DNA from: Chelatococcus sambhunathii
GTDB lineage: Bacteria; Pseudomonadota; Alphaproteobacteria; Rhizobiales; Methylopilaceae
Direction of reading: 5' to 3'
Assembly (NCBI GenBank): GCA_031316315.1
Contig: JADBEO010000043.1
Span: 1-34,687, forward strand
Length of the DNA: 34,687 nucleotides
The notes under the pieces are model-generated. The model saw nothing but the letters and a program-made list of their open reading frames with translations. It did not search any database and was not told where the DNA came from. This document shows positions 1 to 34,687 of the stretch, piece after piece (positions within the stretch are counted from its first letter, which is position 1; each line of letters begins with the position of its first letter). A program made the translations under genes and the position numbers.

Positions 1-5
1 CCCCA

Positions 6-28
6 CCCTCCCCTCAGAAAGGGGAGGG
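6..28. repeat. GC-rich palindromic repeat (9-bp stem) downstream of rbfA
   Basis: CCCTCCCCT (6-14) and AGGGGAGGG (20-28) form a perfect 9-bp stem with a 5-base loop. It lies just past the rbfA stop codon, so it could act as a transcript-end structure, but no T-run follows on the minus strand. A relative with the same CCCTCCC/GGGAGGG core is found at the other end of the window (34655-34676). Such elements are common dispersed intergenic repeats in Hyphomicrobiales genomes; that assignment is from general knowledge and not tested here. Confidence 0.6.
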
Positions 29-74
29 ATCCGGAAGCGTGGAGCGAGGGGAGGGACACCGGGACGTTGCGGCG

Positions 75-482
75 TCATCGCTCGTCCTCCCCATCCTGAG
101 CGAGGTCGCGCGCCACTTCCGGGGAGCGCAGCAGCTCGTCGATATGGGCGCCGCGGTCGAAACTGTCGTCGATCCGGAACCGAAGATCCGGCGCCGACTT
201 CAGCGCGAGCCGCTTCACGACCAGCATGCGGAGCTGCTTGCGGTTGGCCTCCAGCGCTTTCAGCACCTTCTGCTCGTCCTTGCCGCCGAGCGGCATGACA
301 TAGGCGGTGGCGAGCTTGAGATCCGGCGTCATGCGGACCTCCGGCACCGTGACGACATGCGTCTCCAGCACCGGGTCCATCACCTCGCCGCGCTGGAGCA
401 CGTCGGCAAGCGCGTGACGCACGAGTTCCCCAACGCGCAGCATGCGCTGGGACGGGGCCTTGGGGCCCTGATGACGGGACAT
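75..482 (-). CDS. rbfA: Ribosome-binding factor A
   Basis: RbfA is a single-domain KH-like protein that binds the 30S precursor near helix 1 of 16S rRNA and helps late maturation of the small subunit, notably in the cold. The 135-residue product has the family pattern: an N-terminal helix carrying [20 protein letters not shown], a central strand pair with [22 protein letters not shown], and the later [19 protein letters not shown] segment. Its length is normal for the alphaproteobacterial family. The ATG at 482 is preceded by GAAGGA seven to nine bases upstream, which supports this start. It is the last visible gene of the rimP-nusA-ylxR-infB-rbfA operon, separated from infB by 224 bases containing an inverted repeat pair. 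truB and rpsO usually follow but would lie outside the window. Confidence 0.95.
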
Positions 483-580
483 TCTCTCTTCCTTCTTCGC
501 CTCGCGCGGGCCGCCCTATGGGCGAGCCCGTCGGATCCGGGATCGGACCGGACCCGAGCGGTGGGTTTTTTCAACGCCGC

Positions 581-704
581 TCCCTTGTCCCGGCCGGAGA
601 GCCGGGACCCAGACGCGTCGGGCGTTCAAACAAGAGCGGCGAGCGTTCGAGTCACATCCCCGGACGTCGCGGTTCTGGGTCCCGGCTCAAGGCCGGGACA
701 GGGA
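581..704. repeat. BIME-like pair of inverted palindromic repeats between infB and rbfA
   Basis: Two copies of a roughly 31-33 base element face each other. The left copy spans 581-613 and the right copy 674-704; the right copy reversed matches the left almost base for base. Each copy folds alone: GTCCCGGC 587-594 pairs with GCCGGGAC 601-608, and GTCCCGGC 679-686 pairs with GCCGGGAC 692-699. About 60 unrelated bases separate the copies. The right copy ends three bases beyond the infB stop codon. The arrangement (small palindromic units in opposite orientation between genes of one operon) is that of REP/BIME elements. It may stabilise the upstream infB message or attenuate reading into rbfA. 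Dispersal in the genome cannot be seen here. Confidence 0.75.
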
Positions 705-706
705 GC

Positions 707-3445
707 TCACAGCGTGCGCTGCACCTCGGTGACGCGGTAGCACTCGATGACGTCGCCGGCGCGCATGTCCTGGTAGTTCTCGAAGGACATGCCGCACTCG
801 GTGCCGGCGCGAACCTCCGGCACGTCGTCCTTGAAGCGCTTGAGCGTCGCGAGCTTGCCCTCGTGGATGACCACGTTGTCGCGGATGAGGCGCACGCCGG
901 CGCCCTTCTGCACGACGCCGTCGGTGACGAGACAGCCCGCGATCTTGCCGACCTTGGAGACCGAAAAGATCTCCTTGATCTCGGCGTTGCCGAGGAACTC
1001 CTCGCGGCGCTCCGGCGACAGCATCCCGGACATCGTCGACTTAATGTCGTCCACGAGGTCGTAGATGATGTTGTAGTAGCGGATCTCGGTGCCGGAACGC
1101 TCCGCCGCGTCGCGCGCCTCCTTCAGCGCGCGGACGTTGAAGCCGATCACCGCGGCCTTCGAGGCCGCCGCCAGGATCACGTCGCTTTCCGTAATGCCGC
1201 CGGCGCCCGACAGCAGCACGCGCACGCCCACCTCGTCGTTGCCGATCTTCTCGAGCGCCTGCACGATCGCCTCGACGGAGCCCTGAACGTCGCCCTTGAT
1301 CACGAGCGGCAGCTCCTTGCGGCCCGCCGTCTTGATCTGGGACATCATCTCCTCGAGGCCGGAGACGCGCACCGTGGCGCGCGCCGCCGCCTGCTCGCGC
1401 TTCTGGCGCGTGCGGTATTCGGCGATCTCGCGGGCGCGGGCCTCGTTCTCGACCACCGCGAGACGGTCTCCCGCCTCCGGCGCGCCGTTGAAGCCGAGGA
1501 TCTCGACCGGAGTCGACGGGCCGGCCTCGGGCACGGTTTCGCCCTGGTCATTGACCAGCACGCGCACGCGTCCCCATTCCGAACCCGCCACGACGATGTC
1601 GCCCTGGCGCAGCGTGCCGCGCTGGACGAGAACCGTCGCGACCGGGCCGCGGCCGCGATCGAGCTTGGCCTCGATGACGGAGCCCTCGGCCGGACGGTCG
1701 GGATTGGCCTTCAGCTCGAGGATTTCCGCCTGGAGCTGGATGACTTCGAGCAGCTTGTCGAGATTGGTGCCTTCCTTGGCCGACACCTCGACCTCGAGCG
1801 TCTCGCCGCCGAGGCTTTCGACCTGCAGCTCGTACTGCAGCAGATCGGTGCGCACGCGCTGAATGTTGGCTTCCGGCTTGTCGATCTTGTTGATCGCCAC
1901 GATGATCGGAACGCCGGCCGCACGGGCGTGGTTGACCGCCTCCGCCGTCTGCGGCTTCACGCCGTCGTCGGCCGCGACCACCAGCACCACGATGTCGGTC
2001 GACTTCGCGCCGCGGGCGCGCATCGCCGTGAAGGCGGCGTGGCCGGGCGTGTCGATGAAGGTGATCTTGCCGCCGAGCGGCGAGGTCACCTGATAGGCGC
2101 CGATGTGCTGCGTGATGCCGCCGGCCTCGCCGCGCACCACGTTGGTGTGGCGGATGGCGTCCAGCAGCGACGTCTTGCCGTGGTCGACATGGCCCATGAT
2201 GGTGACGACCGGCGGCCGCGGCTTGAGGGCGTCTTCGGACTCCGGCGCGTCGAACAGACCCTCCTCCACGTCGGATTCGGCGACGCGCCGCACGGTGTGC
2301 CCGAGTTCCTCGGCGATGAGCTGGGCGGTGTCGGCGTCGACCAGATCAGTGATCTTCTTCATGACGCCCTGCTTCATCAGCAGGCGGGTGACGTCGACCG
2401 CGCGCTCCGACATGCGGTTGGCGAGTTCCTGGACCGTAATGGTCTCAGGCACCACCACCTCGCGGATCAGCTTCTCCTTGGGCTCCTGATGGCCCTTGCC
2501 CGTCATGCGCTGCACGCGGCGGCGATAGGAGGCGACCGAACGGGTGCGGTCTTCGCCTGCGACGTTGGCGTTGGCCAGCGTGAGGCGGCTGCGCTCCTTG
2601 GGAGCGGCCGGAGTGCGCGTGACGCGCTCCGGCTTGGCGGGCGTCGCTGGACGCGGACCTCCGCCGCCAGGGCGGCGCACGGCGCGCATCGGCTCGTCGC
2701 TTTCCGGCGTCGGCGCGGGGCGGCGGAAGGTCGGCGACGGCGCGCCGGCCGGGCGTGGAGGCCTCGGGCCGGCCGGGCCGGCGGGGCGCTCGAAGGTGCG
2801 TTCGGTCGGGCGCTGCGGGGCCGGGCGGTCGCTGCGCTGCTCGGAACGCTCGGCGCGCTCCGGCGCGGCGGCCGAGGTCTGGGCCGCGGCGGCCTGCTCC
2901 TCGCCGAAGCGCTTGGCGGCCTCGGCCTCGGCGCGGCGGCGGGCCTCCTCCTCCTGGGCGCGGCGGGCGTCCTCCTCGCGCTTGCGCGCGGCGGCGGCCT
3001 GGCGCTCACGCTCCTCCTCGGCCTCGCGCAGGATGCGAGTGCGCGCCTCGTCCTCGGCGCGCTTGCGGTCCTCGGCCTCGCGCTGCTTGGCGCCGGCGAG
3101 CGCCTGGGCGCGCGCGCCCATCTCGTCGGAGGTCAGCGTCCTCAGAACCATGCCGGAGCCGGAAGAGCGCGGCGGCTGCGCGGGGCGGGAAGGCGCGGCC
3201 GGCGCGTCGGAGCGCGCGGCCGGGGCCTGCGGGGCGGCCGGCCGTGGGGCGCTCGGCGCGGCCGGCGCGGACGGCTTGTCGCCCGGTCCGATCACACGGC
3301 GCTTCACCTTCTCGACCACCACGGCGTTCGAACGCCCGTGGCTGAAGCTCTGGCGCACCATCCCGGACTCCGAAGATCGCTTGAGAGTGAGCGTCTTGGG
3401 GGTCGCGGTTAGCGTTTTGTCGCCTGGATTCTTCGTATCCGTCAT
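707..3445 (-). CDS. infB: Translation initiation factor IF-2
   Basis: IF-2 is the GTPase that brings fMet-tRNA to the 30S subunit and drives subunit joining. The 912-residue product starts [12 protein letters not shown] at ATG 3445, which overlaps the ylxR stop as ATGA, so translation is probably coupled. An N-terminal Ala/Pro/Arg-rich and charged region (roughly residues 50-300, with a run of E/A/R heptad-like helix) precedes the IF2_N-type domain around [20 protein letters not shown]. The G domain follows, with G1 GHVDHGKT at about 418-425, G3 DTPGH and G4 NKID, then the EF-Tu-like domain II and the C-terminal tRNA-binding domains ending EVQRTL. Its length is close to the E. coli long form. 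An open frame extends upstream of 3445 but lies within ylxR, so the ATG at 3445 is preferred. All guanine-nucleotide motifs are intact. Confidence 0.97.
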
Positions 3446-4209
3446 GCCCTGTCCGTTTCTGCGGGCCTGTCGCCCAAACCTTCGTTCGACGGCCGGGCGT
3501 CTTCGCCGCGGCCGGGCCCTTCGTCCGGTCCTGCTCGGTCCATGCCTAGGTAGCGCGCGAGAGCGTCGCATCGCGCGAGAAAGGCGGCGCTGACGGGGCC
3601 TGCGAGCAGCGCAGCGTGTACCACATTCGACCGCCCCAGCGCCAAGTCCAATTCGGCGCCGGAGAACAGGCGGACCGAGGGAATCTCGCCCTTGCCGGCG
3701 CGTCGCGCGGCCTGGCCGAGCTTGCGGACGCCATCATCGGACGCGTCCTTCGCATGGACGAGCCCCGCGACCTGTTCCTGGGCGAGCGCCGCCTCGACCT
3801 TGGCGAAGCCGGTCACCGCGAGCCCCGCCTTGTTGACGAAGCCGAGCATGGCGAGCGCCTGGCGCTCCAGCAGCACGGCGACCTGCGCGTCGAGGGCGGG
3901 GTCCGCCGTCGCGGTCTCCTTGAAGCCGCGCGAGAACGCCTTCTTCTTCACGGCGAGCCGCACCGCCTCGGCGGTGGCGGTCACCCAGACGCCACGGCCG
4001 GGGAGCGCGCGCTTCAGGTCCGGCGTGACCGTCCCGTCGGGCGCGCGGACGAACCGGATCAGCTCTTCCGCCGGACGGACCTCGCGGGTCGCGACGCAGG
4101 TGCGCTCCGGCGCCTTGCGGTCATCCTCGCGGCGCGACGCGCGCGCGCCGACGCCGCCGGAGATCTCCGGCGACGGGACAGGCGCAGCGATCGTCGCATC
4201 CGCGTTCAG
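3442..4209 (-). CDS. rnpM: YlxR (RnpM)-L7Ae-like fusion RNA-binding protein
   Basis: The protein joins a YlxR (DUF448) domain to a C-terminal L7Ae/L30e-like RNA-binding domain. The YlxR part carries [20 protein letters not shown] near residues 35-54 and the PGRGVW signature at 70-75. The L7Ae-like part lies at about 110-215 ([20 protein letters not shown], then [20 protein letters not shown]). In Bacillus the equivalents, ylxR and ylxQ, are separate genes between nusA and infB; RnpM is the newer name there for an RNase P modulator. No ATG, GTG or TTG lies in frame between the upstream stop (4231-4233) and the conserved domain. The first GTG (3984) would remove the PGRG motif. I therefore place the start at CTG 4209, which has AAGGA (4218-4222) eight bases upstream. 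The stop overlaps the infB ATG by four bases. Function in this organism is inferred. Confidence 0.85.
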
Positions 4210-4236
4210 TTGTCGGTTCCTTCGTTCCAGTCAGGC

Positions 4237-5841
4237 TCACGCCTGGGCGGGCTCTTCGGCCCCTTCTTCTTCCGTCTGCGCCGGGGCGAGGTCTTCCTCG
4301 GTGATCCAGCCGGCCTTCAGGCGCGCCTGCATGATAAGCTGCTCGGCGTCGCCGCGATCGATGTCGAAGCCGTCCAGAGCGCCTGCCTCGCGGCGCGGCT
4401 CGGGGCCGGAACGATCGATCCAGCCGACGAGGTCGTCGGTGGCGCAGCCGGCGAGGTCCTCGACCGTCTTGATGTCGTTCTCGCCGAAGGCGACCAACAT
4501 CGCCGTGGTGACGCCCGGCACTTCCTTGAGTTCGTCCTCGACGCCAAGCTCGCGGCGCTTCATGTCGTGCTCGGCCTCGATACGGGCGAGATAGTCGACG
4601 GCGCGGTTCTGGATCTCGGCGCCCATCTCCTCGTCGAAGCCTTCGATCTGCGCGAGTTCGGCCGTCTCGACGAAAGCGAGCTCCTCGATCGAGGTGAAGC
4701 CCTCGGCCGCGAGCAGCTGGCCGAGCGTCTCGTCGACGTCGAGCGCGTCCATGAACAGCTGCGAGCGGGAGATGAACTCCTTCTGGCGGCGCTCGCTCTC
4801 CTCGGCTTCCGTGAGGATGTCGATGTCCCAGCCGGTGAGCTGCGAGGCGAGGCGCACGTTCTGACCACGGCGGCCGATGGCGAGCGACAGCTGGTCGTCC
4901 GGCACGACGACCTCGATCTTCTCGCTGTCCTCGTCGAGCACGACCTTGACCACATGGGCCGGCTGCAGCGCGTTGACGATGAAGGTCGCGGCGTCCGGCG
5001 ACCACGGAATGATGTCGATCTTCTCGCCCTGAAGCTCCTGCACCACCGCCTGCACGCGCGAGCCGCGCATGCCGACGCAGGCGCCGACCGGGTCGATCGA
5101 TGAATCGCGCGAAATCACCGCGATCTTGGCGCGCGAGCCGGGGTCGCGGGCGACCGCCTTGATCTCGATCACGCCGTCATAGATCTCCGGCACTTCCTGG
5201 CCGAACAGCTTGGCCATGAACTGCGGGTGGGTGCGCGACAGGAAGATCTGCGGGCCGCGCGGCTCGCGGCGCACGTCATAGACATAGGCGCGCACGCGAT
5301 CGCCGACGCGGAACAGCTCGCGCGGCAGCAGCTCGTCGCGCCGCACGATAGCCTCTCCGCGGCCGAGGTCGACGATGACGTTGCCGTATTCGACGCGCTT
5401 GACCAGTCCGTTGACGATGTCGCCGATGCGGTCCTTGTACTCCTGGTACTGGCGGTCGCGCTCGGCGTCGCGCACCTTCTGGACGATGACCTGCTTGGCC
5501 GACTGCGCGGCGATGCGGCCGAAGTCGAAGGGCGGCAGCGTCTCGGCGATGTAGTCGCCGGGCTGGGCGGCCGGGTTCTTCTTGCGGGCCTCCTCGACCG
5601 AGATTTCGATGTTGTCGTTGTCGACGAGGTCGACGACCAGCATCAGCCGCGACAGGCGGATGTCGCCCGTCTTCGGGTTGATCTCGGCGCGGATTTCGGT
5701 CTCTTGGCCGTAACGCGAGCGCGCGGCCTTCTGGATCGCGTCCTCCATGGCTTCGAGCACGATGCCTTTGTCGATCACCTTCTCGCGGGCGACCGCTTCG
5801 GCGATCTGCAAGAGCTCGAGCCGGTTGGCGCTGACCGCCAT
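4237..5841 (-). CDS. nusA: Transcription termination/antitermination factor NusA
   Basis: NusA binds RNA polymerase near the RNA exit channel and modulates pausing, termination and antitermination. The product (534 residues) begins [21 protein letters not shown], followed by the N-terminal RNAP-binding domain, an S1 domain around residues 135-200 ([20 protein letters not shown]), two KH domains ([40 protein letters not shown]) and two acidic helix-hairpin-helix repeats after about residue 350, as is usual in Proteobacteria. The C-terminus is very acidic. I chose ATG 5841 because GGAGG sits eight bases upstream. The in-frame GTG at 5850 would overlap that ribosome-binding site. The gene lies just after rimP (the rimP stop at 5847 is inside the ribosome-binding region) and 27 bases before the ylxR start. 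Confidence 0.96.
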
Positions 5842-5846
5842 CGTCG

Positions 5847-6542
5847 TCACCTCCGTTTCGCGCCGGCTCTGGGGCCGGTCGCATTGGTCTTGTCGTCCCG
5901 CGGGACGGCGGGGCCGTCATCCGTCGCGGGCTCGTCGTCGGAATCCTCCGGCGCGCGGCCGGCGGCCTTGGCCCGTCGCAGCGCCTCGCGGATCAGCTCG
6001 TCCGTCAGGATCAGCCGCGCCTCGGCGACATCCGCGATCGGCAGCTTTACGCGCGGGTTCTCGTCCTTGGACGGATCGTCGCGGCGCAGCAAAGCGAGTT
6101 CGCCCTCAACGCCCTCGAGAACGCCCTTGAAGCGCTTCCGGCCGTCGACCGGAACCTCCATCTCCACCTTGGCGAGATGGCCGGCCCAGCGCGCGAAGTC
6201 CGAAACGCGGACCAGCGGCCTGTCGATGCCCGGCGAGGACATTTCGAGATTGTAGGCGCGGTCGATCGGGTCCTCGACGTCGAGCACCGGCGAGATCGCC
6301 TTCGACGCCGCCTCGCAGTCCTCGACGGTGAAGGTGCCGTCGGGACGCTCGGCCATGATCTGGAGCGTATAGCCGTCACGCCCGGAGCTTTTTACGCGCA
6401 CCAGCCGGAAACCGAGATCCATCAGCGTCGGCCCGACGATCGCCGCGACGCGCGCGTCGACGCCGGCCTCGGTCACGAGGCGCGGTTCGTCGAGCGGGCT
6501 GTCGATGTCTGTCGCGATGTCTCGCGCGGTGGCGTCGGCCAT
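5847..6542 (-). CDS. rimP: Ribosome maturation factor RimP
   Basis: RimP is needed for 30S maturation. The 231-residue product has the N-terminal alpha/beta domain ([28 protein letters not shown]), the signature [24 protein letters not shown] near the middle, and the C-terminal SH3-like barrel ([19 protein letters not shown]). About 35 charged, probably disordered residues are added at the end, typical of alphaproteobacterial versions. ATG 6542 has AAGGA nine bases upstream. It is the first gene of the operon. The 119 bases in front of it hold a hairpin and a candidate promoter, described separately. Confidence 0.95.
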
Positions 6543-6572
6543 AAGGTCCTTGGATGCCGATAATGCGTTTTG

Positions 6573-6596
6573 GGGCGGGTCCTTTCGGACCCACCC
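6573..6596 (-). promoter_or_regulatory. Leader hairpin upstream of rimP
   Basis: On the minus strand the sequence folds as GGGTCC-GAAA-GGACCC (6577-6592), with three further G-C pairs after one mismatch (6573-6575 with 6594-6596). The loop is a GNRA tetraloop. No T-run follows, so it is not a classical terminator. It lies in the presumed 5' leader of the rimP-rbfA message, about 30 bases before the rimP start codon. A role as an RNA stability element or protein site is possible; none is shown. Confidence 0.5.
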
Positions 6597-6644
6597 TCGA
6601 AAGGCTCATCCGAGCCGATCGACGATGTCAGTGAACGAGGCGTG

Positions 6645-6673
6645 ATATACGCGCTTCGGCCTCAGGCCGCAAG
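6645..6673 (-). promoter_or_regulatory. Candidate housekeeping promoter for the rimP-nusA-infB operon
   Basis: On the minus strand CTTGCG (6668-6673) is followed after exactly 17 bases by GTATAT (6645-6650). This resembles the alphaproteobacterial vegetative pattern CTTGAC-N17-CTATAT. The -35 part lies inside the 3' end of the upstream ATP-grasp gene. Transcription would start near 6638 and give a leader of about 95 bases containing the GNRA hairpin. Prediction by eye only. Confidence 0.4.
6657..6669. terminator. Small hairpin with the stop codon as its loop
   Basis: CGGCC (6657-6661) and GGCCG (6665-6669) pair around TCA (6662-6664), which is the stop codon of the ATP-grasp gene on the minus strand. 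The stem is only five G/C pairs and there is no T-run. It is one of several such stop-codon hairpins in the window; a terminator role is a guess. Confidence 0.3.
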
Positions 6674-7834
6674 GTCCGCGGCGCCGGCGCGGCGCGCTTC
6701 GCGCTCGACGGGCCGCGCCGAGCGCCAGACGTCGTCAGGCAGGTTCGCCAGATGCCAGCGGTAGATCTCGCCGAGGCGGCCGTCGCCGACGCCGTAGTTC
6801 GAGACCAGCTGGAGGATGTCCGGGCCGGGGTTCCAATTGCCCTCGATCAGCACCGCGCCGTCCGCCGACAGGCCGATGTCCCAGCCGACGACGTTGAAGC
6901 CTTGGCGGAAGACCTCATGCGCCCGCACGGCCAACGCCTGGGCCTCGGTCAAGTCGGGCACGCGGACGCCGCGCAGCCGGGCGCCGGTCGCGGGGTGGCG
7001 GTCGAAGCGCTCGAGCCTGCCGCCGACGCGGCGCATGCCGCAGCGGATGCGGCCGTCGCGGTCGACGCCGGCGGCGATGTTGCCGGCGTTGAAATTGTCG
7101 ACGGCGCGCGGGCCGCCGCCGTTGAGGCGGATGACGAGGCCGCAGACTTCGATCGCGCCGGGCTCGTTCACCGCCGTCATCACGCGCAGCGTCGGCAGCG
7201 CGCCCGGCGAGAGCGGGACGAGGTCGGGATGAGACTCAGCGATGCGCTGAAGGACGCCGCCGCCTGAGACCGCGGCGCGGATCCTCTGCAGCGCCTCGAC
7301 CGCGCCGAGCATCACGCCGCCCGACGTCCAGCCGTCGCCCTTGCGGCGGAAGCCGGCGATCCCCGCGCCCTTGGACGCATAGTTCGGCTTGGCGATCACG
7401 GCCGTCTCGCCGGCGAGCCAGTTTTCGAGCCCGCTTTCGGGGCCGGAGAAGTCCGGCGGAATCGGCAGGTCGGCGGCGCGGCAGCGCTCTGCGAACAGGC
7501 GCTTGTTCTTCAGCGGGTTCGCCTCGAGCGGATAGGCGGCCGGATTGATCAGGCGGTGCATGCCTTTGCGCGCCGCCATGCCGAGATGGGCGGCGCGGTC
7601 GGGCGCCCGCTCGAACAGACGCTCCTCGCCCTTGTCCCAGCCGTGACGCCAGGCCGCGCGGCTGCGGAAGGCGGTGCGGGCCGCCTCGCCATAGGCGAGC
7701 GCCAGCGCCATGGCGCGGTCGGCTTTCGACCAGTGCCGCCAGAGCTGTTCGAAATAAAGCGCGGTGAGGTCGCGCGGCTCAGGCTCGGCGGCGCCGACCA
7801 GGAGGCGCGGCGGGATGACCCGGAGCGTCAGCAT
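6662..7834 (-). CDS. Sugar-transfer-associated-type ATP-grasp ligase
   Basis: This is an ATP-grasp enzyme resembling the ATPgrasp_ST (alpha-L-glutamate-ligase-like) family; such enzymes activate a carboxylate as an acyl phosphate and couple it to an amine or other nucleophile. The 390-residue product has a helical N-terminal part (residues 1-105). NPLKNKRLFAERC (106-118) begins the ATP-binding lobe, and K149 with the flexible loop YASKGAGIAGF contacts ATP phosphates. The metal-binding end reads VLIEGNWNPGPD, with E331, N333 and N335. The substrate cannot be told from sequence. It starts at ATG 7834 directly after the TAA of the nucleotidyltransferase gene with no intervening base, so translation is probably coupled. 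It is the last gene of the three-gene ligase cluster. Its stop codon is the loop of a small hairpin. Confidence 0.8.
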   Translation of the reverse strand: MLTLRVIPPRLLVGAAEPEPRDLTALYFEQLWRHWSKADRAMALALAYGEAARTAFRSRAAWRHGWDKGEERLFERAPDRAAHLGMAARKGMHRLINPAAYPLEANPLKNKRLFAERCRAADLPIPPDFSGPESGLENWLAGETAVIAKPNYASKGAGIAGFRRKGDGWTSGGVMLGAVEALQRIRAAVSGGGVLQRIAESHPDLVPLSPGALPTLRVMTAVNEPGAIEVCGLVIRLNGGGPRAVDNFNAGNIAAGVDRDGRIRCGMRRVGGRLERFDRHPATGARLRGVRVPDLTEAQALAVRAHEVFRQGFNVVGWDIGLSADGAVLIEGNWNPGPDILQLVSNYGVGDGRLGEIYRWHLANLPDDVWRSARPVEREARRAGAADLAA

Positions 7835-8656
7835 TTACGCCGCCCTCTGCGCCGCGCCGCCCCGGCGCGCGGCGATGACCTCTTCGGCCACCTTCCTGCT
7901 GCGCTCGTGGTCGACGTCGATCGCGGACGCGCCGTCGCTCATGATCACAGGGCGCATCGTCAGGCCGAAGCGCCGCGACAGGCGCCGGAAGCTGTCGTCG
8001 AGCCGCGAGAGGCCGTAGCGGAAGCGGACAATCTCGATCAGGCCGGCCAGGCCGAAGGCCTTCACAACCCGCATCGGATGCTTCACGAACTGGCCGCCGG
8101 AGCGGAACAGCTCCGCCGGGGCGAGCGCCCTGACCGAGCCGATCCAGTAGGCGTTGCAGTTGGAGTATTCGCCGCAGGCGCAGCGGTAGAACTTGCGCTG
8201 CCCGTCGGGATGGGCGGCGAGCACGTCCTCGCGCAGCGCCATGGCGACGGCGACGTCGGCGTGCTCGGCCCGCGCGCGGGCGTCGATCTCCTCGATCGAG
8301 GCGGTCGACAGCAGCACGTTGTCGGAGGTCGTGATTAGCACCGGGAAGGTCACGCTTTCGAGCGCCGTCAGCACGCTGTCGACGAGGTTCTTCGAGGCCT
8401 CGACGACGGTCAGCCTGCCGCTCGCGATCAGCGCCGCGACTTCCGGAACCTGTTCGACGCCCGAGCCGGCGTTGATCGAGACGGCGATCCGACCGACCTT
8501 CTCGCTCGCCGCGAGCGCCTCCAGCACATGGACGATCATCGGCCGGCCGGCGACCGGGGAGAGCGACTTGAACTTCAGGCCGGCGGCCTCGGCGAGCGGA
8601 TCGATCGTTCCTTCGCGCTGGCCGGCGAGGACAAGCGCGGCGAACCGGCCGCTCAC
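7835..8656 (-). CDS. MobA-like nucleotidyltransferase
   Basis: The 273-residue protein has the Rossmann-like nucleotidyltransferase fold of the NTP_transf_3/MobA group, which transfers NMP from an NTP to a phosphorylated or molybdopterin-like acceptor. The N-terminal signature is a variant: LAGQREGTIDPLAEAAG followed by K-x-L-x-PVAGRPMI (residues 10-41), rather than the MobA LAGG-x-S/R-x-G-x-DK form. D112 in TTSDNVLL and D247/D249 in IDVDHERS are candidates for metal binding. A cysteine pair (CACGEYSNC) lies near residue 160. The acceptor is unknown; a sugar or polyol phosphate is plausible given its ATP-grasp neighbours. The start ATG overlaps the upstream ATP-grasp stop by four bases (8653-8656), and the stop abuts the next start. 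It is not the molybdenum cofactor MobA: no mo-genes are nearby and the signature differs. Confidence 0.8.
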   Translation of the reverse strand: MSGRFAALVLAGQREGTIDPLAEAAGLKFKSLSPVAGRPMIVHVLEALAASEKVGRIAVSINAGSGVEQVPEVAALIASGRLTVVEASKNLVDSVLTALESVTFPVLITTSDNVLLSTASIEEIDARARAEHADVAVAMALREDVLAAHPDGQRKFYRCACGEYSNCNAYWIGSVRALAPAELFRSGGQFVKHPMRVVKAFGLAGLIEIVRFRYGLSRLDDSFRRLSRRFGLTMRPVIMSDGASAIDVDHERSRKVAEEVIAARRGGAAQRAA

Positions 8657-9696
8657 GCCGCGATCTCGACCGCGTTCCAGGCGACGACGCCCTGCCGCGT
8701 CATGCTGTGCGCGACGATCGACTCGACCAGCGTCGCGTGGTCGACGCCGAGCGAGGCCGCCGAGCGCGAGATGCTCTTGCGAGACCAGAGATTGCAGGAG
8801 AGGTTGACCTCCATGAAGGCGAGGTCGCCCGTCCTGGGATCGTAGCGGAACTCGAAGCGGCCGTAGTCGAAGGGCCAGAGCTCCTTCGACAGCGCCCGCG
8901 AATGCATCTTGAGCCGCGCCACGAGGATCGGGTCCTCGACCACGCTCAGGGGGTCGCTGTCCTTGACCAGCTGCGGGGTCAGAGCCCGCTTCTCCTCATA
9001 GGACCGCATCTCGCCCGGCGTCTCGGGCGTGTGCGCCATCGGCGGCAGGAACCAGGGCGCCAGGCCCGCGCCGCCGACCACGGGCGCGGCGACGTCGAGG
9101 ATCGGGTGGTAGGCCTCGACGATCACGTCGTGGCCGAGCTCGTGCAGATGCTCGACATGGCGGCGGCCTTCCGCCCAGCTGTCGACGATCTTGACGCCCC
9201 AGGACGCGGAGGAGGCGTTCGGCTTGACGACGAGCCGCTCGGCCGCGAAGTCCGGCTCGCCGATCGGCTGGCCGATGCGGCAGGAGATCCAGTCCGGGGT
9301 CGGCACCCCGTGCAGACGGGCGATCACCTTGGAGAGGTGCTTGTCGTCCGCAAGCCCGCGGATGATCGGGCTCGCGCCGAGGAACGGCACGCTGCGGCGC
9401 GCCAGCATCAGCGGCGCGAGCATCTCGCTGTTCTGGAAGCCGCCCCGGTTCAGGAGGGTGAAGACGAAGTCCACCTCGGGACCCGGCTCGATCTCGGTGA
9501 AATCGTTTGCGACGACGACCCCGAGGCCGATCGCCTCGAGCGTCGTGCGGAGCTCGTGGTGATAGATCGCGTGGTTGCCGTCGACGGGATCCGGCGCGCC
9601 GGAGCTGCGCGCGTGCTTGGCGAGCAGCATGACGCGAAGCCGGGCCTTGTCGGCCTCGGGGATCGTCGCGGGGATGAATTCGGGTCGGTCGAGCAT
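8653..9696 (-). CDS. D-Ala-D-Ala-ligase-like ATP-grasp enzyme
   Basis: This 347-residue protein belongs to the ATP-grasp superfamily near D-alanine-D-alanine ligase. Residues 20-115 form the pre-ATP-grasp region (RVMLLAKH, then DFVFTLLNRGGFQNSEML and PFLGASPIIRGLADDKHLSK). K158 in RLVVKPNASSASWG and E296-V-N298 in FMEVNLSCNLWSRKS correspond to the ATP-binding lysine and metal-binding Glu/Asn. The serine-rich S-x-S segment that ends the Ddl motif is altered, so substrate use probably differs; it is unlikely to be the cell-wall Ddl, which is normally within the mur/fts cluster. It lies 69 bases downstream of the ELM1-like gene and overlaps the nucleotidyltransferase by ATGA. The first codon is ATG 9696; no strong ribosome-binding site is visible. 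The reaction product is unknown. Confidence 0.8.
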   Translation of the reverse strand: MLDRPEFIPATIPEADKARLRVMLLAKHARSSGAPDPVDGNHAIYHHELRTTLEAIGLGVVVANDFTEIEPGPEVDFVFTLLNRGGFQNSEMLAPLMLARRSVPFLGASPIIRGLADDKHLSKVIARLHGVPTPDWISCRIGQPIGEPDFAAERLVVKPNASSASWGVKIVDSWAEGRRHVEHLHELGHDVIVEAYHPILDVAAPVVGGAGLAPWFLPPMAHTPETPGEMRSYEEKRALTPQLVKDSDPLSVVEDPILVARLKMHSRALSKELWPFDYGRFEFRYDPRTGDLAFMEVNLSCNLWSRKSISRSAASLGVDHATLVESIVAHSMTRQGVVAWNAVEIAA

Positions 9697-9765
9697 GCCG
9701 CGAAGCTACTGCTCGCGAATGACCCGTCGGCGACGAATCGATCACGGGAAGATGACGCTGATAGC

Positions 9766-10842
9766 TCAAAGGCTTCCGAGGCCTGCGAGGGTACGGACGC
9801 GAACCGCCGTCTCCGCGAGCTCCTTCTCGGCGAGTCGTCTCAGCGACTCGCCCCCGGCCAGAAGGCCGTCGTTTTCGAGGTCGTCCATGTAGCCGGCTAT
9901 ATCGCGGTTCGACCGGACCAGCCCGGCCCCAACCAGGGCATCCAGAGCGCGTTTCACGGCGCCGCCCGTTTTCGCGGCGCCTTCGATCGCCTTGAACGCC
10001 CGGAGTCCGGGCCCGAGGAGCGCCGGCAGGTGGAACAGCTCGACGGGCCGCGTGGTCGCGGCCGCCTCGACGACCATCGACACGCTGTCGTCGGTGACGA
10101 GGAACGCATCCGCGGCGGCGAGGAAAGCGCGGTAGAGGTTGGGGGCGTTCCCATAGGCCGAGAATTTGACAGGCGCGTCAGCGCCGTCGAGCGCCTCGCG
10201 AAGCGCCGCTGTCGCCGCGGGTCCGGTGCGCGGCGAGGTCGCGACGAGCAGCGACCCGCCGGAACTCTGTGCGCGGGACAGCGCGGTCTCTGCCAGGCGG
10301 CGCGCTGCGTCCGGATCGAGCCGTTGCGGCGGTTCCGAGCCGCCGACGATCACGGCGATCCTCGGCCTTGGCAGGGTGGCAAGAGTCGGATCGACGCTTG
10401 CCTCCTCCATTGAGAGGGTGGTGGAAGGAAGTCGGCAAACGACCACGTTGGGTCGAGCTGGGAGATGGTATTGCGGCGTGGTGACCACGAGGTCGAACCA
10501 GTCGAGCGGCGCCTGCGGCCGGCCGAGATGGAGCAGCCGGGTCCGCCCGCTCGAGGCACGTCGGACCCGGAGCGCCGCCGGCACGGCGCGCTTGCCCGAG
10601 GTTACGACCACGCGCGGCCATGGCGGCGTGAGCTCGGCGCGCGAATCCCGGGTCAGCGTGAACAGCGACCCGCCCGGAAACGTGTTCTGAAGCGCGCCGA
10701 ACTTATTGAAGCGCAGCCGGACCAGGCGCGCCGGCAGGCCCGTCGCGGCGATCACGGCCTCGATCATGGCGTTGTCGCCGCGCCGGTTGCCGAGCAGGCC
10801 CCAGATCGCGGCCTCCGGCTGGTCGTCTTCGCTCGGGGTCAT
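9766..10842 (-). CDS. ELM1-family (Mito_fiss_Elm1) protein
   Basis: The 358-residue product matches the ELM1 family named after the plant mitochondrial fission factor; bacterial members are common in Alphaproteobacteria and have a glycosyltransferase-B-like architecture. Seen here: the N-terminal IWGLLGNRRGDNAMIEAVIAA, the central VVVTSGKRAVPAAL and TRLLHLGRPQAPLDWFDLVV, then a second half beginning PRIAVIVGGSEPP and containing the nucleotide-sugar-like segment FLVTDDSVSMVVEAAAT. ATG 10842 is chosen because family homology begins within a few residues of it; the frame stays open further upstream but there reads antisense to the dihydrofolate-reductase-like gene. It is the possible first gene of a four-gene run with the ATP-grasp/nucleotidyltransferase genes. 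Biochemical role unknown; glycosyl transfer is an inference from fold. Confidence 0.85.
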   Translation of the reverse strand: MTPSEDDQPEAAIWGLLGNRRGDNAMIEAVIAATGLPARLVRLRFNKFGALQNTFPGGSLFTLTRDSRAELTPPWPRVVVTSGKRAVPAALRVRRASSGRTRLLHLGRPQAPLDWFDLVVTTPQYHLPARPNVVVCRLPSTTLSMEEASVDPTLATLPRPRIAVIVGGSEPPQRLDPDAARRLAETALSRAQSSGGSLLVATSPRTGPAATAALREALDGADAPVKFSAYGNAPNLYRAFLAAADAFLVTDDSVSMVVEAAATTRPVELFHLPALLGPGLRAFKAIEGAAKTGGAVKRALDALVGAGLVRSNRDIAGYMDDLENDGLLAGGESLRRLAEKELAETAVRVRTLAGLGSL

Positions 10843-10981
10843 CCGCTCGCATCGCCTCGGACGCGAGCCATTCGCGCAATCACATGACGGCCGGATGACG
10901 ATCGCGCGGCGCCGGCGGGACTGACAGGCGGCCAGCCGGCGGGCTAGAGATGCCGCCGCCCACGCGCCCCGGAGGCCCGAA

Positions 10982-11386
10982 ATGCCCGACGTCCGCTCGA
11001 TCTGCGCCATCGGCCTCAGGGGCCAGATGGGCCTCAATGGTTCGCTGCCGTGGGAGGGCAATACTGATCCGGAGTTCACCGCCGATGTCGCCCGCTTCTT
11101 CGACATCACGCGCGGCCATGTGCTGATCGCCGGCGAGAAGACGATCGGCGCGATCCCGGACTTCGCGCGAAACGACCGCACGCTGTTCGTCATCCGCCGC
11201 GACATGCAGCCAGAGAAGGTGCTGGCGCAGTTTCCGGACCGCGTCGTCTTCATCGGCGGCGGCCCGGTCGCCTGGGGCGCCTATGCGCCGTTCATCCGCC
11301 ATTGGGACATCAACCGCCTGCCTTACGACGGCGAGGCCGACCGCTGGTTCGATCCGCAATGGCTCACCGCCGGCGGGCCGGGCTGA
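10982..11386 (+). CDS. Short dihydrofolate-reductase-like protein
   Basis: The 134-residue product resembles dihydrofolate reductase: the N-terminal ICAIGLRGQMGLNGSLPWEG corresponds to the Met20/substrate loop, D35 in TADVARFF aligns with the catalytic acid after a short insertion, HVLIAGEKT matches the NADPH-binding MGRxT segment, and VFIGGGPVAWGAYAP matches the conserved GG cofactor motif. It is about 25 residues shorter than the E. coli enzyme and ends soon after the last strand, so it is a divergent family member and may not act in folate reduction. GGAGG lies seven bases before the ATG. It is divergent from the ELM1-like gene and convergent with the FUSC gene, six bases apart. No thyA is adjacent, unlike the usual folA arrangement. 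Confidence 0.75.
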   Translation: MPDVRSICAIGLRGQMGLNGSLPWEGNTDPEFTADVARFFDITRGHVLIAGEKTIGAIPDFARNDRTLFVIRRDMQPEKVLAQFPDRVVFIGGGPVAWGAYAPFIRHWDINRLPYDGEADRWFDPQWLTAGGPG

Positions 11387-11392
11387 GGCAAG

Positions 11393-12454
11393 CTATTCGG
11401 CCAGCGCTGCGTCCTTCGCCTCTCCCAGACGGTCCGCCAGATCGAACAGGTTGCCGGAAAGGTTCCTAAGCGCGAAGACGAGGCCGATGGTCGGCACCGC
11501 GTCCGCGACGTCGACGTGCTCGGCTTCCGCCTCGTCGCCGAGATGGAGCACCGCTTCGTCCAGCGCCGCGCGACGGGACGCGACCTCCTCGCGGCCAGGG
11601 CCGGGGTCGTCGCCCGTCGCGAGCGCGTCGAGCAGATCGGCGCAGGCGAGTATCAGCGCGTCCGCGGTCGGGCCGACGAGCTGGCGCGCGGCGTCGGGCG
11701 CCGCCGAGAGCGCGCGCTCCATCGCGACGGCGTCGTTCCTCACCCGCCAAAGCGCGCGCGACAGCGCCGAGCGGGCTTCCGCCGCGGCGCGCGCGCCCGG
11801 AGCGCGGCGGGCGTCGGCCACGGTCTTTTCGAAGGCCGCGAGCTTGCGCCGGATCGAGTCCTGCGCGCCGAGCAGCAGATGCGCCGCTTCCGGGTCGCGC
11901 CGCCTCGCCGGCGCTCCGCGGAGCAGGGCGGCGAGTTCCGCGGCGATGGTCCGCCCCTCGCGCGCTATCTCGCGGTCGAGCCGGTTCGGAAACACCAGAA
12001 AGGTCGCCGCGACGCCGACCAGACAGCCGAGCGTCACTTCGAGCACGCGTTCGGCCGCGATCGCGAGCTGGTTCGGCTGGTTCGCCGTGGCGACCAGCAG
12101 GATCGCGGCCGTCACGGGCGCAAGCTTGAGGCTCGGCCGTCCCGCCGCGGCGAAGGCGAGCGCAGCGGTCACCATGGTCAGGGTGACGGAGGTCGTCAGA
12201 AGCGAATGCGGATGGAGATAGGCGGCGAGCCCGCCGACGGCCGCGCCCACCACGGTCCCGATCGCGCGCTCCTGCGCCGCCGCCAGCGTTCCGCCGACGG
12301 AGCCCTGCACCACCACCAGCGCCGAGATCACGCTCCAATAGCCCTGCGGCAGGCCGAGCACCGTCGCGAGCACGAACGCCCCGCCGGTCGCCGCCGCGAC
12401 CTTCGCAGCGAGGCGGATGTCCGCCGCGTGGCGGTCCGGAAGGCTGAACGGCAT
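11393..12454 (-). CDS. FUSC-family inner-membrane protein
   Basis: The 353-residue protein resembles the fusaric acid resistance (FUSC)/aromatic acid exporter-like family. The first 165 residues hold about six hydrophobic segments (for example [72 protein letters not shown]). These include the E-R-x-x-G-T-x-x-G-A-x-x-G signature ([14 protein letters not shown]) typical of the family. The C-terminal half is a cytoplasmic helical domain rich in Ala, Arg and Glu. Substrate unknown; the family is linked to export of aromatic compounds. Only one membrane half is present, so it would probably act as a dimer. No partner membrane-fusion protein is adjacent. Confidence 0.75.
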
Positions 12455-12648
12455 CGTCGCGCTCCGCTCTTATGGCCGCGAGGCATCGCCCGAAGCGGCG
12501 CCCAGGACAAGCGCGGATCGTTCCGTGCAAACGTCTATCCCGCCCCGTGAGGGCCCGCCGCTATTCTCTCGGGGGCGGTTTCGGGTTAAGGCTTGGATCG
12601 GCCGCCGAAGCACGGCGTCCCGCGCCCGAAGTCCGCCAACAGCTCCGT

Positions 12649-14031
12649 ATGACGGTCCGTACCCCAAAGCTCTTCGTCAGGTCCTACGGCTGTCAGATGA
12701 ACGTCTACGACGCCGAGCGCATGGCGGACGCGCTCGCGCCGGACGGCTACGCCTCGACGGATAGGGCGGAAGACGCGGACCTCATCGTCCTCAACACCTG
12801 CCACATCCGCGAGAAGGCGGCCGAGAAGGTCTATTCCGAGCTCGGCCGTATCCGGAAGATGGGCGAGGAGCTCGGCCGCAAGCCGCTCGTCGCGGTCGCC
12901 GGCTGCGTCGCGCAGGCCGAGGGCGCGGAGATCATGAAGCGCGCCCCTGTCGTCGACCTCGTCGTCGGGCCGCAGAGCTACCAGCGCCTGCCCGAGCTCG
13001 TGCGTCAGGCGCGCGCGGGCGAAAAGCCGGTCGACACCGAATTCGCGGTCGAGGAGAAGTTCTCGAGCCTCGCGACGCCTGTACGGCCGCTCGCGACGCG
13101 CGGCGTCACGGCCTTTGTCACGGTGCAGGAGGGCTGCGACAAGTTCTGCTCCTTCTGCGTGGTGCCTTATACGCGCGGCGCCGAAGCATCGCGGTCGGTC
13201 GCGCAGATCGTCGCTGAGACCGAGCGGCTGGCGGCGCAAGGGGTGCGCGAGGTCACGCTGCTCGGCCAGAATGTCGACGCCTATCACGGCGAGGGCCCGG
13301 ATGGCCGCGACTGGACGCTGGCGCGTCTCCTGCTCCGTCTCGCCGAGATCGAGGGCCTCGCGCGGTTGCGCTACACCACCAGCCATCCGCGCGACTTCGG
13401 CGACGACCTGATCGCCGCCCATCGCGACTGCGACAAGCTGATGCCTTACCTGCACCTGCCCGTGCAGTCCGGCTCGGACCGCATCCTGAAGGCCATGAAC
13501 CGCCGCCACACTGCGGCGGACTATCTGCGCCTGATCGAACGTATTCGGCATGCGCGGCCGGACCTCGCGCTGTCAGGCGACTTCATCGTCGGCTTCCCCG
13601 GCGAGAGGACGGAAGACTTCGAGGCGACGATGCGGATCGTCGACGAGGCCGAATACGCCAGCGCCTTCACCTTCAAATACAGCCCGCGGCCCGGCACGCC
13701 GGCGGCCGAGCGCGATGGACAGGTCTCCGAAGCGGCGAAGGCGGAGCGGCTGCAGCGGCTGCAGGCCCGCATCACCGAGCGGCAGATCGCCTTCCAGCGT
13801 TCGCTGGTCGGTGCCCGCTTCGACGTGCTGGTCGAGCGCGCGGGTCGCCATCCCGGCCAGATGGCCGGCCGCTCGCCCTATCTTTCGCCGGTCCAGATCG
13901 AGGGATCGACCGCCGCGGTCGGCGAGGTCGTCTCGGTCGAGGTCACCGGCTCCGGCCCCAACAGCCTGTTCGCCGCGCCTGCGGGCGGCGCGCGCGAGGA
14001 CGTTCGCATGCTCGCGGAGGCGACTGCTTGA
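12649..14031 (+). CDS. miaB: tRNA-2-methylthio-N6-dimethylallyladenosine synthase MiaB
   Basis: MiaB is a radical-SAM methylthiotransferase that adds a methylthio group to i6A37 of tRNAs reading UNN codons. The 460-residue product has the three domains: an N-terminal UPF0004 domain with cluster-binding C15 ([10 protein letters not shown]), C51 (NTCHIREKA) and C86 (AGCVAQAEG); a radical-SAM domain with C163-x3-C167-x2-C170; and a C-terminal TRAM domain after about residue 375. All six cysteines are present. ATG 12649 is chosen because [18 protein letters not shown] matches the usual N-terminus; the upstream in-frame extension is not conserved in character. No clear ribosome-binding site precedes it. 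Its stop overlaps the phoH TTG start as TTGA. It heads the plus-strand run through lnt. Confidence 0.96.
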
Positions 14032-15095
14032 ACGCCGAATCCAACGTCCGGGGGTTCGATCCCCTGAGGAGCGGCGCGGGTCAGACCCGCAAGCCCGGTT
14101 TCGCGCGGCCCGTCGAGGCTTCGCCGGCCGAAGTGACCATGGCCTTCGAGGATAACCGGCACGCCTCGAGCCTGTTCGGGAGCCATGACCAGAACCTCGC
14201 CTTCCTCGAGCGGCGGCTCGGGGTCGAGGCGACGGTGCGTGGCAACATGGTCGCGATCCGCGGTCCCGCCGACGCCTGCCAGCAGGCCAAGAAGGTGCTC
14301 GAGAGCCTGTACGATCGCGTCAGGCGCGGCGAGCAGGTCGCGCTTGGCGACGTCGACGGCGCGATCCGAATGACGCTGAGCCAGGGCTCGCTGTTCCCGA
14401 GCGACGGCGAGCCGGCGCGGCCGGGCTTCGCGCAGGTCTCGACCCGCAAGAAGACGATCGTCGCGCGCACCGCCGCCCAGGACGCCTATATGCGGGCGCT
14501 CGCCCGCCACGAGCTCGTCTTCGCGACCGGGCCGGCCGGCACCGGCAAGACCTATATCGGCGTCGCCTGGGCCGCCGCCCTCATCGAGCGCGGCGAGGCC
14601 GACCGCATCATCCTGTCGCGTCCGGCGGTCGAGGCCGGCGAGCGCCTCGGCTTCCTGCCGGGCGACATGAAGGAGAAGGTCGACCCCTATCTGCGCCCGC
14701 TCTACGACGCGCTCTACGACGTGATGCCGCCGGAGAAGGTCGAGCGCGGCATGACCTCGGGCATGATCGAGATCGCCCCGCTCGCCTTCATGCGCGGCCG
14801 CACCCTCGCCAACGCCGTGGTGCTGCTGGACGAGGCCCAGAACACCTCGTCGATGCAGATGAAGATGTTCCTCACCCGCCTCGGCGAGAACAGCCGCATG
14901 ATCGTGACGGGAGATCCGACCCAGATCGACCTGCCGCCTGGCCAGGTCTCGGGTCTCGCGGAGGCTATCGGCCTGCTGGAAAACGTCGAGGGCGTGTCGG
15001 TCGCGCGTTTTTCCGCGCAGGACGTGGTGCGTCACGAGCTTGTCGCGCGTATCGTGCGTGCTTACGAAAGCGCTCATCCGAGCCCCAACCCATGA
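14028..15095 (+). CDS. phoH: PhoH-like ATPase
   Basis: PhoH-like proteins are P-loop ATPases linked to RNA metabolism; many bacteria encode one beside ybeY. The 355-residue product has an N-terminal KH-like region (residues about 35-100, [23 protein letters not shown]), Walker A GPAGTGKT at 168-175, and Walker [13 protein letters not shown]. Start choice: TTG 14028 overlaps the miaB stop by three bases and has GGAGG seven bases upstream, whereas the first ATG (14139, [11 protein letters not shown]) has no visible ribosome-binding site. The TTG is preferred, with coupling to miaB translation. The sequence between the two is poorly conserved in character, so the ATG remains possible. Confidence 0.93.
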
Positions 15096-15129
15096 AAGGC
15101 CTGACGCGGCGCGCCGCGTGACCCGTACG

Positions 15130-15639
15130 ATGAGCCCGGACCGATCTACCCCCGTCGCGCTCGAGACCGTGCGCGACAGCGAACTCTGGACAATCCTTTC
15201 CGACGCAGAGGCGACCGTCGCGGCCGCCGTGGCCGCAGCCTTCGCCGAAGCCGGCCTCGTCGCCCTGCCCGAGGCTGAGCTCGCGGTGACGCTCGCCGAC
15301 GACGCGCGTGTGCGGGCGCTGAACGCCGAATGGCGCGAGAAGGACAAGCCGACGAACGTCCTGACCTTCCCGGCCGTGGAGCCGGACGAGACCGCCGACG
15401 CGCCGATGCTCGGCGACGTCATCCTCGCCTTCGAGACCGTCGAGCGCGAGGCGCGGGAGGAAGGGCGGACGCTCTCGGACCACGTCTCCCATCTCGTCGT
15501 CCATGGCGTGCTGCACCTGTTCGGCTACGACCACCTCGAGGATGACGAGGCCGAGGAGATGGAGGCGATCGAGACTCGGGCGCTCGCGCGGCTCGGCGTC
15601 GCCGACCCCTACGCGTTCGACGCCGCGCCGGCCGCCTGA
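15130..15639 (+). CDS. ybeY: Endoribonuclease YbeY
   Basis: YbeY is a zinc-dependent RNase needed for 16S rRNA 3'-end maturation and ribosome quality control. The zinc-binding motif HGVLHLFGYDH is complete at residues 125-135. Upstream are the typical ELAVTLADDARVRALNAEWR and KDKPTNVLTFP segments. The product is 169 residues if started at ATG 15130. A GTG at 15118 is also possible; neither has a strong ribosome-binding site. It follows phoH by 34 bases and precedes the CorC-like gene by five, the order usual in Proteobacteria (miaB-phoH-ybeY-corC-lnt). The short gap suggests one transcript. Confidence 0.95.
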   Translation: MSPDRSTPVALETVRDSELWTILSDAEATVAAAVAAAFAEAGLVALPEAELAVTLADDARVRALNAEWREKDKPTNVLTFPAVEPDETADAPMLGDVILAFETVEREAREEGRTLSDHVSHLVVHGVLHLFGYDHLEDDEAEEMEAIETRALARLGVADPYAFDAAPAA

Positions 15640-15644
15640 TCGCC

Positions 15645-16625
15645 ATGGCCCATCCTGACCGCCCCGCAAAGCCCGGCGCCGCCTTCACGGCCGAGACCGA
15701 CCCGCGCGACAACTGGCTCGAGCGCCTGCGCGCCTTCGTCGGCCTCGGGGCTCATCCGACCGCGCGCGAGGACGTCGCCGAGGCGCTCGACGAGGCCGAC
15801 GACCTTTCACTTTCGACCCATGAGCGCGTGCTGCTGCGCAACGTCCTCGCGCTGAAGGACACGCGCGTCGACGACGTCATGGTTCATCGCCCGGACATCG
15901 TATCGATTTCGGAGGAGGTCACGCTCGGCCAGCTGCTGGCGACCTTCGCCGACGGCGGGCATTCGCGCCTGCCCGTCCACCAGGGCGCGCTTGACGAGCC
16001 GAAGGGCATGGTCCACGTCAAGGACGCGCTCGCGCTGTTCGCGAAGGGAGCGGGCGACGGAGCGCACAGCTTCGACGCGACGGCTGTCGACCTCGGCGCC
16101 CGCGTCGCGGATTGCGACCTGATCCGTCCTGTGATCTACGCGCCGCCCTCGATGGCCGCGACCGACCTGCTCGCCCGCATGCAGTCGATGCACATCCATC
16201 TCGCGCTGGTCGTCGACGAATATGGCGGGGGCGACGGCCTGGTGACGATCGAGGACCTCGTCGAGACCATCGTCGGCGACATCGAGGACGAGCACGACGA
16301 CGAGGCGGCGATCAGCATCCGGCCCGACGGCGAGGGGGGCTTCATCGCCGACGCCCGCGCGCCTCTCGACGAGGTGGCGGAGGCCGTCGGACCGAGCTTC
16401 GCGATCGCGCCCTACGAGGACGAGGTCGATACGATCGGCGGGCTCGTCGTGACGCTCGCCGGCCGCGTGCCGTCGCAGGGCGACGCGGTCGAGGGGCCCG
16501 GCGGCCATGTGCTGATGGTGCGGGCGGCCGACCCGCGGCGCGTGATCGAGGTGGGCATCGCCGGCGCGCCCGAGCGCGACGGCGACGAATCGGATAGGCC
16601 CGGCGACGCCGCCGACGCGGCCTGA
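15645..16625 (+). CDS. corC: CorC/YbeX-type CBS-domain protein
   Basis: The 326-residue protein contains two CBS motifs (about residues 75-135, VDDVMVHRPDIVSISEEV; and about 150-205, IYAPPSMAATDLLARMQ then VVDEYGGGDGLVTIEDLVE). These are followed by the CorC_HlyC domain (about 225-310), which has a FAD-binding-like fold. It lacks the transmembrane DUF21 domain of full CorB-type proteins, so it is the soluble type. The family has been linked to magnesium/cobalt efflux and, in this gene position, to ribosome and RNA metabolism. A transport role is uncertain. It follows ybeY by five bases and precedes lnt by 23. Older annotation often calls it haemolysin-like; nothing supports toxin activity. 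Confidence 0.9.
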   Translation: MAHPDRPAKPGAAFTAETDPRDNWLERLRAFVGLGAHPTAREDVAEALDEADDLSLSTHERVLLRNVLALKDTRVDDVMVHRPDIVSISEEVTLGQLLATFADGGHSRLPVHQGALDEPKGMVHVKDALALFAKGAGDGAHSFDATAVDLGARVADCDLIRPVIYAPPSMAATDLLARMQSMHIHLALVVDEYGGGDGLVTIEDLVETIVGDIEDEHDDEAAISIRPDGEGGFIADARAPLDEVAEAVGPSFAIAPYEDEVDTIGGLVVTLAGRVPSQGDAVEGPGGHVLMVRAADPRRVIEVGIAGAPERDGDESDRPGDAADAA

Positions 16626-16648
16626 GCCCTCCCGCGCCGAGGTTCTCT

Positions 16649-18235
16649 ATGCGCAGTCGAATCGAGGCTCTCGCGGCCCCCGTCACGCTTGCGCAGGGCT
16701 GGCGGCGCGCGGCGATCGCGCTTTTCGCCGGCGCCGTCTCGGCGCTCGCCATGCCGCCGTTCTCCCTCTGGCCCGTTCTCGCGCTCACCTTTCCCGTCGC
16801 GATCTGGCTGATCGACGGCGCCTCGGCCGCGACGCGCCCGCGCAGCGCGCTCGCGGCGGCCGGCGTCGGCTTCCTGTTCGGCTTCGGCTACTTCCTCGCC
16901 GGGCTGTGGTGGATCGGCTCGGCCTTCCTCGTCGACGCCGACGTCTTCGGCTGGCTGCTGCCTTTCGCGGTCGCCGGCCTTCCGGCGTTGCTGGCGACCA
17001 CCACGGCGGCGAGCTTCGCCCTGGCGCGGGCGCTCTGGACGCCGGGCTGGCGGCGCGTCGTCGCCTTCGCTCTCGCGGTCGGCCTCGGCGAACTCCTGCG
17101 CGGCCATATGCTGACCGGCTTCCCGTGGAACTCTTTCGGCTACGCGCTCGCGGACCAGGCCTGGCTCGGCCAGTTCGCCTCCGTCGTCGGCGTGGAAGGC
17201 CTGACATACGTCACGCTCGCGGTCTTCGCGGCGCCGGCGGTTCTCGCCGATGATCGGCCGAGCCGGACTCTGCTGGGCGCTGCGGCGCTCGCGCTCGCCG
17301 GCCTCGCCGTGTTCGGCGCCGCGCGCCTGGCTCTCGCGCCGACGGAGTTCGACACGCGCGTCAGCCTCAGGATCCTCCAGCCGGAGATCCCGCAGGATAT
17401 GAAGTCGCAGGACAGCGCCCGCGACACGATCATGGACGCCTACATCGCGCTGACCGACGAGGCCAGAGGCCCGGAGCATCGCGGCTTCGCCGACGCGGGG
17501 CTCGTCATCTGGCCGGAGTCCGCCTTTCCGTTCCTGCTGTCGCGAACGCCCGAGGCGCTGGCGCGTATCGGCGAGAGCCTCGCGCCCGGAACCACGCTTG
17601 CGACGGGCTCAGTACGCGGCGAGCGCCGGCCGGACGGGTCGGGCGCGGCGGATTTCTGGAATTCGCTGCATCTCGTCGGCGACGACGGCGCGATCCTCGC
17701 GACCTACGACAAGATCCATCTCGTGCCGTTCGGCGAGTACCTGCCGTTCCAGTCCTTCCTGGAGTCGCTCGGGCTCGAAGCGATCACGCGCCAGCGCGGC
17801 GGCTTCGCGACGGGCGATCGCCGAGCCGTCATCACGCTGCCGCAGGGCCCGCGCTTCCGTCCGCTGATCTGCTATGAGGCGATCTTCCCGGAAGAGATCG
17901 CGGGCGACGAGCGCCCGGATTTCCTGCTCAACGTGACCAACGACGCCTGGTTCGGCCGGACGCCGGGGCCGTACCAGCACGCCGCCCAGGCGCGCGTTCG
18001 GAGCATCGAACAGGGTTTGCCAATGGCGCGCTCCGCCAATGGCGGGATCTCGTCGATCGTCGATTCCTACGGGCGGGTGATCGCCTCGGCCGCCCTGGGC
18101 GAGCGAGGCGTCGTCGACGGAAATCTCCCCAAGCCGCTGCAGGAAACCGTGTTCACTGCGACGAATGGTCGGCTGCATCTATTTTTCCCGGTGGGCTTTT
18201 TCATTCTGCTAGGCATCCGACGGAGACGTGTATAA
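16649..18235 (+). CDS. lnt: Apolipoprotein N-acyltransferase
   Basis: Lnt transfers an acyl chain from phospholipid to the N-terminal cysteine of lipoproteins at the periplasmic face of the inner membrane, the last step of lipoprotein maturation. The 528-residue product has about six N-terminal membrane segments up to residue 225 and a nitrilase-like domain. The Glu-Lys-Cys triad is E290 (IWPESAFPF), K355 (YDKIHLVPFGEY) and C408 (LICYEAIFPE), equivalent to E267/K335/C387 in E. coli. The nitrilase domain ends with LLNVTNDAWFGRTPGPYQHA and a final hydrophobic segment anchors the C-terminus. All catalytic residues are present. It is the last gene of the miaB-to-lnt run. A TadD-like lipoprotein in this window would be a substrate. 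Confidence 0.96.
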   Translation: MRSRIEALAAPVTLAQGWRRAAIALFAGAVSALAMPPFSLWPVLALTFPVAIWLIDGASAATRPRSALAAAGVGFLFGFGYFLAGLWWIGSAFLVDADVFGWLLPFAVAGLPALLATTTAASFALARALWTPGWRRVVAFALAVGLGELLRGHMLTGFPWNSFGYALADQAWLGQFASVVGVEGLTYVTLAVFAAPAVLADDRPSRTLLGAAALALAGLAVFGAARLALAPTEFDTRVSLRILQPEIPQDMKSQDSARDTIMDAYIALTDEARGPEHRGFADAGLVIWPESAFPFLLSRTPEALARIGESLAPGTTLATGSVRGERRPDGSGAADFWNSLHLVGDDGAILATYDKIHLVPFGEYLPFQSFLESLGLEAITRQRGGFATGDRRAVITLPQGPRFRPLICYEAIFPEEIAGDERPDFLLNVTNDAWFGRTPGPYQHAAQARVRSIEQGLPMARSANGGISSIVDSYGRVIASAALGERGVVDGNLPKPLQETVFTATNGRLHLFFPVGFFILLGIRRRRV

Positions 18236-18246
18236 GTCCGTGCCTT

Positions 18247-18260
18247 CATCCATTTGGATG
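18247..18260. promoter_or_regulatory. Palindrome upstream of the XRE regulator gene
   Basis: CATCCA-TT-TGGATG is a perfect 6-bp inverted repeat with a 2-base centre, lying 77 bases before the XRE start codon and 11 bases after the lnt stop. XRE/Cro-type dimers often bind short dyads of this kind, so autoregulation is possible. No binding evidence exists here. Confidence 0.35.
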
Positions 18261-18337
18261 AGCGGCAAGCAAATTTGTGCAAGAACGTTTGACGCTGCTC
18301 GGCGGGGGGGCGTGGCGGCGATATCAAGGAGACCTCG

Positions 18338-18751
18338 ATGGTCAAGAAAACGCCCAACCCGGTGGACGCTCATGTGGGCAGCCGGGTGCGGATGCGTCGC
18401 GTACTCATTGGAATGAGCCAGGAGAAGCTCGGGGAAGCTCTCGGCATCACGTTCCAGCAGATCCAGAAGTACGAGAAGGGCACCAACCGCATCGGCGCGA
18501 GCCGCATGCAGCAGATCGCGACCGTCATGGGCGTGCCGGTTTCCTATTTCTTCGACGACGCGCCTGGCGGCGACGTGAAGGCGAAGGGCTTCGGCGAGAG
18601 CGCCGGCTCCGATTACGTCGTCGACTTTCTCACGACCGCGGAAGGGCTCCAGCTCAACAAGTCCTTCGTCAAGATTTCGGACGCGAAGGTGCGCCGAAAA
18701 GTCGTCGAACTCGTCTCTGCGCTGGCCGATCGGGATTCCAAGCCGGCATGA
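18338..18751 (+). CDS. XRE-family transcriptional regulator
   Basis: The 137-residue product has a Cro/CI helix-turn-helix at residues about 15-70 (RVRMRRVLIGMSQEKLGEAL and GITFQQIQKYEKGTNRIGAS). It is followed by PVSYFFDD and a short C-terminal helical region with the conserved-looking GSDYVVDFLTTAEGLQLNKSF. This is the widely distributed alphaproteobacterial regulator found between lnt and metK; related proteins include the rhizobial PhrR type, reported as pH-responsive in Sinorhizobium. AAGGAG six bases before ATG gives a strong start. Regulatory targets are unknown. The position next to metK and the palindromes on both sides suggest local control. Confidence 0.88.
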   Translation: MVKKTPNPVDAHVGSRVRMRRVLIGMSQEKLGEALGITFQQIQKYEKGTNRIGASRMQQIATVMGVPVSYFFDDAPGGDVKAKGFGESAGSDYVVDFLTTAEGLQLNKSFVKISDAKVRRKVVELVSALADRDSKPA

Positions 18752-18802
18752 ATGGGCTGCGTCGCCCGCGCGCATTGACCACCGCCGGTGCATTTGCGAA
18801 GA

Positions 18803-18830
18803 GATATCGTTCGCTAAACCGAACGATATC
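18803..18830. promoter_or_regulatory. Long perfect inverted repeat upstream of metK
   Basis: GATATCGTTCG (18803-18813) and CGAACGATATC (18820-18830) are perfect 11-base arms around a 6-base spacer, ending 27 bases before the metK ATG. It is AT-richer than its surroundings and looks like a dimer-binding operator. SAM/SAH-responsive ArsR-family regulators (SahR type) are known to control metK and ahcY in Proteobacteria; the XRE protein encoded immediately upstream is another candidate. As RNA it would make an 11-bp hairpin, but no T-run follows, so it is not a clear terminator for the XRE gene. Confidence 0.65.
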
Positions 18831-18857
18831 GTCGCTGTTCCGATCGGGGAGGCCTGA

Positions 18858-20030
18858 ATGGCTCGCGCAGACTATCTGTTCACGTCCGAATCTGTCTCCG
18901 AAGGGCACCCAGATAAGGTGAGCGACCGCATCTCCGACGAGGTGGTCGACATCTATCTCGGCGCGTTCCCCGAATCCCGCGTCGGTTGCGAGACGCTCTG
19001 CACGACCAATCGCGTCGTCATCGCCGGCGAGGTCCGCGGTCCCGACAGCGTCACCCACGAGCAGATCATCGAGGCGGCCCGCGCGGCGATCAAGGACATC
19101 GGCTACGAGCAGGACGGCTTCCACTGGAAGAACGCCGACATCGCCTGCTATCTGCACGCCCAGTCCGCCCACATCGCGCAGGGCGTCGACGCCGGCGGCA
19201 ACAAGGATGAGGGCGCGGGCGACCAGGGCATCATGTTCGGCTACGCCTGCAGGGAGACGCCGAGCCTGATGCCGGCGCCGCTGCACTACTCCCATCAGAT
19301 CCTGAAGCGCCTGTCGGAAGTCCGCCACTCCGGCGAGCAGCCGACGCTCGGGCCGGACGCCAAGAGCCAGGTCACCGTGCGCTACGCCAACGGCAAGCCG
19401 GTCGGCGTGACCTCGATCGTGCTCTCCACCCAGCACACCGACGAGAACCAGTCCTCCAAGGACATCCGCGACATCGTCGAGCCCTACATCCGTGAGACGC
19501 TGCCCGAGGGCTGGATCTCGGACGAGACCGTGTGGCACGTGAATCCGACCGGCGCCTTCGTGATCGGCGGCCCGGACGGCGACGCGGGGCTGACCGGCCG
19601 CAAGATCATCGTCGACACCTATGGCGGCGCAGCGCCGCACGGCGGCGGCGCCTTTTCCGGCAAGGACCCGACCAAGGTGGACCGCTCGGCGGCCTACGCG
19701 GCGCGCTACCTCGCCAAGAACGTGATCGCCGCCGACCTCGCCGACCGCGCCACCATCCAGCTGTCCTACGCGATCGGCGTCTCCGAGCCGCTGTCGATCT
19801 ATGTGGACCTGCACGGCACCGGCCGCGTCGACGAAGCCAAGCTCGAGAAGGTGCTCGGCGAGGTGATGAGCCTCAGCCCGCGCGGCATCCGCACCCATCT
19901 CAAGCTCAACAAGCCGATCTACGCCCGCACCGCGGCCTACGGCCATTTCGGCCGTGAGCCCGACGCCGACGGCGGCTTCTCCTGGGAGAAGACCGACCTC
20001 GTCGACGCGCTGAAGTCTGCGCTCGGCTGA
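18858..20030 (+). CDS. metK: S-adenosylmethionine synthetase
   Basis: MetK makes SAM from methionine and ATP. The 390-residue product has the N-terminal [20 protein letters not shown] with catalytic H17, the methionine/ATP loop [14 protein letters not shown], and the glycine-rich phosphate-binding segments [20 protein letters not shown] and [19 protein letters not shown]. The length is normal. GGAGG lies five bases before ATG 18858. It is separated from the XRE gene by 106 bases containing a long inverted repeat and is followed by a strong hairpin before trmB. SAM feeds MiaB and TrmB encoded on either side. The alphaproteobacterial form carries the insertions [17 protein letters not shown] and [18 protein letters not shown] seen here. 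Confidence 0.97.
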
Positions 20031-20060
20031 ATCCTTCCCGAGCCACCGTTTTCATGCTTC

Positions 20061-20087
20061 GAAACGCCGTCCTATGGACGGCGTTTC
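20061..20087 (+). terminator. Strong hairpin downstream of metK
   Basis: GAAACGCCGTCC (20061-20072) and GGACGGCGTTTC (20076-20087) make a perfect 12-bp stem with a TAT loop, 30 bases after the metK stop. TGCGTTCTG follows rather than a pure T-run, so termination may be partial. It is the strongest terminator-like hairpin in the window and probably ends the metK transcript before trmB. Confidence 0.7.
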
Positions 20088-20109
20088 TGCGTTCTGACCT
20101 GAGCCTCGG

Positions 20110-20805
20110 ATGCATATGGCCGACGACGTCCGCTACGACGGTTCATTTTTTGGCAGGCGTCACGGCAAGGCGCTGAGGGCGGGCCGCGCCGCGCTGATGG
20201 CGGACGTGCTGCCAAGCCTTCTTGTCGATCCCGACGCGCTTTCGATCGATCTGAAATCGCTGTTCCCGCTCCCCGTCTCCGCGGTCCGCCTCGAGATCGG
20301 GTTCGGCGGCGCCGAGCATCTGCTGCACCGCGCGCAGGAGAGCCCGGACGTCGGCTTCATCGGCGTCGAGCCTTTCGTAGACGGGCTGGCCAAGGGGGTT
20401 TCGGGGATCGACCGGCTCGGCCTCAGGAACGTCCGGCTGTTCGGCGACGACGCCACGCTGCTGCTCGACCGGCTGCCCGAGGCGAGCCTGTCGGGCGTCG
20501 ACCTGCTCTATCCTGACCCCTGGCCGAAGACGCGGCACTGGAAACGCCGCTTCGTCAGCGACCGCAACCTAGCGCGTCTCGCGCGCGTCCTGGCGCCGGG
20601 AAGCCTGTTCCGCTTCGCCTCGGACATCGACAGCTACGTCGCCTGGACGCTCGCCCATGTCGCCCGCAGCCCCGACTTCGAATGGACCGCCGAGCGGCCG
20701 CGGGACTGGAAAACGCCGTTCGCCGGCTGGCCGGGCACGCGCTACGAAGCTAAGGCGATCCGCGAGGGGCGAAGGGGTTCGTATCTAACGTTCAGACGGC
20801 TGTGA
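20110..20805 (+). CDS. trmB: tRNA (guanine-N7-)-methyltransferase TrmB
   Basis: TrmB uses SAM to form m7G46 in the variable loop of tRNAs. The 231-residue product shows the Rossmann methyltransferase motif [12 protein letters not shown], then [15 protein letters not shown], the acidic [10 protein letters not shown], and the family signature [18 protein letters not shown] with catalytic aspartate, followed by [10 protein letters not shown]. The C-terminus ends in the tRNA-contacting [13 protein letters not shown]. Two in-frame ATGs (20110, 20116) are possible starts; homology does not decide. It follows metK by 79 bases across a terminator-like hairpin, and is convergent with tonB, 21 bases apart. 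Confidence 0.95.
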
Positions 20806-20815
20806 CGAGGTCTGA

Positions 20816-20828
20816 AGAGCGCCGCTCT
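20816..20828. terminator. Short hairpin between convergent trmB and tonB
   Basis: AGAGC-GCC-GCTCT spans the tonB stop codon and lies 11 bases after the trmB stop. The core GAGCGCCGCTC is identical to that at the emrB/TPR junction (27045-27055). It could serve both strands, but the stem is short and lacks T-runs. Confidence 0.3.
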
Positions 20829-21816
20829 ATTTGCCGAAGTTCACGTTGATCGCGTAGCGTTGCGATGAGCCGGTCATTTCGGCCGGCATCGGCGGTATCC
20901 CGGCGCGCCGGACCATCGCCTGCGCCTCTGCGGCCGCGGTCGGCGATCCGGACGCGGAAATGCCGCTGACGGCGCCGCTGCGGCTCACCGTGAAGCTGAC
21001 CCTCGCGGATCCCTGGATGCTCGCCGACGTCCGCTTTTGCGCGGCGACCGCCGCTTGCACCCGCTTGCCGTAGGCCGAGGCCGCCGCACGCGACGCGGCC
21101 GGGTCGCCGCCTCCGGCGCCCTGCCTTCCAGCCTGCTGCGCGGCCTGCGATCCGCCGCGGCTCGCTTTCTGCGCCGTCTCGCCGCGCGTCGCCTCGGGCG
21201 ACGGCTTCGGCGCCTCCGGCCGCGGCTTAGGCTGCTCGCGCCGCACGACCGGCTTCGGCTCCTCGACCGGCTTTGGCTTGGGTTTCGGTTTCGGCTCCTC
21301 GCGGCGAACGACGGGCTTGGGCTCCGGCGGGGGCGTGATCTCTTCCTCCCGCGCGGTGACTGTCTGCTCCGGCGGAAGCGTCACGGCCGCTTGGACGTCC
21401 GGCGGAGTCTCGACGGCCTCGAGCTGCTGCGCCTCCCGCACGACGTCCGGCGCGACCTCCAACTCCTCCAGCTCTTCGGGCGGCGCCTCCTCGGCCAGGA
21501 CGGGCGCTTCTTCGGTCACGGTCGGCGCGTCGTCGGGGGGCGGCGGCGCTTCCTCGGGCGCGATCTCCGCAAGTTCCTCGGCCTGGGCGGGCTGCGCCTC
21601 GTCGGCCGGCGCCTCGGCTCCGGCCTGGCTCGGCGCCGGCGTCATGTCGATCTCGATCGCCGAAGAGTTCTCGAACTGGTGCGGTTCGGGCGAGCGGTTC
21701 AGATAGAGCAGCACGCCCGCATGGAGCGCGAGCGCGAAGCCGCCGCCGGCGATCCACTTCGCGACGCCGTCCGGACCGCCCCGGTCGCCGAGGCTGTAGA
21801 CGTCAGCGGCCGCCAT
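20827..21816 (-). CDS. tonB: Energy transducer TonB
   Basis: TonB spans the periplasm and transmits the proton motive force captured by ExbBD to outer-membrane receptors. The 329-residue product has one N-terminal membrane segment (about residues 20-39, AKWIAGGGFALALHAGVLLY), a long acidic then Pro/Lys/Arg-rich spacer (55-230, with repeats such as EPKPVVRREEPKPKPKPKP) and a C-terminal TonB domain (about 262-329, GSARVSFTVSRSGAVSGISA). A Ser/Gly/Ala/Gln-rich linker lies before that domain. ATG 21816 is chosen; it overlaps exbD by 14 bases. It is the last gene of the exbB-exbD-tonB operon. No TonB-dependent receptor is in the window, so the substrate is unknown; iron or haem is usual. Confidence 0.92.
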   Translation of the reverse strand: MAAADVYSLGDRGGPDGVAKWIAGGGFALALHAGVLLYLNRSPEPHQFENSSAIEIDMTPAPSQAGAEAPADEAQPAQAEELAEIAPEEAPPPPDDAPTVTEEAPVLAEEAPPEELEELEVAPDVVREAQQLEAVETPPDVQAAVTLPPEQTVTAREEEITPPPEPKPVVRREEPKPKPKPKPVEEPKPVVRREQPKPRPEAPKPSPEATRGETAQKASRGGSQAAQQAGRQGAGGGDPAASRAAASAYGKRVQAAVAAQKRTSASIQGSARVSFTVSRSGAVSGISASGSPTAAAEAQAMVRRAGIPPMPAEMTGSSQRYAINVNFGK

Positions 21817-22240
21817 CGGAACCGGCGGACTCGAGCCCAACCAGCGCGACCTTGAGATAGCCCGCGCGCCTCAGGTCGTTCATCAGGGCGAACACATCGC
21901 CGTAGGGGACCTTGCGGTCGGCGCGCAGGAAGATGCGCTGCTCGCGGTCGCCGCCGGTCGCGCCCTGCAGCGCCTGCGCGATCGCGGCGCGGTCGACCGT
22001 CTGCGACCCGAGCGACAGCTTCAGGTCCTGCTGGAGCGTGAGGTAGACCGGCTTGTCCGGCCGCGGCTGCGGCTTGGCGTTCGAGGCCGGCAGGTCGACG
22101 CCGACGTCGACCGTCGCGAGCGGCGCCGCGACCATGAAGATGATGAGCAACACGAGGATGACGTCGATGAACGGCGTCACGTTGATCTCGTGCGTCTCGA
22201 CGAGTTCCTCGCCCCCGCCGAGATCGAGCTTTGCGGCCAT
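21803..22240 (-). CDS. exbD: Biopolymer transport protein ExbD
   Basis: ExbD is the single-span partner of ExbB in the TonB motor. The 145-residue product starts MAAKLDLGGGEELVETHEINVTPFIDVILVLLIIF-like; the conserved membrane aspartate is in NVTPFIDVILVLL. A periplasmic domain follows (VYLTLQQDLKLSLGSQTVDR; IFLRADRKVPYGDVFALMND). The proton-carrying Asp and the INVTPFID motif are intact. It lies six bases downstream of exbB and overlaps tonB. Confidence 0.95.
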   Translation of the reverse strand: MAAKLDLGGGEELVETHEINVTPFIDVILVLLIIFMVAAPLATVDVGVDLPASNAKPQPRPDKPVYLTLQQDLKLSLGSQTVDRAAIAQALQGATGGDREQRIFLRADRKVPYGDVFALMNDLRRAGYLKVALVGLESAGSDGGR

Positions 22241-22246
22241 CGAAGG

Positions 22247-23226
<980 letters not shown>

Positions 23227-23230
<4 letters not shown>

Positions 23231-23652
23231 TTCGTGAACTCCACGCTCTTCACGCGCGACGAGACGCCGACCAGCCCGAGGCAATCCTTCTCGTCGCCGC
23301 AGGCGGTCACGTCGTTCAGCAGAAGCTTGGCGACGCCGTCGCAGGGCGTGTCCGGCAGATCGAACAGTTTTACGGAGGTCTTGGAGGCGCGTACCGGCCC
23401 GGCTTCGACCGCCAGCCTGCGCGAAATCACCCCGTCCTTGTCGAAGAAGACGAGGTCGAGCTTCAGGCTGTCGAGCGCCTTATCGCCGGGGTTGCCGATC
23501 ACCAGCGAGATTCTGCAGGCGGCGTCCTTCTGCTCGAAGCGATTGAGCTCCAGAGACACGCTCGACGCGGCGAGCGCCGGGGTCGCCGCCATGGCGGCGA
23601 TGGCGACGGCGCTGACAAGACGCGAGGCGCGCGCGGCGACGATGGACGGCAA
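23227..23652 (-). CDS. Small exported protein at the head of the exbB operon
   Basis: This 141-residue product has a signal peptide (residues 1-29, basic start then [14 protein letters not shown]) and a mature domain predicted to be beta-rich, with four cysteines at 46, 104, 118 and 124 that could form two periplasmic disulfides. I do not recognise a named family; similar small exported proteins are often found ahead of exbB in Hyphomicrobiales. Start choice: TTG 23652 has GGAG seven bases upstream and begins exactly before the signal peptide. The open frame extends much further upstream but reads through AT-rich intergenic sequence. The stop overlaps exbB as ATGA, so it is cotranscribed and may be a periplasmic accessory of the TonB system; that role is inferred from position only. 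Confidence 0.75.
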
Positions 23653-23977
23653 GGCTCGACTCCGGAGACGATCTCTTAACTTCGGAACGCGAATAGGGGC
23701 ATGCCGCGCGCACTTCAAGGCTTCGGCTGGTAATTGATAATTCCTCAAATTTGAAGGCGCCCTAGACCTAAGAGTCTCATAAGACGACCGCCGCGCCTCG
23801 CGACTGTGACGTGTTCCGGCGCCCGCCGCCCCTCCCCCGGCAGGAGCCGTAACGCCCGCTCCTCGTGGCCGAAGATTACCAGGCGACGCCGTCGGCGAGC
23901 GCACGTGACCGAGCGCGTTTCGCGATCGGGACGTTCGGCCGGCGCTCCGGGCCGACCAATCCCCAGGAACAAAAAAA

Positions 23978-23996
23978 TGACCGAACGGTTCGGTCA
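23978..23996. promoter_or_regulatory. TetR-type operator, copy 1
   Basis: TGACCGAACGGTTCGGTCA is a perfect dyad of 9-base arms around a central G. The sequence type is typical of TetR/AcrR-family operators in front of efflux genes. A second identical copy lies 58 bases downstream, centre to centre. Confidence 0.75.
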
Positions 23997-24035
23997 ACTC
24001 TTGTCGGGCGGCCTCTACTACGCTAGCTTCTGCGT

Positions 24036-24054
24036 TGACCGAACGGTTCGGTCA
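24036..24054. promoter_or_regulatory. TetR-type operator, copy 2
   Basis: This copy is identical to copy 1 and ends 62 bases before the emrA ATG. TTGACC at its left edge (24035-24040) could double as a -35 element, though no good -10 follows at the right distance. Binding of a repressor to both copies would cover the emrA promoter region. Confidence 0.75.
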
Positions 24055-24116
24055 TTAGGTTTTTCGATCGTCGCTCGACGTGGCTTTCCATCCGCAGGAC
24101 CTATCCGAGGTCGCAA

Positions 24117-25355
24117 ATGACGAATGTGCTGCGCAAGCCGGACGTCGCGGGCCCGAGGCTCGTCCAGAAGGAATCCGCCGCCGAAGCGCGCAAGGGCGCG
24201 CCGGCGGAAGAGGCGCCCGCCCCTGTCCAGCCTGACGTTCGGTCACCCGGGGCCGACGCTCCGACGCCGCCCGCCAGGCGCGGCGGGGCGCGGAAATTCC
24301 TGCTCGGCGCCGTCGCCATCGCCGCGATCACGGCGGGCGGCTGGTACGGCTACGACTGGTGGGTCGACGGACGCTTCCTGGTCGAGACCGACGACGCCTA
24401 TGTCGGCGCCGATATGGCGACCATGGCGCCCAAGGTCTCGGGCTATGTCGCTTCCGTCTCCGCGCAGCAGAACATGCGCGTGAAGGCCGGCGATCCGCTT
24501 GTCACGCTGGACGACGGCGACTACCGCCTCGCGCTCGCGGCCGCCGATGGAAAGATCGCGACGCAGCAGGCTTCGATCGCGCGCTTCGACCGCCAGATCG
24601 CGGCGGCCGACGCGCAGATTTCGCAGGCGAAGGCCCAGGTCGACAGCGCGAACGCCGACAGCGCGCGCGCGGCCGCCGATTTCGACCGCGCCCAGCAACT
24701 CGCCAAGTCGAGCTATGGCAGCCGCCAGTCCCTGGACCAGGCGACGGCCGACAAGCTGCGCACAGCCGCCTCGGTCGAGGCCGCAAAGGCGGGCGTCGTC
24801 TCCGCCGAGGCCAATCGCGACGTGCTCATCGCGCAGAAGGAAGAGGCGCAGCGCACGCTCGACGAGCTGAAGACCGCGCGCGCCCAGCGCCAGCGCGACC
24901 TGGACGCGACCGTGATCCGCGCGCCGTTCGACGGCGTCGTCGGCAACAAGGCCGCGCAGGCCGGCGATTACGTCACGCCGGGCAAGCGCGTCATGGCCAT
25001 CGTCCCGCTCGACCGCGTCTATGTCGACGCCAACTTCAAGGAGACCCAGCTCGCCGACATTCAGCCGGGCGAGAAGGTGCGGCTCTCGGTCGACGCCTAT
25101 CCCGAGCACGACGTGACCGGGGTCGTCGACAGCCTCGCTCCCGCGTCGGGCGCCCAGTTCAGCCTGCTGCCTCCGGAGAACGCGACGGGCAACTTCACCA
25201 AGATCGTCCAGCGCGTGCCGGTGCGCATCCATGTCGATCCGGCCGATGTGGCGAAGGGCCGGCTGCGTCCGGGCCTGTCGGTGATCGCCGCCGTCGACAT
25301 CCGCACCGCGCCGAAGGACGAAACCCAATCCGCCGCTGCGCTCGCGCCGCGGTGA
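24117..25355 (+). CDS. emrA: EmrA-type membrane fusion protein (HlyD family)
   Basis: This periplasmic adaptor links an inner-membrane drug exporter to an outer-membrane channel. The 412-residue product has a cytoplasmic N-terminus of about 59 residues, a membrane segment (60-77), the EmrA signature FLVETDDAYVGADM (87-100) and a biotinyl-lipoyl-like half motif MAPKVSGYVASVSAQQNMRVKAGD. A long Ala/Gln-rich coiled coil (about 140-245) follows, then the second half VIRAPFDGVVGNKAAQAGDY and a beta-barrel domain. GAGG lies six bases before ATG. It precedes emrB by 29 bases. The two upstream 19-bp palindromes suggest repression by a TetR-family protein encoded elsewhere. Drug range unknown. Confidence 0.92.
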   Translation: MTNVLRKPDVAGPRLVQKESAAEARKGAPAEEAPAPVQPDVRSPGADAPTPPARRGGARKFLLGAVAIAAITAGGWYGYDWWVDGRFLVETDDAYVGADMATMAPKVSGYVASVSAQQNMRVKAGDPLVTLDDGDYRLALAAADGKIATQQASIARFDRQIAAADAQISQAKAQVDSANADSARAAADFDRAQQLAKSSYGSRQSLDQATADKLRTAASVEAAKAGVVSAEANRDVLIAQKEEAQRTLDELKTARAQRQRDLDATVIRAPFDGVVGNKAAQAGDYVTPGKRVMAIVPLDRVYVDANFKETQLADIQPGEKVRLSVDAYPEHDVTGVVDSLAPASGAQFSLLPPENATGNFTKIVQRVPVRIHVDPADVAKGRLRPGLSVIAAVDIRTAPKDETQSAAALAPR

Positions 25356-25384
25356 CCGAGAACCTGCGCCCGGACCTCTGACCC

Positions 25385-27046
25385 ATGAGCCACGACGCCA
25401 TCTCCCCCGGCGTTGGCAAGGCCGCCGACCTGGCCCGCGTCCCCACGGGGCCGGCGGCCGGCTCGTCAGGAGGTTCGGGCGCGGGGACCGTCGGAGGGGC
25501 CGCCGAGCCGAAGGTCACGGCCCGCAGGCTGATCGCCTTCTTCGCGCTGGTCTTCGGGATGTTCATGGCGATCCTGGACATCCAGATCGTCTCCTCCTCG
25601 CTCTCCGAGATCCAGGCGGGCCTTTCGGCCAGCCCCGACGAGATCAGCTGGGTTCAGACCAGCTACCTCATCGCCGAAGTCATCATGATCCCGCTCTCGG
25701 GCTATCTCGCCCGGGCGCTGTCGACGCGCGTGCTGTTCTCGATCTCGGCCGCCGGCTTCACGCTCGCGAGCGCGCTCTGCGCGACGGCGACGACGCTGCC
25801 GGAGATGATCGTCTACCGCGCGCTGCAGGGCTTCATCGGCGGCGGAATGATCCCGACGGCCTTCGCCGCCGCCTACACCGTGTTTCCGAGATCGAAGCAG
25901 CCGGCGATCATGGCGCTGGTCGGGCTCACGGTGACGCTCGCTCCGACTGTCGGGCCGACGGTCGGCGGGTACCTGACGGAGCTGCTGTCCTGGCACTGGC
26001 TGTTCCTGATCAACGTCGTGCCGGGCGCGATCGCGACGCTGCTCGCCTGGACGTTGGTCGACTTCGACGAGCCCGAAACAGGCCTGCTCAAGCAGCTGGA
26101 CTACGTGGCGCTGATCGCGCTCGCGATGTTTTTGGGCGGCCTCGAATACGTGCTCGAGGAAGGTGCCAAGGACGACTGGTTCCAGGACGCGACCATCCGG
26201 ACGCTCAGCGTCGTATCGGTCGTCGGCGCCGTATTGTTCTTCTGGCGCTGCTTCGCCGCGAAGACGCCCCTGATCGACCTCTCCGTCTATCGCAACCGCA
26301 ACTTCGCCGTCGGCTCGCTGCTCACCTTCGTGATGGGCGTCGGCCTCTATGGCATGACCTATCTCTACCCGGTCTTCCTCGGGCGGGTCCGCGGCTACGA
26401 CTCGCTGCAGATTGGCGAGACGGTGTTCGTGTCGGGCCTGTTCATGTTCCTGACCGCGCCGGTGGTCGGCGTGCTCGGCCGCAAGCTGTCAGATCCGCGT
26501 TGGCTTATCGCCGGCGGCTTTCTCGGCTTCGCGCTGTCCTGCGTCGACCTGACCTACATCACCAAGGACTGGGCGTTCGGCGAGCTGTTCATCCCGCAGG
26601 CGCTGCGCGGCGTCTCTCTGATGATGTGCATGGTGCCGATCAATGTCGTCTCGCTCGGCACGCTGCCCCCGCCGAAGCTCAAGCAGGCGAGCGGCCTGTT
26701 TAATCTGATGCGCAATCTCGGCGGCGCCTTCGGGCTCGCCTTCATCAACACCTTCCTGAACGACCGGCAGGATCTTCACATGCTGCGGCTGCGCGAGCAT
26801 GTGATCTGGGGCCGGCAGGTCGCGGAGGAGCGGATGGCCGCACTCGCCCAGTCCTTTCAGGACAGGCTCGGCTCGGACGCGGAGCTCGCCGCGGTGAGGC
26901 AGCTCGCCAACAGCGTCCGTCAGCAGGGGCTGGTGCTCGCCTTCGGCGACCTGTTCTTTGCGCTGACGATCCTGTTCGTCGCGATCGTCGTCCTGGTGCC
27001 GCTCGTCAAGAAACCCAATACCGGCGCCGCGGCGCCGGCGCACTGA
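25385..27046 (+). CDS. emrB: EmrB-type DHA2-family multidrug exporter
   Basis: This is a 14-helix major facilitator superfamily proton antiporter of the DHA2 group. The 553-residue product has a cytoplasmic N-terminus of about 50 residues, then FFALVFGMFMAILDIQIVSS with the membrane-1 acidic residue (the D1-type LDIQIV motif). Motif A-like GYLARALSTRVLF and motif C-like LVGLTVTLAPTVGPTVGGYL in helix 5 mark it as an antiporter. The C-terminal part after helix 13 has the loop with NTFLNDRQDLHMLRLREHV seen in EmrB proteins. It works with the EmrA-type adaptor encoded 29 bases upstream; an outer-membrane TolC would be supplied from elsewhere. It is convergent with the TPR gene. Confidence 0.94.
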   Translation: MSHDAISPGVGKAADLARVPTGPAAGSSGGSGAGTVGGAAEPKVTARRLIAFFALVFGMFMAILDIQIVSSSLSEIQAGLSASPDEISWVQTSYLIAEVIMIPLSGYLARALSTRVLFSISAAGFTLASALCATATTLPEMIVYRALQGFIGGGMIPTAFAAAYTVFPRSKQPAIMALVGLTVTLAPTVGPTVGGYLTELLSWHWLFLINVVPGAIATLLAWTLVDFDEPETGLLKQLDYVALIALAMFLGGLEYVLEEGAKDDWFQDATIRTLSVVSVVGAVLFFWRCFAAKTPLIDLSVYRNRNFAVGSLLTFVMGVGLYGMTYLYPVFLGRVRGYDSLQIGETVFVSGLFMFLTAPVVGVLGRKLSDPRWLIAGGFLGFALSCVDLTYITKDWAFGELFIPQALRGVSLMMCMVPINVVSLGTLPPPKLKQASGLFNLMRNLGGAFGLAFINTFLNDRQDLHMLRLREHVIWGRQVAEERMAALAQSFQDRLGSDAELAAVRQLANSVRQQGLVLAFGDLFFALTILFVAIVVLVPLVKKPNTGAAAPAH

Positions 27047-27056
27047 GCGCCGCTCA
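27044..27056. terminator. Hairpin formed by the stop codons of emrB and the TPR gene
   Basis: TGAGC-GCC-GCTCA: the left arm begins with the emrB TGA and the right arm ends with the reverse complement of the other gene's TGA. The core GAGCGCCGCTC is the same as at the trmB/tonB junction. A symmetrical bidirectional end structure is possible, though the stem is only 5 bp. Confidence 0.35.
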
Positions 27057-27776
27057 GCCCGCCTTCTTGGCCGTGGCCGGCTTTCCGGCCTGCAGCGACA
27101 TCACCAGAGCGAGATTGGCGCGCACCTTGTCGTCGGCGTTCGGGCTGGCGGCGGCCTGCCGCAGCGTCTCCTGCGCCTTGGCGAGATCCCCGGACAGCGC
27201 GTAGTTGAGGCCGAGATTCGACAGAATCGAGGGCTCGCCCGGAGCGACCTTGATCGCCGCCATATAGTGGCCGCGCGCCTCCTCGGGCCGGCCGAGCTGG
27301 TCGAGGATCGCGCCCTGCGCGTTGAGGATCTTCCAGTCGGGCCTGTCGGGAGTGTGGGCGCGGCCGAGCACGGCGAGCGCATCGTCATAGCGGCCGACGT
27401 CGGCGAGCGCCCGGCCGTAGGCGGCGAGTATCTGCTTCTGACCCGGATTCTTCATGCTCGCCTGCTCGAGCACGGCGAGCGCCTGCGCGCGCTGCCCAAG
27501 CGCCCTGAGCGCGACGCCGTAGCCATAGCCGGCGGCCGGGTCGGACGGGTTCTTCGCGTAAGCCTCGCCGTAACGCTCGGCGAGCGAACGCCAGTGCGCC
27601 TGGACCCGGTCCGGGGAGGGCGCATCCCGGCTCGCAGAGGTGGGCGTGAGCTGGCTCGAGGAGATGGAGCCGGTGACCGTCTTGTCGGTCATGCAGCCGG
27701 ACAGCGCCGCGCAGAAGGCGACGACGGCCGCGCGGCATACGAAGCGGAGCCCCGCCAAAGTCTCGGTTTCGGCCAT
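27054..27776 (-). CDS. tadD: TadD-like TPR lipoprotein
   Basis: The 240-residue product starts with a lipoprotein signal peptide (lipobox ALSGC, cysteine at about 27) and contains tetratricopeptide repeats from about residue 60 to 225 (for example AAGYGYGVALRALGQRAQAL, ILAAYGRALADVGRYDDALA, ILNAQGAILDQLGRPEEARG, ILSNLGLNYALSGDLAKAQE). The layout matches TadD of the tight-adherence (Flp pilus) system, which supports assembly of the secretion apparatus. No other tad/cpa genes are in the window, so it is an orphan copy here. ATG 27776 is chosen because the signal peptide begins there; the frame upstream is Arg-rich and not protein-like. It is divergent from ggt across 154 bases. Confidence 0.75.
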   Translation of the reverse strand: MAETETLAGLRFVCRAAVVAFCAALSGCMTDKTVTGSISSSQLTPTSASRDAPSPDRVQAHWRSLAERYGEAYAKNPSDPAAGYGYGVALRALGQRAQALAVLEQASMKNPGQKQILAAYGRALADVGRYDDALAVLGRAHTPDRPDWKILNAQGAILDQLGRPEEARGHYMAAIKVAPGEPSILSNLGLNYALSGDLAKAQETLRQAAASPNADDKVRANLALVMSLQAGKPATAKKAG

Positions 27777-27838
27777 GCGCCAGACCCCTCGTCGACCGCG
27801 GCGCGCGTGGCGTCGGCGGCGCCTCCGGTGATAATTCA

Positions 27839-27859
27839 TTAACCCTAATGCGTGGTTAA
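27839..27859. promoter_or_regulatory. Inverted repeat in the TPR/ggt divergent region
   Basis: TTAACC and GGTTAA are separated by 9 bases, within the only AT-rich patch (27831-27860) between the two divergent starts. It may be an operator or promoter element. The spacing does not fit the CtrA consensus. Confidence 0.3.
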
Positions 27860-27930
27860 CGCGGCCGGCGGCGCTTGCCGCGCCCCGCCAGGGGACCGAT
27901 CATCCCGCGCCCGCGGAGGAAGTCGCCCCA

Positions 27931-29679
27931 ATGCGCAAACTCGTCGCCTCGCTAGCTTCCCTCCTCGTCTGCTGGGTCGGGCCCGCCTCCGCCCAGTTCG
28001 CGCCGACGGAACAGCCGCCGGCGCCGGAGATCGCGACGGGGATGAACCCGAAGCCGCTCGTCAGGTCGAAGAGCTGGATGGCCGCGACCGCCAATCCGCT
28101 CGCCTCCGAAGCGGCCGCGGAGATGCTGAGGGCAGGGGGGAGCGCGGTCGACGCAGCGATCGCGGCGCAACTCGTGCTCGGCCTTGTCGAGCCGCAGTCC
28201 TCCGGGCTCGGAGGCGGCGCTTTCCTCGTCCACTGGAGCGCGAGCGAAAAGGCGGTCTCGACGCTCGACGGTCGCGAGACGGCGCCGGCGGCCGCGACGC
28301 CGACGCTGTTCCAGAACGAGGCCGGCGAGCCCCTGTCCTTCCTCGACGCTGTGGTCGGCGGCCGTTCGGTTGGGACGCCCGGAACGCCGAGGCTGATCGA
28401 GGCGGGGCATCGCAGATACGGCAAGCTGAATTGGCGTCGCCTGTTCGAGCCCGCGATCCGCCTCGCCGAGGCCGGCTTCGAGGTCTCGCCGCGCCTCGCC
28501 GCCCAGATCGCGGAGGACGCGCCTCGCCTCGCCCGCAACGTCGAGGCAGGCGCCTATTTCCTGCCCGGCGGAGCGCCGCTGAAACAGGGCGCGCTGCTGA
28601 AAAATCCGAAATACGCCGAGACGCTGAAGGCGATCCGCGATCGCGGCGCCGACGCCTTCTATTCTGGCGAGATCGCCGCCGACGTCGTCGCGGCGGTCCG
28701 CGGCGCCTCGAATCCGGGCCTGCTCTCGCCCGGCGACCTCGAGCGCTATTCAGTCGTCGAGCGGGACGCGGTCTGCGCGCCCTATCGTGCGCTCGAGGTC
28801 TGCGGCATGGGCCCGCCTTCGTCGGGCGGGATCGCGATCGCACAGATCCTCGGCATGCTGGAGCCGACGGACGTGGCGAAGCTCGGGCCGGAGTCGCCGG
28901 CCGCCTGGCGGCTGATCGGCGACGCCGAGCGGCTCGCCTTCGCCGACCGCGAGGCCTATGTCGCCGACCCCGCCTTCGTGCCGCAGCCGACCGCCGGGCT
29001 CGTCGCGCGCGACTATCTCGCCGAGCGCGCAAAGCTGCTCGCGGGCGACAGGGCGCTGACCGAGGTCCCCGCCGGCAAGCCGAAATTCTCCCATGCCCGA
29101 CTTTTCTCGCCGGACGCCGCGCTGGAGTTCGCCGGCACCAGCCATCTCTCCGTCGTCGACGCCGAAGGAAACGTCGTCGCCATGACGACGACCATCGAGG
29201 CCGGCTTCGGCTCGCGCGTCATGGTCCGCGGCTTCCTGCTCAACAATGAGCTGACGGACTTCTCTTTCCGCAGCCATAAGGACGGCGTCCCGATCGCGAA
29301 CCGGGTGGAGCCCGGCAAGCGCCCGCGTTCGTCGATGGCCCCGACCATCGTGCTGAAGGACGGCCGGCCCGTGCTGTCGGTCGGATCGCCCGGCGGCAGC
29401 CAGATCATCGGCTATGTCGCAAAGGCCCTGATCGCCCATCTCGACTGGGGGCTAGACCTCGCCCAGGCTGCGGCGCTCCCGAACATGCTGAACCGCAACG
29501 GCGCGTTCGAGCTCGAAAAGGGTACGAAGGCGGAAGCGCTCGCCGAGCCGCTGAAGTCGCTCGGCTTCGATGTGAAGGTCGCCGACATGACGTCTGGCCT
29601 GCAGGCGATCGAGATCGGACCGGACGGACTGTCCGCCGGCGTCGACCCGCGCCGCGAGGGGCTTGCGATCGGGGATTAG
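27931..29679 (+). CDS. ggt: Gamma-glutamyltransferase
   Basis: GGT cleaves glutathione and other gamma-glutamyl compounds in the periplasm, and is made as a precursor that cuts itself into two subunits. The 582-residue product has a signal peptide (1-21, ending GPASA), the large-subunit motif AAEMLRAGGSAVDAAIAAQL and EPQSSGLGGGAFLVHW with the DGRETAP arginine loop. The nucleophile is T403 in AGTSHLSVVD (E. coli T391), followed by the small subunit with AMTTTIEAGFGSRVM and the substrate-pocket SVGSPGGSQIIGYVAKAL. All key elements are present. It starts at ATG 27931 preceded by GGAGG in CGCGGAGGAAGTCGCCCCA. It stands alone, 72 bases before the toxin-antitoxin genes. Confidence 0.95.
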   Translation: MRKLVASLASLLVCWVGPASAQFAPTEQPPAPEIATGMNPKPLVRSKSWMAATANPLASEAAAEMLRAGGSAVDAAIAAQLVLGLVEPQSSGLGGGAFLVHWSASEKAVSTLDGRETAPAAATPTLFQNEAGEPLSFLDAVVGGRSVGTPGTPRLIEAGHRRYGKLNWRRLFEPAIRLAEAGFEVSPRLAAQIAEDAPRLARNVEAGAYFLPGGAPLKQGALLKNPKYAETLKAIRDRGADAFYSGEIAADVVAAVRGASNPGLLSPGDLERYSVVERDAVCAPYRALEVCGMGPPSSGGIAIAQILGMLEPTDVAKLGPESPAAWRLIGDAERLAFADREAYVADPAFVPQPTAGLVARDYLAERAKLLAGDRALTEVPAGKPKFSHARLFSPDAALEFAGTSHLSVVDAEGNVVAMTTTIEAGFGSRVMVRGFLLNNELTDFSFRSHKDGVPIANRVEPGKRPRSSMAPTIVLKDGRPVLSVGSPGGSQIIGYVAKALIAHLDWGLDLAQAAALPNMLNRNGAFELEKGTKAEALAEPLKSLGFDVKVADMTSGLQAIEIGPDGLSAGVDPRREGLAIGD

Positions 29680-29751
29680 TAGATATCTTGCGCATCTCTC
29701 GCGGCCAGACCTAATGACTCAACTGACCAATTCCTGGGGTGTGAGGTCGTC

Positions 29752-29991
29752 ATGAGAGAGGTTTCATTTAGCGAAGCGAAGGCACGGTTGAGCAGCGTCG
29801 TTGATGCGGCCAAGGAAGGCGAGGCGACCGTCATCACGCGCCACGGGCGCAAGGAGGCGGTGGTTCTCTCCTATGAGGAATGGGCGCAAGCGAGCGGCCC
29901 CCGTTCACTTTGGGAGATGCTGTTAAACGCGCCAATCGATGGGCGCGAACTCGAAACAAGCCGGTCGAAGATGCGCGACGTGGATCTGTGA
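29752..29991 (+). CDS. Phd/YefM-type antitoxin
   Basis: The 79-residue product starts MREVSFSEAKARLSSVVDAA and continues with GEATVITRHGRKEAVVLSYEEW, the classic Phd/YefM DNA-binding fold. The C-terminal 30 residues (PRSLWEMLLNAPIDGRELET) are the toxin-binding tail. It would repress its own operon and neutralise the PIN-domain protein encoded next; its stop overlaps the toxin ATG by one base (TGATG). The antitoxin frame is intact while the toxin is not. A weak ribosome-binding site (GTGAGG) precedes the ATG. Its lower GC and A-rich codons (AAAGG, AGAGAG) differ a little from neighbours, consistent with transfer. Confidence 0.88.
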   Translation: MREVSFSEAKARLSSVVDAAKEGEATVITRHGRKEAVVLSYEEWAQASGPRSLWEMLLNAPIDGRELETSRSKMRDVDL

Positions 29992-30423
29992 TGTTCGTCG
30001 CCGACACGAACATTCTGTCGGCGAGCGACCCGTTCAAGCGTTCGGCTTCACCTGCGCTGGACATCGACCCGGACGCCGAGCTCTTCATCACGACCATCAC
30101 GATCGCCGAGCTTGAGGCGGTCGTTCGTAAGCTTGAGCGGCTTGCGGCGAGGCGAAAGGCGGAAAGCCTTGCGCGCTTGGCTCACCGAACTGGAGGGTCG
30201 CTTCGCACGGCGCATCCTACCCTTCGACATCGCCGCTGCGCCTATCGCCGGCATGTTGAAGGACCGCGCCCTTGCGCGTGGCCACGATCCTGATTTCGCC
30301 GATGTCCAGATCGCCGCGATCGCCGCTGCAAGGGACTTCGTCGTCCTGACGCGCAACCTTCGCCACTTCGAACCGTTCGGCGTGCCGTACCGCGACCCGT
30401 TTGCAGGCGCAGCGCCCGTGTAA
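29991..30423 (+). pseudogene. vapC: VapC-type PIN-domain toxin, frameshifted
   Basis: The N-terminal half (29991 to about 30165) reads MFVADTNILSASDPFKR ... FITTITIAELEAVVRKLER in one frame. The C-terminal half continues in the +1 frame from about 30150 (RKALRAWLTELEGRFARRIL, then GHDPDFADVQIAAIAAARDF and VLTRNLRHFEPFGVPY) to the stop at 30421-30423. Together they form a normal-sized PIN nuclease of about 143 residues with the first Asp, the Glu in IAELE, the Asp in FADVQ and the TRN motif all preserved. One extra base (or two missing) near 30135-30180 would explain it. As written, the first frame runs on to 30293 with nonsense sequence and lacks half the active site. A sequencing error is the alternative. 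Confidence 0.82.
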
Positions 30424-30429
30424 GTCCGG

Positions 30430-30445
30430 GACGCCTCACGGCGTC
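30430..30445. terminator. Hairpin at the convergent vapC/TIGR02302 junction
   Basis: GACGCC-TCAC-GGCGTC is a perfect 6-bp stem. Its loop contains the stop codon of the minus-strand gene, and it begins seven bases after the vapC stop. No T-run is present. A bidirectional end structure is likely. Confidence 0.45.
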
Positions 30446-33132
30446 AGCAACCGCTCCAGATAGTCGAGCTCCTCGCGCGGGCGGTTCGCCTCGCCCAGGC
30501 GCTTCCTCAGCTCCTCGATCACGCGGCGGGCGCGCTGGGCGTCGATCTCGCCGGGGACCTTAGTGGTGTCGCCGTCGCTTTCGCGACGACGGACCGGGCG
30601 GCCGAGCGGGTCGTCGTCGCGGCCGTCCTCGCCGTTCTGAGCGCCCTGCTGGCCCTCGCCCTGCTGGCCCGGCTGGCCCTGGCCCTGCATCTGTTCGGCC
30701 ATCGCCTGCGCGCCCTTGCGGAGCTGCTCCAGCGCCTTCTGCTGCTGGTCGAGCGCCTGCGCGGTCTGGCCCTGGCCGAGCGCCCCTTGCGCCTCTCCCA
30801 TGCTCTTGCCGGCCTCGCCGAGCGCGTTCTGGCCGGGTTGATCGCCTTCGCCCTGTTGCCCTTGCTGTCCCTGGCCGCGCTCGCCGGGGCGCTGCTCACG
30901 GCCCTCCTGGTTCTCGCCCTGCCGTTGGTCCTGTCGCTGGCCCTGCTGACCCTCGACCTGATCGGACTTCTCGCCGTGCTCGCGCATCATCTTGTCGAGC
31001 TGCTGCCTCAGCTGCTGCTGGCGCTCGGCAAGCTCCTGCATGCGCTGCTGGCCGTCCTGGCCCTGCTGCGGCTTGCCGCGCTGGTTGCGCTGCTGGCGCT
31101 CGTTCTGGCGATACTCCTGGAACGTCTGGTCGCGCAGCTTGCCCTGTTCGCGGATCATGTCCTGCAGCTTGTCGAGCTGTTGCTGCTGGGCCTGCGCGTT
31201 CGGGTCGGCCTGCTGGCGCTGGGCGTTCCTCAGATTGTCCAGCATGTTCTTGAGGTCGGCGAGCGCTTGCTTGGCGGCGTCCTTGGCGCCGGACTGGGCG
31301 AGCTTCTCCATCCTGTCGATCATGTTACGGAGATCCTGCGGACGGATCTCTTTCGCGCCGCGCTGGCCGCGCTGGGCCTGCTGCTGCTGGCCTCCGTTCT
31401 GGCGCTGCTGCTCGGCCATCTCGCGCATGAATTTCTCGAGCGCCGCGCGCAGATCCTGCGTGAGCTTCTTGATCTCCTGCTCGGAGGCGCCGTTCTCCAG
31501 CGCTTTGCGCAGCGCCTCCTCCGCGGCGCGCAGATCACGCTCGGCCTCGGGCAGGTCGCCGTCCTCGATGCGGAGCGCGACCTCCCAGAGATAGTCCGCC
31601 GCGCCGCGCAACTGGTCGTCCTCGACGGCGATCTCGAGCCGGCGCGTCGCCGTCGTCAGGCCGAGATAGTGGCTCGCCTTTGGCGTGAACTGCTCGGGGA
31701 ACAGGGCGAGCGCGCGCAACGCCTGCAGCACCTTGGGCTTGGAATTGGCGTCGAGCGCGAGGATGCGGCGCTGTTCGACCAGGGCGCGAGCGAGCGGCTT
31801 GGTGAATTCCCGCGCCGGAAGGCGGAGATCCACCGACTTCGACGAACCTTCCTGACCGGCCTCGTCGCGCGCGACGAGGGTCATGGCCGCCTCGGCGCCC
31901 GCGAAGGGATGCTCCGTCACGTCGAGCGGCGTCTCGGCCTTGCCGTCGCGCGCCTTGGCGCGCGGCAGGCCAAGCGCGACTTTGGGCGCTTCGTAAAGAG
32001 GGCGCGCCGGCTGGATGGCTGGCCGCGGCTTCGGGTTCTTGAGCGCGACCGGCGGGGTGGGCGCCGCGGCCGGCTTCAGCGCGAACCGCGCCTCCGCGGC
32101 GACGACTCCGTAATCGTCCTTCACCTCGTAGGGAATGATCGCGGTGCCGCGCGCGTTCAGCTTCAGCGGCCCGGCGAGTTCGATCGAAGGAGGCTGGTCC
32201 GGGATGATCGAGAAGCGCCAGATGCGGTCCGGCGCGCCGGGCGAGGCGATCTTCGCCTCCGCGTCGCCGGTCAGCTTGAACTTCTTCTCCGTCACCCCTT
32301 CTGGCGGACGGCCTTCCATGCGCAGCTCTTCGGCCGCGCCGCCCGCCGTCACCTCGACCGGGCCACCGGAGCCGCGCACGACGAGCGTCGCGTTCTGCGG
32401 GACACGGATCATTTCGACGCCGCCGTCCGGGACGGCGGCCGCGGCGGAGTCGGCCTTCGGCGCGTCCTGCGCGCCGGCGCGCGCGGTCAGGAAGATCGGC
32501 GGACGCCCGGTGTAGCCCGGAGGGGCGACCCAGGCGTCGATGCGGGCGGGGACCGTGTCGGCCGCCGGGCTCGTCCAGTCGAAGGCGGCGGCGACGCGCG
32601 CGCCGCGGTCGGAGCCGGCGACCGCGAAGGCGGCGACCGCCAGCAGCCCGATCAGGAACCGCAGCGCATATGGGTCGCGTACCGCGAGCCGCGGAGAGGG
32701 CGCGCCGGCTCTGAGGTCCTTGGCCTCGCGCTCCATGCGCTCGCGATGCGCGGACCACAATGCGCGGGTCATCGGGTCCTCGCCCTCGATCGAGGCGAGG
32801 CGGTCGTCGAGGCTGGTCGCCGGACGGTGCGCGAGTCCGCTCGCGCGGTCGACGCGGGCGAGCGCGGCGCGCCGGTCAGGCCAGCCCGCGCGAGCGAGCC
32901 GGCTCAGCGCGGCGAGGAAGGCCGCGCCGAACAGCAGCACGCCGACGGCGCGGGCGAGCGGCGGCAGCGCGTCCCACACGCCGAACCAGGAGACGACGAG
33001 AAACAGCGTCGCGACGACGAGCGCCGCCGCAAGCCATGGCCAGGCGCCTTCCCAGGCGAGCGCGAGGCGCGCGCGCGAAGCCACGCGGTTCACGGCCGCG
33101 CCGATGTCCGTCCGCCGTCGCGTCTCACCCAA
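30436..33132 (-). CDS. TIGR02302-family membrane protein with Gln/Arg-rich tail
   Basis: This 898-residue protein matches the alphaproteobacterial TIGR02302 (DUF4175-like) family. Two N-terminal membrane segments (about residues 30-50 and 60-77) and a third near 155-172 (RFLIGLLAVAAFAVAGSD) are followed by a periplasmic beta-rich region (about 190-480). Next comes a helical region, and then a low-complexity stretch (about 575-860) rich in Gln, Gly, Arg and Glu. The final 30 residues (ARRVIEELRKRLGEANRPR, EELDYLERLLTP) are ordered. Function is unknown; a cell-envelope or metalloprotease-regulator role has been suggested for related DUF4175 proteins but is not shown. The start is TTG 33132, with GGAGAGG about ten bases upstream; no ATG is available before the first membrane segment. 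It lies 134 bases downstream of hslU on the same strand. Confidence 0.85.
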   Translation of the reverse strand: MGETRRRTDIGAAVNRVASRARLALAWEGAWPWLAAALVVATLFLVVSWFGVWDALPPLARAVGVLLFGAAFLAALSRLARAGWPDRRAALARVDRASGLAHRPATSLDDRLASIEGEDPMTRALWSAHRERMEREAKDLRAGAPSPRLAVRDPYALRFLIGLLAVAAFAVAGSDRGARVAAAFDWTSPAADTVPARIDAWVAPPGYTGRPPIFLTARAGAQDAPKADSAAAAVPDGGVEMIRVPQNATLVVRGSGGPVEVTAGGAAEELRMEGRPPEGVTEKKFKLTGDAEAKIASPGAPDRIWRFSIIPDQPPSIELAGPLKLNARGTAIIPYEVKDDYGVVAAEARFALKPAAAPTPPVALKNPKPRPAIQPARPLYEAPKVALGLPRAKARDGKAETPLDVTEHPFAGAEAAMTLVARDEAGQEGSSKSVDLRLPAREFTKPLARALVEQRRILALDANSKPKVLQALRALALFPEQFTPKASHYLGLTTATRRLEIAVEDDQLRGAADYLWEVALRIEDGDLPEAERDLRAAEEALRKALENGASEQEIKKLTQDLRAALEKFMREMAEQQRQNGGQQQQAQRGQRGAKEIRPQDLRNMIDRMEKLAQSGAKDAAKQALADLKNMLDNLRNAQRQQADPNAQAQQQQLDKLQDMIREQGKLRDQTFQEYRQNERQQRNQRGKPQQGQDGQQRMQELAERQQQLRQQLDKMMREHGEKSDQVEGQQGQRQDQRQGENQEGREQRPGERGQGQQGQQGEGDQPGQNALGEAGKSMGEAQGALGQGQTAQALDQQQKALEQLRKGAQAMAEQMQGQGQPGQQGEGQQGAQNGEDGRDDDPLGRPVRRRESDGDTTKVPGEIDAQRARRVIEELRKRLGEANRPREELDYLERLLTP

Positions 33133-33229
33133 TCGCCGGCCTCTCCGCCTTGCGGTCCCCGCTCCGCCAGATTGCTACGAAGACGAGGCTAGCATGGACC
33201 GGTCTCATGGCCAGCATGGGGCGAAGTCC

Positions 33230-33269
33230 GCGCGTCTCAATCGGATGTGAGCCGCGCGGGCGCGTCTCA
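33230..33269. repeat. Direct repeat GCGCGTCTCA, 30-base period, at the hslU end
   Basis: GCGCGTCTCA occurs at 33230-33239 and 33260-33269. The second copy includes the hslU stop codon. The exact 30-base spacing is seen directly; any role is unknown. Confidence 0.4.
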
Positions 33270-33270
33270 C
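33247..33270 (-). terminator. Hairpin over the hslU stop codon
   Basis: GTGAG (33247-33251) pairs with CTCAC (33266-33270), and CGCGC (33253-33257) with GCGCG (33260-33264), after one mismatch. The stop codon (33267-33269) lies in the outer stem. No T-run follows. It may mark the 3' end of the hslU message. Confidence 0.45.
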
Positions 33271-34562
33271 AGGATGAAGCGGCTGAGGTCCGCGTTCTTG
33301 GCGAGGTCGCCGACGAACTTCCGCACATACGGCCCGTCCACCGTGATCGTCTCGCCGCCGCGGTCGGCGGCGGTGAAGCTGATCTCGTCGAGCACCCGCT
33401 CCATCACGGTCTGCAGTCGACGAGCGCCGATGTTCTCGACGGTGGAGTTCACCTCGACGGCGACGTCCGCCAGCGCTTCGACGCCGTCGGAGGTGACGTC
33501 CAGCGTCACCCCTTCCGTCTCCATCAACGCCACGTACTGCTTGACGAGACTGGCTTCGGTATCGGTCAAAATCCGCACGAAGTCCTCGCGGCTGAGCGCG
33601 TTGAGCTCCACGCGGATCGGCAGACGGCCCTGCAGCTCCGGCAGCAGGTCCGAGGGCTTCGCCACATGGAAGGCGCCCGAGGCGATGAACAGGATGTGGT
33701 CGGTCTTCACCGGCCCATACTTGGTCGCCACCGTCGTGCCCTCGATCAGCGGCAGCAGATCGCGCTGCACCCCCTCGCGCGAAACGTCGCCGGCGCGGCC
33801 CTCGCGGGCGCAGATCTTGTCGATCTCGTCGAGGAACACGATGCCGGCGTTCTCGACCGAATGGATCGCCTCCGCGGTCAGCTGCTCCTGGTCGAGCAGC
33901 TTGTCGCTCTCGTCCGCAACGAGGGTCTCGCGCGCCTCGCTGACCGGAAGCCGCTTCTGCTTCTGCTGGCCCTGCAGGCCCTTGAACATGTCGCCGAGCG
34001 AAATCATGCCGACCTGTCCGGGCATGCCCGGGATCTCCATCATCGGCGACCCGCCGGAGGCGGCGACCTCGATCTGGATCTCCTTGTCCTCCATCTCGCC
34101 GGCCATCAGCTTCTTGCGGAAGGCGTCCTTGGTCGCCGGGCTCGCGGTCGAGCCGACGAGCGCGTTCAGGATGCGCTCCTCGGCGGCGAGTTCGGCCTTG
34201 GCGCGCACGTCCTTGCGCTTCGTCTCGCGCGTCAGCCCGATCGCGACCTCGACGAGGTCGCGCACGATCTGCTCGACGTCGCGGCCGACATAGCCGACCT
34301 CGGTGAACTTGGTGGCCTCAACCTTGAGGAACGGCGCGTTGGCGAGGCGGGCAAGACGGCGCGAAATCTCGGTCTTGCCGACGCCCGTCGGCCCGATCAT
34401 CAGGATGTTCTTCGGCAGCACTTCTTCGCGCAACGAGCCGGTCAACTGCAGACGGCGCCAGCGGTTCCTGAGCGCGATCGCGACGGCGCGCTTGGCCTCG
34501 CGTTGCCCGACGATATGCCGGTCGAGCTCGGAGACGATTTCGCGGGGGGAGAGGTCGGTCAT
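33267..34562 (-). CDS. hslU: ATP-dependent protease ATPase subunit HslU
   Basis: HslU is the hexameric AAA+ unfoldase that feeds proteins to the HslV peptidase. The 431-residue product has Walker A GPTGVGKT (residues 57-64), the pore motif [11 protein letters not shown] (93-103 region), Walker [14 protein letters not shown], sensor-1 and arginine-finger segments ([21 protein letters not shown]), and the C-terminal tail ending SRFIL that docks into HslV. The I domain (about 110-230) is normal. The start is ATG 34562. hslV is not within the 125 bases upstream; in this order it is often one gene further away, so it may lie beyond the window. Confidence 0.97.
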
Positions 34563-34633
34563 GTCTTCGCTTTCAGTGGCGCCGCTCCCGCGGCCCGAAT
34601 GGAGCGCCGGCCCGTAGCGCCGGCTGGAGGATT

Positions 34634-34653
34634 GTCGCGGCGGCCGCCGCGAC
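34634..34653. repeat. 20-bp perfect palindrome upstream of hslU
   Basis: GTCGCGGCGGCCGCCGCGAC is self-complementary over all 20 bases, 72 bases upstream of the hslU start. It could be an operator, part of a dispersed repeat with the next element, or a hairpin in RNA. Confidence 0.55.
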
Positions 34654-34654
34654 T

Positions 34655-34676
34655 CCCTCCCCTGGGACAGGGAGGG
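34655..34676. repeat. GC-rich palindromic repeat at the right end of the window
   Basis: CCCTCCC (34655-34661) and GGGAGGG (34670-34676) pair around an 8-base loop. Read on the minus strand, the flank (ending CAGGGTGGGG at 34677-34686) resembles the element at position 1 (CCCCACCCTCCCCT), so the two belong to one family in opposite orientation. Confidence 0.55.
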
Positions 34677-34687
34677 CAGGGTGGGGT

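Follow-up and report, generated by a model that had tools for sequence, protein, structure and literature searches.

In Caulobacter crescentus, the gene cluster for the sphingolipid ceramide diphosphoglycerate (CPG2), CC_1152-CC_1168, holds CC_1153, the gene-order match to a paralogue of one of the enzymes discussed here. CC_1153 has been described as CofC-like, its mutant has no detectable CPG2, and the available text of the study gives no known activity for it (PMC11324152). The CPG2 pathway works with a ceramide kinase, CpgD and a predicted transferase of CDP-alcohol type, and the available portion of its description names no ATP-grasp ligase. It has been reported that the life of Caulobacter without LPS is partly supported by an anionic sphingolipid (PMC12275187).

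Another point of comparison is KdoT of Acinetobacter baumannii, which was labelled ELM1-like before its function was known; as stated in the accessible part of its description, it transfers Kdo from CMP-Kdo onto a lipid A precursor, and the second arginine of its SRRT motif is the most important one (PMC12856342). An earlier paper, in its available text, still allowed that ELM1 proteins might assist rather than catalyse (PMC10936431). TTHA0179 of Thermus (PDB 2dpw) was deposited as a hypothetical protein, and no paper naming it was found in the literature searched. Clusters grouping ATP-grasp ligases with other small-molecule enzymes have reportedly been treated as amidoligase clusters by Iyer, Aravind and colleagues.

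Layout and families of the four genes

In the window, that is, the whole stretch of 34,687 nucleotides analysed, four genes form a tight cluster on the minus strand, running from position 10842 down to 6662 in the order ELM1, DDL, NT and ST. ELM1 (9766..10842), whose start codon was picked within a longer open frame, encodes a PF06258 protein of 358 amino acids, predicted to be a GT-B glycosyltransferase; DDL (8653..9696) encodes a Ddl-like ATP-grasp protein of 347 amino acids, from a subfamily whose distinctive N-terminal motif is DGxHAxYH; NT (7835..8656) an NTP_transf_3 nucleotidyltransferase of 273 amino acids; and ST (6662..7834) an ATPgrasp_ST (PF14397) protein of 390 amino acids. A gap of 69 bases separates ELM1 from DDL, DDL and NT overlap by 4 bases, and the gap between NT and ST is 0; coordinates, strand and spacing agree with those given in the first-pass annotation. 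All four families it proposed to check by HMM search scored above the curated cut-offs: ELM1 with 165 bits against PF06258 (cut-off 27), DDL with 26.4 bits against PF07478 (cut-off 24), NT with 41.9 bits against PF12804 and ST with 113.1 bits against PF14397 (cut-off 31.4).

From their conserved residues, it is plausible that both ATP-grasp proteins are active. K158, E282, E296 and N298 of DDL are invariant in an alignment of 32 rows, and so are K149, D319, E331 and N333 of ST in one of 16 rows. The key residues named at first pass (K158/E296/N298 and K149/E331/N333/N335) were correctly picked, with the restriction that N335 is invariant only in the 7 Methylopila-group rows and varies among the 16. 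The nearest solved relatives of DDL are D-alanine-D-alanine ligases (Ddl), with which it presumably has the ATP-grasp core and the metal-binding residues in common; it differs from them in the N-terminal substrate part, the DDL profile leaving this part of Ddl unmatched, and the identity with Ddl was rejected, the NCBIfam scores (50.4 bits against 243; 46.7 against 245.65) being far below the cut-offs. For ST no solved relative was found by sequence, and no paper naming the accession PF14397 was found in the literature searched; a PF14397 paralogue lies on contig C55 of the same genome, in surroundings that gave no clear pathway.

NT had been called MobA-like, a description that the scores contradict: the NCBIfam MobA models give 14.1 bits against 151.85 and 14.1 against 164, and the identity with this molybdenum cofactor guanylyltransferase was rejected. 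CofC was also discarded, as it is absent from the 17 NCBIfam matches of the window NT (E up to 1). The first-pass annotation had not recognised the set as characterised, in agreement with our finding neither a description of the four genes together nor a characterised pathway with these components in the literature searched, among the matches listed. No lipid-specific enzyme is encoded within the cassette, and the CPG2 set (ceramide kinase, CDP-alcohol phosphatidyltransferase and CpgD) is absent from it.

Conservation and genomic site

The four genes are a conserved unit whose genomic site changes. Of 13 genomes in the genus (Methylopila group), 8 carry all of them together, and a strong DDL match was accompanied by the other three genes in 8 of 8 cases. 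Since the other three adjoin DDL in all eight, despite the inversion of ELM1 in two, chance adjacency, which had been named as a possible objection, is excluded; the differing sites and the presence of the core in a second order also rule it out. In one of the eight (G008, Chenggangzhangella) NT and ST are split across reading frames. In three genomes (that of the window, G010 and G012) the cassette is flanked by rimP and a DHFR-like gene; in the five others it sits elsewhere, adjoining a threonyl-tRNA synthetase gene in G005, G009 and G011. The rimP-DHFR interval also contains one extra called gene in G010 and three in G012; ten of ten such intervals from other genomes of the genus are without the cassette. 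Gene calls here and at the other loci come from a simple gene caller that was trained on the window and missed genes in lower-GC loci. The counts of core partners, of ELM1 loci near ceramide genes and of sphingolipid-type NT loci were obtained by tblastn, independently of this caller, and the genome samples of 249, 385 and 398 were each drawn from larger groups.

When the best 80 of 106 relatives were surveyed, 33 loci from two orders had the core DDL-NT-ST, 6 of them from the Methylopila group and the rest mostly from Sphingobium and other Sphingomonadales. ELM1 is limited, in these 80 loci, to the Methylopila group and stays outside the wider core; in sphingomonad loci its place is taken by a family-4 glycosyltransferase, a flippase or both, situated downstream of ST. 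Counting these genes together, 31 of the 33 core loci also have ELM1 (6), a family-4 glycosyltransferase (23) and/or a flippase (3), one of the three flippase loci having the glycosyltransferase as well. The expectation that three or four of the genes stay together in distant genera is borne out by DDL, NT and ST. DDL lacks any searched-for partner in 6 of the 80 loci, one of which (L180) is a 3.2-kb record, and is paired only with an unassigned protein in 12; several records, among them L123, L132, L147 and L180, end near the module, and absent partners mean little there.

From the sequences, the cassette appears to have moved between orders, as read from midpoint-rooted trees in which DDL and NT do not have the same closest sphingomonad neighbours; the DDL tree was built from rows of 310-370 amino acids. 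In the arrangements seen, the core is not constantly accompanied by any transporter. Most Sphingobium loci adjoin genes resembling TonB receptors, judging by eye only. A protein of about 475 amino acids beside DDL in Erythrobacteraceae and relatives had been labelled 'PLP' by eye; this label is unsupported, the L104 copy matching neither Pfam nor NCBIfam families within the thresholds applied and having no solved relative.

Kinship of NT and ELM1 with ceramide gene clusters

On another contig of the same genome, which carries the kinase- and phosphatidyltransferase-type genes, a paralogue of NT clusters with a diacylglycerol-kinase-type gene, a CDP-alcohol phosphatidyltransferase gene and a HIT gene, together with LptF-type, LptG-type, GNAT and serine palmitoyltransferase genes. 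The serine palmitoyltransferase (Spt) scores 673 bits, the NCBIfam cut-off being 500, while the labels AasR, AcpR, CerK and CerS denote matches to broad families combined with gene order. Of 20 sphingolipid-type NT loci from the order, all have, next to NT, the GNAT gene that occupies the position of ceramide synthase; a CDP-alcohol phosphatidyltransferase is present in 16, and a second nucleotidyltransferase family, F3, stands beside the ceramide genes in 15. By gene order, the sphingolipid-type NT is the counterpart of Caulobacter CC_1153. CpgD was rejected as a relative of NT, as it most likely belongs to family F3; this placement combines gene order with a comparison by eye between L058 and the active-site residues given in the available part of its description (PMC13228409).

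In the NT tree, built from rows of 240-300 amino acids, 28 sphingolipid-type rows stand on one side of a branch with SH-aLRT 100 and the window NT with 52 others on the opposite side; the 28 rows include 4 proteins entered twice (8 rows) and 4 rows from loci whose surroundings were not fetched, and several long branches were flagged. The window NT falls outside the ceramide-cluster clade in this tree, computed without the CC_1153 sequence, and on its topology the NT clade is the sister of the nucleotidyltransferase found beside ceramide-headgroup genes. Several conserved positions differ between the two clades, so that the substrate of NT may differ as well. When cassette and sphingolipid-type rows are aligned together, the nearest solved relative is TTHA0179 (E 7.7e-32, nearly full length); solved relatives of NT include CTP, UTP and GTP users, and the profile also matches KdsB enzymes, partially and weakly beside the TTHA0179 match. 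In the sphingomonad locus L148, the neighbours of DDL-NT are a CDP-alcohol phosphatidyltransferase, a HAD phosphatase and an NT belonging to the sphingolipid clade.

Several genomes of the order to which the window belongs likewise have ELM1 relatives near CPG2-type clusters. In 6 loci, relatives of 40-50% identity are separated from ceramide genes by 0.7 to 8.6 kb; the paralogue in the same genome (38%) gives a seventh, making 7 of 9 loci in a non-random sample, 6 of which were chosen knowing that they share a contig with a sphingolipid-type NT and one of which is the genome of the window itself; at G021 and G039, chosen without prior knowledge of an NT contig, ELM1 is not close to ceramide genes. 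The motif TSPRT (residues 202-206), invariant in 8 module members including that of the window, aligns with TSRRT of the paralogue beside the ceramide genes. With respect to the KdoT-type SRRT, compared through this paralogue rather than KdoT itself, SPRT appears to keep only the second arginine. KdoT is not known to have ATP-grasp or nucleotidyltransferase partners. The suggestion of a possible glycosyltransferase made at first pass fits both KdoT, as far as its available description goes, and the family-4 glycosyltransferase of the same module elsewhere. Against solved structures, the ELM1 profile gave only short matches to designed repeat proteins, which we take as spurious.

Putative role and alternative explanations

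The explanation we prefer, for which we judge the chances to be evenly balanced, is that the cassette is a horizontally acquired, mobile unit that both makes a headgroup or substituent and attaches it to a lipid or glycolipid of the envelope, most likely of the ceramide (sphingolipid) family. The first-pass annotation had thought of a small metabolite or a surface glycan; because NT is sister to the nucleotidyltransferase of sphingolipid clusters, an envelope lipid is indicated rather than an undefined small metabolite. Substrates, step order and product are what we infer from these kinships. Given its relation to the CC_1153-type enzyme, NT would activate a small phosphorylated acid of phosphoglycerate type by transferring a nucleotide to it, probably CMP derived from CTP. 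DDL and ST, as their families suggest, would form an acyl phosphate from a carboxylate and couple this to an amine (or a hydroxyl), giving an amide-type substituent. ELM1, by comparison with KdoT, could act in the assembly by transferring a sugar or sugar acid in nucleotide-activated form, a role that the family-4 glycosyltransferase would take in sphingomonads, where a flippase may sometimes move the product across the membrane. Thermus phosphoglycolipids carry a glyceroyl amide, a suggestive parallel for an amidated glycerate.

More speculatively, and with rather low confidence, the product could be an undescribed class of sphingolipid or phosphoglycolipid, glycosylated and with an amide-capped phosphoglycerate-type headgroup, made by a plug-in module with interchangeable glycosyltransferases that is exchanged among sphingolipid-producing Alphaproteobacteria. 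The headgroup chemistry of such sphingolipids has been worked out only in part and, if the proposal is true, an amide-forming step would be added, none being described for these lipids in the available text of the literature searched. The cassette offers four testable enzymes and a way to approach the function of PF14397 and of ELM1 proteins in bacteria.

The alternative that survives best, although we consider it unlikely, is tailoring of the LPS core or of a surface polysaccharide, in which NT would make a CMP-acidic sugar, ELM1 would transfer it and the ATP-grasp proteins would amidate the acid with amino acids. It agrees with the action of KdoT with CMP-Kdo on a lipid A precursor, as given in its available description, with the KdsB enzymes among the NT matches, with a polysaccharide-type flippase downstream of ST in three loci (best 80 of 106) and with the name of PF14397, 'sugar-transfer associated'. 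However, NT is sister to the sphingolipid-cluster enzyme, the KdsB matches are partial and weak compared with TTHA0179, and the hosts are mostly sphingomonads, which have glycosphingolipids in place of LPS.

A soluble secreted molecule, for example a metal-binding compound, assembled by ATP-grasp ligation and glycosylation seems to us slightly less probable again. ATP-grasp pairs are common in secreted small-molecule pathways, TonB-receptor-like genes and a PepSY protein were noticed by eye near many Sphingobium loci, and so were transport genes near the DDL relative in L107; but TonB receptors are abundant in sphingomonads, the core has no constant transporter, and the kinships of NT and ELM1 point to lipid clusters instead. 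We hold it improbable that the genes form an F420-like cofactor pathway, with a CofC-like nucleotidyltransferase activating a phospho-hydroxyacid and ATP-grasp ligases adding amino acids: CC_1153 is called CofC-like in the available text and the NT paralogue of the same genome weakly matches CofC (25.4 bits, cut-off 105), but CofC is absent from the 17 NCBIfam matches of the window NT, no cassette gene was assigned to CofD or CofE, and neither a glycosyltransferase nor a flippase suits such a pathway. Finally, it is very improbable that DDL serves peptidoglycan synthesis as a spare D-alanine-D-alanine ligase and that its neighbours are incidental, since its PF07478 match and its solved Ddl relatives are offset by the 50.4 bits against 243 and by the unmatched N-terminal part of Ddl, and the idea is contradicted by the conserved linkage, the core being kept across two orders.

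The four genes are a unit that changes genomic site

In the window, the cassette comprises four minus-strand genes, each scoring above its Pfam cut-off: ELM1 (PF06258, a predicted GT-B glycosyltransferase; 10842-9766), DDL (a Ddl-like ATP-grasp protein; 9696-8653), NT (an NTP_transf_3 nucleotidyltransferase; 8656-7835) and ST (ATPgrasp_ST, PF14397; 7834-6662). The ORF coordinates give spacings of 69, -4 and 0 bases (ELM1-DDL, DDL-NT, NT-ST), in agreement with the first-pass annotation. On the same strand, rimP and nusA follow downstream; a DHFR-like gene of 134 aa (10982-11386) lies upstream in plus-strand orientation, and its PF00186 score of 24.3 is just below the cut-off of 25. GC content of the cassette genes (0.69-0.73) is like that of their neighbours (0.67-0.74), and third-position GC is lowest in ELM1 (0.83 against 0.88-0.94 in the other genes checked).

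We found rimP in all 12 other genomes of the genus (the Methylopila group). In two of them, G010 and G012, the cassette sits at the same place as in the window, flanked by rimP and the DHFR-like gene, with one and three extra called genes, respectively, in the interval. For the ten remaining genomes, the distance from rimP to the DHFR-like gene, measured between alignment ends, was 228-1,903 bases in every region, the corresponding window value being 4,439; none of the ten fetched regions had a cassette-gene match at E 1e-15 near rimP. Five of these ten genomes (G001, G005, G008, G009 and G011) possess the cassette elsewhere, adjoined in three of the five by a threonyl-tRNA synthetase gene. 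The four genes are a unit that changes site. In eight of the ten regions the gap between rimP and the DHFR-like gene is 0.96-1.9 kb, which may leave room for other genes. A short DHFR-like protein was encoded close to rimP in all ten same-genus regions fetched.

DDL was found at E < 1e-150 in 8 of the 41 genomes searched, all belonging to the window's genus (8 of its 13 genomes, the window's own counted), while G002, G003, G004, G006 and G007 gave no DDL match at E 0.001; six more matches among the 41 were weak (24-28% identity). ELM1, NT and ST adjoin DDL in all eight genomes with a strong match; in G001 and G008 ELM1 is inverted, yet still adjacent to DDL. The named genera with these counterparts are Methylopila, Hansschlegelia and Chenggangzhangella. 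In Chenggangzhangella methanolivorans (G008; loci L020 and L115) the NT and ST frames are split, by decay or sequence error, and DDL is intact.

Distribution beyond the genus and phylogeny

In a phylum-wide draw of 398 genomes DDL occurred at E < 1e-100 in 10, all of one class, the window's own. A scan with the DDL alignment, one genome per species, gave 106 relatives, and we considered the best 80: six belong to the Methylopila group and the rest are mostly Sphingomonadales by name, the remaining non-sphingomonad loci coming from a small number of unplaced metagenome genomes plus a single Eilatimonas. Among these best 80 of 106, the core DDL-NT-ST is complete in 33 loci, and ELM1 occurs in six, every one in the Methylopila group (four in line and two inverted, one of the latter with broken NT and ST). 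The core is followed by a family 4 glycosyltransferase in 22 of the 80 loci, by a flippase in two and by both in one (Erythrobacter litoralis SNB-035); it lies at a contig end in one and is rearranged as NT-ST-DDL in another. ELM1 stands upstream of DDL, and glycosyltransferase and flippase, identified by Pfam matches of example proteins, downstream of ST. Shorter arrangements were DDL-NT (12 loci), DDL-ST (5), DDL alone (6) and two DDL (2); a single locus, in Sphingosinicella LHD-64, combines a CDP-alcohol phosphatidyltransferase, a sphingolipid-type NT (an NT relative of the kind found beside ceramide genes), DDL and NT.

A conserved protein of about 475 aa, divergent from DDL, was observed in 21 of the 80 loci, mostly Erythrobacteraceae: adjacent to DDL (12 loci), with DDL and NT (4), flanked by two DDL copies (3), or so flanked with NT in addition (2). 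For the copy in locus L104 (475 aa, 9049-10476), Pfam, NCBIfam and solved structures gave no relative.

In the DDL tree a single clade (SH-aLRT 99) unites the eight sequences of the Methylopila group; it is placed among sphingomonads, with Sphingosinicella nearest (92). The group is also a clade in the NT tree (7 rows, 99), its closest neighbours (87) being three rows, two from Sphingomonas and one from Sphingobium; both trees are midpoint-rooted, their nearest neighbours differ and not all deeper branches are firm. A single transfer into the Methylopila group, with a sphingomonad as the most likely donor, would give both trees.

A putative role in the cell envelope

The most economical account is that the cassette tailors an envelope lipid or glycolipid: a small phosphorylated acid would be activated with a nucleotide, the two ATP-grasp enzymes would perform amide-type ligation, and glycosyl transfer would be entrusted to a glycosyltransferase swapped between lineages. 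An envelope lipid or glycan is the likely target and a sphingolipid a plausible one; an amidated phosphoglycerate headgroup as product is speculative. Among the literature matches listed, most subscription papers being outside their scope, none described this gene set.

Ligase chemistry of DDL and ST is predicted from family expectation. K158, E282, E296 and N298 of DDL are invariant across 32 rows, as are K149, D319, E331 and N333 of ST across 16; for ST, no solved relative was found by sequence at E 0.1. DDL as a D-alanine-D-alanine ligase was rejected, its 50.4 bits being well below the NCBIfam cut-off of 243. Its likeness to Ddl is limited to the ATP-grasp part, the alignments to solved relatives beginning no earlier than about profile position 59, and its N-terminal part has a different conserved motif, unlike Ddl. 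Elsewhere, in loci L105 (3527-6628) and L106 (8110-11209), a back-to-back pair of divergent Ddl-like ATP-grasp genes (about 32-33% identity to DDL) adjoins membrane sensor and phosphatase-like genes, suggesting another, perhaps signalling-linked, role for the subfamily. Locus L107 (689-4854) holds a DDL relative (29% identity) with ABC ATPase, GTPase-like and nitroreductase-like genes. Gene labels in these three loci were assigned by eye.

NT scored below the NCBIfam MobA cut-offs. Other members of the order encode a relative (about 250-300 aa, 27-39% identity), and the window's own genome has one in addition to the cassette NT. There it sits in a cluster that also holds a CDP-alcohol phosphatidyltransferase, a DAGK-type kinase, a GNAT protein, HIT and LptF-/LptG-type genes; acyl-AMP ligase, acyl carrier protein and serine palmitoyltransferase genes follow further on the same contig. 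In 20 fetched loci of this sphingolipid type, a GNAT gene adjoins NT in all, a CDP-alcohol phosphatidyltransferase was observed in 16 and F3, a second, CpgD-like nucleotidyltransferase family, in 15; no F3 was seen in the three Methylopila-group loci, some stretches being short. The GNAT-NT-F3 order corresponds in Caulobacter to CC_1154 (in the ceramide synthase position), CC_1153 and CC_1152. According to PMC11324152, CC_1153 mutants accumulate CPG, and CPG2 (ceramide diphosphoglycerate) is undetectable. CC_1152, probably the same gene as ccna_01210, is CpgD, a CTP:phosphoglycerate cytidylyltransferase (PMC12275187, PMC13228409); that both names denote one gene we infer from the agreement of their descriptions. 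In the window's own genome, the ceramide-type cluster on contig C25 (loci L070 and L219) includes the NT paralogue, but the stretch fetched has no CpgD-like gene; the sphingolipid headgroup of this genome may therefore be other than that of CPG2.

In the NT tree, cassette and sphingolipid-type proteins fall on two sides of a single branch, and conserved sites differ between them (Asn113/His, Asn166/Gly, Tyr170/Phe and Phe184/Trp; 19-21/21 against 7/7); therefore the two groups probably differ in substrate or acceptor. The closest solved relative of the combined family is TTHA0179 (2dpw; E 7.7e-32), deposited as hypothetical.

Regarding ELM1, PMC12856342 describes KdoT of Acinetobacter, formerly labelled ELM1-like, as a GT-B enzyme moving Kdo from CMP-Kdo, with the second arginine of its SRRT motif mattering most; earlier work (PMC10936431) left an assisting role possible for this protein. 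In an alignment of the window ELM1 and its own-genome paralogue, SPRT of the former aligns with SRRT of the latter, so the key arginine would be retained. ELM1 may act in the glycosylation of envelope lipids. Of nine loci considered outside the cassette, eight were fetched relatives (38-50% identity) and the ninth was the own-genome paralogue (38%). In seven of the nine, the ELM1 relative lies 0.2-8.6 kb from ceramide genes (acyl-AMP ligase, carrier protein, serine palmitoyltransferase) or from an ABC transporter gene beside them, a proportion biased by the preselection of six of the seven as sharing a contig with a sphingolipid-type NT. In the other two (G021, G039) it is not near ceramide genes. 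G005 and G011, outside the nine, hold ELM1 relatives equally close in sequence. In G003 and G007 the interval from ELM1 to the ceramide genes contains glycosyltransferase genes of family 4 or family 92.
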